From assembly GCF_003056055.1 (NCBI RefSeq), contig NZ_PYFP01000002.1:124001-188000 (forward strand): a stretch of DNA of 64,000 nucleotides. The letters are read 5' to 3'. The translations under genes were made by a program, and so were the position numbers. The stretch is from Glaciimonas sp. PCH181. Lineage in GTDB: Bacteria > Pseudomonadota > Gammaproteobacteria > Burkholderiales > Burkholderiaceae_D. The notes below the pieces were generated by a model, which saw nothing but the letters and a program-made list of their open reading frames with translations, was not told the DNA's origin and searched no databases. Positions 1 to 64,000 of this stretch are shown here, piece by piece (the stretch's first letter is position 1; the number at the start of each line of letters is the position of its first letter).

Positions 1-924
1 GGCTGCTGCATCCAACGACAATCTGGTCGCTAATATCAAATCATCTACCTGCGCTAATGTGGTGGCGCTAACAATCGGCGCGGTGATGCTGGGGCGGGCG
101 ATTAACCAAGCCAATGCAACCTGAGTCGGCGTGGCGTTAAGCCGCAATGCGACGCTATCAAGCGCATCAAGTATGCGCAAGCCACGCGCATCCAGATAAC
201 GTTTTACGGCTTGCCCACGAGGACTTTTTCCAAGATCCTTTTCACTGCGATATTTTCCGCTTAAAAATCCACTGGCCAGTGCGTAATAGTTGATCACGCC
301 GAGACCATGCTTTAACACAAAGGGTTCCATCGTTTGTTCGTATCCAGCACGCTCATATAAATTGTATTGCGGCTGTAACGACTGATAGCTTGGGTAGCCC
401 TGCTGCTCACTTATCGTCACCGCTTCCAGCAGTCGCTCGGCGGAATAATTTGAAGCACCAATGACGCGTACCTTACCTTGTTCAACTAAACGCGCATACG
501 CGCCTAAGGTTTCTGCCAACGGCGTTGAAGGATCATCCTCATGCGATTGATATAAGTCAATATAATCTGTATTTAAGCGGCGCAATGAGGCTTCGACCGC
601 TTCCTGGATATAGGCTTTACTCAGTCCCTTTTTATCTTTTCCCATCTCCATACCGACCTTGGTCGCGATAATGACCTGCTCGCGCTTGCCACTGCGCTTA
701 AGCCAGTTGCCGATAATAGTTTCGGACTCTCCACCATCATTACCGGGCACCCAACGCGAATACACATCTGCGGTATCAATAAAATTCAGCCCCGCATCGA
801 CCAACTTATCTAGCAAGGTGAATGCAGTTGGCGCATCGATAGTCCATCCAAATACATTCCCGCCAAATGTCAGAGGTGGAACTGCCAACGGGGAATTACC
901 TAACTTTCGTGTAGTCATCGTCAT
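1..924 (-). CDS. aldo/keto reductase, C-terminus cut by window edge
   Basis: NAD(P)H-dependent oxidoreductase of the aldo/keto reductase superfamily, a cytosolic TIM barrel. The reading frame is open from the ATG at 924 to base 1, giving 308 residues without a stop, so only a short C-terminal piece is missing. The catalytic tetrad is visible: Asp50 and Tyr55 in DTADVY, Lys89 in IIATKVG and His128 in YQSHED. Upstream of the start (minus strand) is AACGAAGAGCG, a moderate ribosome binding site; a second in-frame ATG lies two codons later. The sequence resembles the YajO/Tas-like group that acts on small aldehydes or ketones, but the substrate cannot be read from sequence. It lies upstream of typA on the same strand with about 217 bp between, so it is probably a separate unit. 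Confidence 0.85.
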   Translation of the reverse strand, partial: MTMTTRKLGNSPLAVPPLTFGGNVFGWTIDAPTAFTLLDKLVDAGLNFIDTADVYSRWVPGNDGGESETIIGNWLKRSGKREQVIIATKVGMEMGKDKKGLSKAYIQEAVEASLRRLNTDYIDLYQSHEDDPSTPLAETLGAYARLVEQGKVRVIGASNYSAERLLEAVTISEQQGYPSYQSLQPQYNLYERAGYEQTMEPFVLKHGLGVINYYALASGFLSGKYRSEKDLGKSPRGQAVKRYLDARGLRILDALDSVALRLNATPTQVALAWLIARPSITAPIVSATTLAQVDDLILATRLSLDAAA

Positions 925-1141
925 GGCATCGCTCTTCGTTAAATAAAAACATTTAGTCTAACGTTATCCTAAAAATTTTGCCGAAGCTGCGCAAACCATA
1001 CGTTCACTTCCCCCATTCCAGACGTAAAAAACCCGTCAAATCTGTATGGCGGTTAGCCTTACAAACTTAACGGGTTGATGTTACTAGTGCCACATTAACG
1101 CTGGCACATTATGTACCAGCTAAATGCGCTGCTTTAATATA

Positions 1142-2977
1142 TTACGCGTCGCGAGAAGCTTTTTTGCGGTCATTCTCTTTCAAATAACGCTTACGCAAAC
1201 GGATGCTTTTCGGTGTGATTTCGACAAGTTCGTCGTCTTCAATAAACTCAACCGCATATTCCAGAGACATCTGGATAGGCGTCACCAAACGCACCGCTTC
1301 ATCCGTACCGGACGAACGCACGTTTGTCAGTTGTTTACCTTTGATCGGATTCACGACGAGATCGTTATCCCGTGAATGAATACCAATAATCATGCCTTCA
1401 TACACTGGATCATTGTGGCTGACGAACATACGACCACGTTCCTGCAGTTTCCAGATAGCGTATGCAACAGCAGCGCCATCATCTTGAGAAACCAACACGC
1501 CATTGCGGCGACCGCCCAATTCACCCTTGCTATTGTCAACGGGGGCGTACTCGTCAAACACGTGGCTCATCAAGCCAGTACCGCGTGTCAATGTCATGAA
1601 TTCGCCCTGGAAACCGATCAAGCCACGCGCAGGAATACGATATTCCAGACGTACACGACCTTTACCATCCGGTTCCATGTTTTGCAGATCACCACGACGA
1701 CGACCCAACTCTTCCATGACGCCGCCTTGATTCGCTTCTTCGACATCGACTGTCAAATTCTCGAACGGCTCTTGACGTACACCGTCAACCATCTTGTACA
1801 CAACGCGAGGACGCGAAACAGCAAGTTCGAAACCTTCACGACGCATGTTTTCGATCAAAATAGTCAGATGCAACTCACCACGGCCTGACACTTCGTATGT
1901 CGAATCATCGTTTTCAGCAGCAACTACGCGCAGGGCCATATTGCCCTTCAATTCGCGATCCAGACGGTCGCGGATTTGACGGGTAGTCACAAACTTGCCT
2001 TCACGACCGGCTAATGGCGAGTTGTTCACCATAAAGTTCATAGTCAGCGTTGGCTCATCGACTTTCAGCATAGGCAAGCCGTTCGGCGCATCTGGCGCGC
2101 AGATTGTCGTACCGATACCGATCTCTTCGATACCATTGATCAGAACGATGTCACCGGCCAGTGCTTCGTCAACCAGAACACGGTCCAAACCTTTAAAAGT
2201 CAGAACCTGGTTAATACGCGCTCTAACTGGTTTGTCATCAGGACCGTTCATGATAACAACATCTTGCAAGGCTTTAACACGGCCGCTCAAGATACGTCCA
2301 ACGCCGATTTTACCGACATACGACGAGTATTCCAGCGAAGTAATTTGCAGTTGCAAAGGACCATCTGGATCATCTTCGCGCGCAGGAACGTGCTGCAATA
2401 CAGCGTCAAACAACGGCGTCATATTACCTTCGCGGACATCCGAATCCAGGCTAGCGTAGCCATTCAATGCCGAAGCATAGACGATAGGGAAATCGAGTTG
2501 TTCTTCAGTCGCGCCCAACTTGTCGAATAGTTCGAAAGTTGCGTTGATGACCCACTCAGGGCGAGCACCCGGACGGTCGATCTTGTTCACTACAACGATA
2601 GGCTTCAGGCCAAGTTCCAGCGCTTTGCGTGTTACGAAGCGCGTTTGTGGCATTGGACCTTCAACTGCATCGACCAACAACAATACGCTATCAACCATCG
2701 ACAGCACGCGTTCAACTTCGCCACCGAAGTCAGCATGGCCCGGGGTATCAACGATGTTGATATGGGTGCCGTTATATTCGACTGCGCAATTTTTTGACAG
2801 AATCGTGATACCACGTTCTTTTTCAATATCATTCGAATCCATCACGCGAGCATCGACGTGTTGGTTGTCGCGGAAAGTACCGGATTGACGCAAAAGTTGG
2901 TCGACCAAGGTAGTTTTGCCATGGTCGACGTGAGCAATGATGGCAATGTTGCGGATAGCGCGTTTTGTGTTTGACAT
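1142..2977 (-). CDS. typA: ribosome-associated GTPase TypA/BipA
   Basis: Translational GTPase that binds the 70S ribosome and helps 50S assembly, especially in cold or stress. The 611-residue length is normal for the family. G motifs are intact: AHVDHGKT at residues 15-22, DTPGH at 77-81 and NKID at 131-134, followed by EF-G-like domains and the BipA C-terminal domain. The frame stays open upstream to a TTG near 3058, but I chose the ATG at 2977 because homologues begin with a short lead into the P-loop region. An extended -10 promoter about 125 bp upstream fits a single-gene transcript. The stop is TAA at 1142. It belongs with the translation genes that follow on the same strand (truB, rbfA, infB). 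Confidence 0.97.
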
Positions 2978-3103
2978 ATTGTTATGGATATAGAGGAATT
3001 CAGTAAGGAATTCGGTAATTAACGCAGCAAGTGCGCGGTAAAAGCCCGCGCAGTACAAACCCTGAGAGGCCTGGTAAATGCAGCGGAATTCGGAAGGCCG
3101 AGA

Positions 3104-3112
3104 ATTATAACA
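3104..3112 (-). promoter_or_regulatory. extended -10 promoter for typA
   Basis: On the minus strand the bases read TGTTATAAT, a perfect TATAAT preceded by TG with one base between, the classic extended -10 form. No good -35 element lies 16-18 bp upstream, which extended -10 promoters tolerate. The implied start near 3097 would give typA a leader of about 120 nt. Confidence 0.5.
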
Positions 3113-3231
3113 TGATGCAGTGCAAAAATCGCCAAAAACCCAGTAATTTCAAAGAGTTGAGGGGCGCAAGAACCCTATCATTGTTGGCACAAGACAACAG
3201 GAATACAAGGCAAATCACGCAGCCAGACTAG

Positions 3232-4200
3232 CTATTTTTTTGGCACTGTCGAAACGAGTCTTTCCGGCGCCAATACGCCGTAATCGTGTAACTGAGCCGT
3301 GCCAAGCAATTCACGCGGTACGCCGTCGCCGCCATCCGTGGTTTCGGCAGTTTGACGATATACCCGTACCCGGCCTATCGTGGTCGGAGGTGAGACCCCT
3401 TCCTTCACAAGCGTCAAGCGTTGGCCTTGCAAAAAACGTTGCGCTAAAGCTTCCGGCAAAACCACTTCAGGAAAAGATAACAAAAGACTATCAACGGAAG
3501 CTAACAATTCTGCACGCTCAGCTTCGGGTGTCGCTATTAACGTGTCTAACGTGATGCAATCGGCCAGCAGCAAATGCCCGACCTGGGTCCGTCGCAACGC
3601 CTGCAAATGTGCTCCACATCCGAGCGCCGCACCAATATCCTCGCCCAACACGCGAATATAGGTTCCTTTGCTGCACACCACGCGCACGGTCAGATAGGGG
3701 GCCTTATAGTCAACGTATTCAAGCAAATGTATCGTCACATCGCGCGCTTCACGCTCCAGCGTAATGCCAGCACGCGCATATTCGTACAATGGTTTGCCAT
3801 CGCGCTTGAGCGCCGAATACATCGGCGGAACTTGTTTAATATCACCGCGAAATTGCGCTAGTACAGTATCAATCTGATCTTTTGTGATATCTACATCTCG
3901 AGTCTCGAGAATAGGCCCTTCTGTGTCGCCGGTGGCTGTAGTCAATCCGAGATGGATCACGGCCTGATAAGTCTTATCGGCATCAAGCAAATCCTGCGCA
4001 AACTTCGTCGCCTCGCCAAAACAGAGCGGCAACACCCCCGTCGCAAACGGATCTAGCGTGCCCGTATGTCCAGCTTTTGTGGCATTCATCAAGCGCTTGG
4101 CTTTGATTAAGGCATCATTACTCGACCAGCCCACTGCCTTATCCAGCAATAAAACACCGTTGAGAGGAACACGAATTTTTTTGGGCGAGAGTGACGCCAT
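3232..4200 (-). CDS. truB: tRNA pseudouridine(55) synthase TruB
   Basis: Makes pseudouridine at position 55 in the T-loop of elongator tRNAs, and acts as a tRNA folding chaperone. The protein has 322 residues from the ATG at 4200. The catalytic aspartate is Asp50 in the GHTGTLDPFATG motif, and the family signature CSKGTYIRVLGEDIG is present further on, followed by a C-terminal PUA-like domain ending VSTVPKK. The frame stays open upstream to 4305, but that extension does not look like TruB, whose homologues begin just before the NGVLLLDK motif. It lies 155 bp downstream of rbfA on the same strand, in the usual rbfA-truB order, so the two are probably cotranscribed. Confidence 0.96.
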   Translation of the reverse strand: MASLSPKKIRVPLNGVLLLDKAVGWSSNDALIKAKRLMNATKAGHTGTLDPFATGVLPLCFGEATKFAQDLLDADKTYQAVIHLGLTTATGDTEGPILETRDVDITKDQIDTVLAQFRGDIKQVPPMYSALKRDGKPLYEYARAGITLEREARDVTIHLLEYVDYKAPYLTVRVVCSKGTYIRVLGEDIGAALGCGAHLQALRRTQVGHLLLADCITLDTLIATPEAERAELLASVDSLLLSFPEVVLPEALAQRFLQGQRLTLVKEGVSPPTTIGRVRVYRQTAETTDGGDGVPRELLGTAQLHDYGVLAPERLVSTVPKK

Positions 4201-4355
4201 GGATAGAGTACTTTTGAGTGTGGCAATGGCAAACTTACTTGACGAAGCCGGATGAATTGAAAGACGCGGATAAATACATTGTCGATTAACTCGCCAGCTT
4301 ATCAAGTGGCTTTGATGGTGTTTTGAACGGTAACTTAAGGCATCAGACGAACGAT

Positions 4356-4745
4356 TTAATCCTCGCTATCGTCTTTGGCACGCGTCGCATTTGCCAAATC
4401 GATCAATTGCGACATATGCGCACCGCGAGCAGTCGAATTGTCATGATGAAAATGCAATGCCGGTAGCGTGTGAATCGTGAGACGCCGCCCTAGTTGGTTA
4501 CGTAAAAAACCAGCCGCCTGCGTCAGGCCAGCGACGGTATTACGAATCGCCTCTAGATCGTCATTGAGCATCGTAAAAAAAACTTTTGCATGCGCATAAT
4601 CAGGGGTCACTTGCACTTCAGTGATGGTGATCATGCCAACACGCGGATCTTTAAGTTCGAATACGATAATTTCCGACAAATCGCGCTGGATCTGATCGGC
4701 AACGCGCAGACCGCGTCCTGGGATGGATTTACTATGTTTAGCCAT
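4356..4745 (-). CDS. rbfA: 30S ribosome-binding factor RbfA
   Basis: KH-like protein that binds free 30S subunits and aids maturation of the 5' end of 16S rRNA. At 129 residues it has the normal length. Recognisable segments are [14 protein letters not shown] near the N-terminus, the FELKDPRVG stretch and the [10 protein letters not shown] segment near residue 95. The C-terminus is short and acidic. It follows infB on the same strand, but the 261-bp gap between them holds a MITE-like element and a strong terminator, so rbfA-truB may have a separate promoter or depend on readthrough. Confidence 0.95.
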
Positions 4746-4787
4746 ATCTTCTACTGAACCACATCTTTCACTAATTTGATAACAGAA

Positions 4788-4905
4788 TTAGGACTTACGC
4801 AAAATTGTTCCGGAAATCCGTTTGCCAACACTCGCAGGTGAAGGCAATACAGATTGTGTTAGCCATGTGATAACCGTTACTGGAAATGCTTTGCGTAAGT
4901 CCTAA
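4788..4905. mobile_element. MITE-like element with 16-bp perfect inverted ends
   Basis: A 118-bp stretch bounded by perfect 16-bp terminal inverted repeats, TTAGGACTTACGCAAA at 4788-4803 and its complement at 4890-4905. The inner sequence is not coding. The arms are partly similar further in, around CCGGAAATCCG and the complement of CGTTACTGGAAATG. The outermost TTA/TAA may include a TA target duplication. Size, ends and position between infB and rbfA fit a non-autonomous MITE or the collapsed ends of an insertion sequence. No transposase is present and no second copy was seen in the window. A simple regulatory hairpin is the alternative. Confidence 0.6.
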
Positions 4906-4918
4906 GAATACTGCAAAA

Positions 4919-4945
4919 GGAAATCGGGCATTACGCCCGATTTCC
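4919..4945 (-). terminator. intrinsic terminator after infB
   Basis: A perfect 11-bp stem (GGAAATCGGGC and its complement) with the 5-base loop ATTAC. On the minus strand the stem is followed by TTTTGC. It lies 62 bp past the infB stop and just before the MITE-like element, so it should end most infB transcripts. Confidence 0.75.
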
Positions 4946-5006
4946 CCTGTTCATACCTGCTTTCATGTGCGCTCATCTGCACATGTCCGCATTATTTTTC
5001 TAACGA

Positions 5007-7880
5007 TTACAGCGTCCGTGCAACTTCTTCGACTTCAAAGATTTCGAGTTGATCGCCTTCTTTGATATCATTAAAGTTTTTCAGCGTCAGACCGCACTCG
5101 AAGCCAAACTTGACTTCTTTAACGTCATCCTTGAAGCGCTTCAACGAATCCAGCTCGCCTGTCCACAAGACCACGCTATCGCGCAACAGTCGTACCGAAG
5201 CACCACGCTTGACCACACCTTCGAGGACATAACAACCTGCAATCGCACCAACTTTGCTGACCAGCAGAACTTGGCGAATTTCAACCAGACCCAGAGATTG
5301 CTCACGCTTCTCAGGTGACAACATACCGGACATCGCTGCCTTGATCTCATCTACAGCATCGTAAATGATGTTGTAGTAACGGAGATCGACGCCGTTAGCT
5401 TCAGCCATTTTGCGCGCCTGCGCATCAGCGCGGACGTTAAAGCCGATGATGACCGCTTTCGAGGCCAGCGCCAGATTGACGTCGGATTCGGTGATACCAC
5501 CAACTGCGGCATGGACCACTTGAACCCGTACTTCGCTGGTCGACAGTTTTTGCAACGACTGTACCAATGCCTCTTGCGAGCCCTGGACGTCCGTCTTAAT
5601 GATCATCGGCAGATTTTTGACTTCGCCTTCGGCCATTTGGTCAAACATGTTTTCCAGCTTGGCAGCTTGCTGTTTAGCCAGCTTAACGTCGCGGAATTTA
5701 CCTTGACGGAACAGACCGATTTCACGCGCTTTGCGCTCATCGACCATAACCATGACTTCTTCACCAGCGACCGGCACTTCGGTCAAACCCTGAATTTCAA
5801 CAGGGATAGAAGGACCAGCTTCGCTGATTGCCTTACCATTTTCATCCAGCATCGCACGGACACGTCCATACGCCGAACCGGCCAGAACCACGTCACCACG
5901 CTTCAATGTACCGGACTGCACCAATATAGTTGCAACTGGACCACGTCCTTTATCGAGTCGTGCTTCAACCACCAGACCACGTGCTGCTGTGGTGACCGGT
6001 GCTTTCAGTTCCAGCACTTCGGCCTGCAGCAATACTTGCTCCAGCAAGGCTTCAATGCCCTCACCGGTTTTAGCAGAAACACCTACAAACGGTGCATCGC
6101 CGCCGTACTCTTCAGGCACAACTTGTTCTGCGATTAATTCCTGCTTAACCCGATCCATATTGGCACCAGGTTTGTCGATCTTGGTGACAGCTACAACCAG
6201 TGGGACGCCAGCTGCTTTCGCATGGGCAATCGCCTCTTTCGTTTGCGGCATCACGCCATCATCACCGGCGACAACCAGAATGACGATATCAGTCGCTTTT
6301 GCACCACGTGCCCGCATTGCCGTAAATGCTTCATGGCCCGGCGTATCCAGGAATGTAATCATTCCGCCGGATGTTTCTACGTGATACGCCCCGATATGCT
6401 GGGTAATTCCGCCAGCCTCGCCAGATGCAACTTTAGAACGACGAATGTAATCCAGCAACGATGTTTTACCATGGTCGACGTGACCCATGACAGTCACTAC
6501 CGGTGCGCGGGAGATCAATTCTGCATCGGCCTGCTCTTCGCCATCGACTAACAATGCTTCTGGATCGTCTTCCTTGGCAGCATGTGCGGTATGGCCCATT
6601 TCTTCCACCAAAATCATGGAAGTTTCCTGGTCCAGCACTTGATTGATGGTGACCATTTGGCCAAGCTTCATCAAATGCTTGATAACTTCCGATGCTTTAA
6701 CCGCCATTTTATGGGCAAGTTCGGCAACGGTAATGGTCTCAGGAACATACACGTCCTTAACCACTGCTTCAGTCGGCACCTGGAAATTGGTTTCGTGATC
6801 ATCACTATGTGAATTACGACGTCCTTTACCACCACTCCGCCAACCATCGCGACCGCCACCAGTGTTGCCACGGGTTTTGATGCCGGCACCGCGTTTTTTA
6901 GCATCATCCGACCAGGTCGAAGACACATTCGCAGATTTAATCGACTTCTTGTCGACGACAACTTTCTTATCGTCTTTTTTCTCACCAGGCTTTTTATCGG
7001 CAGGCTTGTGCAGTGTTCCTGCTGGCGCTGCTTTCGCAACCACCGGAGGAGCAACAGGCTCAGGTGCTTTGATGACGCGACGAGGCGCATTCATCATTGC
7101 CTTGATCTGGGCTACTTCATCTTGCACAGCTTTACGGGCACGCTCAGTCGCAGCTGCTTTTTCGGCAGCTTCCTTTGCGGCTTCCGCAACCTTTTTCTTA
7201 GTTTCTTCAGCAGCCACACGCTTCTTCTCTTCTTGTTCCGCGTGATCAGCAGTTTTCACTGGTGCGGCTGCCGGAGTTGAGGAGGCAACCGGTGCCGCAG
7301 CTGCAACAGCAGCTTTCTTGGCATCAATTTCAGCTTTCTTAGCTTCGCTTTCAACTTTTCTAGCTTCGCTCTCGGCTTTTTCGGCTGCTTTTGCCTGTGC
7401 TTCTTTTTCAGCTTCCAGCTTTGCCAGATGCTCTTGTTTTTCGCGCAATTCTGCTTCCTGACGGACCATTAATTCTGCTTGGCGACGCGCTTCTTCTGCA
7501 CGACGGGCCAGTTCTGCTTCATCAACCACCAATGCCACCGGCTCGACTGCAACCTCTGACGTTTCCGCCGCAGGTTCGTCGCGCTGGACAAAAGTACGCT
7601 TCTTACGCACCTCAACCTGGATGGTGCGCGATTTTCCCGTCGCATCAGCCTGCTTGATTTCAGTGGTTTCCTTGCGGGTCAGCGTAATTTTCTTTTTCTC
7701 GCCATCGGTTACCGCGCCGTGCGAACGGCGTAGGTGTTCTAACAAACGATCCTTGTCTTCTTTTGACAAGGCATCGTCAGTCGAATCTTTTGGGACACCT
7801 GCTGAACGCAACTGCGCCAACAACAAATCTGCAGGCATCTTCAGCTCGGTGGCAAATTGGGCTACATTATTACTCGCCAT
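5007..7880 (-). CDS. infB: translation initiation factor IF-2
   Basis: GTPase that delivers fMet-tRNA to the 30S initiation complex and promotes subunit joining. The protein has 957 residues. It has an IF2_N domain at 1-50, a long charged Ala/Lys/Glu-rich linker with predicted coiled coil (about 120-265), a second IF2_N domain near 375-430, then the G domain: GHVDHGKT at 466-473, DTPGH at 512-516 and TKID at 566-569, followed by the beta-barrel and C-terminal domains. The G4 motif reads TKxD rather than NKxD, an accepted variant. The ATG has a good ribosome binding site, AGAGGAC. It sits 50 bp after nusA in the rimP-nusA-infB operon. Confidence 0.98.
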
Positions 7881-7930
7881 TCAGTCCTCTTTTCTATGTG
7901 GCGCGGTAGACGACATTGGAACCTCGCGGA

Positions 7931-9490
7931 TCACTTGACTTCCGCGGTATTCCATGCTTTAGCCTGTAAGGCTTTGGCACGATCATCGTACTTGGCATCG
8001 ATAAGTTTCATCTCATCGTCGGTCACATCTTTAAATTCTTCTTTAATCAATTGACGGGCACGGTCAGTTGGCAAAGCCAGAATCGCACCAAATTCGTCAT
8101 ACGCAAGACCGGTAAACATTGCCAGAGTCTTGACACCCGCCAAGCCCAACTTACCGGCAACAACACGGTCCATGCCTTCAAAGTTGGCTAGCGCATCTTC
8201 CATGCCTTCCAGACCTTCTTCCGAAGCAATCGCTTCTGTCACCAATGCATCGCGTGCACGGTTACGTAACTCGTTGACAGTTTCTTCATCAAACGATTCG
8301 ATTTCCAACATTTCGGTAATCGGCACGTAAGCGATTTCTTCCAGGCTGGCAAAGCCCTCTTCCACCAGAATGTCAGCAACTTCCTGATCGACATCCAGTT
8401 TTTCCATGAAGAGTGCGCGGATTGCGGCAGTTTCAACAGCTGACTTATCTGCAGATTCTTCTGCTGTCATGATGTTGATTTGCCAACCGGTCAACTCTGC
8501 TGCGAGGCGTACATTTTGACCGCCGCGACCAATTGCGATAGCCAAATTCTCAGCATCGACAACCACATCCATCGCGTGCTTTTCTTCATCGACGACGATA
8601 GACGAGACATTTGCCGGGGCCAGTGCGCCAATCACAAACTGCGCAGGATCTTCCGACCACAACACGATATCCACACGCTCGCCACCCAGTTCACCAGTAA
8701 CTGCCTGTACACGTGAACCACGCATACCTACGCAAGTACCGATCGGGTCAATCCGCTTATCGCTTGTATAAACAGCAATCTTTGCACGCACACCAGGGTC
8801 ACGCGCAGCCGATTTAACTTCTAGCGAACCTTGTTCAATTTCTGGAACTTCAAGCTCAAACAACTTCTTGATGAAATCCGGTGCGGTACGCGACAAAATG
8901 ACTTGTGGGCCACGCGCATTCCGGTCGATTCGCAGAATAAAGGCACGAACACGGTCACCGATACGCAGATTTTCTTTAGGAATAGTCTGGTCGCGCGGCA
9001 GGCGTGCTTCAATTTTGCCGGACTCAACGATAGCGTCACCGCGTTCCATGCGCTTGATCGTACCCGTTACCAATGAATCGCCACGCTCAAGGAAGTCAGC
9101 CAGAATTTGTTCGCGTTCGGCGTCACGAATTCGTTGCAGGACTACCTGTTTAGTATCTTGGGCAAACCGACGACCAAACTCAACAGACTCGATTGGCTCT
9201 TCAATATGATCATCCACTTCGACATCGTCGATTTGTTCTTTTGCTTCAAACAGCAAAATTTCCTGATCAGGCAATTGCAGACCTGCTTCGTCCGGCACAA
9301 CGTGCCAACGACGAAACGATTCAAATTCACCGGTTTCACGATCAATCGACACACGAATATCAACATCACCCTCATAACGCTTCTTGGTAGCCTGACCAAG
9401 TGCATGCTCGAGCGCGCCGAACACTACGTCTCGGTCGACGTTTTTCTCATGCGCGAGCGCATCGACCAACAATAAAATTTCGCGACTCAT
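7931..9490 (-). CDS. nusA: transcription termination/antitermination factor NusA
   Basis: Binds RNA polymerase and modulates pausing, intrinsic and Rho-dependent termination and rRNA antitermination. The protein has 519 residues, a full proteobacterial form. The order is the N-terminal polymerase-binding domain (1-125), S1 domain (about 135-200), KH1 and KH2 (about 230-345, with [17 protein letters not shown] and [11 protein letters not shown]), then two acidic helix-hairpin-helix AR repeats (about 365-500). Its ATG overlaps the rimP stop by four bases (ATGA at 9487-9490), indicating translational coupling. A hairpin with a U-run in the operon leader suggests autoregulation by termination. 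Confidence 0.98.
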
Positions 9491-9975
9491 GCTTTGCGAC
9501 TCCTAAAATTCACCTGCGGCACCAAGCGTGCCTTGTCGACATCAGCGAGCGTAAAATCCAGCAGCGCTGACGACCCATCGTTTGCTTCAAATTCAAGTTT
9601 CAGATTATCGCCATCCGGCGCCAGCAAAATACCTTGAAAGGTTTTTCTGTGCGCTGCACCGGGCATCGGCAAAAGCAACTTGATAATCACTTCTTTGCCA
9701 GTAAAACGCAGATAGTCGACGTATTTTTTTAACGGACGATCCAGCCCCGGAGATGACACTTCAAGCCGCTCATAGACAACATTCTCGACGGTCAGAACGT
9801 GCAGTAACTGATGCGTTACTTTTTCACAATCTTCTACCGTGATAGCGCCTTGCTCAGCATTTTCCATAGTAACGTCGATAAAAACGCGCAATAGACCACC
9901 CGCGGCTTTTTCGAGTTCTACGAGCTCATAATCCATGCCCACAACGGTTTTTTCAATCAGTTCCAGCAACTGCAA
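9487..9975 (-). CDS. rimP: ribosome maturation factor RimP
   Basis: Needed for maturation of the 30S subunit. The protein has 162 residues. Family hallmarks are the [10 protein letters not shown] segment near the N-terminus and the [13 protein letters not shown] motif. The start appears to be TTG at 9975: a GGAG Shine-Dalgarno (GGAGAGTCGCC) precedes it at proper spacing, and the residues after it align with the start of known RimP proteins. The only early ATG, 13 codons later, would remove the first helix. It is the first gene of the rimP-nusA-infB operon, and a TTG start may help keep its output low. Confidence 0.95.
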
Positions 9976-10047
9976 GGCGACTCTCCATTAAATAGCTACG
10001 CAACCATCATGCTAAAAAGCATGCAACAAATGTTTGGCAAAAAAAAA

Positions 10048-10063
10048 ATGGGCATCAGCCCAT
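10048..10063 (-). terminator. terminator-like hairpin in the rimP-nusA-infB leader
   Basis: The stem ATGGGC/GCCCAT with loop ATCA is followed on the minus strand by eight or nine consecutive T. It lies 73 bp before the rimP start and 246 bp after the rluB stop. It could simply end rluB transcripts. Because the best promoter found for rimP (10134-10162) lies upstream of it, it may instead be a leader attenuator. Confidence 0.65.
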
Positions 10064-10133
10064 CTTCTTATTACTTGTTATTGAAGCAGCCTTCCACGAC
10101 AGCAATTGCGAAATGACTTTTGTTAACTGATAA

Positions 10134-10162
10134 AGTATAAGCGATTAGCACGGTTGCCGCAA
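10134..10162 (-). promoter_or_regulatory. candidate sigma70 promoter for rimP-nusA-infB
   Basis: On the minus strand TTGCGG (10157-10162) and TATACT (10134-10139) are separated by 17 bp. The -35 box is weak and lies inside an imperfect hairpin at 10150-10174 (ACGGTT/AACCGT arms with a CCGC/GCGG inner stem). The remainder of the 333-bp rluB-rimP gap holds a small CATGC/GCATG hairpin at 10008-10023 and no ORF or tRNA; in E. coli a tRNA-Met gene (metY) occupies this place. Confidence 0.4.
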
Positions 10163-10308
10163 TGCGGAAACCGTCTTTTGTTGCAGCGACAAGTTTTAAA
10201 TAACACATTAACCGTAACCGAATAACAACTTCTAACCGCAATCATCAGTATTACTTAGGGTCTGCCTGAATACCTATATGTCATCAGGCAGATGTAGTTC
10301 AAGCCAAC

Positions 10309-12333
10309 CTAACGTGGTCGACGGCGCGGCAAGCCAGGCAAACCTTGATGCCCGGCAACAGGCGCTCTGCCGCCGGGACGCGCAGGACGCGTGTTGTTGC
10401 GTCGCTGCCCTGCATCCGGAAAGCCAAGCGCAGTTTGCAGAGGATCCGGCTGCCGACTACGCGGAGGCTGAGAACGTCCACCCGCGCCTTGACCTTGTCC
10501 CTGCCCTTGATTTGGACCGCGTCCCTGATTCTGGCGCGGCTGTCCGTAAGTTTGTCCCTGCCCTGGCCCTCTGCCTTGACCCGGATTTTGGGGATAGCTG
10601 CTGCTTGCACGATTGCCATTTGGCTCACGATCGCGCTCTCTTGGCTCATCACGACCTTTATTACCCGCACCCGGAGCTGCTATTTTTTCAAGACCATTGG
10701 CTGCCATCATTGCGCGCACAGCATGCTCGTCCAACTCTTCCCAACGACCACGTTTCAGGCCGCGAGGTAGCGTCATGGCACCGTAGCGCGTACGAATTAG
10801 TCGTGAAACAGTCAGACCAATTGCCTCAAACATACGACGCACTTCACGATTTCGACCTTCGCCAATCGTTACTCGATACCATTTATTGATACCCTCACCG
10901 CCGCCATCTGCAATTTTTGAAAATTGTGCAGTGCCATCGTCAAGCTCTACGCCAGCCAACAATTTCTGACGCATACCCTGTTCCAACTCACCCAGAGTAC
11001 GTACTGCATACTCGCGATCAATGTTGTAACGCGGATGCATCAGTTTATTGGCTAAATCACCAGAAGTCGTGAACAGCAACAATCCCTCGGTATTAAAATC
11101 GAGGCGACCAACTGCCAGCCACTTGGCTGCTTTCATATTCGGCAAACGATCAAATACGGAAGGACGGCCATCCGGGTCGTTATGGCTAACAATTTCGCCC
11201 GACGGCTTGTGATATACCAACACGCGTGGTGGGCGCTTGGAAATCTTGCGTTGTAACAATTTGCCATTAATACGCACTTGATCGGTCGGCAAAATACGCT
11301 GACCAGTATGGGCCGGCTCACCATTTACCGATACACGGCCGGCAATAATCAACTCTTCCATATCGCGACGCGAACCCAGACCGACATCCGCCAGCACTTT
11401 ATGCAATTTCGGTGCATCGTCTTCAGCTGTCAAATCGCGACGTACATTTTTTTGCGGGGCATTACGGCCACCTGCACGCTCACCGGCCTCATCTTCCGTC
11501 ACCAAATCATCGAAATCTTCCGATGTCACAAACGAGAACATATCGTCTGCATCAGCGATCCGGGGAGCGCCCTGAGGGCCCTTCTGACCTGGACGAGCTG
11601 GTTGATTGTGCGGCTTTTTAGCCTGCTGCCGATCACGCGAATTCGTATTATTCAGACTATTGCCATTGCGACCATCACGCCCCGGTGTCCGACCTTCGTT
11701 ACGACCACCTGGGCGCCCATTGCGCTCGTTATGGTCAGTACGCGGCGTACTCACTGGCACAACAGTCGTATCGCGATTGCCATTTGGCTCGGAAGCCTCA
11801 GCGCCCTCAACCGCTACAACTGCTTGCGCAGGGGCAACCGACGGCGCTTGAGATGCCAACTCTTGAGCACGTGCAGCGCGATTGCTACGCAATGCACGGG
11901 GACCGCGAACACCACGGCGAACCGGCTTTTCTGCTGCAGAACTCGCTTCAGTCGCACCGCCTGCTGGCGCATCTATCGATGATATCGGGGCGGCTGAAGC
12001 TGCCTCAGCGACCGGCTCAAATACTGGCGTAGTCTTGGCTCTTGGCTTGGTAGTGCGTTTTTTTGGTGCAACAGGAGCAGCCGTTTCAGGCGCCACCTCA
12101 ATCACTAGCTCTTTTGCCGCAGGCTTCTTGCGCGGCGCACGTTTGACCGGCTCCTTGGCAACAGCCGACTCGGCAACGCTGGCTTCTTTAACGCTTGCCT
12201 GCACCGCCGATGGCGTTTCGACCGGGGCGACCGGAGCAACTTTACGGGCTCTCGGTTTTCTGGCCGGCTTCGACTCGGGGGTGTTTGCAGCGGCGTCGAC
12301 TATCGGCGCGTCATTGGAACTAGGTGGATTCAT
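10309..12333 (-). CDS. rluB: 23S rRNA pseudouridine(2605) synthase RluB with long low-complexity tails
   Basis: RsuA/RluB-family enzyme that converts U2605 of 23S rRNA to pseudouridine. The catalytic core is normal: S4 RNA-binding domain at about 308-365 ([20 protein letters not shown]) and the synthase domain with GRLDFNTEG, catalytic Asp412. The odd part is size: 674 residues against roughly 290-350 for plain family members. The first 300 residues are rich in Ala, Pro, Lys, Arg and Asn, and the last 110 are rich in Gly, Gln, Pro and Arg (runs of [17 protein letters not shown]). Such disordered basic tails are common on this protein in Burkholderiales and probably bind RNA. Its ATG overlaps the scpB stop by 14 bp. 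Confidence 0.95.
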
Positions 12334-13309
12334 TATTTAGATCGTAGTTGTGCGGACCGAGCTTGACATCATCAGCTGATTCAGGCGTAGGGTCGTTGGT
12401 AAAAACTTCATTCGGTGCAACTGACAATTCAGCCGGCTGTGTGTGCGCAAGTTCATCTGACATGACATCCATGTCGCCCACCGCATGCTCAGGAGTTGCT
12501 TCTGGTATTTCTAGTGTTGGTGCGTGTGCCGCCATTTTTTCGCTAGTTGCCTGAACCGGGTCTTCAACCGGGGCAGATAAATCACTGTGTTCGGTGCCGT
12601 CATTAATATTGCTAACCTCTGCCTCATTCCTGGCTTCGGCCTCATCCGGTATAGCAGCATCTGCGGTCGTCTCGCTATCCTGACTGACAACAGCTTCGCG
12701 ATCTGCCGCGAGACTTGCTTCAATATCGGCTTCCAATGCCTGCAATTCAAGCAACGTACCTTCTTGCATATCGTTTTTAGCGACTTGCTGTAACGGCGGC
12801 AACTGGTCCAACGACGTTAATCCAAGATCATCTAAAAACTGTTTGGTAGTAGCAAATAGTCCTGGCCGACCCGGCACATCACGGTAACCAATGGCTTCGA
12901 TCCAGCCGCGCTCTTCGAGCATCTTAATAGTTTGCGAATTGACAGTTACGCCGCGAATTTCTTCGATATCACCGCGGGTCACAGGCTGACGATAGGCAAT
13001 AATCGCGAGAGTTTCAAGGGCGGCACGTGAATATTTCGGTGGTTTTTCCGGATTCATGCGCTCCAGATACATCTTCATCTCTGGTCGGCTTTGAAAACGC
13101 CAGCCTGTCGACAGACAAACAACCTCAATGCCTTTATCCACCCAGTCGGTGCGCAGTTCTTCCAGCATCAATTTGATCGTTGTCGCGTCGACTTCACCTT
13201 CAACGCCGTCATGCGCCACATAGAGTTTCTTTAAGTCGTTAATCGACAACGGCTCATGGGCACAGAGTAGCGCTGTTTCGAGGACTTTCTTAGCCTCAAC
13301 AATATCCAT
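12320..13309 (-). CDS. scpB: segregation and condensation protein ScpB
   Basis: Kite subunit of the SMC-ScpAB condensin. The protein has 329 residues from the ATG at 13309. The two winged-helix domains fill about 1-180, with the family motif [20 protein letters not shown] and [18 protein letters not shown]. After residue 190 comes a long acidic Glu/Ala/Asp-rich tail without recognisable fold. The frame is open upstream to 13405, but homologues begin at the [14 protein letters not shown] stretch. The stop overlaps rluB, so the two are coupled. Its partner scpA is not next door but at 53.6 kb, beside panC. Confidence 0.95.
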
Positions 13310-13753
13310 GTACGACGTATTTATTAAAATTTTATTAAAAATGTGCGGAAAGTAGGTCCAACATCGGCATTGTGCCGTCTGCGACCTGATCAAATTGAAA
13401 CGCATTGATACTGCTGTCCGACGCCCGTCAGAGGAGGTGCAAAATTGGGCGGGACCAGAAGACTTGGCGGTGAGGCGAGGTTATCGTCTACATGCGCCGG
13501 TCTACTCTTTTCTTTCGGTGTAATCGGCAATTTAAGAAGCAGCCAGACTATTTTGCAAAAGATATTGCGCAGAGTTTAACACAAGCTTTTGCAACGGATA
13601 TATCGAATTTTTGACGGTGTTGGTTATTTACCGCTTCCCAAGGCCGAGTGGCCTAGGGGGAAGATATCAGAAAGAACTGATCGACAGGGGCAATATTAAT
13701 GCCCATACCGCCGCACGTCCAATCTTGAACGTACCAAATATATTGCCAATTAA
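13310..13753. other. intergenic gap between scpB and uraH
   Basis: This 444-bp stretch holds no convincing ORF. It must contain the scpB promoter. At 13634-13663 there is a hairpin (CTTCCC then AGGCC, loop GAGT, GGCCT, then GGGAAG). It lies just past the end of uraH in that gene's direction but is not followed by a T-run, so it is at best a weak terminator. Its GGCCGAGTGGCC core recalls a tRNA D-arm, but no tRNA fold surrounds it. Confidence 0.5.
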
Positions 13754-14107
13754 CTAACTGCCGCGATAAGTCGAATAGGACCATGGCGATACAACTAAAG
13801 GAACGTGGTAATTCTGCCCCGCATCCGCAATGCCGAACGCAAGAATGACCTCATCCACAAAACGCGGCGCAGGAACCACCACCCCTTGCGCGGCGAAATA
13901 GTCGCCCGCTGAAAAAACCAACTCATATTGCCCTGCCTGCATTTCCTCACCCTGCAACAATGGCACATCACAGCGACCATCGGCATTTGTCACCACATTT
14001 TTCAACAGCGTTTTGCCGTTAGCATTAACCCGGTGCAGTGAGATTTTCACCCCAACGCCAGGCTTTCCCTGCGTGATGTCCAACACATGCGTACTTAGCT
14101 TCCCCAT
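13754..14107 (-). CDS. uraH: 5-hydroxyisourate hydrolase (transthyretin-like)
   Basis: Hydrolyses 5-hydroxyisourate, the product of urate oxidation, to OHCU. At 117 residues it has the usual length. The N-terminal LSTHVLDITQG motif carries the conserved His7, and the protein ends in the diagnostic YRGS tetrapeptide (114-117) that separates these enzymes from true transthyretins. It has no signal peptide, so it is cytosolic. It is transcribed away from puuE with a 246-bp shared promoter region. It supplies the step between the puuD and uraD products in this cluster. Confidence 0.95.
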   Translation of the reverse strand: MGKLSTHVLDITQGKPGVGVKISLHRVNANGKTLLKNVVTNADGRCDVPLLQGEEMQAGQYELVFSAGDYFAAQGVVVPAPRFVDEVILAFGIADAGQNYHVPLVVSPWSYSTYRGS

Positions 14108-14353
14108 TATTTTTCCTTATATCGACATTGAGAGGCGATTTCTGATCAAATCATATACCGCAGAATGCAGGTCAATATATTATCCGGCATATATTAATCA
14201 TGACATCAGGCACCATAATCCAAGCATCATCCATAAGGATCAGTCACGCGTTTGCATTCGGAAGCCAGTTTATCCGGCCGCAATCACCGACGCTGCGGCA
14301 GAATTTGCGCAGGTTCTTACACGCACATCAAATAAGAGATATAAAACTACGCC

Positions 14354-15301
14354 ATGAACAAGCCTAACAATTATCCGCGCGATCTGGTCGGCTACGGCCG
14401 TACCCCTCCCCATCCACATTGGCCCGATCAAGCCCGTGTCGCCTTGCAGTTTGTACTCAATTACGAAGAAGGCAGCGAAAACTGCGTGCTGGACGGCGAT
14501 GCCGGCTCCGAAACCTTTTTATCTGAAATCGTTGGCGCACAAAGCTTCCCAGCCCGCCATATGAGTATGGAATCGTTATACGAATACGGCTCACGCGCAG
14601 GCCTGTGGCGTTTGCTGCGCCTGTTTGAAGAGCGCAAATTGCCGCTAACGGTATTTGGCGTAGCACGCGCCTTGCAACGCAATCTGGAAGCTACGGCAGC
14701 CTTCCAGCAACTCGGCCACGAAATTGCCTGTCATGGTTTGCGCTGGATCAGCTATCAAAATATCGACGAAACCACCGAACGCGCCCACATCGCAGAAGCC
14801 GTCAGCATTATCAAAGACCTGACCGGCAGCGCGCCGCAGGGTTGGTACACCGGCCGCGATTCCCCTAATACCCGCAGACTAGTCATGGAACATGGCGGCT
14901 TTAGCTATGACGCCGACAATTACGGCGATGATCTGCCGTTCTGGCAGCAAGTCACTATTAATGATCCAAACGGCGCAACCAGCACTAAACCGCAACTGAT
15001 CATTCCGTACACCCTAGACACCAACGATATGCGTTTTGCCGCACCACAGGGGTTTAACTCTGGCACGCAGTTTTTCGACTACCTGAAAGATGCTTTCGAC
15101 GTCCTCTATCAAGAAGGCGATCCGCAGGGATTAAATCAGCCAAAAATGCTGTCCATCGGTTTGCATTGCCGCATGGTTGGTCGTCCAGCCCGGGCTGCAG
15201 CGTTAGCGCGCTTTCTAGACTATGTTCAGTCGCATGACCGGGTCTGGATTGCGCGCCGTATCGACATTGCGAATCACTGGCGCGCTACTCACCCATTCTG
15301 A
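14354..15301 (+). CDS. puuE: allantoinase PuuE (polysaccharide deacetylase fold)
   Basis: Opens the allantoin ring to give allantoate. The protein has 315 residues and belongs to the metal-independent PuuE type of allantoinase, related to polysaccharide deacetylases, not the amidohydrolase AllB type. Family hallmarks are PRDLVGYGRTPPHPHWP at the N-terminus, NYEEGSE, RLFEERKLPLTVFGVA, the EIACHGLRWISYQ stretch and GLHCRMVGRPAR near the C-terminus. The ATG at 14354 is the only sensible start. It is divergent from uraH, and its product feeds the AllC half of the fusion protein at 23.1 kb. Confidence 0.94.
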   Translation: MNKPNNYPRDLVGYGRTPPHPHWPDQARVALQFVLNYEEGSENCVLDGDAGSETFLSEIVGAQSFPARHMSMESLYEYGSRAGLWRLLRLFEERKLPLTVFGVARALQRNLEATAAFQQLGHEIACHGLRWISYQNIDETTERAHIAEAVSIIKDLTGSAPQGWYTGRDSPNTRRLVMEHGGFSYDADNYGDDLPFWQQVTINDPNGATSTKPQLIIPYTLDTNDMRFAAPQGFNSGTQFFDYLKDAFDVLYQEGDPQGLNQPKMLSIGLHCRMVGRPARAAALARFLDYVQSHDRVWIARRIDIANHWRATHPF

Positions 15302-15603
15302 TAGATTTCCGACCGATCCAGACAGCTCACAACTTAACTGTATGGCTTATACAGCGCGATTGCTGCACTGATGAACACATCATCCGCGAGTCGTTAAAAC
15401 GCAACACCACATCAATGGGTTATGACTATAATCGAGCGAAACGCAGTGCGCTTTACACGTTTATGTGCCACACAAAATCACAGCGGGATGCCGTCAGTTC
15501 TGCTATGTACCTGAACTTGCATTAGTCCGAAAGTCAAACGCCAGGCGTCCCACAGGATTACGACAATCCTACCGGAACGCCGCATAAAATAAGCGGCACT
15601 TTT
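15302..15603. other. gap between puuE and the class II aldolase
   Basis: This stretch of 302 bp has no ORF that looks real. A short hairpin, AGGATT ACGAC AATCCT, lies near 15556-15572, and the bases before the aldolase start lack a clear ribosome binding site. It probably contains a promoter for the aldolase, but I could not define one. Confidence 0.4.
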
Positions 15604-16392
15604 ATGGAAGCACATTTCGCCCATCACCACATCAAAGGCACGCCCTCCAAACCCGCGCTGCCGATCAGTCGCGCCGAATGGAAAGTGCGGGTTGATCTGG
15701 CGGCCTGTTATCGGCTGTGCGCTCTCAACGGTTGGGACGATACGATTTATACCCATATTTCGGCAACAGTGCCGGATCAGCCCGGCCATTTTTTACTCAA
15801 TCCCTTCGGCTATCGCTTTGATGAAGTATGCGCGACGAATCTGGTGAAAATCGATTTGCAAGGCAACGTTCTCGAAGGCAGTAAATATCGTGTGAATGTC
15901 AGCGGTTTCGCGATTCATGCGGCCGTGCACATGGCGCGGCCTGATGCCGTTTGCGTCATGCATCTGCATAACGTCGATGCCATTGCGGTAAGCGCTCAGA
16001 CCGAAGGCTTGCTACCGCTATCGCAACATGCTTTGCGTTTTTATGAGCAAATTGGTTACCACGATTACTCAGGTCTGACGCTAACACCGTCCGAACAAAT
16101 ACAACTAATCACGCAACTGGGGCAACACCCGGCAATGCTATTACGCAATCATGGCAGTCTGGTTTGTGGTCGCACGGTGGCTGAAGCATTTGTGCTGATG
16201 GATACGCTAGACAAAGCCTGCGCGATACAACTCAAGGCGCAAGCAGCAAACGGTCGACTGAGCATGCCATCTGTTGCGATTTGCCGCCAAACCCGTGACC
16301 AATTGATCGGCGATGGCAGCCCGGAAGGCGTGCTGGAATGGCCTGCTTTGCTACGTAAATTGAACGCACTAGATCCAACTTATCAAACTTAA
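15604..16392 (+). CDS. class II aldolase/adducin family protein
   Basis: Zinc-dependent aldolase or epimerase fold of the fuculose-phosphate aldolase/adducin type, 262 residues. Visible features are the YTHISATVP motif near residue 50, the FLLNPFGYRFDE segment, and metal-binding histidines in VMHLHNVDA (about 120) and ALLLRNHGSL-like LLRNHGSLVCG (about 180). Members of this subgroup are not well characterised and the substrate cannot be told from sequence. It is followed after 44 bp by a small tautomerase gene on the same strand, suggesting an operon that handles a short oxo or hydroxy acid. It lies inside the urate cluster, but a direct role in urate breakdown is not shown. Confidence 0.85.
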   Translation: MEAHFAHHHIKGTPSKPALPISRAEWKVRVDLAACYRLCALNGWDDTIYTHISATVPDQPGHFLLNPFGYRFDEVCATNLVKIDLQGNVLEGSKYRVNVSGFAIHAAVHMARPDAVCVMHLHNVDAIAVSAQTEGLLPLSQHALRFYEQIGYHDYSGLTLTPSEQIQLITQLGQHPAMLLRNHGSLVCGRTVAEAFVLMDTLDKACAIQLKAQAANGRLSMPSVAICRQTRDQLIGDGSPEGVLEWPALLRKLNALDPTYQT

Positions 16393-16436
16393 CCGACAGT
16401 ACAACTGATAGTCGTACTACACACTGAAGGAACAAC

Positions 16437-16619
16437 ATGCCAACATTTAATATTCAATTGTTTGAAGGTCGCAGCATCGAAGAAAAACGTGCGCTGGTCG
16501 TCGCCATTACCGAAGCCACGTGCAAAACATTAGCGTGTAGCCCAGCATCGGTCGACATCATTATTCAGGATGTCAAACGCGAAAATTGGGCGACCGCTGG
16601 CAAACTCTGGTCGGACTAA
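16437..16619 (+). CDS. 4-oxalocrotonate tautomerase family protein
   Basis: Small enzyme of 60 residues in the 4-oxalocrotonate tautomerase superfamily. After removal of Met the chain begins with Pro1, the general base of the family (MPTFNIQLFEG). The helix EEKRALVVAITEATCKTL and the strand VDIIIQDVKRENW follow, ending in GGKLW-like AGKLWSD. Such proteins form hexamers and interconvert keto and enol forms of unsaturated oxo acids. The gene has the good ribosome binding site GAAGGAAC before its ATG. It probably works with the class II aldolase before it; the physiological substrate is unknown. Confidence 0.9.
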   Translation: MPTFNIQLFEGRSIEEKRALVVAITEATCKTLACSPASVDIIIQDVKRENWATAGKLWSD

Positions 16620-16627
16620 ATTAAAAA

Positions 16628-16655
16628 GCGCACAGCCCTTTAAAAGACTGTGCGC
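16628..16655 (-). terminator. terminator between convergent genes
   Basis: Stem GCGCACAG (16628-16635) and CTGTGCGC (16648-16655) around a 12-base loop. On the minus strand it is followed by CTTTTTAA, so it serves the ammonia-lyase gene ending at 16668. The tautomerase ends at 16619 on the other strand. Confidence 0.7.
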
Positions 16656-16667
16656 CGATTTCAAACA

Positions 16668-18293
16668 CTATACAAATTCACCAATTTTAGCCGCCACCGC
16701 GTCGCGTACCGAACCGCTCACCACAAACGACTGCGCCATCAAAATGTCATCATGGAACCAGCGATCGCCATCCAGACACGCCGGAATCTGGCGACGAATT
16801 TCATCGTAGGCGGCTTGCGTTCCTTGACCCAGCACGAACTCTGGCAATAATGCTTCGGTCATCGTCAATGCTTGCGCTGCCAGCAACATTTCTACGCCGA
16901 TAATGTACTGGGTATTCGCCACCACCGTCGCTGCCTTGCGCGCACACCAGGTCGAGTTGGAGACGTGATCTTCGCTGTTGCCCTTGGCTGGAATGCTATC
17001 GACGCTGCCCGGCATGCACAATGTGCGGTTTTCCATCACCAGCGAACTTAGCGAACACTGCACCACCGGATAACCGGTGTTGACGCCGCGCACGCCGCTC
17101 ATCAAATTGCGCGGCAAGCCCCATGACAGGGTCGGATCGATCAAACGCGCCACGCGACGTTCGCAAATACTGCCCAGGTCGGTGATCGCCATCGCCATCA
17201 AATCCATCGCCTGTGCCAAATATTGGCCGTGGAAATTGCCGCCGGAAATGATCTCGAAACCGCCGCCATCCTTGCCGAAAATCAACGGATTATCGGTCGC
17301 CGAATTGATCTCTTTATCGACGATATTGTCGATGTAATCGAGTGCGTCGAAGACCGGGCCATACACTTGCGGCGCGCAACGCAACGAATACACATCCTGA
17401 ATCCGGGGGCTGTAAGGAATATCGGTACGACGTGATTCTTCCGGAAACTGCACTGCACGGGCGGCATGCGTGGTGCGGGTCGAGCCTTTGAGTAATTTGC
17501 GTACGACCGCCGCCGTTTTGATCTGACCGGCGTGCGGACGGGCTTGCTGAATCCGCGGATCAAAGGCCGCCATCTCGGCCCGCATCGCTTCCAGCGTCAG
17601 GCCCAGCGACAAACACGCATCGGTCAGCAAATTGCGAGCGTCGTGCGCGACAAGCACCGCAACCGCAAGCGAGGCCGTGCAACCATTGATCAGCGCCGAT
17701 GCATCTTTAGCCTGCAAATCGAATTTCACCGGACTGATCCCCGCCTTCGTAATCGCGGCGGGCGCGTGCATGCGCTGGCCCTGATACATGACTTCGGCCT
17801 CATCAAACCCGGCAATCGCGGCGGCCAGATACGACAACGGCGCCAGATCGCCGGAGGCACCGACCGAACCTTTTTGCGGCATGATCGGATGAATCCCGGC
17901 GTTCAGAAACGCCAGCAACCGGTCCACCACTTCAACCCGCGGCGCGGAGTAATTACTGGCAAACGCATTGGCGCGCAGCAACATTGTGGCGCGGCTGACT
18001 TCTTCGGAAAATGGCTCGCCAATACCGGCGCAATGGGCCTTGATCAATTGCGTCTGAAACAGCGCAATGTGTTCGACCTTGATCCGCGTATCTTTGAGCA
18101 AACCGACGCCGGTATTAAAGCTGTACATCATCGGCGCATCGTCATGCATCCAGGTCGACTCAATATAATCGCGGCTTTCTTTCAATGCAGCGCGGGAAGA
18201 GTCTGCCAGCGTGACGCTGACATGCGGTGCACGGGCGACGCTCATAACCTGCGCTGCGGTGAGAGTAAAGCCATCAATGGTGAGAGTTGTCAT
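16668..18293 (-). CDS. histidine ammonia-lyase-like aromatic amino acid lyase
   Basis: MIO-dependent ammonia-lyase, 541 residues from the ATG at 18293 (a TTG four codons earlier is less likely, since GAAAG sits before the ATG). The Ala-Ser-Gly triad that cyclises to the MIO cofactor is in GSVGASGDLAPLSY. The lid tyrosine is kept in YSFNTGVG, the histidine in KAHCAG aligns with the substrate-binding His83 of Pseudomonas HAL, and the conserved glutamate is in SEDHVS. These favour histidine over phenylalanine or tyrosine. No other hut genes (hutU, hutI, hutG) are present, so it may be a HutH paralogue with another substrate. It lies between the tautomerase and puuD. Confidence 0.85.
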   Translation of the reverse strand: MTTLTIDGFTLTAAQVMSVARAPHVSVTLADSSRAALKESRDYIESTWMHDDAPMMYSFNTGVGLLKDTRIKVEHIALFQTQLIKAHCAGIGEPFSEEVSRATMLLRANAFASNYSAPRVEVVDRLLAFLNAGIHPIMPQKGSVGASGDLAPLSYLAAAIAGFDEAEVMYQGQRMHAPAAITKAGISPVKFDLQAKDASALINGCTASLAVAVLVAHDARNLLTDACLSLGLTLEAMRAEMAAFDPRIQQARPHAGQIKTAAVVRKLLKGSTRTTHAARAVQFPEESRRTDIPYSPRIQDVYSLRCAPQVYGPVFDALDYIDNIVDKEINSATDNPLIFGKDGGGFEIISGGNFHGQYLAQAMDLMAMAITDLGSICERRVARLIDPTLSWGLPRNLMSGVRGVNTGYPVVQCSLSSLVMENRTLCMPGSVDSIPAKGNSEDHVSNSTWCARKAATVVANTQYIIGVEMLLAAQALTMTEALLPEFVLGQGTQAAYDEIRRQIPACLDGDRWFHDDILMAQSFVVSGSVRDAVAAKIGEFV

Positions 18294-18466
18294 AGTAACT
18301 TTCAATAGTGGGTTATTTCAGCACGCGACCAGACAACAGGAAGCCAGCGACGTCACCGTCGCTGTAGCCCTGATTTCTATGCTGTGTGATATTTAGAGAG
18401 AGAGATTGACGCAGCGCTAAACTGCGATCGCCAAGTCATGACTGCATCATTACCTGGCCTCAACGC

Positions 18467-19741
18467 TTACTTGGCGCCAGCCTGATACCACGTACCGATC
18501 ATTGCGCGTTCTTCGTCGGTAATGTGCGTCAAATTAGCTAGCGGCATGGCTTTTAACTGCACCGCTTGCTGATAAATCCTGAAAGCATTCTGACGAATCA
18601 ACTCCGGCGTCTGCAACATGACGCCCGCCGGTGCTGTCGCAAAGCCGGGCTGCGTCGGTTGCGCCGAGTGACAAGTAGCGCAACGCTGCGTAATAATCGC
18701 CTGTATATGTTCCATATCTGCTACCGGAACGTTCGACGCTGCCGCCGGCGTTATCGCACCAGTAACCTGTGCTATCGGTGCAGTTGGCGTCGCCACTGCT
18801 ACCGCAGCAGCCGGCATTGGACGTGGTGCAATCGCAATCGCCACCGCGATCAATAAGGCAAGACCGGCAGCGGGATAACCCCACGACACACGACCAGCAT
18901 GGCGTAGATTGAAAAAGTGACGAATCAGCGCACCAGCGGCGATAATCGCTGCCAGTATCAACCAGTTATAAGCATGGCTATACGTCATTGCGTAATGATT
19001 GCTGATCATGATGAACAGCACCGGCAATGTGAAATAGTTGTTGTGTACGCTGCGTTGCTTGGCTTTTTTGCCGTAAATCGGATCAGGCGATTTTCCGACG
19101 CGCATGGCTTCCACCAATTTGCGTTGACCGGGAATAATTACCATCAGCACATTCCCCACCATCATCGTGCCCATCATCGCGCCGACGTGGATATAAGCAG
19201 CGCGACCGCTCAATAAATGGCTCAGAACATACGCCGCCGCGACGATAAACAGATACATGACGATGCCGAACAAGCCGTCGCGTTTACCCAAAGGCGAGCG
19301 GCACAGCAAATCGTAGACCGTCCAGCCAACGACCAACGTACCCAGACCAACGCCGATGGCTTGCCATGAACTAAGGTCGGCGACTTCTTTATTAATCATC
19401 ATCGCCGAGGCGTTGAAATAATAAACGATGAACAGCATCGCAAAGCCGCTCAGCCAGGTCGCGTAAGCTTCCCATTTAAACCAGTGCAACTCCTCCGGCA
19501 ATTCCGCAGGGGCGACAAGATACTTTTGCGGATTGTAAAAGCCGCCGCCATGCACCGCCCACAACTCACCGGATACACCTTTATTCGCCAGATCAGAACC
19601 CGGCTTCGGCGGACGTATCGAATTATCCAGCCATACAAAGTAAAAGGAGGCACCGATCCACGCAATACCGGTGATCAGATGCAGCCAGCGCACCAGTAAA
19701 TTAAGCCATTCAACTCCATACGACACCAACATTGCATCCAT
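18467..19741 (-). CDS. puuD: urate hydroxylase PuuD, membrane protein with cytochrome c domain
   Basis: Integral membrane urate oxidase type found in bacteria lacking soluble uricase; it oxidises urate to 5-hydroxyisourate and passes electrons to the respiratory chain. The protein has 424 residues from the ATG at 19741, which has a strong GTGAGGAAG ribosome binding site; the frame stays open 20 codons further up. About eight transmembrane helices fill residues 10-310, with WLHLITGIAWIGASFYF first. A Pro/Ala linker leads to a C-terminal c-type cytochrome with CATCH at 354-358 and a Met ligand candidate in LKAMPLANL. It is divergent from the LysR gene at 20281, which probably controls it. Confidence 0.95.
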   Translation of the reverse strand: MDAMLVSYGVEWLNLLVRWLHLITGIAWIGASFYFVWLDNSIRPPKPGSDLANKGVSGELWAVHGGGFYNPQKYLVAPAELPEELHWFKWEAYATWLSGFAMLFIVYYFNASAMMINKEVADLSSWQAIGVGLGTLVVGWTVYDLLCRSPLGKRDGLFGIVMYLFIVAAAYVLSHLLSGRAAYIHVGAMMGTMMVGNVLMVIIPGQRKLVEAMRVGKSPDPIYGKKAKQRSVHNNYFTLPVLFIMISNHYAMTYSHAYNWLILAAIIAAGALIRHFFNLRHAGRVSWGYPAAGLALLIAVAIAIAPRPMPAAAVAVATPTAPIAQVTGAITPAAASNVPVADMEHIQAIITQRCATCHSAQPTQPGFATAPAGVMLQTPELIRQNAFRIYQQAVQLKAMPLANLTHITDEERAMIGTWYQAGAK

Positions 19742-20280
19742 GTCTTCCTCACGATTTACACTCGTCCGCCACTGCGGGCACTGCAGACGAGAGAGGGACA
19801 CCCCCTCAAACCAGGCCGCGAACTTAATAATTGCTAGCTAATTCCTAGCAATTACAGCTCCGCTACGACCACGATGACTTGCGTTTTACAACTTGCGCTG
19901 ACGCTTATTTAACTACTCTTTTCAGCAACTTTTCCACACTGTATTGTGCGCCGCAATATGTACTTTACGTTAACCCAGTCACATTCTTTTTGCCGAAGCT
20001 GCTCTAGCCCTGAAGTGCTGCAAATGCACAACACTCCGACGCAGATTGCCGCGGATTCATGAAAGATAAACGGGTTCGGCTTTAAAAATATTGAATTTGA
20101 CGTATATTTGACATACGTATATTCATATACAAATGCGAATATACGATACCTAATAATAAAGAAAATGTATTTCTAACAGCACTAGTTACATTCCGCCGAA
20201 AGCCCAGGCACTGCAATTCATTCTGGTAAAGCAGTCGTGGAACAAGGATGTAGACATAGCGCGATATCACCGGAGACACC
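19742..20280. other. divergent control region between puuD and the LysR gene
   Basis: This 539-bp region holds no ORF with support. It contains the promoters of two divergent genes. The part from about 20080 to 20165 is strikingly AT-rich and carries the repeated CGTATATT words listed separately. A TTGACA at 20108-20113 lies among them, but no -10 box stands at the right distance. Confidence 0.5.
20101..20145. promoter_or_regulatory. candidate operator: three CGTATATT words, two forming an inverted repeat
   Basis: CGTATATT occurs as a direct repeat at 20101-20108 and 20116-20123, 15 bp apart. CGTATATTC (20116-20124) is matched by a perfect complement GAATATACG at 20137-20145, with 12 bp between. 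The position 135-180 bp before the LysR start, in an AT-rich stretch facing puuD, fits a site for the LysR protein itself. Confidence 0.5.
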
Positions 20281-21219
20281 ATGTCCAAACTTCCCGACCA
20301 TCTCGATATTCATCTGATCCGTATCCTCTATCTGTTACTCTGCGAAAAAAACGTATCGCGCGTAGCGCTAAAGCTGAATCAGCCGCAACCATCGATTTCA
20401 GCATCGTTGCGCAAATTGCGCGAGCTGACCGGCGATCCGCTGTTGGTACGCGGCGCACGCGGAATGGTACCGACGCAGCACGGTGAAAGTCTGCTGAAAC
20501 CCGCCAAACGCATACTGGATGAGACAGAACGTCTATTCGTCCACAAGACCGCATTTGTACCGCAAGACGAAGCGCGGACCTTTCACATCGCCGCCCCGGA
20601 TTACATGAACACGCCATTTTTTCTGGAAGTCGTCTCCAGAATGCGTCGAGAATCCCCAAAAAGCCGCATCGTCATTCACGCCCTTGGGCCAGAAACCGAC
20701 TACGTGCGCCTGCTATCCGACGGCGACCTCGATCTGGTCATTGCCAACTGGGATGAACCGCCGCAACATTTACATTTATCCAAATTATTTGACGATCCCA
20801 TCGTTTGCCTGATGCGTGCCGACAGCGCGTATGCCAAACGCACCGCGCCAGATGCCATGACGGTGGAAGATTATCTGAGTCTGCCACACGTTGCCCCATG
20901 GCAAGTATTACCTGGCTATCACGGCATCATCGATTCTTTTCTTGATCGCCAAAATATGCGCCGCAACGTCGTAGTCGAATCCGCCTATTTCGGCATGCTG
21001 CCATATATGGCAGCGCAAACCGATCTGGTGCTGACCACAGGCCGACAATTTGCCCAGTTTTATGAGAAAAATCTCGCCCTAAAAAGCTTTACGCTGCCCA
21101 TTAAATTTCCCCCAATGCGTTTTTATCAACTGTGGCACGAACGCGTGCATCAGGCGACCGAACATAAATGGCTGCGTGAACAGGTTAACCAGGTCGCTAA
21201 ATCCATGCTCATCAAATAA
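20281..21219 (+). CDS. LysR-family transcriptional regulator
   Basis: DNA-binding regulator of 312 residues. The winged helix-turn-helix lies at about 8-68 (VSRVALKLNQPQPSISASLRKLRELTGDPLLVR), followed by the periplasmic-binding-protein-like effector domain from about 95. The sequence resembles the NodD/PcpR-like group with a YM(N)TPFF segment. It is divergent from puuD and lies directly before the purine permease, so control of urate catabolism with a purine-derived inducer is a reasonable inference. A hairpin follows its stop. Confidence 0.93.
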   Translation: MSKLPDHLDIHLIRILYLLLCEKNVSRVALKLNQPQPSISASLRKLRELTGDPLLVRGARGMVPTQHGESLLKPAKRILDETERLFVHKTAFVPQDEARTFHIAAPDYMNTPFFLEVVSRMRRESPKSRIVIHALGPETDYVRLLSDGDLDLVIANWDEPPQHLHLSKLFDDPIVCLMRADSAYAKRTAPDAMTVEDYLSLPHVAPWQVLPGYHGIIDSFLDRQNMRRNVVVESAYFGMLPYMAAQTDLVLTTGRQFAQFYEKNLALKSFTLPIKFPPMRFYQLWHERVHQATEHKWLREQVNQVAKSMLIK

Positions 21220-21228
21220 ATCAAAAAA

Positions 21229-21252
21229 GCCGACTTGCAAGTACAAGTCGGC
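21229..21252 (+). terminator. hairpin after the LysR gene
   Basis: Perfect 9-bp stem GCCGACTTG/CAAGTCGGC with loop CAAGTA, 10 bp after the LysR stop. It is preceded by six A but followed only by TTGAT, so it would work better as a terminator for the minus strand. Confidence 0.45.
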
Positions 21253-21518
21253 TTGATCCCGTGCATGACATAACGGAATTCAATCAATATCGATGCGATC
21301 ACCCAAGCGCAAGATTACACTCTGCATGGCGCGCTCAGCTCACATAAATAGACGCTAATAGCGATAGACGCATTTCGGCCCCATATATTCACATACTGAA
21401 ATCAACTATCAATTCCTGCGTATATCACACTCGAAGGAACCCTATAGTATCGGACCACACAATAAGCGCAGCATCGCCGATAACAACAAAGCCATCCGGC
21501 AATTACTTGGCGTGAATC

Positions 21519-21594
21519 TTGCAACACCTTTTGCAACACTTTTTGCAGCGTCGTTTGCAACGTACTTTGCATTATGTTTTGCAGCATTCTTGCA
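21519..21594. repeat. seven TTGCA words phased at 12 bp
   Basis: TTGCA starts at 21519, 21531, 21543, 21555, 21567, 21579 and 21590, i.e. intervals of 12, 12, 12, 12, 12 and 11 bp. The other bases of each unit are T-rich and variable (ACACCTT, ACACTTT, GCGTCGT, ACGTACT, TTATGTT, GCATTCT). The array ends 55 bp before the permease start and so lies in its promoter or leader. The rest of the 429-bp gap (21220-21648) shows only the LysR hairpin. Confidence 0.8.
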
Positions 21595-21648
21595 CTATTT
21601 GTGTACCACAAAACAAACTCAAAAAAATCCGAGAACCTGGAGACAACC

Positions 21649-23043
21649 ATGACCACTACCACCGATCCTGTAGACGAAAAACTGCCGATAAGCAAACTCA
21701 CCGCACTCGGCATGCAGCACGTGCTGGTCATGTACGCGGGCGCGATTGCGGTGCCATTGATAGTCGGCGGCGCGCTCCATCTGGCCAAAAGTGATATCGC
21801 CTTTCTGATCAGCGCCGACCTTTTTTGCTGCGGACTGGTGACGCTGATTCAAAGTCTTGGTTTCTGGAAATTCGGTATCAGAATGCCGGTAATGATGGGC
21901 GTCACCTTCGCGGCTGTGGGGCCCATGGTCGCCATGGCAGGCAATCCCGACCTCAGCATCGTGCACATTTACGGTGCGGTGATCGTCTCCGGCTTCTTTT
22001 GTATGTTCGCAGCGCCCTACATGAGTCGCATGATGCGATTTTTCCCGCCAGTCGTGACCGGCACCGTGATTACCGTTATCGGGATTTCGCTAATGGGGAT
22101 CGGTATAAACTGGGCGGCGGGCGGCCAACCTGTAATCGGCAAACTGGTCGACGGCGTCTTTATCAAAATCCCCAATCCCGACTACGGCTCACCGACTAGT
22201 CTGGGAATTGCGCTGATTGTCTTAGTCTCGATTCTGCTCATCACAAAATACCTCAAAGGTTTTATCGCCAATATTTCAGTCCTGATCGGCATGGTTATCG
22301 GCTTTTTAATCGCCTTAACGATGGGAAAAATCAGCTTTTATGGTCTGGGCGATGCAGACTGGTTCGCGCTGATTAAGCCATTTCACTATGGCTGGCCAAA
22401 ATTCGATCTTGGCTCCATCATCAGCCTGTGTCTGGTCATGATCGTCACCATGATTGAATCCACCGGAATGTTCATTGCGCTGGGTGAGATCGTTGGCAAA
22501 AAAGTCGACGACAAAACCTTAGCGCGTGGCTTGCGTGTAGATGGTCTTGGTTCCATCATTGGCGGTATTTTCAACACTTTTCCCTATACTTCGTTCTCTC
22601 AAAATATCGGTCTGGTCGGCGTCACTGGCGTGCGTAGTCGCTATGTCTGCGCTGCCGCTGGCGTGATTCTGATGGCATTCGGTCTATTCCCAAAAATGGC
22701 GAGCGTCGCAGCTTCGATTCCACAATTTGTCCTTGGCGGCGCTGGTTTGGTAATGTTCGGCATGGTGGCTGCAACCGGTATCAAGATTCTTGCCAAAGTC
22801 GATTTCGTCGGCAATCGGAATAATCTGTTCATCGTCGCCGTCAGTATTGGCGCAGGCATGATCCCCATCGTCGCCCCCACCTTTTTCAACCAAATGCCCG
22901 CCTTTTTATCCACGATTCTGCACAGCGGTATCCTGCTGGCATCCGCCATGGCAGTATTGTTAAATCTATTCTTTAATGGTGCAGGCAATGCAAACAGCGC
23001 CCGCGACTATGCTGTGGCAGCTGCGCAAAGTTCGGATCATTAA
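21649..23043 (+). CDS. NCS2-family nucleobase permease, probable urate/xanthine transporter
   Basis: Proton symporter of the nucleobase:cation symporter-2 family, 464 residues from the ATG at 21649, which has a GGAGA ribosome binding site; the frame is open 25 codons upstream, through the TTGCA array, but that part is not family-like. About 14 membrane segments are seen. Family landmarks are LGMQHVLVMYAGAIAVPLI at the N-terminus, the IESTGMFIALGEIVG motif and the FNTFPYTSFSQNIGLVGVTGV motif. These are typical of the PbuX/UacT branch. Its place in the urate cluster, just before the UraD-AllC gene, points to urate or xanthine uptake. Confidence 0.92.
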   Translation: MTTTTDPVDEKLPISKLTALGMQHVLVMYAGAIAVPLIVGGALHLAKSDIAFLISADLFCCGLVTLIQSLGFWKFGIRMPVMMGVTFAAVGPMVAMAGNPDLSIVHIYGAVIVSGFFCMFAAPYMSRMMRFFPPVVTGTVITVIGISLMGIGINWAAGGQPVIGKLVDGVFIKIPNPDYGSPTSLGIALIVLVSILLITKYLKGFIANISVLIGMVIGFLIALTMGKISFYGLGDADWFALIKPFHYGWPKFDLGSIISLCLVMIVTMIESTGMFIALGEIVGKKVDDKTLARGLRVDGLGSIIGGIFNTFPYTSFSQNIGLVGVTGVRSRYVCAAAGVILMAFGLFPKMASVAASIPQFVLGGAGLVMFGMVAATGIKILAKVDFVGNRNNLFIVAVSIGAGMIPIVAPTFFNQMPAFLSTILHSGILLASAMAVLLNLFFNGAGNANSARDYAVAAAQSSDH

Positions 23044-23130
23044 ACCCTGGCAGCAACGGTCAATAAACGGGTCCCACCCGTCAATGATTTCACTTAAGGA
23101 GCAGGCGCGTGGGACGCGCCGACACAGACC

Positions 23131-24891
23131 ATGACCACTCTGGAACAACTCAACGGTTGCGACGCCAATAGCTTCGTCGCCACTCTGCACGGCATTTACG
23201 AGCATTCTCCATGGATACCTGAACGCGCTGCGCTAGAACGGCCTTTTTCAAACATTACCAAGCTCAAATTGGCGATGCAAGATATCGTCCGCAACGCCAG
23301 CAATGAAGAGCAGCTCGGCCTGATTCGCGCCCATCCCGAGCTGGCGGGCAAAGCCGCGATCTCCGGCCAGTTAACAGCGGAGTCCACTGGCGAACAAGCC
23401 ACAGCCGGACTCAACAATTGCAGCGCGGAAGAATTCGCCAGACTGCAAGAATTAAACGCCGCCTACAACACCAAATTCACGTTCCCGTTCATCCTGGCTG
23501 TCAAGGGTGCCGATGGACAAGGCTTATCGCGCAGCGCCATCATCGCCGCCTTCAGCCGTCGTCTAAAAAATCAAGTTGCCGACGAGCAAGCCGAAGCGCT
23601 GCGCCAGATCGGCAGAATCGCCGAAATGCGCACCAACGATTTGCTAGGCTATACACCGACACTGGGCGCAACCGTCATGCGCTGGGCCGAAATCATCGGC
23701 GCATGGAGCGATGACGACAGCGGCCTGACCTGCGCCTACATGACCGACGCCCACCGCCGCACAGCAGCACAAATCGCCGACTGGATGCGCGAAGCGGGTA
23801 TGACCGCCGGTATCGATGCCGTCGGCAACGTGGTTGGTCGCTATCTGTCCGACAATCCGCACGCCAAAACACTGATCACCGGTTCGCATTACGACACCGT
23901 GCGCAACGGTGGTAAATACGATGGGCGCGAAGGCATTTTGCTGCCCATCGCGATCATCAAACACCTGCACGAACACGGCGAAAAACTGCCGTTCCATCTG
24001 GAAGTTATCGGATTTTCAGAAGAAGAAGGCGTGCGCTTCAAGAGTACCTTTCTCGGCAGCAACGCCGTCATCGGTCAGTTCGACATGACCCTATTAGACA
24101 ATCTGGATCGCGATGGGATCAGCATGCGTGCCGCACTTGAAAGTGCAGGACATGACGTCTCCCTGATTCCATCGTTAGCACGTAACCCAGATGACTTACT
24201 GGGCTATGTCGAAGTCCACATTGAGCAAGGACCGGTGCTGTTGCAACGCGATCTGCCAGTCGGCATCGTCACCTCTATTGCCGGAAGTTGCCGTTACTTG
24301 GTGCAGCTAAAAGGCGTCGCCAGCCATTCCGGCACGACACCGATGACGATGCGCAAAGACGCTGCCACCGCCGCTGCCGAGATTGTGCTGTATGTCGAGC
24401 AACGCTGCGCCCAAGATCAACAGGCCTCACTAGTCGGCACCGTCGGCCAATTACAAGTACCCAACGGCTCTACCAACGTCATCCCCGGCGCTTGCCTGTT
24501 TTCATTAGATATCCGCGCTGCCGATGATGCAATCCGCGACGCGGCGGTGAATGATGTGCTGGCATTTATCGACGCCGTCTGCGAACGTCGCTTCGTAGAA
24601 AGCAGCGTTGAAAAAATGGTTTCTGCGTCAGCAGTCCCTTGCGCACCGTGGCTGATGGCGCAGCTGACAGCCGCCACCGAACGCGCCGGTGTACGTCCCT
24701 TCATGCTGGCATCCGGCGCGGGACACGACGCCATGGCGATTGCCAAAGCAACCGACGTTGCGATGTTATTCACCCGCTGCGGCAATGGCGGCATCAGTCA
24801 CAATCCAATGGAGACAATGACCGCCGACGACGCTGAAGTATCTGCGCAAATCTTGCTGGATTTCCTGCGCAACTTTATCCCAAAGTCCTGA
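23131..24891 (+). CDS. fusion of OHCU decarboxylase (UraD) and allantoate amidohydrolase (AllC)
   Basis: Bifunctional protein of 586 residues. Residues 1-165 are an OHCU decarboxylase domain with the catalytic histidine His68 in IRAHPELAGKA; it turns OHCU into S-allantoin. From about 170 to the end is a dinuclear-metal amidase of the hydantoinase/carbamoylase family, with GSHYDTVRNGGKYDG (metal ligands His253, Asp255, Asp264), SEEEGVRF (Glu298), VHIEQGPVL and a C-terminal GISHNPMET. This half fits allantoate amidohydrolase. The two steps are not consecutive: allantoinase, encoded separately by puuE, acts between them. It follows the permease after 87 bp and is likely cotranscribed with it. 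Confidence 0.93.
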   Translation: MTTLEQLNGCDANSFVATLHGIYEHSPWIPERAALERPFSNITKLKLAMQDIVRNASNEEQLGLIRAHPELAGKAAISGQLTAESTGEQATAGLNNCSAEEFARLQELNAAYNTKFTFPFILAVKGADGQGLSRSAIIAAFSRRLKNQVADEQAEALRQIGRIAEMRTNDLLGYTPTLGATVMRWAEIIGAWSDDDSGLTCAYMTDAHRRTAAQIADWMREAGMTAGIDAVGNVVGRYLSDNPHAKTLITGSHYDTVRNGGKYDGREGILLPIAIIKHLHEHGEKLPFHLEVIGFSEEEGVRFKSTFLGSNAVIGQFDMTLLDNLDRDGISMRAALESAGHDVSLIPSLARNPDDLLGYVEVHIEQGPVLLQRDLPVGIVTSIAGSCRYLVQLKGVASHSGTTPMTMRKDAATAAAEIVLYVEQRCAQDQQASLVGTVGQLQVPNGSTNVIPGACLFSLDIRAADDAIRDAAVNDVLAFIDAVCERRFVESSVEKMVSASAVPCAPWLMAQLTAATERAGVRPFMLASGAGHDAMAIAKATDVAMLFTRCGNGGISHNPMETMTADDAEVSAQILLDFLRNFIPKS

Positions 24892-24966
24892 ACCAGAGCC
24901 GGATATTACGTCAGCCGGATTGACATAAAATCCGTCTGGCGCATGTCCTTTTATAGTCAGTAAACC

Positions 24967-26328
24967 ATGTCCAAAACCTTACTCATCAAGAACGCCCGCG
25001 TGTTGGTCACCATGGATGACCAACGTCGTGAAATCAGTAATGGTGCAGTGTTCATCCGCGACAACGTCATCGAACAAGTCGGCAACAGCGCCGATTTGCC
25101 GGGCACAGCCGATGAAGTCATCGATGCCAGCAATCATGTCGTGATCCCCGGTCTGGTGAATACCCATCACCACATGTATCAAAGTCTGACCCGCGTGATT
25201 CCTGCGGCACAAAATGGTGAGCTATTTAACTGGCTAACCAATCTGTACCCGATCTGGGCCAATTTGACGCCGGAAATGATACAAGTCTCCACGCTGACGG
25301 CGATGGCAGAATTGATCCTGTCGGGCTGCACCACCAGCAGCGACCATTTATATATTTATCCGAACGGCTGCAAGCTCGACGACAGCATCGAAGCCGCTAG
25401 CAATATCGGCATGCGCTTCCATGCAGCACGCGGTGCGATGAGCGTCGGCCAATCCAAGGGCGGTCTGCCACCAGATAGCGTTGTCGAAGAGGAAGCCGCG
25501 ATCCTCAAAGATACCCAGCGCCTGATTGAGACCTATCACGACGCACAACGTCACGCCATGCAGCGCATCGTCGTCGCGCCCTGCTCGCCATTTTCTGTAT
25601 CGCGCGATCTGATGCGCGAATCAGCCGTGCTAGCCCGCCATCATGGCGTCTCCCTGCATACGCATCTGGCCGAAAACGTCAACGATATCGCCTACAGTCG
25701 TGAAAAATTTAACATGACGCCAGCCGAATATGCCGAAGATTGCGGCTGGGTCGGGCACGATGTCTGGCACGCGCATTGCGTCCAGCTTGATGACGATGGC
25801 ATTTATATGTTTGGCCGCACCGGCACCGGGATTGCGCATTGCCCATGCTCCAACATGCGGCTGGCATCCGGGATTGCACCTATCCGCAAAATGATCGACG
25901 CCGGCGTCACTGTCGGCTTAGGCGTTGACGGTTCAGCCTCGAATGACGGCGCGCACATGCTCGGCGAAACACGGCAAGCCATGCTGCTGCAACGGGTCGG
26001 TTTTGGACCAGATGCCATGACCGCACGCCAAGCATTGGAAATTGCGACACTGGGCGGCGCTAAAGTCTTGAATCGGGATGATATCGGCGCACTCAAACCC
26101 GGCATGTCAGCCGATCTGGTGATGTTTAATCTGAATCAGGTGCGCTTTGCCGGTGCATGGCACGATCCGGTCGCAGCACTGGTATTCTGCACGCCGTCTG
26201 ATGTTGCCTATAGCATCATTAATGGTCGGATTGTGGTACGCGAAGGTCAATTGACGACGATCGATTTAGGTAATGTGCTCGAAAGACACAATACATTAGC
26301 TAGGGAATTAGCAGAAGCTGCGCGCTAA
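24967..26328 (+). CDS. 8-oxoguanine deaminase (amidohydrolase)
   Basis: Zinc amidohydrolase of 453 residues closely resembling the Pseudomonas 8-oxoguanine deaminase, which converts 8-oxoguanine to urate. Metal ligands appear in NTHHHMYQ (about 66-69), HTHLAE (about 230), HAHCVQ and GLGVDGSASNDG (Asp about 319). The SGCTTSSDHLYIYP and GGLPPDSVVEEE segments are typical of this subgroup rather than of guanine deaminase or cytosine deaminase. In this cluster it would supply urate for PuuD from oxidised guanine. Guanine deaminase activity is the main alternative. A terminator follows, separating it from the Wadjet operon. Confidence 0.87.
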   Translation: MSKTLLIKNARVLVTMDDQRREISNGAVFIRDNVIEQVGNSADLPGTADEVIDASNHVVIPGLVNTHHHMYQSLTRVIPAAQNGELFNWLTNLYPIWANLTPEMIQVSTLTAMAELILSGCTTSSDHLYIYPNGCKLDDSIEAASNIGMRFHAARGAMSVGQSKGGLPPDSVVEEEAAILKDTQRLIETYHDAQRHAMQRIVVAPCSPFSVSRDLMRESAVLARHHGVSLHTHLAENVNDIAYSREKFNMTPAEYAEDCGWVGHDVWHAHCVQLDDDGIYMFGRTGTGIAHCPCSNMRLASGIAPIRKMIDAGVTVGLGVDGSASNDGAHMLGETRQAMLLQRVGFGPDAMTARQALEIATLGGAKVLNRDDIGALKPGMSADLVMFNLNQVRFAGAWHDPVAALVFCTPSDVAYSIINGRIVVREGQLTTIDLGNVLERHNTLARELAEAAR

Positions 26329-26337
26329 ATTTCTGCG

Positions 26338-26373
26338 GTGAGCCAAGGCGGTTATCGCTTTGCCTCACTTTTT
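26338..26373 (+). terminator. terminator after 8-oxoguanine deaminase
   Basis: Stem of GTGAG plus CAAGGC with their partners GCTTTG (one G-T pair) and CTCAC, one C-C mismatch between the two parts, followed by TTTTT. It ends the purine operon 80 bp before jetA. Confidence 0.7.
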
Positions 26374-26452
26374 ATTGCTAAATTTGCACCACTTCACCCT
26401 TTCATACTCTCACCACTCAAACGACAATTGCGCCTTCTAAGGCAGTAAAAAT

Positions 26453-27958
26453 TTGCCCATCAAAAGGGCGAAAGCTATATATTCTTGTTTTCGCAATTTT
26501 CCGCAGGCACCACTCTTGTTTTTTGAATCAGATCGACTCAATTTTTTCAGACCCATCGCAGGCAAGCACCGTACAGTCGTCGTCGCCTGTTTGCGTACCT
26601 TGTACGAGCGCCTGCACGGCCCCAGCGCCGACTACGGCCAAAACCTGACGCGCGACAGCTTGCGCGATCTTTTATTGCCGGTGGTACAAGATGCGCGACA
26701 TTTATTGGCACAAGCCCGGCAAGACGAAGCCGATAGCGAGGACGAGTCCACGTTACCAAGTCTGATTCCCGACAATGCCGACGATCAGCAAAGCACCAGC
26801 GCGGTCGTGCGCGCCCTGCATAGCGATGGCTGGCTGGAAACCTTCGGCGACCGTGCTGGCCTTGTAACGGCTTACCGTTTTTCCCGCGCTGGCAAACTAT
26901 TTGCCGAGGCCTTCTGGGCACTTGACCGCCGTAGCGCCCGTACCCGCCAACGCAATGTCCGCAGTTGCCGGAACGCGCTGAATGCCGCTTTGCGCAACAT
27001 CGACGCCTATGATTTAGTCGATGCTTACGAATATGCAGAAAAAATCATCAGCGATATCTCAGAAGGCGTGGATTACTTTCAGGAGCTGGTACGCCGATTG
27101 ATGCTGGAAGCATCGCAAACGCCGTGGGATAACTTCATGGAATTCCTTGATCGTTTTGAAAAGGAATTCAAAAAGCAACTTACGGCTGACAGCATCGAAC
27201 GCCATCGTCAGGCGATTCGGGATGTGATTGCACAATTGCATAGTCTGGATGACGCAAAATCCCGCGCTTTAGAGGCGCAGCTCAACGATATCGCACGCTG
27301 GGCGATGCAAGAACGGGTTGGCGCATCGACGGTCGACTGGATGCTGGAACGTATCGAAGAAATGGTCGAAGCTGCCTGCACCACCAAACATCCTGAGCTG
27401 ATCAAAGCCATGAGCGTGTACATGCAACGCGCCGCCAGCATCGTCCAGCAAGCGCTGATGTTGCGTGGCGGCCAAACCCGTCAGGCCTACACCGCCGCCA
27501 TCGCCAAAACTGCCAGTTTGAGTGGTGATGCACAAAACGCCTTGTTAGCGCGCATCGGTCAGACGCTGGCGCCAGCTGAAATACGGCTGCTTGATCCGGC
27601 AACCTTCAAGTTGCGGACCATCTCACAACGTCGTAAAGCCCTGACCGTCACAGCGCAGCCAAAAGTATCACGCGATGCGCGTCTGGCAGCAGCGCTATAT
27701 CGTGCCGAAGCAGATGCTTTTGCGTTATCGAACGACGACGTCGTGCAACGTATCCGCGCCGAATTGCGCCTGCGTGACCGCCCGATCCGCCTGTCATCGC
27801 TGCCAACAGCCACCACCACCGATGTCCTCAACAATATGCAAATGGTAGAAGCTATACGCGGCGCGCGTGATCCGTCGCTGAAGATCACCAAGTTGCCGAA
27901 TAAATTGTGGAACGACTTTTACGCCGGTGATGACTATCAAATAGAAATGAAAAAATGA
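26453..27958 (+). CDS. jetA: Wadjet protein JetA (kleisin-like subunit)
   Basis: First gene of a Wadjet anti-plasmid system. JetA plays the kleisin role (compare MukF) in the JetABC condensin-like complex. The 501-residue product has the LFFESDRLNFFRPIAGKHR opening typical of JetA, an N-terminal winged-helix region and a mostly helical body. An in-frame stop lies five codons upstream and no ATG occurs in this frame until about residue 220, so the start must be a non-ATG codon: TTG at 26453 (given here) or TTG at 26516, which would begin MFFESDRLNFF. Weak AGG-type ribosome binding sites precede both. Its stop overlaps the jetB ATG by four bases. Confidence 0.88.
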   Translation: MPIKRAKAIYSCFRNFPQAPLLFFESDRLNFFRPIAGKHRTVVVACLRTLYERLHGPSADYGQNLTRDSLRDLLLPVVQDARHLLAQARQDEADSEDESTLPSLIPDNADDQQSTSAVVRALHSDGWLETFGDRAGLVTAYRFSRAGKLFAEAFWALDRRSARTRQRNVRSCRNALNAALRNIDAYDLVDAYEYAEKIISDISEGVDYFQELVRRLMLEASQTPWDNFMEFLDRFEKEFKKQLTADSIERHRQAIRDVIAQLHSLDDAKSRALEAQLNDIARWAMQERVGASTVDWMLERIEEMVEAACTTKHPELIKAMSVYMQRAASIVQQALMLRGGQTRQAYTAAIAKTASLSGDAQNALLARIGQTLAPAEIRLLDPATFKLRTISQRRKALTVTAQPKVSRDARLAAALYRAEADAFALSNDDVVQRIRAELRLRDRPIRLSSLPTATTTDVLNNMQMVEAIRGARDPSLKITKLPNKLWNDFYAGDDYQIEMKK

Positions 27959-28752
27959 ACCTGCACGAAGCCTTAGAAGCGCAATTGCGCTTGCACAATA
28001 CGCCACCGGAACGCTTCCGCGATATCGTCGGTCGTCTGTTTTCCGTTGGCATCGTCGTCCGCGAAGAAGATAACGTCGAACAACGTCTTTACGATGACGC
28101 ACGGCGTATCGAAACCTGTTTGCGCGAATACTTCCAGCTCGGCGGATTTCGTCTGGAGCACAATGTAAAAAGCGAATTCTTTCGTCTATATGCACCGGGG
28201 GCAGACGTGCCGGGTCTGCAAGACGATGGCATGGAACCAGTGCCGGGCCTGCGTGCGCGCTTGTCGCCAGACTTCGTTGCCGCAGCCCTCACCTTACGTT
28301 TTCAGTATCAACAAGGATTGTCGGAAGGCGGCAATCGCCTGACCGATGCGGGCGAAGTATTGATCCGCTTTGAAGAATTATCAGCGACCTTACAAACTCA
28401 GTTAAAGCGCGCATTACCGGCAAATTCGGTAGAGCGGCAACGCCTGTTAAGCGACCTAAAGCGTCACCGATTGATACGCGTCGCCGCCACTTTCAGCATG
28501 GATGACGAAGATGCATTGCTGGCAATTCGTCCGACGATATTAGGCATCATTAGCGACGATATGCTGGAAGCCGCGCTAGACGCCGAGCAACCGTTGATGC
28601 CGCAAACTGCAACGGAAGATGCAGATGCAGAATATATAGAAAATGCAGAAAATATCGACGATGTAGCTGATGTAACTGATGTAACTGAAGCTGAGCAAAT
28701 ACTCGAGCAAACAGCAGCGCAAGCCATCATCACCGAAGAACAACAAGGATAG
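27955..28752 (+). CDS. jetB: Wadjet protein JetB (DUF4194, kite-like subunit)
   Basis: Dimeric kite subunit (compare MukE) of the JetABC complex, 265 residues. The DUF4194 core runs to about residue 205, with RFRDIVGRLFSVGIVVRE and LREYFQLGGFRLEHN recognisable and LSPDFVAAALTLRFQYQQG in the middle. The last 55 residues are a very acidic tail built of repeats (ENAENIDDVADVTDVTEAEQ), also visible in the DNA as repeated GATGTAACT. ATGA overlap with jetA shows translational coupling, and jetC starts five bases after the stop. The tail is longer and more acidic than I would expect for the family. Confidence 0.92.
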   Translation: MNLHEALEAQLRLHNTPPERFRDIVGRLFSVGIVVREEDNVEQRLYDDARRIETCLREYFQLGGFRLEHNVKSEFFRLYAPGADVPGLQDDGMEPVPGLRARLSPDFVAAALTLRFQYQQGLSEGGNRLTDAGEVLIRFEELSATLQTQLKRALPANSVERQRLLSDLKRHRLIRVAATFSMDDEDALLAIRPTILGIISDDMLEAALDAEQPLMPQTATEDADAEYIENAENIDDVADVTDVTEAEQILEQTAAQAIITEEQQG

Positions 28753-28757
28753 TCTGA

Positions 28758-31700
28758 ATGAAGCTGGAAAAATTAATCCTGGTGAACTGGGGCGCGTTGA
28801 CCACGCAAGAATATCCAATGGGCAACATGACGCTGCTGACCGGCCCCACCGGTTCTGGCAAATCGACCATGCTGGATGCGCTGCAAACGGTGATGACAGC
28901 GGTCTATCAAAACATTTTTAGCTACAATCCGGGGCAGGACGAAAGCAGCCAAAGCACCCGTAACGGCAAGACTAAACGTACCCTCGCCTCTTACATTGTC
29001 GGTGCCGAAGACAACTTATATGCACGCCCTAGCGCGCATGGTTATATCGCCGCCGTATTCCAGCCTAGCGAAGGCGAAGAAGGCAAAACTTTTACCGCGC
29101 TGGTCGCTGCTGCTGCCCGCGTTGACGGCACAGGCGAACGTCGCAATGCGGTCACCGAACGCATGGTATTACTCATCATTGACGATGTCGCGCTGCGTCT
29201 GGATGATCTGACTTCACGTGAATTGGATGGCGGTATGCACGTCGTCGCCGTCGAAAAAATCGAACATCATCTAGCCGCCAGATATCGCAACGTGATCAAC
29301 TTCCGTGACAGCAAACGCGAATATCTATGCCAACTTTACGGCCGCTTTCGTGGGCAAAAATCGGTCTCGTTCAACGAAGCTGAAAGCGCTGCCAAAGCGT
29401 GGAGTCAATCGATTGCACACAGGCCAATCGGCAGTGTGAACGATCTGGTCAAACATCAAATTCTGGAGCTAGATACATCCGACTTAAACAAGCGGATTGG
29501 CGACATCAGCAAGTTGATGCGCGATGTTAACGCCTTACGCAAAGAAGGCGAACGCCTGACAGATAACGTCAAACGCCTCGATACGCTGGCAAAGACGGTC
29601 AGTGCAACGGCCCGTGCGCATGAGTTGGCAACCCAGTCGCAACTGTTGGTATCTTCGCTCGCACTGCGCGACGATCAGCGTCAGCTAGACGTCGCGATGA
29701 ATGTGATAAAAAACGTCACGAGCCTGATCGCAGAAGAAAGTATCGCCGCCGACCGACTAGAGGATGATAGCAATGCCAAAGGCCGCAGCCTGACGCAAAT
29801 ACATGCCCAAATGATGGGGATACCGGCCGCCGATCAAAAGAAGCGTCTGCTCAACGATATTAGCGACTGCAACAGCAAAATCAGGACCATCTTTAACAAT
29901 TTGCATGGCAACGCGCTGGCAGCACAACAACTGGAAAATGCCGCACGCAATGTCGCTGGCATGCAACTGCCCGCCGAACAGACCGACATCGTCCGCGCCG
30001 CACGGCAAGTTGTATTAGCGTTATCCGCTGTCGACGCACTCGATATCGGAGAGCAGCTGGAAAGTATTCATTCGCTGGCACAGATGGAAGAAGTTGACGT
30101 ACTAAAAGCCTTATTGCTGGTACGTGATTTTGCTGGTGTCGATGTCGCATTACGTACGTTGCACGCCACGCTGGCTGGTACCGAAAATAGTTTCGTCGCT
30201 GCGTTGCATACCCAAATCGCTCACCTTGGCGAAAGCCAAACGCATGCGCAGCGGCACGAAAAAGACGCCGCTTCCCGCAAGGCCAATCTAGCCGAAGGCG
30301 GCGCAGACTATCCGCATCATATTCGCCACGCACTGAAAGAATTTCGCGCCGAACTAGGTGCAGCGCGGGTGCAGGTATTGTGCGATCTGATTGAGCCGAT
30401 GTCCGCCGAATGGCAACCGGCAATTGAAGGCTATCTGGGCGGTGCACGCTACAATCTGGTCGTCGATCAGGATTGGGAAACCAGAGCCATCAATTTTGTC
30501 CGTGACCGCAAACTACGTGCGCACGTTATTCAAGGCAGCTTCTGCCTAAAGCATCTAAAAACAGAACGCACGCCTACGGATTCGATCGTGCATGAACTCA
30601 GCGCAGAACATCCCGTCGCGCACGCATTTTTGCACGAACAATTCGGTCAGGTAGTCAAAGTCAACGATACCGAGACCTTGCGCGATACGCCACGTGGCCT
30701 GACTAAGGATGGTAAAGGCAGCGGCTCCCGCACCATGTTCACCATCGACATGGCCGCAACGCTGGTTTTCGGTCAGGAAGCCAAGCGACTTGCCAAGCAA
30801 CGCGCTGAACTGGAACACGCAGACGCCGAACGGGAATTGACGCAAATCCGCACGCAACTACGCGACTTCCAAGGCGCGCTGGCCTTGATGGGCAAACTAC
30901 AATGTCCATCGTTTGTCGCTATCGGCGATCTGGAACGTTCAGTGCGCGACATCGATGCGGCGCGTCAGGATTTAAGCCGACTTGATTTAAGTCAGGTCAG
31001 CAAACTCGAAGATGAAGCCGAAGCGTTAAACATCGAAATTAAAGCGCTCAATGACCGTAAAGTTGCTTGCAACAAAACCATCGGCGGTTACGAAAATACA
31101 CTAAAAAGTCAACAAAACCTTGTCACGAACGTGACCGCCGGAATGGCCGCCAAGCAAGCCAAAGTGGACATCGACACTGCCAAATTACGCGATCTGTGCC
31201 TGATCAACGCCAGCTTGTCGCTGACGGCAATAACCGATGAAATCAGTACCTGGATCGACGAGAAAAAATATTCGGCGGCGCAAGGATCAAAACAAGTCGA
31301 GCAACAAAAATTACGTAGCTGGCAAGTCTACGGTGATGTCCGCAATGCCTTGGGCGAATATCATACCCACGCACGTATCGATGAACGCTTTGAAATAACC
31401 CACACCGACGACGCCCGAGATGGCGATTTTTCGCCGACGTATCCATTGATGGTCTCGCTGCAATCCAGTGTGCGCAAACAGTTGATGCGCCAGCAAGATA
31501 TCGGTCTGATCAAAAATCTCTCGCAATTACGCACCGCCGAATCGTCTTTCAACGACGTTTTCACCAAGCAGTTCTGCTACGAAATCCGCAACGCCGTCGA
31601 TACCGGCGTACGCACGTTGCGCACACTGAATATCGAACTCGATAAGCTCAAATTTGGCACAGACAAATTTCGCATCGACTGGTCCGAATGGATACCGGAA

Positions 31701-32378
31701 TTCAAAGCTTATTACGACTTCTTTTGCGCTACATCTGAAATGTCGGAAATACACGATTCCAGCGACTTATTCGGCACCACCGACCTAAGCCCGGAAAACT
31801 GTATCGTGCGTGACCGCCTGGTGCAATTACTGCTATCGGACGATGAAGATCGCGCCGTCAAAGAATTGCAACGCGTAGCCGACTATCGCAATTATCGTCG
31901 TTACGAAATCTATAAAGAATCAGATACCGGCGCGCAGGTCCGCCTATCAGAATGGGGCACCGGCTCTGGCGGTCAGCTAGAAACACCGGCTTATATCATT
32001 CACGCAGCCGTTGTCACCAACCGCCTGAAACGCTTTGAAAAAGGCGCAAGTCTGCGCCTGCTGGTCAACGACGAATCGTTCGCGAAAATGGATGAAGGAC
32101 GCGCACGCGACGTACTAAAATTCCTGCGCGATCATCTTGGCATGCAGTTAATCTGCGCAATGCCAACAAAACACGCTGGTGCAATCAAGCCAGAATTTTC
32201 ACGCGAATGGAGCTTTAGCCGCACCGAAGCGGAAGGCAATGGGGAAGTCGGTTTTGTGTCCGAAGCCGATGAACGCGAACTGCGCTCCGACAAATTGCGT
32301 GAACTGTGGGAATTGCGTCGTACGCAAGTACGCGAGCAAGCGCAAATCACATTTGAGGCGGCGGAGCGTATCGCTTGA
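28758..32378 (+). CDS. jetC: Wadjet protein JetC (SMC-like ATPase)
   Basis: SMC/MukB-like motor of the Wadjet complex, which in studied systems extrudes DNA loops and recognises small circular DNA. The protein has 1206 residues. Walker A is GPTGSGKST at 29-37; the ABC signature is in GTGSGGQ (SGGQ at 1070-1073); Walker B is LRLLVNDES with Asp1105 and Glu1106. Two coiled-coil regions (about 230-510 and 660-960) flank a hinge-like segment near 525-620 that includes the EGYLGGARYNLVV stretch. All ATPase motifs look intact. Its TGA overlaps the jetD start codon. Confidence 0.95.
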   Translation: MKLEKLILVNWGALTTQEYPMGNMTLLTGPTGSGKSTMLDALQTVMTAVYQNIFSYNPGQDESSQSTRNGKTKRTLASYIVGAEDNLYARPSAHGYIAAVFQPSEGEEGKTFTALVAAAARVDGTGERRNAVTERMVLLIIDDVALRLDDLTSRELDGGMHVVAVEKIEHHLAARYRNVINFRDSKREYLCQLYGRFRGQKSVSFNEAESAAKAWSQSIAHRPIGSVNDLVKHQILELDTSDLNKRIGDISKLMRDVNALRKEGERLTDNVKRLDTLAKTVSATARAHELATQSQLLVSSLALRDDQRQLDVAMNVIKNVTSLIAEESIAADRLEDDSNAKGRSLTQIHAQMMGIPAADQKKRLLNDISDCNSKIRTIFNNLHGNALAAQQLENAARNVAGMQLPAEQTDIVRAARQVVLALSAVDALDIGEQLESIHSLAQMEEVDVLKALLLVRDFAGVDVALRTLHATLAGTENSFVAALHTQIAHLGESQTHAQRHEKDAASRKANLAEGGADYPHHIRHALKEFRAELGAARVQVLCDLIEPMSAEWQPAIEGYLGGARYNLVVDQDWETRAINFVRDRKLRAHVIQGSFCLKHLKTERTPTDSIVHELSAEHPVAHAFLHEQFGQVVKVNDTETLRDTPRGLTKDGKGSGSRTMFTIDMAATLVFGQEAKRLAKQRAELEHADAERELTQIRTQLRDFQGALALMGKLQCPSFVAIGDLERSVRDIDAARQDLSRLDLSQVSKLEDEAEALNIEIKALNDRKVACNKTIGGYENTLKSQQNLVTNVTAGMAAKQAKVDIDTAKLRDLCLINASLSLTAITDEISTWIDEKKYSAAQGSKQVEQQKLRSWQVYGDVRNALGEYHTHARIDERFEITHTDDARDGDFSPTYPLMVSLQSSVRKQLMRQQDIGLIKNLSQLRTAESSFNDVFTKQFCYEIRNAVDTGVRTLRTLNIELDKLKFGTDKFRIDWSEWIPEFKAYYDFFCATSEMSEIHDSSDLFGTTDLSPENCIVRDRLVQLLLSDDEDRAVKELQRVADYRNYRRYEIYKESDTGAQVRLSEWGTGSGGQLETPAYIIHAAVVTNRLKRFEKGASLRLLVNDESFAKMDEGRARDVLKFLRDHLGMQLICAMPTKHAGAIKPEFSREWSFSRTEAEGNGEVGFVSEADERELRSDKLRELWELRRTQVREQAQITFEAAERIA

Positions 32379-33508
32379 GTGCGCCACTTTGGCTAGAAAA
32401 ACCCGCTATGCAAGCCTTGCTGCATAAGTTGGTAAATCGTCTGGACGACGAAGTGCTGAAGGGAAAGCCGTCAACACACGCCTTTAAATTGGATAGTAAA
32501 AGTTGGCCGACTTTCTTCGCTGCAGAGTTTGAGACCGAAAGAGAAATCCTTTGGTCACATCTTGCCTGGCTGGCGCAGCAAGGTTGGTTTGAGATCAAAC
32601 TAACGAAGTCAACCTCGCCTGAAGCCGATTATGAACGCAAGCCCCGCTTGCTAAATCTTCATATCGAACGATTGCGCGAGGCGACGGGACGACTTGAAAG
32701 AATCGTCAGCGCTACTGAACTATGGCGCGAAGCGGTGCGTAACAAACTCCATGCATCAGATGATATCAAGCAGCAGGTCGCACGTTCTTTGATCGAAATT
32801 TCCGATCGATCAGCGGACGAAATCGTGGAACGGCTAAACATGTTGCCAGCGTTAGCAAACGCCCCTTTACTTCTCAGACAGGTTTCAGCAGAACTATTCT
32901 GGACCAAATCGAAGATATTAGATAAGCGACAAGAACTGGTCGCTATTATTCTGGGATTGGAAGAATGTCCATTTCCATTAATGCCCGTGCAGTTACAGGT
33001 ATTCTTGCCAAAGCAAGGCTATGACAGTGTGCTGTTTATAGAAAACCAAACCACTTTTGAGCAAGCAATCAGAGAAGCTGACGGACGATTTTCTGGATTA
33101 GCGATCATCTTTGCGGCAGGATTCAAAGGCAGCGCGAAGCGCTTACGGTTACGTTCCGGCAGCTCCTTGTATTTTTCGGTAGAAGGTGATTTATCATCCG
33201 CAGCAACGGGGAAATTTGCTGCTTGGTTATACAAAGATGGCGGCGATAACAACTTGTCGAGTTGGTTCTGGGGTGATTTGGATTATGCGGGGATGGGGAT
33301 TTTGCAAACGTTAAAAAACTCATTTATCGCCCTGGAAGCATGGCAACCGGGCTACGCGCCAATGCTTGAAGCACTTCGAAATGGGGGTGGTCATTCACCA
33401 GAAAACATACAAAAGAAAGTCGAGCGCACCGGATGCCAATACGCAGACAATATTCTGATACCGGCCTTACATACAATCTCAAAATTCGTAGATCAGGAAA
33501 TTGCCTGA
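32375..33508 (+). CDS. jetD: Wadjet protein JetD (Toprim nuclease)
   Basis: Topoisomerase VI-like nuclease subunit (DUF3322 plus DUF2220) that cleaves the plasmid once the JetABC motor has identified it. The protein has 377 residues. The Toprim domain is intact: Glu223 in VLFIENQTTF and the DxD pair Asp301/Asp303 in FWGDLDYAGMG. The N-terminal part (WLEKPAMQALLHKLVNRL) is the DNA-binding DUF3322 region. The start is TTG at 32375, overlapping the jetC stop, with GGAG 8-12 bases before it; the first ATG is 11 codons later and lacks a ribosome binding site. Its base use looks more AT-rich by eye than that of the neighbours. Confidence 0.93.
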   Translation: MSAPLWLEKPAMQALLHKLVNRLDDEVLKGKPSTHAFKLDSKSWPTFFAAEFETEREILWSHLAWLAQQGWFEIKLTKSTSPEADYERKPRLLNLHIERLREATGRLERIVSATELWREAVRNKLHASDDIKQQVARSLIEISDRSADEIVERLNMLPALANAPLLLRQVSAELFWTKSKILDKRQELVAIILGLEECPFPLMPVQLQVFLPKQGYDSVLFIENQTTFEQAIREADGRFSGLAIIFAAGFKGSAKRLRLRSGSSLYFSVEGDLSSAATGKFAAWLYKDGGDNNLSSWFWGDLDYAGMGILQTLKNSFIALEAWQPGYAPMLEALRNGGGHSPENIQKKVERTGCQYADNILIPALHTISKFVDQEIA

Positions 33509-33514
33509 TCTACG
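33487..33514 (+). terminator. hairpin spanning the jetD stop codon
   Basis: An 11-bp perfect stem CGTAGATCAGG/CCTGATCTACG with a 6-base loop. The right arm contains the jetD TGA (33506-33508), and CAAGTTTGTTTT follows. It probably ends the Wadjet transcript. Confidence 0.6.
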
Positions 33515-33634
33515 CAAGTTTGTTTTACTTCCGACATCGGCCTCGCCCCGCAAAGAAAGATCAATCAACTTAGACTGCTAAATCCATCAATGCAAGTCAT
33601 AGCGTTCCTATGTCGGCCTGCTTCAATCCTACCT

Positions 33635-35056
33635 TTATTGCGGCCAGATTTCTGCTAATCGCAACAGATTAGTACTACCCGGTTCACCAAACGGCATGCC
33701 AGCGGTGATCGCAATTTGATCGCCGATTTCTGCGAAGCCTTCCTTGAATGCGGTTTCACACGCGGCTTTTACCATCTCGCTTTCGTTATGTACCTGATCG
33801 CTGATCGTTGAATGGACGCCCCATACCATCGCCAGTCGCCGGGCGGTTGCCAACTTCGGCGTGATGCTGACGATCGGTGCAATCGGACGTTCACGCGCTG
33901 CACGTAAACTAGTATGTCCAGAGCTTGTATAAGTCACCGTAGCTTTTGCCCCGACAATACGGGTGACATCACGCAGCGCTGAACAAATTGCATCGCCACG
34001 ATTCGGCAATGGCGTTTGATGTTGCGCATCCAGCATGTTGCGGTAAAGCGGATCTTGCTCCACCTCAGCAATGATGCGACTCATCATTTCTACCGCCTCG
34101 ACCGGATACGCACCGCTAGCCGATTCAGCCGACAACATCACCGCATCCGAACCGTCATAAATGGCACTGGCAACATCCGATGCCTCAGCCCGAGTTGGAA
34201 CAGGCATAGTGATCATCGATTCCAGCATCTGCGTGGCGATAACAATCGGTTTTCCATGCTGACGACACACCCGCAAAATACGTTTTTGCACACCCGGCAC
34301 ACGCTCCGGCGGCAGCTCCACACCCAGATCGCCACGCGCTACCATGATCGCATCAGACGCTTGAACAATCGCATCAAGCTGATCCAGCGCAGCCGGTTTT
34401 TCCAGCTTGGACAAAACCCAGGCGCGGTCGCCAATCAATGCCTTAGCCTCCAGCACATCCTCCGGCCGCTGCACAAACGACAATGCAACCCAATCCACAC
34501 CCAACTCAAGCGCAAACGCCAGATCACGTTTATCTTTCTCAGTCAAAGCAGGAATCGGCAACACCGCATCCGGCACGTTAACCCCCTTGCGATCCGACAG
34601 CACACCGCCATTCACCACCCGCGTACGAATCCGCTGCCCATCGCTATCCTGCACCTGCAATCGCAACTTCCCATCATCCAACAGCAAAGACTGTCCCGCA
34701 GTGATGACCGCAAACAACTCAGGATGCGGCAAACAAACCCGCTGGGTATTACCCAGACTAGTATCGCGATCAAGCACAAATTCCTGCCCGGCATGCAGCG
34801 TTACTTTACCCTCAGCAAACTGCCCGATCCGCAATTTAGGTCCTTGCAAGTCAGCCAAAATCGCAATAGGCCGCCCAACCAAACGTTCAATTTCACGCAC
34901 AATCCGATGACGTTCCTGATGGTCCGCATGACTACCATGACTAAAATTAAATCGAAATACATCAGCACCAGCTTCAAATAAAGTCTGAATCATTTCCTGA
35001 CTAGAACTGGTTGGACCGAGCGTAGCTACAATTTTTGCGTTACGTTGACGTCGCAT
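33635..35056 (-). CDS. pyk: pyruvate kinase
   Basis: Converts phosphoenolpyruvate and ADP to pyruvate and ATP. The protein has 473 residues, normal for a bacterial tetramer. The N-terminus MRRQRNAKIVATLGP is diagnostic; the substrate loop FNFSHGSHADH, the GDLGVELP motif, the active-site SKLEKP segment and MLSAESASGAYP are all present, followed by the C-terminal effector domain. It comes last in the gcl-hyi-glxR-glycerate kinase series on the same strand, but 507 bp with a repeat copy separate it from the kinase, so it probably has its own promoter. It completes the route from glyoxylate to pyruvate, together with enolase encoded elsewhere. Confidence 0.96.
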   Translation of the reverse strand: MRRQRNAKIVATLGPTSSSQEMIQTLFEAGADVFRFNFSHGSHADHQERHRIVREIERLVGRPIAILADLQGPKLRIGQFAEGKVTLHAGQEFVLDRDTSLGNTQRVCLPHPELFAVITAGQSLLLDDGKLRLQVQDSDGQRIRTRVVNGGVLSDRKGVNVPDAVLPIPALTEKDKRDLAFALELGVDWVALSFVQRPEDVLEAKALIGDRAWVLSKLEKPAALDQLDAIVQASDAIMVARGDLGVELPPERVPGVQKRILRVCRQHGKPIVIATQMLESMITMPVPTRAEASDVASAIYDGSDAVMLSAESASGAYPVEAVEMMSRIIAEVEQDPLYRNMLDAQHQTPLPNRGDAICSALRDVTRIVGAKATVTYTSSGHTSLRAARERPIAPIVSITPKLATARRLAMVWGVHSTISDQVHNESEMVKAACETAFKEGFAEIGDQIAITAGMPFGEPGSTNLLRLAEIWPQ

Positions 35057-35563
35057 GGGACACTTTCTTTAGAGGACTACAAAACGGATTAAACTGAAAA
35101 GTCAGCGGAACATCTTATCCCGCACAACATTTTTTAAATCCAACTCACTATTATTTAAGATAACTCCGCGACATCACACCAGTTGCAAAAGCAATCAAAG
35201 TGGCCTTTGAAGCAGGCGCAGCCACCTTTGACGCTGTTCTTGAACTTGGAGGCGCAGCCACTTGGACTTTGACGTTGCAGTTGATCTGCCCCGTCATGTA
35301 GCGCTGCCAAATGTCTCAGCTGTTTGACGGGGTTTGTCGGGAAACATGTTTGAGCGAAGCGAGTTGATTTCTCGACCCGGCAAACAGCTGGAACATCTGG
35401 GAATCCGAAGGGCAGCGATACCTGCGGTCGCCTTCTTTTTGATTGCGTTTTCTGCGGGGGTGCCTCGCTGAAGCAAGAAAAAGTGACTAGCTGTGGGGCT
35501 ACCCCGACAAGCATCCACGGAGCCCCCTGCATCAAAACCCAATACCCCCGCACTAACAAACTT
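35057..35563. other. gap between pyk and glycerate kinase, repeat-rich
   Basis: The 507-bp gap contains repeat copy A (35419-35523), two AGGCGCAGCCAC words at 35214-35225 and 35250-35261, and a larger inverted repeat with arms CAGCTGTTTG (35317-35326) and CAAACAGCTG (35381-35390). An open frame crosses it on the minus strand, but its translation is a repeat by-product, not a protein family. Confidence 0.6.
35419..35523 (-). repeat. intergenic repeat, copy A
   Basis: Diverged inverted copy of the repeat at 36912-37022. Read on the minus strand it shares GCTCCGTGGATGCTT, GTCACTTT, TTGCTTCAGC, CCCCCGC and GGCGACCGCAG in the same order. The ACTTTCTTTTG hairpin of the other copy has decayed here. 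Confidence 0.75.
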
Positions 35564-36844
35564 CTACAAAATCACCATAGCCCGAAAATCATTAACATTA
35601 GTCCGAGTAGGCCCACTAACCACCAAATCCCCCAACGCATCAAAAAACCCATACCCATCATTGTTATCCAACATCACCTTAGGCAACAAACCCAATTCCC
35701 CCGCCCGCCGTATAGAATCCGGCTGATAAATCGCCCCGGCATTATCCTCAGACCCATCAATCCCATCAGTATCGCAAGCCAGCGCATAAATCTCAGGATA
35801 CCCATCCAGCGCGGCAGCAAGGCTAAGCAAAAACTCCGCATTCCGCCCACCACGTCCATTGCCACGCACAGTAACCGTAGTTTCTCCTCCAGAAATCACC
35901 ACGCATGGTTTGCTAAACGGCTGCCCCCGGCGCGCAATCTGACGCGCCAGAGCAGCATGTGCCAAGCCGATATCCCGTGCCTCACCTTCCATTTCATCGG
36001 ACAAAATGTACGGTGTCAGCCCAGCTGCTGTCGCCGTAGCAGCCGCAGCGTCCAACGCATCTTGCGCAGTCGCAATTACAAAATGTTGATTACGTGCCAG
36101 CCGGGGATCGCCGGGTTTTGCGCTCTCACCTGCACCTGTTTCCAGATGCTGCAAGACTGCTTCTGGAATGGTTATTTTGTATTTTTTCAGGACGGCTAGC
36201 GCGTCGGCGCAGGTCGTTGGGTCGGCTAGCGTGGGGCCGCTGGCAATGATGCCGGGATCATCACCCGGGATGTCCGAGATCATTAGGGTGACAACGCGTG
36301 CAGGCGCGCACGCCAATGCTAATCGACCGCCTTTGATCGCGGATAAATGTTTGCGGACGCAGTTCATTTCGAAAATGTTTGCACCGCTTTTTAGCAGGGC
36401 TTTGTTGATGGCTTGTTTTTGTTCTAGCGTCAGGCCTGGGGCTGGCAAGGCTAGCAATGCGGAGCCGCCGCCTGAGATCAGGCACAAAACCAGATCGTCT
36501 TCGGTTAGTCCTTGCACCATTTCCAGAATGCGGGAGGCGGCTTGGCGGCCTGCTTCGTCCGGGACTGGGTGGGAGGCTTCGACTACTTCTATGCGCTTGC
36601 AATCTGCGCCGTGGCCGTAGCGGGTTACGACTAATCCGGTTATGTCGCCTTGCCAGTGGTCTTCTACTGTTTTGGCCATGGCGGCGGCGCCTTTGCCTGC
36701 ACCTATTACCAGGGTTCTTCCTTTGGTCGGCGGGGTGATTTTTGCTAGGAAGGGGGGAAGGCATTTTTCGGCGCTGACTGCGGTTACAGCGCTTTGGTAC
36801 ATTTTTAGAAGGAGATCGCGGGGGGTGAATGGTGGGGTGGACAT
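35564..36844 (-). CDS. glycerate 2-kinase, MOFRL family
   Basis: Phosphorylates D-glycerate to 2-phosphoglycerate, feeding lower glycolysis. The protein has 426 residues from the ATG at 36844; the frame is open upstream to 36955, but that stretch runs into the repeat and is not family-like. The N-terminal domain has LVIGAGKGAAAMA and LISGGGSALLALP, and the C-terminal MOFRL domain has GGETTVTVRGNGRGGRNAEFLL and the DTDGIDGSEDNAGA stretch. Older annotations call this family TtuD and hydroxypyruvate reductase. It follows glxR on the same strand and is flanked on both sides by copies of one repeat in opposite orientation. Confidence 0.93.
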   Translation of the reverse strand: MSTPPFTPRDLLLKMYQSAVTAVSAEKCLPPFLAKITPPTKGRTLVIGAGKGAAAMAKTVEDHWQGDITGLVVTRYGHGADCKRIEVVEASHPVPDEAGRQAASRILEMVQGLTEDDLVLCLISGGGSALLALPAPGLTLEQKQAINKALLKSGANIFEMNCVRKHLSAIKGGRLALACAPARVVTLMISDIPGDDPGIIASGPTLADPTTCADALAVLKKYKITIPEAVLQHLETGAGESAKPGDPRLARNQHFVIATAQDALDAAAATATAAGLTPYILSDEMEGEARDIGLAHAALARQIARRGQPFSKPCVVISGGETTVTVRGNGRGGRNAEFLLSLAAALDGYPEIYALACDTDGIDGSEDNAGAIYQPDSIRRAGELGLLPKVMLDNNDGYGFFDALGDLVVSGPTRTNVNDFRAMVIL

Positions 36845-36911
36845 TCTGGGTGACCTTGAGGGGGAGTTGTTATTGGGTTTTGTTTGGGTGGTGATTATTG
36901 AAACGGTTTGT

Positions 36912-37022
36912 GCTCCGTGGATGCTTTGTCGGGGGGTGGCCCGACAGCCAGTCACTTTCTTTTGCTTCAGCTCGGCGCCCCCGCCAAAAGAAAGTAACCC
37001 AAGAAAAGGCGACCGCAGCTAC
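36912..37022 (+). repeat. intergenic repeat, copy B
   Basis: Better-preserved copy of the repeat at 35419-35523, in opposite orientation, so the two flank the glycerate kinase. It holds an 11-bp hairpin, ACTTTCTTTTG (36954-36964) and CAAAAGAAAGT (36985-36995), around a GC-rich loop. A GTGGCTGCGCCT word shared with copy A lies at 37045-37056. I recall similar CTTTCTTTTG/CAAAAGAAAG intergenic repeats from many Burkholderiales genomes. Confidence 0.75.
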
Positions 37023-37135
37023 CACTTCAAGAACAACTTCAACTGTGGCTGCGCCTGACGTCAACTGCGCAGCCTTGGTGTCTTTTTTGTTATTGGTTTG
37101 TTTAATTGTTCCCGATTTTGCGCCCTATTTTGAAT

Positions 37136-38023
37136 TTATGCTTTGGCAATTTCGTGATTTGACATTATTTCAATTGCACGGCACAGGGCGGAATGGTCTA
37201 GACCGCTCATCCCGTGGGCGGCGCAGGTGTTCATTAATTCTTGTGCCATGGCAGTGTTGGGTAATGAGACGCCTAGGGCTTTTGCGCCTTGCAATGCTAA
37301 ATTCAAGTCTTTCTGATGTAGCTCTATGCGGAAGCCTGGATTGAAGGTGCGCTTCACCATGCGTTCGCCGTGGACTTCGAGAATTCTTGATGCAGCGAAG
37401 CCGCCCATGAGGGCTTGTCTTACCCGGGCTGGGTCAGCACCTGCTTTTGAGGCGAATAGCAGGGCTTCGGCGACTGCCTGGATATTGAGGGCGACAATGA
37501 TTTGGTTGGCTACTTTTGTGGTTTGACCGTCGCCGTTGCCGCCTACTAGCGTGATGTTTTTACCCATTAGTTCGAATAATGGTTTGACGTCATTGAAGGT
37601 GGATTCCGAGCCGCCGACCATGATTGTCAGCGATGCGGCTTTGGCACCTACTTCGCCGCCGGACACGGGGGCATCCAGGTATTCGCAGCCTAGTGCGTTG
37701 ATTTTTTTGGCGAATTCTTTGGTCGCGATGGGTGAGATTGAACTCATGTCGATGACCACTTTGCCTGCGCTCAGGCCTTCTGCTACGCCGTTTTTGTCGA
37801 ACAATACCGCTTGAACGTGCGGGGTGTCTGGCACCATGACGATGATAATGTCGGCGCGCTTGGCGACTTCTGCGCCGGATGTACAGACTGTTGCGCCGCC
37901 TTCGATCAATGCTGCTGGTGGATTTTTTTGGTCATGCAGGTATAGCTTGTGGCCGCCGCGTTGCAGATTGTCCGCCATTGGCGCGCCCATGATACCTAAT
38001 CCGATAAAGCCTACTTTTGCCAT
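37136..38023 (-). CDS. glxR: 2-hydroxy-3-oxopropionate (tartronate semialdehyde) reductase
   Basis: Reduces tartronate semialdehyde to D-glycerate with NAD(P)H. The protein has 295 residues in the beta-hydroxyacid dehydrogenase family. The Rossmann motif is GLGIMG (8-13), the substrate-binding stretch is DAPVSGGEVGA (about 117-127) and the catalytic lysine is in GDGQTTKVANQ. The ATG has a strong AAGGAG ribosome binding site. It lies 76 bp after hyi on the same strand in the gcl-hyi-glxR order, which makes the assignment to GlxR rather than another hydroxyacid dehydrogenase firm. Confidence 0.95.
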   Translation of the reverse strand: MAKVGFIGLGIMGAPMADNLQRGGHKLYLHDQKNPPAALIEGGATVCTSGAEVAKRADIIIVMVPDTPHVQAVLFDKNGVAEGLSAGKVVIDMSSISPIATKEFAKKINALGCEYLDAPVSGGEVGAKAASLTIMVGGSESTFNDVKPLFELMGKNITLVGGNGDGQTTKVANQIIVALNIQAVAEALLFASKAGADPARVRQALMGGFAASRILEVHGERMVKRTFNPGFRIELHQKDLNLALQGAKALGVSLPNTAMAQELMNTCAAHGMSGLDHSALCRAIEIMSNHEIAKA

Positions 38024-38099
38024 GATGATGCTCCTTGATGTCTTGCGATTTTTTTAAATTCAGCGTTTTTACAGCGATCTGCTGATGGATTTTTTACGA

Positions 38100-38879
38100 T
38101 TAAACCCCGTGCGCTGCGCGCCAGCCCAGGCCTTCGCTGGTGCCTGCCTTCGGCTTGTATTCACACCCGATCCAGCCGTCGTAACCGATTCCATCTAAAA
38201 ACGCGAACAGAAAACGATAGTTAATTTCGCCTGTGCCGGGCTCAAAGCGACCTGGATTGTCGGCTAGCTGGACGTGACCGATTGAGTCGAGATTGGCTTT
38301 AATGGTATTGGCGAGTTCGCCTTCCATTCGTTGCATGTGATAGATGTCGTATTGCACAAAAATATTCTTTGAGCCGGTTGCCTTGATCAGGTCCAGGGCT
38401 TGCTGCGTTCCACTCAAATAGAAGCCGGGAATATCGAAAGTATTGATCGGTTCGATCAGCAAACGGATGCCCGCTTCTTGCAATTTATCGGCAGCAAATT
38501 TTAGATTGCTGACGACTGTGGCTTCGGCAGTTTCTGCACTGACGCCAGACGGTGTAATGCCGACCAGACAGTTGAGCTGCTTCACGCCTAGCACCTTGGC
38601 GTAACGCAGCGCTTCGTCTACGCCTTCTTTAAATTCACTGACACGATCTGGATGACAGGCAATGCCCCGCTCGCCTGCTTCCCAATTTCCGGCTGGTAAA
38701 TTGTGCAAGACCAGTTCTAGACCATGCGTCTGTAATTTATCGCTGATTTCTTCTGCACGAAACGCGTACGGAAACAGAAATTCGACACCTTTGAATCCGG
38801 CTTTAGCTGCTGCGCCGAAACGCTCTATAAAAGGTAATTCGGTAAACAGCATGGTGAGATTGGCGGCTAGTTTTGTCAT
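38100..38879 (-). CDS. hyi: hydroxypyruvate isomerase
   Basis: Interconverts hydroxypyruvate and tartronate semialdehyde. The protein has 259 residues and the xylose-isomerase-like TIM-barrel fold. Recognisable parts are LTMLFTELPFIERFGAAAKAGFKGVEFLFPY at the N-terminus, LIEPINTFDIPGFYL (metal-binding Glu) and QLADNPGRFEPGTGEINY near the C-terminus. A GAGGAG ribosome binding site precedes the ATG. It lies 57 bp after gcl and is probably in one operon with gcl and glxR. Confidence 0.95.
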   Translation of the reverse strand: MTKLAANLTMLFTELPFIERFGAAAKAGFKGVEFLFPYAFRAEEISDKLQTHGLELVLHNLPAGNWEAGERGIACHPDRVSEFKEGVDEALRYAKVLGVKQLNCLVGITPSGVSAETAEATVVSNLKFAADKLQEAGIRLLIEPINTFDIPGFYLSGTQQALDLIKATGSKNIFVQYDIYHMQRMEGELANTIKANLDSIGHVQLADNPGRFEPGTGEINYRFLFAFLDGIGYDGWIGCEYKPKAGTSEGLGWRAAHGV

Positions 38880-38936
38880 ACTTTTCTCCTCAACTTAATT
38901 AATCGGGCAAACAATGCAGACGGTGGCGTAAGACAA

Positions 38937-40712
38937 TTAGTCCAGCAAACTTACTGCTGTAGGCGCATCGGCACGGCACGTTGCCAAATCTTCAAACTCA
39001 TTAATATTGTCAATTTCAGTACCCATCGCAACGTTGGTGACGCGCTCCAAAATGATTTCGACCACTACCGGCACACGGAACTCGGCCATCCAGCGTTTTG
39101 CTTGCGCGAAGGCGTCTTGCAGCGCATTTGGATCGGTGACACGGATCGCCTTGCAACCCAGACCTTCCACCACGGCGACGTGATCGACGCCGTAACCGTT
39201 CAGCTCTGGCGCGTTGATATTTTCAAACGCCAGTTGAACGCAATAATCCATCTCAAAACCGCGCTGCGCCTGACGAATCAAACCGAGGTAGGAATTATTA
39301 ACGACGACATGCAGATACGGCAGATTGAACTGGGCACCGACGGCTAATTCTTCGATCATGAACTGGAAATCGTAATCGCCTGAAATCGCGACGACTTCGC
39401 GCTTTGGATCAGCGACACACACACCTAACGCCGCAGAAATAGTCCATCCCAACGGTCCGGCCTGACCGCAATTAATCCAGTGCCGGGCGTGATAGACGTG
39501 CAGGAATTGCGCTGCGGCGATTTGCGACAAACCGATTGTGCTCACATAGCAAGTATCGCGACCGAATGCACGGTTCATTTCTTCATACACACGTTGCGGC
39601 TTGACCGGGACATTCTCAAAATGCGTACGACGTTGCAGTGTGCGTTTACGCTCTTGGCACTCACGCAACCAAGCCGAGCGATCCGGTAATTTACCCGCTG
39701 CCTTCAGTTCTTTTGCGACTTCAATAAACAACGTCAATGCAGCTTTAGCGTCGGAAACAATCCCGTAATCCGGACCAAATACGCGACCAATCTGCGTCGG
39801 CTCAATATCCACGTGTACAAATTTACGGCCCTTGGTAAATACTTCAACCGAGCCGGTATGACGATTGGCCCAGCGATTGCCAATACCCAAAACGAAGTCA
39901 GACGCCAGCATCGTTGCGTTGCCGTAGCGATGGCTGGTTTGCAAACCCACCATGCCCGCCATTTGCGGATGATCATCGGGAATTGCGCCCCATGCCATCA
40001 GCGTTGGGATCACCGGAACGCCGGTCAACTCGGCAAACTCTACCGCCAGATCGGCAGCATCGGCGTTGATGACACCGCCACCAATGGTCAGCAAAGGCCG
40101 TTCGGACTCGCCCAGCATAGTCAGGGCTTTTTCAATCTGGGCACGGGAAGCTTTCGGTTTATAGACCGATAACGACTCATACGTATCTGGATCGAATTCG
40201 ATTTCAGCGACTTGCACATCAAATGGCAAATCGATCAATACAGGGCCGGGGCGGCCTGAACGCATCAAATGGAAAGCTTGCTGAAATACGCGTGGCACCA
40301 GCGCTGGCTCGCGCACTGTTACCGCCCATTTTGTGACCGGCTTGGCGATCGACTCAATATCGACGGCCTGAAAATCTTCTTTGTACAAACGTGCACGCGG
40401 TGCCTGACCGGTAATACACAGAATAGGAATTGAATCTGCCTGCGCAGAATACAAACCAGTAATCATGTCTGTGCCAGCAGGACCGGAGGTGCCGATACAC
40501 ACGCCGATATTGCCAGCGGCGGCACGGGTGTAACCTTCGGCCATGTGTGAGGCGCCCTCAACGTGGCGTGCCAATACGTGCTTGATGCCACCGTGCTTTT
40601 TCATCGCAGAATAAAGCGGGTTGATGGCCGCGCCGGGTACGCCAAACGCCTGCAAGCAGCCTTCTTTTTCTAATACAAGTACTGCCGCGTCAATTGCTCT
40701 CATCTTTGCCAT
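38937..40712 (-). CDS. gcl: glyoxylate carboligase (tartronate-semialdehyde synthase)
   Basis: Thiamine-diphosphate enzyme that joins two glyoxylate molecules to tartronate semialdehyde and CO2. The protein has 591 residues, with an N-terminal PYR domain, a central FAD-binding-like domain and a C-terminal PP domain. Val51 in [10 protein letters not shown] stands where other ThDP enzymes have the catalytic glutamate; this Val is the known hallmark of Gcl. The ThDP/Mg motif starts GDYDFQF and ends NNSYLG. The ATG has a GGAGG ribosome binding site. First gene of the gcl-hyi-glxR operon, divergent from a LysR regulator; glyoxylate from allantoate breakdown would be its substrate. Confidence 0.97.
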
Positions 40713-40833
40713 AGTGCCTCCGGGATAGCTAATGCATGATTGGTCAGTGCCGCTCTGGTCTTGCTACGGCGTTGCTGATGCTGGGATTACGGTTTTTGAA
40801 GCGAATTACAGTTGATGAAGCACATCCTATAAG

Positions 40834-40871
40834 CAAACTTTATGTTTGATAAGAAGACAAACTGTCTGTTT
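40834..40871. promoter_or_regulatory. two AAAC-N5-GTTT palindromes between gcl and its LysR gene
   Basis: CAAAC TTTAT GTTTG at 40834-40848 and AAAC TGTCT GTTT at 40859-40871. The centres are 24 bp apart, a little over two helical turns. They sit in the 212-bp divergent region, so they are good candidates for the LysR operator controlling gcl. Confidence 0.5.
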
Positions 40872-40924
40872 ATTCCATACTTTTTATATCGAATAAGCAG
40901 TAAAGTACGCAATTGGAGGGATAT

Positions 40925-41836
40925 ATGGACAAATTGAAACAAATTGAGGCATTCGTTAGCGTGGTCGAAAAAGGTAGTCTGGCGAGTGCCGCGCTGGAAC
41001 AAAGCATCACGCCCGTCATGCTGGGACGGCGCATCGATGCGTTGGAAAAACGGCTTGGGACGAAATTAATGCACCGCACGACGCGGCATTTAACGCTGAC
41101 CGAGCAAGGCACGGTATTTCTGGATCATTGCCGCAAATTGTTAGCGGAGCTGGATTTTGCCGAAAAAATTATTTCCGAAGGCCGCCACAAAGCTACCGGC
41201 CATCTGGTGGTATCCGCGCCAGCAGCGTTCGGCCGAAAACATGTCGCACCGCACGCCCCTGCATTTATCGCCACCAATCCAGAGGTAAAAATTTCGTTCA
41301 ATCTGACCGATCGCGTGGTTGATCTGGTGCGTGAAGGCTACGACATCAGCATCCGTATCGGCGGCACCATCGACCCGAATTTCGTCGCCGTAAAACTAGC
41401 GGGAAATCGCCGCGTAGTCTGCGCCACGCCGCAATACCTCGCACAAAATGGCATCCCTGAAACGCTGGACGATATTGCTCACCACAATTGCTTATCCTTT
41501 AATTTACAAGGCGGCCAGCAACGCGGCTGGTACTTTCAGCAAGGCGGCAAGCCAATCATTATCAAAGCTGAAGGAAATCTGGATTGCAACGATGGCGAAT
41601 TGCTGCATCGCTGGGTGAGTGAAAGTTTAGGCCTGGCCTGGCGTTCTACGTGGGAAATCCAGTCGCAATTAGCCTCCGGCGAACTGATCACGGTATTGGA
41701 TGAATTTGCATTACCGCATTACGACATCATGGCGGTGTACCCGCAACAACGGCATTTACCGGCTAAAACCCGGTTTTTTATTGATCGACTGAAGGAAACC
41801 TATGCGCAGCCGGGGTATTGGACGCAAAGCAACTAG
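40925..41836 (+). CDS. LysR-family transcriptional regulator, divergent from gcl
   Basis: Regulator of 303 residues from the ATG at 40925, which has a GGAGGG ribosome binding site (an upstream TTG lies inside that site). The N-terminal helix-turn-helix is MDKLKQIEAFVSVVEKGSLASAALEQSITPVMLGRRIDALEKRLG with the last part quoted only to show the LysR pattern; the effector domain starts near residue 90 and has the LVVSAPAAFGR and YDISIRIG stretches of the CrgA-like group. Its divergent position suggests control of the glyoxylate operon. The tam remnant begins about 33 bp after its stop. Confidence 0.93.
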   Translation: MDKLKQIEAFVSVVEKGSLASAALEQSITPVMLGRRIDALEKRLGTKLMHRTTRHLTLTEQGTVFLDHCRKLLAELDFAEKIISEGRHKATGHLVVSAPAAFGRKHVAPHAPAFIATNPEVKISFNLTDRVVDLVREGYDISIRIGGTIDPNFVAVKLAGNRRVVCATPQYLAQNGIPETLDDIAHHNCLSFNLQGGQQRGWYFQQGGKPIIIKAEGNLDCNDGELLHRWVSESLGLAWRSTWEIQSQLASGELITVLDEFALPHYDIMAVYPQQRHLPAKTRFFIDRLKETYAQPGYWTQSN

Positions 41837-41869
41837 TTATTTACGACGGATGTAATAGGCACATCCATT

Positions 41870-42094
41870 TTCTGGCGGACGACCTATTACCACGCCCTGC
41901 CGGGTGGTGCGGCCGCAATAGTGGAGTGGTTTAAAGGAAGTGGCTTAAGACCGTTTTTGTCGCGGCTCAATGAAGAAGAGCAAGGTGAATATCTGGAACG
42001 CTATCAAGCAGCGTTGCAGGAAATTTATCCCGCATTAGCAGACGGAACCGTCCTTTTACCTTTTCCAAGACTGTTTATTATCGCTACGCGGTAA
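41870..42094 (+). pseudogene. tam: C-terminal remnant of trans-aconitate 2-methyltransferase
   Basis: An open stretch of 74 codons ending in TAA at 42092 reads [13 protein letters not shown], then [21 protein letters not shown] and ends [13 protein letters not shown]. This matches the C-terminal third of Tam (E. coli: WRTTYYHQMP, GLRPYL, AFPRLFIVARR). No start codon, ribosome binding site or N-terminal SAM-binding part exists; upstream of 41870 the homology stops abruptly, 33 bp past the LysR stop. It is a truncated gene left by a deletion or insertion of neighbouring DNA. Confidence 0.85.
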
Positions 42095-42397
42095 GCCGAC
42101 ATTCAGTCAAGACTCTTAGGGTGCGGACAATCTCCCTTCAAAGTGGAACGATTTTCAGCGACTTTAAGGGCTGCGCTTGCTAAATGTCGAGCGCTCAACC
42201 CAAAGAGCGCATAAAATCTACCACTTGGTGATATAGCTTTTCACGTGATGAAGCATTGCTTGCATGAAATGGCCATCTCCCGATGAAGTCAGCGGCCAAT
42301 AACATTGGCCGCTGGCAACAGGAAGCACTAATACGGTGCAAAAACTGTCGTATCGCCACACCAATAACTCCGCTCCACCAACTGCAAGGAAATTAAA
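42095..42397. other. gap before icd with a strong hairpin
   Basis: No ORF is supported. At 42290-42314 there is a perfect 11-bp hairpin, CAGCGGCCAAT with loop AAC and its complement, 84 bp before the icd start. It lacks a T-run, so it is more likely an mRNA leader structure or protein site than a terminator. Confidence 0.5.
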
Positions 42398-44632
42398 GTG
42401 ACTACCGGTAAATCAACGATCATTTACACCCTTACTGATGAGGCGCCACTGTTGGCGACTTATGCTTTTCTGCCGATCATCCAGACGTTCACCGCACCAG
42501 CCGGCATCGATGTCGTCAAGAGCGACGTTTCGGTAGCAGCGCGGATTCTTTGCGCGTTCTCCGACATCCTCCCTGAAGAGCAAAAAGTGCCGGACAATCT
42601 GGCTGCGTTGGGCCTTCTGACACAAGAACCAGAAACAAATATCATCAAGCTGCCAAACATCAGCGCCTCAATTCCGCAATTGATCAACGCGATTCGCGAA
42701 CTGCAAGCACGCGGCTACGCGATCCCTGACTTCCCTGAAGATCCTAAGACCGACGCAGAAAAAGAAAATTTAAAGCGTTATTCAAAGGCATTGGGCAGTG
42801 CGGTTAATCCAGTGTTGCGTGAAGGCAATTCCGATCGTCGCGCCCCGGCTGCGGTGAAACGTTACGCGCGCAAGAATCCGCATTCGATGTCTAAATGGAG
42901 TCCTGCATCGCGTACCCACGTTTCGCACATGCACGGTGGCGATTTCTACGCCAGCGAAAAATGTATGACGATGAGCAAGGCTTGCGATGTCAAGATGGAA
43001 CTGGTGACCAAGGATGGCGCAACCGTCGTCTTGAAAAATAAAGTGTCGCTGCTCGAAGGCGAGATCATCGACAGCATGTTCATGAGCAAGAAAGCGCTGT
43101 GCAAGTTCTACGAAGAGCAGATGGAAGACGCGCGCGAAACCGGCGTGATGCTGTCCTTGCACGTGAAGGCGACGATGATGAAAGTCTCGCATCCGATCGT
43201 TTTTGGACATGCGGTAAAGATTTTCTACAAAGAAGCCTTCGCTAAACACGGCAAACTGTTCGAAGAGCTGGGCGTGAATGCCAATAACGGCTTGAGCAGT
43301 GTTTACGACAAGATTGCCACGCTGCCAGAATCGAAGCGCGACGAAGTTATCAAAGATTTGCACGCCTGCCACGAACACCGTCCAGAACTGGCGATGGTGG
43401 ATTCGGCTAAGGGTATCTCCAATCTGCACGCGCCTAACGATGTGATCGTGGATGCATCAATGCCAGCCATGATCCGTCTGGGCGGCAAAATGTGGGGTGC
43501 GGATGGCCGTCCGAAAGATACCAAGGCAGTTATTCCGGAAAGCACGTTCGCCCGGATTTATCAGGAAATGATTAACTTCTGCAAAACCAACGGTGCATTC
43601 GATCCGACCACGATGGGCACAGTGCCGAACGTCGGGCTAATGGCGCAAAAAGCGGAAGAATACGGCTCGCATGACAAAACTTTTGAAGTGCCAGCCAATG
43701 GCGTAGCACGGATTGTTGATGTTGACGGCACGGTGCTGTTGGAACAAAACGTGGAAGAAGGCGATATCTGGCGTATGTGCCAGGTTAAAGATGCCCCGAT
43801 CCGCGACTGGGTCAAATTGGCCGTGAACCGCGCCCGTTTGTCGGGTATGCCAGCGATTTTCTGGTTAGACGAGTACCGTCCGCATGAAGCTGAGTTGATC
43901 AAGAAGGTCAGGACTTATCTGAAGGAATACGACCTGACCGGCCTTGACATTCAAATCATGTCGCAAGTCCGTGCCATGCGTTACACGCTGGAGCGCGTCA
44001 TCCGCGGCAAAGACACTATTTCGGTCACCGGTAACATTTTGCGCGATTATCTGACGGACTTGTTCCCAATTATGGAACTGGGCACCAGCGCTAAGATGTT
44101 GTCGATTGTGCCACTGATGGCAGGCGGCGGGATGTTTGAAACCGGCGCGGGCGGATCAGCACCGAAGCACGTCAAACAGTTGGTAGAAGAAAACCATCTG
44201 CGTTGGGATTCGTTGGGTGAATTTTTAGCCTTGGCAGTATCGCTGGAAGATGTCGGTATTAAAACCGGCAATAACAAAGCGACGATCCTGGCAAAAACCC
44301 TCGATGATGCGACTGGCAAACTGCTAGAGAACAATAAATCACCTTCGCCACGCACTGGCGAACTAGACAATCGCGGCAGCCAATTCTATCTGGCGATGTA
44401 TTGGGCACAGGCGCTGGCGGCACAGACTGAAGATGCGCAATTGCAGGCGCATTTTGCCCCATTAGCCAAGAGCCTCACTGAAAATGAGCAGGCTATTACC
44501 GAAGAGTTGAAAGCGGTACAGGGTAAAGCTGTGGATATCGGCGGTTACTTCCTTCTCGATGAGAAGAAAGTTGAAGCAGTTATGCGGCCTAGCACGACCT
44601 TCAATACTGCATTGAGCGCTGCAAACGTTTGA
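42398..44632 (+). CDS. icd: monomeric NADP-dependent isocitrate dehydrogenase
   Basis: Oxidises isocitrate to 2-oxoglutarate with NADP in the TCA cycle. The 744-residue length and sequence are those of the monomeric IDH class, unrelated in length to the roughly 415-residue dimeric enzyme. Landmarks are [10 protein letters not shown] at the N-terminus, [43 protein letters not shown] and [12 protein letters not shown]. The start is GTG at 42398 with a good AAGGA ribosome binding site. A strong terminator follows. It stands as a single-gene unit after the tam remnant. Confidence 0.96.
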
Positions 44633-44711
44633 GCGTAATGTAATAAATATGCAGTAGTAAATACTGTAGCAATACTGCGCTGCGCAAGGATTTATACAAT
44701 CCTGTAATACC

Positions 44712-44743
44712 ATCCGGCAAGCTTAGGCTTGCCGGATTTTTTT
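44712..44743 (+). terminator. intrinsic terminator of icd
   Basis: Perfect 11-bp stem ATCCGGCAAGC/GCTTGCCGGAT with loop TTAG, followed by six T. It is a textbook factor-independent terminator 80 bp after the icd stop. Confidence 0.9.
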
Positions 44744-44823
44744 CACTTTGCTTTTCGAAACGCCACACTTTTGAGGCTACGTATCGCCTTTCAATCGAAA
44801 TCTATCCCACGATTTCCCGTAAA

Positions 44824-45003
44824 TTATCTCGGCTCAACCGGCTTGCCGGGAAGATTTCCGCCCTCGCCTTCCCATGTTGTCAGCGCTTTTTTCTGCGAGC
44901 TTTGATCAGCTTGCGCACGAGCAAGCCTTTGTTTGCTGAGAACCAACAACGCCGTGAGGCTAGACACGGCTAGCATGAGTAGTGCGCTTTTATTATTAAA
45001 CAT
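44824..45003 (-). CDS. small membrane-anchored or secreted protein, unknown function
   Basis: A 59-residue ORF starting at the ATG at 45003, with an excellent ribosome binding site (AAAGGAGAGTTAA) directly before it. The N-terminus MFNNKSALLMLAVSSLTALLVL is a single hydrophobic segment, either a signal anchor or signal peptide, followed by a short polar part with LTTWEGEGGNLPGKP at the end. I do not recognise a characterised family; small proteins with a WEGEGGNLP-like end seem familiar from related bacteria. The clear ribosome binding site and hydrophobic segment are the grounds for calling it real. Confidence 0.6.
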   Translation of the reverse strand: MFNNKSALLMLAVSSLTALLVLSKQRLARAQADQSSQKKALTTWEGEGGNLPGKPVEPR

Positions 45004-45411
45004 TTAACTCTCCTTTAATGTGTGGGCCGGTTATCCAGATACCATTTCTGGAAGCGTTGCGTGCTGCCTGAAGGGTAGTCAGCAAATCAAGCGATTCACC
45101 GTGCATTCCCTGCAATAACGCATCATATCCAGCTATCCCACTGCTGCGTATAGGACATCGGCGGGCACCGATGTAGGACTAACGGAAGCTCAACCTCCAT
45201 AAAAGTCACCTTTTTGGGCCTGCCTACTTCACCGATTCCTACAACACTATCAGCTCATGTCCGATAGAAAAAAGATGACGTTCTCTCTATAGTTGACTGC
45301 AACATAGATATTCTGAAAAGTTAATTACGGACCTGCTATCAAGACTTTCGAGGAAACTGAAAAGTACATAGCGGATCTTTTGACTCACTAGTATTTCGAG
45401 AGGATCGCTTC
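45004..45411. other. gap between two small genes
   Basis: This 408-bp stretch carries the ribosome binding site of the minus-strand 59-residue gene at its left edge and that of the 25-residue gene at its right. A short hairpin, CATCGG CGGGCA CCGATG, lies near 45157-45174. No further ORF is supported. Confidence 0.4.
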
Positions 45412-45489
45412 ATGGGCAAATATTTTTTAGCATGGTTGCTTGGTGTTCCTGCCATCGCCTTAGCGCTGATCTATCTTTTCATACATTGA
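45412..45489 (+). CDS. 25-residue hydrophobic peptide
   Basis: The ATG at 45412 follows GAGAGGATCGCTTC, a fair ribosome binding site, and the ORF encodes a single transmembrane helix: MGKYFLAWLLG, then PAIALALIYLFIH and a TGA. It is too short for homology by eye. The hydrophobic design, ribosome binding site and neighbourhood of other small envelope genes make it a plausible small membrane protein; chance remains possible. Confidence 0.4.
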   Translation: MGKYFLAWLLGVPAIALALIYLFIH

Positions 45490-45638
45490 TAGTATTGACG
45501 AGATCGCGACAATCCACTCCTACTCTCTTTAAATGACGTTGACTCCCCAATGCACGGAGATGACGAGAAATGAACAAATTACCTGGTCACGATAGGTAAC
45601 CGATTGCAAGCACAGGAAAGTCACTTTTAGGAAGTGTC

Positions 45639-46154
45639 ATGAAAATCACCCAGAAATCAACAAAGATACTAATGGCGATGGCTGTCGGTAGCGTAGTTTT
45701 ACTTGGCGGTTGCGTCAGTCCTTACGACAACCAACCCTACCGGGGCGCAAACAATCCGCCCAATCAATATTCGCAGCAATACTCTCAGCCGAATCAACAA
45801 TCCTACCGGCAATCGTATAACGGTGGCGGCGTAGTTGAAGCCATTGACGTCGTGGCTGGCGAAAATAGAAGTAGCGGGATAGCTGGGGCGCTGGTCGGCG
45901 GGGTATTAGGCGGCGTGGTGGGGCATCAAATTGGTCATGGCACAGGGAACACTGTTGCCACTGTTGCGGGCGCTGTTGGGGGTGCTGCGGTCGGCAATCA
46001 AGTCGAGCAGCGCAATAACCAAAGTCCAGCGACGTATAACGTGCGTATTCGCATGAACGATAACGGTTATCAAACTATTACGCTATCGAATCCCGGAGAT
46101 TTGCGCGTGGGTGACCGCGTTCGCGTGGATAACGGGCAAATATCACGGTATTGA
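45639..46154 (+). CDS. glycine-zipper 2TM lipoprotein (SlyB/17-kDa antigen type)
   Basis: Outer-membrane lipoprotein of 171 residues. The signal peptide ends in the lipobox LLGGC (Cys25). A Gln/Asn/Tyr-rich linker follows to about residue 62, then the glycine-zipper domain with GIAGALVGGVLGGVVGHQIG and VAGAVGGAAVGNQ (about 80-125), and a C-terminal beta-rich part ending GDRVRVDNGQISRY. This arrangement is typical of SlyB/Rickettsia 17-kDa antigen relatives, which support envelope integrity under stress. The Cys after the lipobox is followed by Val and Ser, not Asp, so outer-membrane sorting is expected. Confidence 0.9.
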   Translation: MKITQKSTKILMAMAVGSVVLLGGCVSPYDNQPYRGANNPPNQYSQQYSQPNQQSYRQSYNGGGVVEAIDVVAGENRSSGIAGALVGGVLGGVVGHQIGHGTGNTVATVAGAVGGAAVGNQVEQRNNQSPATYNVRIRMNDNGYQTITLSNPGDLRVGDRVRVDNGQISRY

Positions 46155-46276
46155 TGATGGATGATGGCGGCTGAAGTCGATCGATTAACGAACTTTGGCT
46201 GCTATTGCTTCAAAAAGAATAAGAAAAATTTGTAAGCGTTACGGCAGCGTTAATAGCTTTTGCGCTTGTAGTAAAA

Positions 46277-46298
46277 ATGTCAGGTATCCGCCTGACAT
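46277..46298 (+). other. leader hairpin before the DUF3309 gene
   Basis: Perfect 8-bp stem ATGTCAGG/CCTGACAT with loop TATCCG, 35 bp before the DUF3309 start. There is no T-run. It may be an mRNA leader structure or a regulator site. Confidence 0.4.
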
Positions 46299-46333
46299 TG
46301 CAGACCGGCAACCAACCGTCAAGGAGTAAAGCA

Positions 46334-46486
46334 ATGGGCACCATTCTTCTGATTATTCTGATCCTGTTATTGATTGGTGCATTACCAACGTGGCCACACA
46401 GCCGCAGTTGGGGTTATGGCCCAAGCGGTATCACGGGCGTGATCGTTATCATCCTTATTGTATTGCTGCTCACCGGGCGCTTATAG
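46334..46486 (+). CDS. DUF3309 family small membrane protein
   Basis: A 50-residue protein starting at the ATG at 46334 with a strong AAGGAG ribosome binding site. Two hydrophobic helices (residues 3-17 and 33-47) flank the conserved middle part ALPTWPHSRSWGYGPSG, which marks DUF3309. The frame is open 19 codons upstream but without a good start. The function of the family is unknown; members are often found with stress-linked envelope genes, as here. Confidence 0.85.
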   Translation: MGTILLIILILLLIGALPTWPHSRSWGYGPSGITGVIVIILIVLLLTGRL

Positions 46487-46588
46487 AGACGAAATGGAAA
46501 ATCGATCCAGCCGGGATACGTTCGGCATGGATCAATTTCATGGCTGAAAGCGCATCGCCGATAGCCAATAATACAAAAGGAGAGATTC

Positions 46589-46915
46589 ATGGTCAGGAAA
46601 GTTATTCTGGCGTTCATATGCGCCATAGCAGCAACAAGCAGTTTTGCTGCGCCAGTCATTGCCGGGTACGGATTCGAAAACGTTCAGATGAACGACCCTC
46701 AGCGCTGGCATAGAGAAGACATGGGGCCGCGTGCCCGCTATGAAAATATGAAAAGAGAAGCTGCCGCAGCCTATCAGCAGTCGATGAATGATTGCAGAGC
46801 AATGCGCGGCAGAGATGCGATGGACTGCCGACGCGAAGCAAAAAGTAACTTCGATCAGGATATGCGACATGCACAGCGCGTGCGGGACCGTCGCGAAGAC
46901 CGAGAAATGAATTAA
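46589..46915 (+). CDS. small secreted charged protein, unknown function
   Basis: A protein of 108 residues with a typical signal peptide (MVRKVILAFICAIAATSSFA, cleavage after about residue 20) and the strong ribosome binding site AAAGGAGAG. The mature part is highly charged and helical, with repeated Arg/Asp/Glu (RCRREAKSN-like DCRREAKSNF, HAQRVRDRREDRE) and two cysteines (CRAM and CRRE) that could form a disulfide in the periplasm. I do not recognise the family. It follows the DUF3309 gene on the same strand after 102 bp. Confidence 0.7.
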   Translation: MVRKVILAFICAIAATSSFAAPVIAGYGFENVQMNDPQRWHREDMGPRARYENMKREAAAAYQQSMNDCRAMRGRDAMDCRREAKSNFDQDMRHAQRVRDRREDREMN

Positions 46916-47045
46916 TTTTTTGGTATTTTTTTGATGCAGTCCAGTGAGAGGCTTCAAATCTGGTCACTGGAGAATTGAAGCTGGCTGGATACGGCATTGA
47001 TTAGCTTGTGCGCGAATACACTTATACAATCATCAGCCCACATGC

Positions 47046-47077
47046 AAAAAGCCCGCATCAACCGATGCGGGCTTTTT
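47046..47077 (-). terminator. terminator after the distal tRNA-Glu
   Basis: Stem AAAAAGCCCGCATC and GATGCGGGCTTTTT with loop AACC, symmetrical with A- and T-runs on both sides, so it works on both strands. It ends the tRNA operon. Confidence 0.88.
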
Positions 47078-47081
47078 AACT

Positions 47082-47157
47082 TGGCGTCCCCAAGGGGATT
47101 CGAACCCCTGTACTCACCGTGAAAGGGTGATGTCCTAGGCCTCTAGACGATGGGGAC
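47082..47157 (-). tRNA. tRNA-Glu (TTC), copy 2
   Basis: A 76-nt gene with encoded CCA. The acceptor stem is GTCCCCA paired with the complementary TGGGGAC; the anticodon loop reads CTTTCAC with anticodon TTC; the T-loop GTTCGAATC is normal. It is identical over its length to the copy at 47313-47388. It is the last gene of the Ala-Glu-Glu series downstream of gltX. Confidence 0.97.
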
Positions 47158-47275
47158 AGAAATCTGTCCGTCCTGCTATGCGCGCGTGGCCACTTAACTT
47201 CGCTTGCACTTTACTACTTTTGCACTTTCGTGCTGACTGCTGCTTGCAGCACGCCCGACCTATGCGGTCTAAATA

Positions 47276-47308
47276 AAAACAGTCGCATCACTCTGATGCG
47301 ACTGTTTT
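47276..47308 (-). terminator. terminator between the two tRNA-Glu genes
   Basis: Stem AAAACAGTCGCATCA and TGATGCGACTGTTTT with loop CTC. On the minus strand it is followed by a short T-run. It means the distal tRNA-Glu needs its own promoter or readthrough. Confidence 0.82.
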
Positions 47309-47312
47309 ATCC

Positions 47313-47388
47313 TGGCGTCCCCAAGGGGATTCGAACCCCTGTACTCACCGTGAAAGGGTGATGTCCTAGGCCTCTAGACGATGGGGAC
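47313..47388 (-). tRNA. tRNA-Glu (TTC), copy 1
   Basis: A 76-nt gene with encoded CCA, anticodon TTC, identical to the copy at 47082-47157. The bases just upstream on the minus strand (AGCAG, ACGGACAGATTAT) also match those before the other copy, so a tandem duplication included about 20 bp of leader. Confidence 0.97.
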
Positions 47389-47454
47389 AATAATCTGTCC
47401 GTACTGCTAGTGGTACTACAACTACTATTTACTGCTACTTCCACCTGCTTACGC

Positions 47455-47530
<76 letters not shown>

Positions 47531-47545
47531 TTGCGAAGAAGCGGA

Positions 47546-47575
47546 ATTATAGCAAAGTTATTCCAACTCTGACAA
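47546..47575 (-). promoter_or_regulatory. strong promoter of the tRNA genes
   Basis: On the minus strand TTGTCA (47570-47575) and a perfect TATAAT (47546-47551) are separated by 18 bp. The predicted start near 47538 is just upstream of tRNA-Ala and 19 bp from the gltX stop. A strong promoter is expected for a stable RNA unit. Confidence 0.7.
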
Positions 47576-47593
47576 TCCCGTTTTGAATATTTA

Positions 47594-49048
47594 TCAAAGA
47601 TATTTCTGCAAGCGCTCTAGTACCACTTCACGACCAAACAACTCCAGCACCATATCAATCGCTGGCGTCTGTAACTGACCGGTAATCATCAGGCGCAATG
47701 GCATAGCGATTTGTGGCATTTTCAGCGTATGCGCTGCTAAAACTTCCTTAATCATGGCGGCCAATGCTGGCTTGGTCCATTCCACCGACTGACAACGCCC
47801 AGCAAAATCGGTCAGCGCCGGTTTGATAGCATCTGCAACGGCGTTAAAGTGTTGTTCCAGCAGCGCTGCATCAGGCGCAGGCTGGCGGTAAAACAGCATT
47901 GCCGCAGTCGCTATTTCGTGCGTGGTGTTAGCGCGCTCTTTTAATAACGCGATGACCTTGGCCAAATCCGGGACCGGCGAAGATCCACTAGTAAAATCGG
48001 CACCCGCTTTTTCCATCAATGGCCGCACCAACTCAGCCAGACGCGTATTGTCGGCCAGCTTGATGTAGTGGTTATTTACCCACGCCAGTTTTTCAGGATT
48101 GAACTGGGCTGGTGATTTGGACAAATGATCCAGATCAAACCATTCGCAGAACTGCGCCATTGAGAACACTTCTTCATTACCGTGGCTCCAGCCCAGACGC
48201 GCCAGATAATTCAGCATCGCTTCTGGCAAATAGCCTTGCGCTGGATAATCCATCACGCTGACTGCGCCATGACGCTTAGAGAGTTTTTCGCCATCCGCGC
48301 CCAGGATCATCGGCACGTGTCCGTACAGCGGCAAAGTTGCGCCCAGGGCTTTCAGAATATTGATCTGGCGCGGGGTGTTGTTGACATGATCGTCGCCACG
48401 AATAACGTGCGTGATCTGCATATCCCAGTCATCCACGACCACGCAAAAATTGTAGGTCGGCGTGCCGTCTGGTCGGGCGATGACCAAATCATCCATTTCC
48501 TGATTGGCAATCGTAATCGTGCCCTTCACGACGTCATCCCAGCTCACTTCACCATCCAATGGATTTTTGAAGCGCACAACGGGAGTGCGGTCAGCTGGAA
48601 CTGCTGGCAAAGTCTTGCCCGGCTCTGGACGCCAAGTGCCGTCGTAACGCGGCTTGTCGCCAGCTGCGCGCATTTTTTCGCGCATTGCTTCGACTTCTTC
48701 CGGCGACGAATAACAGTAATAAGCAGTGCCATCGACCAGCATCTTCGCAATCACCTCACGATAGCGATCCATGCGCTGCATCTGAAAATACGGTCCTTCG
48801 TCATGCTCCAGACCCAACCATTGCATGCCTTCGATGATCGCCTCGACTGCTTCCGGGGTCGAACGCTCAAGGTCGGTATCCTCGACACGCAATATAAAAG
48901 TGCCGCCGAAATGGCGCGCATAGGCCCATGAAAACAATGCCGTGCGCGCACCACCCAAATGCAGATAGCCAGTAGGGCTAGGCGCAAAACGGGTCCTGAC
49001 GGGGGTTAATGCAGAGGTGGAAGTTGAAACAGGAGTAGCTGCGGTCAT
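47594..49048 (-). CDS. gltX: glutamyl-tRNA synthetase
   Basis: Class I synthetase that charges tRNA-Glu. The protein has 484 residues from the ATG at 49048; the frame stays open to a GTG at 49099, but the extra residues are not family-like. The HIGH-type motif is YLHLG (28-32) and the KMSKS-type motif is KLSKR (255-259). The catalytic core is followed by the all-helical anticodon-binding domain. It lies directly upstream of genes for tRNA-Ala and two copies of its own substrate tRNA-Glu on the same strand, though a separate promoter drives those. Confidence 0.97.
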
Positions 49049-49205
49049 GATAAATAAAAACGGCCTTGGATTGCCAAAGCCGCTATCAATGAAAACCACA
49101 TTTTACCGCGTTGCCCCGACTGAGGGAACTGGCAACCCGATTGCACTGTAGTTAGTGCAACAAGCAATCGGGCCAACAACGCAGCATGTGCGTTTATATC
49201 CGTAT

Positions 49206-49613
49206 TTATTTGACAGTAACGTTAATAGTCTTGCTTAACTCAGGACCATACGATTGATGCAAGCCATTCGCAAACTGCATCGTCAGACTATATTTACCCG
49301 GCGGCAGTGTCACACTTGTTTCAGTTTGACCTTTGCCAAAATGCAGATGCTGCGCATCGGCGGGAATAGTCTCACCAGCCTTGATTGGCCCTTGATTGAT
49401 CAGCAGATGGTGATGACCGGTATTAGGAGCCATATCTCCGGCAGGCTTAACTTCCATCCCGCTGACAGCGAATTTGACAGTAAAAGGACTCGTCACTACC
49501 GCGCCATCCGCAGGCTCGACAAAATTAACAGAGGCTGCATGCGCCAATTGCGGCACAAACCCGACACCCAACATCGAAGCACTAAAAAGTACCGCTAACA
49601 GTTTTGATTTCAT
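49206..49613 (-). CDS. DUF4399 periplasmic protein
   Basis: A protein of 135 residues with a signal peptide (cleavage after LAHA, about residue 26). The mature part has the DUF4399 pattern: NFVEPADGAVVTSPFTVKFAVSGM, the His-rich TGHHHLLIN and the AQHLHFGKGQTETSVTLPPGKYSLTMQF stretch. The clustered histidines suggest metal binding, but the function is unknown. The single gene lies between gltX and apbC. Confidence 0.88.
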   Translation of the reverse strand: MKSKLLAVLFSASMLGVGFVPQLAHAASVNFVEPADGAVVTSPFTVKFAVSGMEVKPAGDMAPNTGHHHLLINQGPIKAGETIPADAQHLHFGKGQTETSVTLPPGKYSLTMQFANGLHQSYGPELSKTINVTVK

Positions 49614-49778
49614 CTAAATAGCCTTTAAGTTTCTGTTCTGATTAAGTAAATGGTACGTCAATCATGTATCAATAACATGTCAGGCGCATGTCAATCTCGT
49701 GTCAAATCTAGCCGTTGCATCATAGCATCAGTCATAAAACACTGACTGTGCCCGTCACGCTAAGGCCCTGAGACGCTA

Positions 49779-50870
49779 TCAATCGTTTTTGATAACAATC
49801 GTTGGAAATTTACTAGACATATCTTTAGCTTTTTCCGCCACCTTAATAGCGATCTTGCGCGCAATCTCTTTGTAGATATGTGCTATCGGACCATCCGGCT
49901 CAGCGACCACGGTAGGCCTGCCAGCGTCAGTCTGAGAGCGAATCGACATCGTCAGCGGCAGCGCGCCGAGGAAATCAACGCCATACTCGCCACACATTTT
50001 TTCACCACCACCGGCACCGAAAATTGCCTCGGCATGACCGCAGTTAGAACAAATATGGGTGCTCATATTTTCGACAATCCCCAGAATAGGAATGCCGACT
50101 TTCTCAAACATTTTCAAACCCTTGCGCGCATCCAGCAGAGCGATATCCTGCGGCGTCGTGACGATGACCGCGCCGGTCACCGGGACTTTTTGCGACAGCG
50201 TCAATTGAATATCGCCAGTACCCGGCGGCATATCAACGATCAAATAATCCAGATCGCGCCAGTTGGTCTGATCCAGCAATTGTTGCAACGCCTGCGTCAC
50301 AATCGGGCCGCGCCAGACCATCGGTTCATCAGGATCGACCATAAAACCGATACTGGAAACTTGCAAACCGTGGTTTTCCAGCGGCTCCATGGTTTTGCCA
50401 TCTTTGGTTTCCGGACGACCGCTAATCCCCATCATCATCGGTTGCGACGGACCATAAATGTCCGCATCCAGAATTCCGACTTGCGCGCCCTCAGCGGCCA
50501 GTGCCAGCGCCAGATTGACAGCCGTAGTCGATTTACCGACGCCGCCTTTGCCCGAGGCCACGGCGATAATATTCTTGATATTTGACATCAATTTGACGCC
50601 GCGCTGAACAGCGTGCGTCTGAATTTTTGAGTAAACATGCGGACTAACCTTGCCGCCAGCGCCTGCAAGCGGCGCAACTGCCAATACGGCAGCCGCACGA
50701 ATCAGGTCAAACTGACTTTTGGCGGGATAGCCCAGTTCGATATCAAATGCGATATTCGCGCCATCTAACTGGACGTTTTTTACGCATTTGCTAGAAACCA
50801 GGTCCTTACCGGTATTCGGATCAATGACACCGGACAACGCTGCCTTGACCTCTTCAATCGTAATGCTCAT
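49779..50870 (-). CDS. apbC: iron-sulfur cluster carrier ApbC/Mrp
   Basis: P-loop ATPase that carries and transfers 4Fe-4S clusters to apo-proteins. The protein has 363 residues, with an N-terminal MIP18/PaaD-like domain (1-85) and the deviant Walker A GKGGVGKS at 107-114. The DADIYGPSQP and MPPGTGD motifs are present, and the CxxC that binds the shared cluster is in HICSNCGH. It is divergent from metG, the usual neighbour in Burkholderiales and gamma-proteobacteria. Confidence 0.96.
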   Translation of the reverse strand: MSITIEEVKAALSGVIDPNTGKDLVSSKCVKNVQLDGANIAFDIELGYPAKSQFDLIRAAAVLAVAPLAGAGGKVSPHVYSKIQTHAVQRGVKLMSNIKNIIAVASGKGGVGKSTTAVNLALALAAEGAQVGILDADIYGPSQPMMMGISGRPETKDGKTMEPLENHGLQVSSIGFMVDPDEPMVWRGPIVTQALQQLLDQTNWRDLDYLIVDMPPGTGDIQLTLSQKVPVTGAVIVTTPQDIALLDARKGLKMFEKVGIPILGIVENMSTHICSNCGHAEAIFGAGGGEKMCGEYGVDFLGALPLTMSIRSQTDAGRPTVVAEPDGPIAHIYKEIARKIAIKVAEKAKDMSSKFPTIVIKND

Positions 50871-51088
50871 TATTTCTCCTCTGTTGGTTGAACAAGTCTA
50901 AACTAAATCGTCGGATGGGCGCAGGCAACCGGCCAAAATCCAACGCAGAAAACCCCATCGCTTCCGGCAATTAAATAGTATTGACACAACAAGAAAAGTG
51001 ACCCTAACGCCACACTCTTTGCAACGTCGGCATCAGCAAAAGCGTCGTCACTGCTAAAATCACTGTTTTATTTAACCAGCATCGCTAA

Positions 51089-53194
51089 ATGAGCACCACT
51101 TTGAGCCCTTCTCCTCTGCACACGCCGCGCAAGTTATTCGTTACCACCGCCCTGCCTTACGCCAACGGCGCTTTCCACATCGGCCACATCATGGAATACA
51201 TCCAGGCCGATATCTGGGTACGGTTTCAGCGAATGCTAGGAAATGAGGTCCATTTTGTCGGCGCCGACGATGCGCACGGCGCGCCGATCATGATCGCGGC
51301 CGAAAAAGCCGGGATCACGCCGCAGCAATTCGTGGCCAATATCGCCGCCGGACGCAAAGAATATCTGGACGGCTTTCATATCGCGTTCGACAACTGGCAT
51401 TCGACCGATGGCGCTGAAAATCATGCGCTATCGCAAGAAATCTATCGCAGCCTGCGCGACGATGCCGAATTGATCACGACCAAAACCATCGAGCAATTCT
51501 TCGATCCGGTCAAAAATATGTTCTTGCCGGACCGCTATATCAAGGGCGAGTGTCCAAAATGCGGCACCAAGGATCAATACGGCGATTCTTGCGAAAACTG
51601 TAGCGCGGTGTATGCGCCGACCGACCTTAAAAATCCGTACTCGACCTTGTCGGGCGCAACCCCGATCATGAAATCGTCGGAACATTTCTTTTTCAAGCTA
51701 TCCGATCCACGTTGCGTCGACTTTCTGCGGCAATGGGCATTAGAAGATAATCGTTTGCAGCCGGAAGTTGCCAATAAAGCCAAAGAATGGCTGGAAGGCG
51801 ATGGCGGCTTAGGCGACTGGGATATCAGCCGCGACGCGCCGTATTTCGGCATCGAAATTCCGGACGCACCGGGTAAATACTTTTATGTCTGGCTAGACGC
51901 GCCTATAGGCTATCTGGCATCGCTAAAGAATTATTTCGACAAAACCGGGCGCGATTTCGACGCCTTCATGGCCGACCCAACTACCGAGCAATACCATTTC
52001 ATTGGTAAGGATATTACCTATTTCCATACCCTGTTCTGGCCAGCAATGCTGAAATTTGCCGGGCGCAAGGTGCCAAATAACGTATTCGTGCACGGTTTCA
52101 TCACCGTCAGCGGCGAAAAAATGTCAAAATCACGCGGCACAGGTATTTCACCGTTGCGCTATCTCGACATCGGCATGAATCCAGAATGGCTGCGCTATTA
52201 CATCGCCGCCAAACTCAGCGCCAAAGTAGAAGACGTTGATTTCAATCCTGACGATTTCGTTGCCCGCGTGAATTCTGATTTAATCGGCAAATACATCAAT
52301 ATCGCCAGCCGTGCCGCGGGTTTCATCGCTAAAAAATTCGATGGCAAGGTCAGCACTGCCTGGGCTACAAACAGCGATCCGTTCCTGACAAATCTGCGTG
52401 CAGTCTCAGCCGACATCAAAAACCTGTACGAGGGACGCGAGTACGGCAAAGCCCTGCGCGCCATCATGGATCAGGCCGATATCGTCAATGCCTACGTTGA
52501 CGCCAACAAACCGTGGGAACTGGCGAAAGATCCGAGCAAGACCGCTGCATTGCACGAAGTCTGTAGCCGCTTACTGGAAGCGTTCCGGATATTGACGCTG
52601 TATCTGAAACCGGTTTTACCGGTCTTGGCGCAACAAGTCGAAACTTTCTTGCAAATCAATCCGCTGCAATGGGCCGATATCGCGACGCCGCTGGCTGATG
52701 GTCATAAGATTAACGTTTATGCGCATCTGATGACGCGGGTCGAGCCTAAAATGCTGGACGCTTTATTCGATGCCCCTGAGTTGAAAACTGACGCGCCCTT
52801 GCTGGAAACAACGGATGCAGAGGTAGCCGACTCGGCCATCGAAGAACTGGCACCACAAATCAGCATCGACGATTTTGCTAAAGTCGATTTGCGGATCGCC
52901 ACTATCGTCAATTGCGAACACGTTGAAGGCTCGGATAAATTACTACGTTTGACGCTGGATGTAGGTGAAGGTCGCTTGCGGAATGTCTTTTCCGGGATCA
53001 AATCAGTCTATAAACCAGAAGAATTAGTCGGAAAAATGACCGTCATGGTTGCCAATCTGGCACCGCGCAAGATGAAATTCGGTATTTCAGAAGGCATGGT
53101 ATTGGCGGCGTCGGCTGCGGATGAGAAAGCCAATCCGGGCATTTACATCCTTAATCCATGGCCGGGCGCTACGCCGGGCATGCGCATTCGATAA
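51089..53194 (+). CDS. metG: methionyl-tRNA synthetase
   Basis: Class I synthetase charging both initiator and elongator tRNA-Met. The protein has 701 residues. HIGH is in AFHIGH (28-33), a four-cysteine zinc site is in the [17 protein letters not shown] stretch (about 152-168), and KMSKS is at 344-348. The C-terminal 105 residues (from about 595, [13 protein letters not shown]) are the dimerising tRNA-binding domain found in longer MetRS. It is divergent from apbC and followed by a hairpin. Confidence 0.97.
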
Positions 53195-53218
53195 CCATCA
53201 CATAGCATCACATCACCG

Positions 53219-53241
53219 TTCGCCGGGCCTAGCCCGGCGAA
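53219..53241 (+). terminator. hairpin after metG
   Basis: Perfect 10-bp stem TTCGCCGGGC/GCCCGGCGAA with loop CTA, 25 bp after the metG stop. The stem is very stable but has no T-run, so termination may be partial. Confidence 0.5.
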
Positions 53242-53332
53242 TTCCGCACCGCAGCAACAAACGGCTCGGTGCTATGAGAAATGACATAAAATAGCGCCAC
53301 CATCAGCGGCGTTATCAAATAGGATCACCACC

Positions 53333-53542
53333 ATGAAGTTTTCTAAGCAATTTGTCGGCTATCAATCCGAGATTACCCAGTTCATCAACGAACTGAAAGA
53401 AAAGAATCCTGCACTAGAGCAATCGCAGCTGGATGGCCGGGCACTTTTGTGGGACAAATCCCCGATTGATCTCGATAGCCAACTCCGCACCAAGAATTCA
53501 CGGGTTGACCAACAGCCTTACGTCTATCAAAACGAGCACTAA
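53333..53542 (+). CDS. DUF3460 family protein
   Basis: A 69-residue protein of a Burkholderiales family of unknown function. The pattern SEITQFINELKEKNPALEQ, then GRALLWDKSPIDLD and a C-terminal RVDQQPYVYQ is diagnostic. It is soluble and charged. It stands between metG and scpA, the conserved position for this family; scpA starts 45 bp after its stop, so the two may be cotranscribed. Confidence 0.9.
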   Translation: MKFSKQFVGYQSEITQFINELKEKNPALEQSQLDGRALLWDKSPIDLDSQLRTKNSRVDQQPYVYQNEH

Positions 53543-53586
53543 AATCCATCGGTTTCCCTGCACCATAGGTTAGTTGCCAGCAGACT

Positions 53587-54438
53587 ATGACGCAAAATCT
53601 CTCCGACGCTGCCCAAATTGCCGTTGCAGGACAGGCCGATTCGACACCGAACGTCGTCGACGGTGTCGCTTTTGCACGTCTGTATGGCGAACCGCTGTTC
53701 CGCATGCCGACGGATTTGTATATTCCGCCGGATGCGCTGGAAATTTTTCTCGAAGCATTTGAGGGCCCGCTCGACCTCTTGCTATACCTAATTCGCAAGC
53801 AAAACTTCAATATTCTGGATATCCCGATGGCGCAGGTCACACTGCAATATCTGGAATACGTCGACCAAATCCGCATTACCAATCTAGAGTTAGCTGCCGA
53901 ATATTTGCTGATGGCAGCCATGCTGATTGAGATCAAATCGCGGATGTTGTTACCTTCTAGAAAGACCGATAGCGAAGAGGCCGAAGATCCGCGTGCAGAA
54001 TTGGTGCGCCGTTTGCTGGAATACGAGCAAATGAAATTGGCGGCCAGAGAAATCAACGAAATCCCGCAATTGGGCCGCGATTTTGTCCGCACCCAAATTT
54101 ATATCGAACAAAGTATCGTCACGCGCTGGCCCGAAGTAGACGTGATCGATCTGCAATCGGCTTGGGCTGACGTGATCAAACGCGCCAAACTGACGCAACA
54201 TCACATCATCAGCCGCGAAGAATTATCCGTGCGCGAACACATGACCGGGATTTTGCGACGTTTGCAATCGGCCAGATTTGTCGAGTTCGCAGAGTTATTT
54301 GACCCTGCCCGCGGCGTGCCGGTATTGGTCGTCAATTTCATCGCTTTACTGGAACTGGCCAAAGAAACGCTGATCGAAATCACGCAGGCTGAGCCTTTTG
54401 CGCCTATTTATGTGCGCCTGGCTTATTCGCCATCTTGA
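53587..54438 (+). CDS. scpA: segregation and condensation protein ScpA
   Basis: Kleisin subunit of SMC-ScpAB, which helps chromosome segregation. The protein has 283 residues. The N-terminal SMC-binding helices contain EAFEGPLDLLLYLIRKQNFNILDIPM, and AAEYLLMAAMLIEIKSRMLLP is the second hallmark; the C-terminal winged helix ends near PFAPIYVRLA. The first 40 residues are an extension without clear homology. Its partner scpB is 40 kb away next to rluB, an arrangement common in this order. Confidence 0.95.
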   Translation: MTQNLSDAAQIAVAGQADSTPNVVDGVAFARLYGEPLFRMPTDLYIPPDALEIFLEAFEGPLDLLLYLIRKQNFNILDIPMAQVTLQYLEYVDQIRITNLELAAEYLLMAAMLIEIKSRMLLPSRKTDSEEAEDPRAELVRRLLEYEQMKLAAREINEIPQLGRDFVRTQIYIEQSIVTRWPEVDVIDLQSAWADVIKRAKLTQHHIISREELSVREHMTGILRRLQSARFVEFAELFDPARGVPVLVVNFIALLELAKETLIEITQAEPFAPIYVRLAYSPS

Positions 54439-54548
54439 TAATTCCCTTAAACATCATCGCAATCCCGGCATGTAGGCAAACTTGCTTAGCCGATGCTGAT
54501 TTTGCCAGCGCGTAGCGAACGATTGCGCCGCTGCCCTCGCACTCCTGA

Positions 54549-55415
<867 letters not shown>

Positions 55416-55473
55416 GTTTTTTTGCCAAGTTTCTTGGCTCAGTTTCTTTGTTATCGCATTGAATCCAATAACG

Positions 55474-55508
55474 AAAACAGCCACATTTTTAAAAAATGTG
55501 GCTGTTTT
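55474..55508 (+). terminator. terminator after panC
   Basis: Long stem AAAACAGCCACATTTTT paired with AAAAATGTGGCTGTTTT. The symmetrical A and T arms make it effective on both strands, which suits the convergent genes panC and the solute-binding protein. Confidence 0.85.
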
Positions 55509-55612
55509 AGCCATCCTAGCGGCCCGCAGCAAATCCCCGACTGACTCCCCGGTATTCACCCAATTCCCACGCTTTAACAACGCAAGAGCTGCGCAATCGG
55601 ACTCATCCGATC

Positions 55613-56800
55613 TTAGCCGCCATACGCATAAGTAAATTTATTCCCAATAATCCGCCCCATTACCCGGGAACGCTGATCCAGACCAACGTGATCGTTAGGG
55701 TTCATATTGATGACGCCTTGCGGAACGGTCAAATTGTGCGTCTGCTCCAGCGCATCGCGTAACGCTGCCCGAAATTGCTTGGTCCCCGGCTTGGCGACGG
55801 TCAATGCTTTCGGCACGGCGTTGGCAATCAACATATACGCACCCCACGCATCGGCAGCAAACTGCGTCATCGTATCGGGGCCATACGCTGCTTCATAGCG
55901 CCGTGTGAATTCCATCGCGGTCTTCTTGATCGGATTGCTATCCGGCAATTGTCGGGCAACCACCGCTGGGCCGGTTGGGAAAAAAGTACCCTCAACATCC
56001 TTGCCACCGACCTTCAGAAAATCACGTGTAGCAATCCCATGGGTCTGATAAATCCGGCCTTTATAACCACGTTCAACCAACGTTCTCTGGGGCAATACTG
56101 CGGGCGTGGCAGAAGCGGCGATCAGCACGGCATCAGGTTGCGCCGACATGATTTTTAAAGTTTGCCCGATGACGCTGGTGTCGTTGCGGTTATAGCGCTC
56201 GCTGGCAACCACCTTTATCTTGCGCAGCTCGGCCAACCGTGAAAACTCACGCCACCAGCTATCGCCATACGCGTCGGCAAAACCGATAAAGGCGACCGTC
56301 TTCACTTGATTGTCCGCCATATGTTGCGTCAATATCGTCGCCATATGCGAGTCGTTTTGTGGCATTTTGAAAGCCCATGCACGCTTCGCATCCGGTGGCG
56401 CAATGATCGATGCCGACGCCGCCAATGCCACCATCGGCGTTTCGCCCTCGGCAATCACATCCAGTAACGCCAATGCATTAGGCGTAGTGTTGGGGCCGAC
56501 AATAATGTCGACTTTATCTTCGCTGATCAGTTTGTGGGCATTGCGCACGGCATTGGTCGGGTCGGAGCCATCATCCAGAATGATGTACTCGACCTGTTGC
56601 CCTGCGATCTGTTTCGGCCACAGCAGAATGGCGTTTTTGGTGGGTGCGCCTATCGCGGCAGCAGCGCCGGTCATCGCAATATCTACCCCAATTTTTATCT
56701 GCGCCTGCGCTGATCCCGCGAGGAGTACGAGAGGAAGAAAAATAATGTTGTTATAGCGATTAAAAAAGAGACGGGTAGAAGGATTTTTCATGTGCTTCAT
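55613..56800 (-). CDS. ABC transporter solute-binding protein, LivK type (orphan)
   Basis: Periplasmic binding protein for branched-chain amino acids or related compounds, about 395 residues. A signal peptide ends at GSAQAQ; the mature part begins IKIGVDIAMTGAAAAIG and has the type I periplasmic binding fold with VDIIVGPNTTPNALA, FADAYGDSW and RGYKGRIYQTHG. Two ATG starts are possible, 56800 (used here) and 56791; neither has a clear ribosome binding site. No permease or ATPase genes lie nearby, so it must work with a transporter encoded elsewhere. Substrate unknown; such orphans in Burkholderiales often bind aromatic acids. Confidence 0.88.
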   Translation of the reverse strand: MKHMKNPSTRLFFNRYNNIIFLPLVLLAGSAQAQIKIGVDIAMTGAAAAIGAPTKNAILLWPKQIAGQQVEYIILDDGSDPTNAVRNAHKLISEDKVDIIVGPNTTPNALALLDVIAEGETPMVALAASASIIAPPDAKRAWAFKMPQNDSHMATILTQHMADNQVKTVAFIGFADAYGDSWWREFSRLAELRKIKVVASERYNRNDTSVIGQTLKIMSAQPDAVLIAASATPAVLPQRTLVERGYKGRIYQTHGIATRDFLKVGGKDVEGTFFPTGPAVVARQLPDSNPIKKTAMEFTRRYEAAYGPDTMTQFAADAWGAYMLIANAVPKALTVAKPGTKQFRAALRDALEQTHNLTVPQGVINMNPNDHVGLDQRSRVMGRIIGNKFTYAYGG

Positions 56801-56929
56801 CAGTGAAAGGAACAAAAATGATCAGGAGAAGCACAGTTTGCCACATTGCCAAACGAATACCGATATCGGCAGTCTGCATCTGTGGCAGCTGCGGTAACAT
56901 CACTACTTTAAGACTTTTGCGATGCCACC

Positions 56930-59179
56930 ATGAGTTCACTCCGCTTTGGCGCGCTGGCCCGATCCTTTGTGCCAACCAAACTGCGATCTATTGTGCAGCG
57001 GTTGCTCATCGCTTGCTTCTTATTCAGCCTATTTGGCGCCCTTCCGGCATGGTCTGCTACCGATAGCGCTAGCGCCTCCGCCAGTTCCGCAAATGCATCG
57101 AATCCCCCATCAACGCTGAGCAGCGCCTTAGCCAAAACATTACAGGCAAATCCTGCCGCTAACGCATTAGTCGTCGCCTTGCAACAGGCGGAACAACAAA
57201 GTAAAACGCCGCAGCCAGCACAAAAGGGACTAATCGGCTTAATTGCCGATAGCCTCGACGCGGTGCAGTCGCATTACGATCAGGTCGTCGCCCCGCAAAA
57301 ATATTGGTTGCAGCAATTCGCTCGGGCCGAGCAGGAATTTTCCACCCTCTTGTCACGACATACCGATGAACCACCATCGTCGATGTTGATACATTTCATC
57401 GAGATGTTGGCCTTGTTCGCGCTGGTTGCGTTGACTTTGAAGTACGTGGGCAAGCGGGTGCGCCAACATTTTGGTGTGGAGGAAGAGCTCTCCACCGATC
57501 CAAATCTAAAAGAATTATCGATCTACATCTTGCGTCATATCGTGCCATCGGTACTAGCGCTGCTGGTGGAAATCGCCGTCGTACTGAGCTTACAACCGTC
57601 GTTGGGCCGCGCCCTTGCTACTGTGCTGCTTTACACCATGATTGGTGCAAAGGTATTCCGAGCCGTGTGTGCCATCATTTTTTCGCTCTCTTACAGCGGA
57701 CATCGTAGCGTGGCGATCCATATTTTGCGGCGGCGTGCCTGGAAATTGTTGTATCTGATTGGTTTTGCTGGCTGGCTCGGCGATGCGATCAATAATCCCA
57801 AGCTATATCCCATCATCGGCGGCGCTTTGTCAGCGCTGGTCGCCACCTCTGCCAACCTGATCGCCGCCATCTTGTGCGTCGTCTTCGCGTTGCGCTTCAG
57901 ACGCCCGATCGCGCACTTGATCCGCAATCGTTCGCTGGAAGTACGCACCGCCCATCGGGCCCGTATGGAAACGCTGGAGATTATCGCGTCGCTATGGCAA
58001 TACCCGATCTTGCTGCTGGCTGGCGGCGTCAGCCTTGCAACGTTAGTCGGCCCCGCCAGCAGCACGGCAGCGCTTGATCATGCATTGAGCAGTGCTGCGC
58101 TATTAGTCGGCATGTTTTTTGTCGGTACGGTATTACAGCGCATCGGTCGCGGCAAGAAACGCACGTCTTTACGCCGTCAATCCCCCTACATCTTGCGCCT
58201 GAAAGCAGCTATTTTCAGCCTGCTGCAAATCGTGATGTGGATAGGATTTTTTGAGTTGTTGACGCGGATATGGGGGCACTCATTACTGGATTTCGCCAAC
58301 GCGACCCTGATCGGCCGCTTGATTTTAGCCGCCGTGGGCAAGATTGGATTGACACTGGCGCTAGCGTGGTTAGCCTGGATATTGCTGGATACTGCGATTC
58401 AGGAAGCCATCAGCCCTACCCGCAGCGGCCGTTACGGGCGCAGTCCCAGCACCCGTATGCGCACTATCTTGCCGTTATTGCGCAATGCCTCGCTGCTAGT
58501 CATCCTGACCGTCACCGTTATCACCACGCTAGCCAATATAGGGATTAACGTCACGCCGCTTCTGGCATCCGCTGGCGTAGTCGGGCTAGCTATCGGCTTT
58601 GGCTCGCAATCGCTGGTGAAAGACGTGATCACAGGGATCTTTATCCTGATCGAAGACTCGATGTCCGTCGGCGACTGGGTTGATGTCGGTAACGGTCACG
58701 CGGGCACGGTAGAACATCTGTCGATCCGCACGGTCCGTCTGCGCGACGGCAACGGCTCGGTCCACAGTGTCCCCTTCTCGCAAATCATCGCGGTCAGAAA
58801 TGACTCGCGGGAATATGCTTACGCGGCACTGAAATTGCACGTCACACTGGAATCGAGCATCGACGATGCTTTGCGGATAATGCGCGAAACCGGCGCAGAA
58901 ATGATGAAAGACGCACGTTTGCGTCGTTTATTGCTGCAACCTATCGAGATTTACGGCTTAAATGGCTTCGATCTGCACGGCGCGATCCTGACCGCCGCCT
59001 TTCGCACCAGACCCCAAATGCAGTCAGAGGTAGTGCGCGCTTTCAATTTACGTATCAAGGGGAAATTTGACGCTGCTACGACGGTGTCATTTGCTAATGA
59101 ATGGGCAAACTTCCCGGCACCCACACCGTCCCTTGCAGCGACTGACAATCAAGAGTTGAACCATCAGCCTGGGGCGTGA
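56930..59179 (+). CDS. mechanosensitive ion channel, large MscS-like type
   Basis: Inner-membrane channel of 749 residues opening under hypo-osmotic shock, of the YbiO/MscM-like size class. A signal peptide (to about residue 43, PAWSA) and a periplasmic N-terminal region come first, then about eleven membrane helices. The MscS pore helix is in ANIGINVTPLLASAGVVGLAIGFGSQSLVKD, quoted only in part as GVVGLAIGFGSQSLVKD, followed by the beta domain with FILIEDSMSVGDWVDV and VRLRDGNGSVHSVPFSQI. It is divergent from the solute-binding gene and convergent with the methyltransferase. Confidence 0.92.
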   Translation: MSSLRFGALARSFVPTKLRSIVQRLLIACFLFSLFGALPAWSATDSASASASSANASNPPSTLSSALAKTLQANPAANALVVALQQAEQQSKTPQPAQKGLIGLIADSLDAVQSHYDQVVAPQKYWLQQFARAEQEFSTLLSRHTDEPPSSMLIHFIEMLALFALVALTLKYVGKRVRQHFGVEEELSTDPNLKELSIYILRHIVPSVLALLVEIAVVLSLQPSLGRALATVLLYTMIGAKVFRAVCAIIFSLSYSGHRSVAIHILRRRAWKLLYLIGFAGWLGDAINNPKLYPIIGGALSALVATSANLIAAILCVVFALRFRRPIAHLIRNRSLEVRTAHRARMETLEIIASLWQYPILLLAGGVSLATLVGPASSTAALDHALSSAALLVGMFFVGTVLQRIGRGKKRTSLRRQSPYILRLKAAIFSLLQIVMWIGFFELLTRIWGHSLLDFANATLIGRLILAAVGKIGLTLALAWLAWILLDTAIQEAISPTRSGRYGRSPSTRMRTILPLLRNASLLVILTVTVITTLANIGINVTPLLASAGVVGLAIGFGSQSLVKDVITGIFILIEDSMSVGDWVDVGNGHAGTVEHLSIRTVRLRDGNGSVHSVPFSQIIAVRNDSREYAYAALKLHVTLESSIDDALRIMRETGAEMMKDARLRRLLLQPIEIYGLNGFDLHGAILTAAFRTRPQMQSEVVRAFNLRIKGKFDAATTVSFANEWANFPAPTPSLAATDNQELNHQPGA

Positions 59180-59208
59180 TGCCCGTCAAGGGCTGCCGAC
59201 TGAAAGCA

Positions 59209-59865
59209 TTATTTCAAGCGGCAGTTCAACAACCAATAATGCTCCATCCGCAAAATCCGCAAATCCCGCGTATCCGACGCCAGACGCTTGCGCAAATTAC
59301 TATCGCTAGGGAAATTTTTCAAAATTTCATAACGATCACCGTCAGGAACGCCCGGCAAACGCCGATGCTGAAACGTATTTCCCTTCAAATCGGTGCGCGC
59401 GATAGTGGTGCTGCTGCCCTCAACATAACTATTGTCCAGCATTACCATTAATGTATTCGAGCCCAACTTTTCACGCATGTGCGTCAAAAATCTGTTTTGA
59501 TCTTCGCGCGCAATGTGCGACCACAAGAAACCAAAAAAGACCGCAGTGTAAGGACGGTCAAGCTGAAGATTAAAAGCATCGGCCAAAGCAAAATGCACTT
59601 TCTCCGGCGGGAAACCCTTCGCCTGTGCCAATTTCATCACTTCCGGATTGATATCAGTGGCCGTCACGGATTTTGCCGAAGCAGCCAACTGCTCTGTCCA
59701 GAATCCTGTACCGCAGCCAAGCTCCAGCACATCATGGCCATCCAGCAGTTCTTGCACGCGCACTTGTAGCGTCAACAACTCATCTTGACGTTCTGGGCGG
59801 GTGTAAATCTCTTCATACGAAGCGGCGCGTTTGGCGTAATACTCCGCCATATCATTTTTAACCAT
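59209..59865 (-). CDS. class I SAM-dependent methyltransferase
   Basis: Soluble methyltransferase of 218 residues with unknown substrate. Motif I is VLELGCGTGFWTEQ (46-59), the acidic ribose-binding residue is in VTATDINPEVM, and a FALADAFNLQL motif follows. Its ATG lies inside the end of clcA (8-bp overlap), so translation is probably coupled to the channel gene. I see no sequence hint of ubiquinone, tRNA or rRNA specificity. Confidence 0.9.
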   Translation of the reverse strand: MVKNDMAEYYAKRAASYEEIYTRPERQDELLTLQVRVQELLDGHDVLELGCGTGFWTEQLAASAKSVTATDINPEVMKLAQAKGFPPEKVHFALADAFNLQLDRPYTAVFFGFLWSHIAREDQNRFLTHMREKLGSNTLMVMLDNSYVEGSSTTIARTDLKGNTFQHRRLPGVPDGDRYEILKNFPSDSNLRKRLASDTRDLRILRMEHYWLLNCRLK

Positions 59866-61201
59866 TTTCTGACTTTCTTAAATCCGGTAAAACAATCTGT
59901 GATGCACAAGCCAGTCGATAGCGCTCTGACAGTGCGTCATATAAGGGTGGTGCAAAAAAACGTGATACCCGACTGGCAATCAAAGCAGTTGCCATCAGCG
60001 AAATCACCAATGCATGGCCGTTAATCATTTCCATCACAATTACAAAAGCCGTGATCGGCGACTGCGTTACTGCAGCCAGATAACCGACCATCGCCAACGC
60101 AATCAACATCTGCAACGAGGTGTTATCGAATAACAGATGCAGCAAGTTACCAAAGCCAGCACCAATCGATAGCGATGGTGCAAAAATACCGCCGGGAATG
60201 CCGGGCAGATAAGAGCCAACCATCGACGCCATCTTTAAAAAGGGATACAGCACAGGTAAATGATCGCCCGCTAGTAAACTCTTAGCCTCAAAATAGCCGC
60301 TGCCAAAAGTAGTTCCAGCGGCTACGACACCAATCAGCGCGACTACTAAACCACATAAACCGCCGAACACCACCGGCCGATCGCGTCGCAGAACTTGTAC
60401 TTTAGTGGGTATCCAGCGCGCTGTATTGAGCAGCAACCAGCAAAAAATGCCGCCAGCAACGCCCGTCACCAAACCTGTTACGACCACCGCCACTGCCAGC
60501 ATATTAGTCAGACCGCCAGCAATCTGGATGGTGCCGAAATAGGTATAGTTGCCATTTAGGCCAAGGGCGACAACACCGGCAAAAATAATCACGGTGATAA
60601 CGACGCCGCTGGCGCGATGCTCAAAACTGCGGGTTAACTCTTCAATCGCAAAGACGATCCCGGCCAATGGCGTATTGAAGGCGGCTGACAATCCTGCGGC
60701 TGCCCCAGCCAAAATCAAACGCCGTTCGAGCGCGGCGCTGGCACGCGGATATAGCCGCCGCAAATTAAACATCAACGCCGCACCGACCTGCACTGTCGGT
60801 CCTTCGCGCCCTATCGTGAAACCGCCAAGGATCGCCATAAAAGAAATCCCGATCTTCCCCGCCAGAATTTTCAGCGACAACAGCGACAAACCGCGCTGCG
60901 TGGTGTCTTCTTCCAGTGTGGCGATGACTTGCGGAATTCCGCTACCCTCTGAACCGGGGAAAAAGCGCCGCGTCAGCCAGACACACAAGACCCCAGCCAA
61001 CGGCGTAATAATAATCGGCAACCAGAAATGGGCCTGCTGCATACTACGAAAAATCTCGGAACCAGCATCAATCAGGCGCGCATACAACACTGCGACCAAA
61101 CCGACCAATACCGCACCCAACCATAAAATGCCAAATTTACGCCATACGCGCCGTAAATGACGCAGCGTCTGACCAGATATATTTGTTGGGAGCAGGTTCA
61201 T
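59858..61201 (-). CDS. clcA: ClC-family chloride transporter
   Basis: Integral membrane Cl-/H+ antiporter or channel, 447 residues. The three ClC selectivity motifs are intact: GSEGSGIPQ, GREGPTVQ (with the gating glutamate equivalent to E148 of E. coli ClcA) and GSYLPGIPGGIFAPS. The inner proton glutamate (E203 equivalent) appears to be kept in GIVFAIEEL, which favours an antiporter. No CBS domains follow. It overlaps the downstream methyltransferase gene by 8 bp. Confidence 0.95.
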   Translation of the reverse strand: MNLLPTNISGQTLRHLRRVWRKFGILWLGAVLVGLVAVLYARLIDAGSEIFRSMQQAHFWLPIIITPLAGVLCVWLTRRFFPGSEGSGIPQVIATLEEDTTQRGLSLLSLKILAGKIGISFMAILGGFTIGREGPTVQVGAALMFNLRRLYPRASAALERRLILAGAAAGLSAAFNTPLAGIVFAIEELTRSFEHRASGVVITVIIFAGVVALGLNGNYTYFGTIQIAGGLTNMLAVAVVVTGLVTGVAGGIFCWLLLNTARWIPTKVQVLRRDRPVVFGGLCGLVVALIGVVAAGTTFGSGYFEAKSLLAGDHLPVLYPFLKMASMVGSYLPGIPGGIFAPSLSIGAGFGNLLHLLFDNTSLQMLIALAMVGYLAAVTQSPITAFVIVMEMINGHALVISLMATALIASRVSRFFAPPLYDALSERYRLACASQIVLPDLRKSENG

Positions 61202-61499
61202 TTAATGGGGTCAAAGGCGGCATTATAAATTATTGTAGGGTGCGCATGACTTTATGACCGCGAATCTGCAAAGATTAACGGGGCAAGGCTTGCCATTTAT
61301 TTGTATTTGTATTGGTACTTAACTACCAGATAAAGGCAGGACTTCTGCAAAAAGGGAAGATTCCGCGTATGATTCTCAGTCTACAAATAATTTCCGCTGT
61401 GTCCATTGAGTAACAAAAGAATTTGCTGCAACTGCCCGCAAATCACCTTCTCGGGCGTCTGTTAGCAACTCAGCTCAATGGCCTCATCACTACATCACA

Positions 61500-63095
61500 A
61501 TGGCTCTTCATTCTGCCGCCGCACACTCGAGCGAGCAAGTACTCCCTTTTCGTGAATCTTTAATGGCAATGCTGGGCGTGGCGTTCGTCATCATGCTGGT
61601 AGCGCTAGACTCCACCATCGTCGGCACCGCTTTACCCACTATTGTGGCCGAACTCAAAGGCTTCGATTTATACGCCTGGGTTGCCACTTCCTATCTCCTC
61701 ACCTCGGTTATTACCGTCCCAATCTTCGGCCGACTTGGCGACTATTACGGTCGTAAGCCATTTGTCATTGTCTCAATTATCTTATTCACTGCCGCCTCAA
61801 TCCTGTGCGGTATGGCTGACAGCATGCTATGGCTAGTCATTGGGCGTGGCGCGCAGGGAATCGGGGGCGGCATGCTGGTCGGTACTGCTTTTGCCTGCAT
61901 CCCCGATCTATTCCCCGGTGCCCGGGTCCGCTTGCGCTGGCAAGTCATGATGAGCACCGCGTTCGGTATCGCGACTGCCGTCGGTCCATCGCTCGGTGGA
62001 TTTTTAACCCAATACTGGGGCTGGCGCTGGGTATTTTTTGTAAATCTGCCAGTCGGTCTATTGTCCCTATTTTTTGTGTGGAAGTATTTGCCGCATCTGC
62101 GTCATACCGATCCTGACGCCAAGATCCGCCTCGACTGGCCGGGCGCGCTACTAATTACGTCCTCGCTTGGTTGCTTGCAATTGTTCGTCGAAATGCTCCC
62201 CAAGCATGGCTTGACGGTTGGGATGCTGGCACTGCTGCTCGCCAGTATTGCTTCGTTCGTTGCGCTATGGAAATGGGAACATCACGCGCCGCAGCCGATC
62301 CTGCCGTTCGATCTATTATTCCATCCGAAATTGTCGGCGCTATTCCTGCTATCGGTGCTTAGCGGCTTTTCGATGTTTTCATTGATGTTTTTTGCGCCGT
62401 TGCTGTATCAGGGCGGTTTTGGCTTGTCACCGCAAGAAGCCGGTTTGTTAATTACCCCGTTGGTGGCCTGCATTATGATCGGCAGCATTTCTAACGGTCG
62501 GATTATCACCCGTATCAAAAACCCGATGATCATGTTGTATATCGGCTTTATTCTGCTGGCATTGTCGTGCCTGGGCGTCGTGATATCAAATCGCTGGACC
62601 TCGCATGGCGTGATCGCCGTGTTCATGCTGCTGGGTGGACTAGGATTAGGCTTCATCTTGCCAAATCTGACCGTATTTATTCAACAAGAAGCTGGCCGTG
62701 AAAATCTGGGGATCGCCACCGCGTTGTTGCAATCTCTGCGCATGATCGGCAGCATGCTGGGAACCGCCATCACCGGTACGCTTATCAATCACCTATACGC
62801 TGGCAGCGTACGACAAGCGCTAGAAGGCGATAAGGCAGAACAATGGCTCTCCAGCTTTAGCGACCCGCAAATTCTGATCAGTCATGAAACACAAATGACT
62901 GTTCTAAAACAATTGGCGGATGCAGGTCACAACGGTCAGCTATTAATAGAGGCAGCGCGCGATGGGCTAATCGGATCGATACATGCAGGCGTAGGCGTGG
63001 CGGTGGTCGTGACTGTCATCGCTATCGGACTCGTTAGCCGGGTGCCGAAAGTAACGTTACATCTGCAACCTGAACCGGCCGTAGTCGGTGAATAA
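61500..63095 (+). CDS. MFS multidrug transporter, DHA2 (EmrB/QacA) family
   Basis: Proton-driven exporter of 531 residues with about 14 membrane helices. The hallmark motif C-like start LGVAFVIMLVALDSTIVGTALPTIV and motif A GRLGDYYGRKP are present; RGAQGIGGGMLVG follows as in the DHA2 group. The ATG has no clear ribosome binding site. No EmrA-type membrane fusion protein or adjacent regulator is present, so it likely acts alone in the inner membrane. The substrate is unknown. Confidence 0.92.
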   Translation: MALHSAAAHSSEQVLPFRESLMAMLGVAFVIMLVALDSTIVGTALPTIVAELKGFDLYAWVATSYLLTSVITVPIFGRLGDYYGRKPFVIVSIILFTAASILCGMADSMLWLVIGRGAQGIGGGMLVGTAFACIPDLFPGARVRLRWQVMMSTAFGIATAVGPSLGGFLTQYWGWRWVFFVNLPVGLLSLFFVWKYLPHLRHTDPDAKIRLDWPGALLITSSLGCLQLFVEMLPKHGLTVGMLALLLASIASFVALWKWEHHAPQPILPFDLLFHPKLSALFLLSVLSGFSMFSLMFFAPLLYQGGFGLSPQEAGLLITPLVACIMIGSISNGRIITRIKNPMIMLYIGFILLALSCLGVVISNRWTSHGVIAVFMLLGGLGLGFILPNLTVFIQQEAGRENLGIATALLQSLRMIGSMLGTAITGTLINHLYAGSVRQALEGDKAEQWLSSFSDPQILISHETQMTVLKQLADAGHNGQLLIEAARDGLIGSIHAGVGVAVVVTVIAIGLVSRVPKVTLHLQPEPAVVGE

Positions 63096-63112
63096 CGACT
63101 AACTAACTGATT

Positions 63113-63152
63113 AAGCGACCGGACGAGATTTCCAACGTTTCCCCGGTCGCTT
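63113..63152 (+). terminator. terminator after the MFS gene
   Basis: Stem AAGCGACCGG (63113-63122) and CCGGTCGCTT (63143-63152) around a 20-base loop, followed by TATTCG. The T-run is short, so strength is moderate. Confidence 0.6.
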
Positions 63153-63202
63153 TATTCGTCACACCTCCCGCACTAATTACATTTCCAGCCCGGCAAAGCA
63201 CT

Positions 63203-63227
63203 TAAGCGCATGTCTAACATGCGCTTA
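63203..63227. other. perfect hairpin before the small lipoprotein gene
   Basis: An 11-bp stem TAAGCGCATGT/ACATGCGCTTA with loop CTA, 84 bp before the lipoprotein start. It has no T-run and is as likely a protein-binding palindrome as an RNA hairpin. Confidence 0.5.
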
Positions 63228-63310
63228 CAATTAACACACGCTCGTTGCACATGAGCGACGAAGCCGATGGCATCCTGATTACCTGGAAATTCAACTAGGA
63301 AGGATAAAAC

Positions 63311-63433
63311 ATGAAAAAGCTACTTAAATTGGCAGTGTTAGGCGCGCTTCTCAGCACCATGTTAGCGGGTTGTATCGTCGTCCCGGCACGTGGTGGTTAT
63401 TACGAGCGCCCTTATCACGAGAACCGCTATTAA
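63311..63433 (+). CDS. 40-residue lipoprotein
   Basis: A tiny lipoprotein: MKKLLKLAVLGALL, then the lipobox LAGC with Cys21 and a 19-residue tail rich in Tyr, Arg and His (RGGYYERPYHENRY). A strong AGGAAGG ribosome binding site precedes the ATG. Similar short lipoproteins with Tyr/Pro/His-rich tails are common in Burkholderiales, with no known function. The gene is well supported by ribosome binding site and lipobox. Confidence 0.75.
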   Translation: MKKLLKLAVLGALLSTMLAGCIVVPARGGYYERPYHENRY

Positions 63434-63489
63434 TCCTGCTGCATCACCCTCCCCAACAGCGCGTCCCCAAGACGCGATGTTGGCATTTT

Positions 63490-64000
63490 TTACAACTCAT
63501 ACATATCTTTTTCACCATTCATGACTTGTTCAATCAGCTTCCGATTCATCGTCGGCGCTAACAACTCAATAAATGTGTACACATAACTGCGCAAATAAGC
63601 CCCTTGCTTGACTGCCGCCCGCGAGACATTGGTGCCAAACAAATGACCAACCTTAATCGCCCGCAGCCCGGTATCGCGCTCAGCATCAAATGCCATTCCA
63701 GCAATAATCCCAACACCCATCCCTAGTTCAACGTAAGTTTTGATGACATCGGCATCAATCGCCTCCAGCAATACATCCGGCTTCAGATTGCGTAATGAAA
63801 ACGCATGATCGATCTTGCTGCGTCCGGCAAAAGCACTATCGTAAGTAATCAGCGGATACGCCGCGATTTCTTCCAGAGTAATTGCTTTGGATTGCAATAA
63901 AGGATGTTCTGGTGGCACCACAACCATATGTTCCCATTGATAACATGGCAACGTAATTAAGCCTTCCGCATTTGCAATCGCCTCAGTCGCCAACGCCAGA
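63490..64000 (-). CDS. CysB-like LysR-family regulator, N-terminus beyond window edge
   Basis: C-terminal 169 residues of a LysR regulator, open to the window end with no start. The ATEAIANAEGLITLPCYQW and VVPPEHPLL stretches, then LKPDVLLEAIDADVIKTYVELGMGVGI, are typical of the effector domain of CysB/Cbl, which control sulfate assimilation and sulfonate use with O- or N-acetylserine or APS as signal. CysB and Cbl cannot be told apart from this part. The helix-turn-helix lies outside the window. Confidence 0.88.
   Translation of the reverse strand, partial: LALATEAIANAEGLITLPCYQWEHMVVVPPEHPLLQSKAITLEEIAAYPLITYDSAFAGRSKIDHAFSLRNLKPDVLLEAIDADVIKTYVELGMGVGIIAGMAFDAERDTGLRAIKVGHLFGTNVSRAAVKQGAYLRSYVYTFIELLAPTMNRKLIEQVMNGEKDMYEL

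Follow-up and report, generated by a model that had tools for sequence, protein, structure and literature searches.

What do the four adjoining genes between a deaminase gene and the pyruvate kinase gene (pyk) of Glaciimonas sp. PCH181 encode, are they likely to act, and how did they come to lie there? The genes were analysed within a window, the whole stretch of 64,000 nucleotides under study, in which an earlier note had placed a jetA-jetB-jetC-jetD operon at 26453-33508 on the forward strand. All four frames were found (26453-27958, 27955-28752, 28758-32378 and 32375-33508), and the tight spacing was as described, with a 4-bp overlap between jetA and jetB, a 5-bp gap between jetB and jetC and a 4-bp overlap between jetC and jetD. 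The features of the region are listed in Table 1. Regarding the hairpins reported at both ends of the operon, the one after jetD stands and is the longest G+C-containing stem of the hairpin scan; the upstream stem more likely ends the deaminase gene, of which it is probably the terminator. Overall, the region has 15 terminator-like sites, a number not above that of shuffles (mean 11.5, s.d. 3.6). Of the border repeats, the notable ones are an imperfect inverted repeat of 12 nt inside 26462-26500 and the stem of the jetD terminator.

Table 1. Coordinates of the jet genes and of the terminator-like hairpins in the window.
Feature	Position	Strand	Description
jetA	26516..27958	+	kleisin-like subunit, 480 aa from TTG 26516; a longer frame opens at 26453
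jetB	27955..28752	+	KITE-like subunit (DUF4194), 265 aa, acidic C-terminal tail
jetC	28758..32378	+	SMC-like ATPase, 1206 aa; Walker A, signature and Walker B motifs
jetD	32375..33508	+	Toprim nuclease, 377 aa, TTG start; E223, D301, D303, D373-Q374-E375
terminator-like hairpin	33487..33514	+	stem of 11 pairs with a 6-nt loop and a T-rich tail, overlapping the stop of jetD
terminator-like hairpin	26344..26362	+	between the deaminase gene (stop 26328) and jetA

The frame and the JetA family proposed for the first gene hold, and its start probably has to be moved. A start codon is present at the spot equivalent to 26516 in all 15 relatives examined, and JetA relatives start just ahead of a motif like FFE.ER.NFFRP. 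In 11 of the 15 an in-frame stop lies at most 25 codons upstream of the equivalent start, so that a start like 26453 is impossible in them. For these two reasons TTG 26516 is a better candidate than 26453 and most likely the start of jetA.

The A-B-C-D order is common to 15 of 20 relative loci; among the exceptions, three are cut by a contig end (L002, L011 and L014), L020 is without a recognisable JetA, and L019 consists of JetC and JetD fragments only. When frames of at least 90 aa from 19 relative loci and the window were clustered, only JetA-D recurred in three or more loci, several of which end at contig borders, and no fifth conserved gene was found. Possible decay was observed in Deefgea chitinilytica (L020:1-5700), where jetBCD has no JetA relative upstream, in the fragments at L019:9670-10375, and in genome G180 (L082:6283-7110), whose JetA frame has 275 aa and misses approximately the first 217 residues.

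The HMM check proposed with the operon, carried out with the PADLOC models, identified the first gene as JetA and the fourth as JetD. The matches were to JetA1 (PDLC00462; 732 bits, E 5e-221; profile positions 2-472 against residues 23-501 of the longer frame), JetB1 (PDLC00470; 300 bits, E 1.6e-90, covering JetB residues 1-223), JetC1 (PDLC00507; 1630 bits, E 0) and JetD1 (PDLC00527; 388 bits, E 1.3e-116), and those of JetA, JetC and JetD are nearly full-length and top-scoring. Type I models were best throughout: among the matches listed (for JetC the best 25 of 29), the sole model of another type was JetD3, with 25.5 bits against 388. By its sequence the system is assigned to Wadjet type I, a type that the earlier note had left unassigned. 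The branch is already represented in that defence database by the JetA1, JetB1, JetC1 and JetD1 models, from which no difference was found. In Pfam, JetA matched PF18982 with 36.6 bits (cut-off 26.2), JetB matched DUF4194 (PF13835), and JetC matched SbcC_Walker_B (PF13558) and AAA_29; JetD matched JetD_C (PF09983) weakly, over a 29-residue stretch only, and no N-terminal JetD model. None of the four proteins had a match in NCBIfam.

The motifs described for JetC are intact, with Walker A GPTGSGKST at residue 29, the signature GTGSGGQ at 1067 and Walker B LLVNDE at 1101. Residues G32, K35, G1067-Q1073, D1105 and E1106 are identical across 18 aligned JetC sequences, window included. JetC is the only subunit whose family profile reaches solved Wadjet chains, namely the JetC chains 8dk2 (E 6e-10) and 8as8 (E 7e-7). 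Chains 8as8 (1096 residues) and 8dk2 (1119 residues) belong to the type I systems of E. coli GF4-3 and P. aeruginosa PA14, whereas the window JetC has 1206 residues. With the JetB and JetD profiles no solved chain was retrieved at E-values of 1 or below; that of JetA gave three rows with E 0.39 or worse, none of them a Wadjet protein. A phmmer search against solved structures found no relative for any of JetA, JetB, JetC or JetD.

As claimed from the sequence, JetD has Glu223 and Asp301/Asp303. An alignment of 20 sequences, the window's among them, shows these acids and the tail D373-Q374-E375 without a single exchange. In MksG, the conserved glutamates E349/E351 are described as possible catalytic residues of JetD and MksG (PMC10123090), and the D-Q-E tail may correspond to this pair. 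According to the same source, JetD does not conserve Y258, the tyrosine proposed for MksG. The AF2 model of JetD is confident (pLDDT 91), and its best solved matches by Foldseek are 8b7f, the MksG of Corynebacterium glutamicum MksBEFG (14% identity to the window JetD over the structural alignment), and 7til, the JetD of PA14. As TM-scores are low (0.35 and 0.29) and rmsd values high (10.8 and 17.0), the placement of domains differs from that in 8b7f and 7til. After MksG and JetD, the next nearest fold is topoisomerase VI A. The JetA model is of low confidence (pLDDT 66), with MukF and the Wadjet-II JetA as its nearest structures.

The kite-like character of JetB is borne out by the PADLOC JetB1 and Pfam DUF4194 matches. 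The protein has 265 aa, against 215-237 aa in 16 aligned relatives. Its C-terminal tail (window 28621-28752) is longer and acidic, contains short repeats (DVADVTDVTEAEQ) and is absent from these 16 relatives. According to a review (PMC10586767), an IFDR motif at the N-terminus of JetB touches JetD in the PA14 system. A simple string search found IFDR in none of 17 JetB sequences; the motif is a reported contact and is not known to define type I.

Compared with the type I Wadjets of E. coli GF4-3 and P. aeruginosa PA14, the operon is alike in the order A-B-C-D, in its subunit families, in the SMC motifs, in the Toprim acids and, by prediction, in the JetD fold. It differs in that JetA, JetB and JetD are too diverged for a profile match to the solved chains, JetB has no IFDR, and JetD ends in DQE, whereas a glutamate pair is described for MksG/JetD. 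The last two differences suggest that coupling may not be the same. No experimental work on this type I branch was found in the literature, which was partly covered, and such work may exist. To judge from its sequence, the window operon is an intact member of a known system, belonging to a diverged type I branch for which there is no closely related solved structure.

Taking all of this together, we are highly confident that the locus holds a Wadjet (JetABCD) operon of type I with all its genes. It is probably a horizontally acquired cassette in a variable slot, and its predicted extrusion and cutting are drawn from the Wadjets that have been studied. In the accepted model, as summarised in PMC10586767, a JetABC dimer of dimers extrudes loops on circles below about 50-100 kb, self-collision follows and JetD cuts. 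Applied to the window proteins, a pair of JetC dimers, with the JetA kleisins and the JetB KITE subunits as the link between them, would load on DNA, and the JetABC motors would extrude loops using ATP. On a small circle both motors would exhaust the DNA and meet, and the stalled state would open or position the JetD dimer, whose metal-binding Toprim acids would then cut the circle. DNA that is large or linear would escape. Dimerisation, extrusion, size sensing, cleavage and plasmid restriction are here predicted by analogy. A Wadjet of Clostridium cellulovorans is reported to hinder plasmid transfer (PMC12287153). The window operon is very likely an anti-plasmid system.

The earlier note held that the cassette should be functional, which is a prediction; its frames and catalytic residues are intact. 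The operon could instead be intact by sequence and silent or inactive in its host, not being expressed or having a decayed interface, so that it gives no protection against plasmids. This would fit the TTG starts of jetA and jetD, the unusual JetB tail and the decayed look of some relatives (L019, L020 and L082). A promoter scan ahead of jetA, which covered the sigma-70 type, gave no candidate site. A natural Wadjet without a deletion phenotype also exists: in Cupriavidus necator H16, removing the type III system left electroporation and plasmid stability unchanged (PMC12645576). Against this stand four stop-free frames totalling 2,328 codons, in which all catalytic residues are kept at about 48-69% identity to the 11 closer relatives, a state not expected after long neutral drift. 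We consider an inactive operon very unlikely and retain the reading of a working anti-plasmid system, which predicts that the host keeps small plasmids poorly.

The contigs of the host measure 2.85 Mb, 1.67 Mb, 0.52 Mb, 0.28 Mb, 6.0 kb and 2.6 kb. The readable small contig, of 6.0 kb, is not a plasmid and carries 23S and 5S rRNA. Relatives of JetD were found in seven plasmid records, all of at least 292,938 bp and from Variovorax and Cupriavidus only, and four of the seven already annotate the protein as Wadjet JetD. Both genera carry megaplasmids. The sizes of these records (seven, from two genera) and the lack of a plasmid among the readable small contigs are weakly in keeping with the Wadjet size model.

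Regarding its distribution, jetC was found in one of the five genomes of the host genus. JetD matches occur in five of 294 family genomes: the host, two strong matches at 49% identity (G180 and G134) and two weak ones. In a midpoint-rooted tree of 20 JetC sequences, the window protein clusters with 10 others whose records carry beta-, gamma- or alphaproteobacterial names, and both strong same-family copies fall outside this group (support 0.98). This grouping across classes, with the copies from its own family excluded, makes horizontal transfer likely, and the operon was probably gained as a four-gene cassette. By record names, the branch as a whole spans the alpha-, beta- and gammaproteobacteria, the alphaproteobacterial case being one metagenome bin. 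Carriage by phages or viruses was considered and rejected, there being no match in 50,697 phage records and, among viral contigs, no relative that could be confirmed. As an indicator of recent transfer, composition proved uninformative, since GC3 spans 0.47-0.60 in the jet genes and 0.49-0.66 in 11 further genes measured in the window; jetD (0.467) is the only jet gene below that range, and slightly so.

The slot itself is variable. The deaminase gene and pyk are both seen together in two of the four sister species (G002 and G003); the stretch fetched for G004 and the contig of G001 both end before reaching the deaminase gene. What lies between the two genes varies: in G002, the deaminase strand carries an SMC operon of three genes, accompanied by a DUF1185 (Pfam AA_synth) gene, and in G003 the two genes enclose DUF1185 together with an oxidoreductase cluster, on the strand of pyk. 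DUF1185 was matched next to pyk in all four siblings, two of the four rows having one in-frame stop even though 201-aa open frames are listed there. The whole host genome yielded no DUF1185 match, and jetABCD occupies the place where that gene would be (window 26328-33640). In G004 (L042:6508-15600), the DUF1185 gene adjoins pyk and is followed by what appears by eye to be a VgrG-type type VI spike with cargo, two similar 374-aa proteins and an oxidoreductase cluster.

The three-gene operon of G002 (L044:6485-11362) encodes proteins of 451, 239 and 939 aa, and we take it to be MksFEB-like from its layout and from the protein lengths of P. aeruginosa MksFEB; the SMC alone was identified by HMM. 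It resembles the window operon in having kleisin-, KITE- and SMC-sized proteins in the same genomic slot, and differs in having no nuclease gene and in the 939-aa length of its SMC. With PADLOC it gave no JetA or JetB match and JetC matches that were weak only (best 78 bits). Of 294 family genomes, 168 have a match to the MksB-like SMC (E <= 0.001), in one or more cases (G006) no better than 6e-4, but it was matched in a single one of the five genomes of the host genus and not in the host. This pattern, and the position of that one sibling copy between the same deaminase gene and pyk, would fit an alternative in which the window operon is a chromosome-organising MksBEF-like condensin that kept a nuclease gene, mainly folds the chromosome and stands in for the mostly lost MksFEB-like complex of the genus. 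However, an intact, conserved JetD is what a defence system would be expected to have, and three of the five genus members have neither SMC (E <= 0.001), so that no replacement is required. G180 matches both JetD and the MksB-like SMC strongly, though its JetA frame is short. The proposal that the slot is the ancestral MksFEB home was rejected: six other genera provided 10 loci, in all of which the MksB-like SMC stays with its two partners and no relative of the deaminase, DUF1185 or pyk lies nearby (20-kb stretches, E <= 1e-10), which argues that the slot is probably not where the operon originated and counts against the condensin as well. We give the condensin reading extremely little credence.

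A broader proposal, that this branch, with its DQE nuclease tail, its longer JetC and no IFDR contact, couples extrusion to cutting through a different interface and also does part of the chromosome folding now that the MksFEB-like condensin is mostly lost from the genus, with defence and housekeeping SMC complexes swapping at one slot, appears very improbable. That sister species have different SMC operons in a single slot is curious, but this slot is variable in general, and chance suffices. The window operon is a further well-formed member of a type I branch that has no solved structure close in sequence. The genomes of the genus also offer a natural comparison on interchangeability, one having the Wadjet and one the MksFEB-like operon in the slot and three having neither. 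Beyond these points the operon is routine annotation and holds little surprise. Finally, ARAGORN placed a tRNA at window 36190-36276, with an unreadable anticodon and antisense to a glycerate-kinase-like gene, which is probably a false call.
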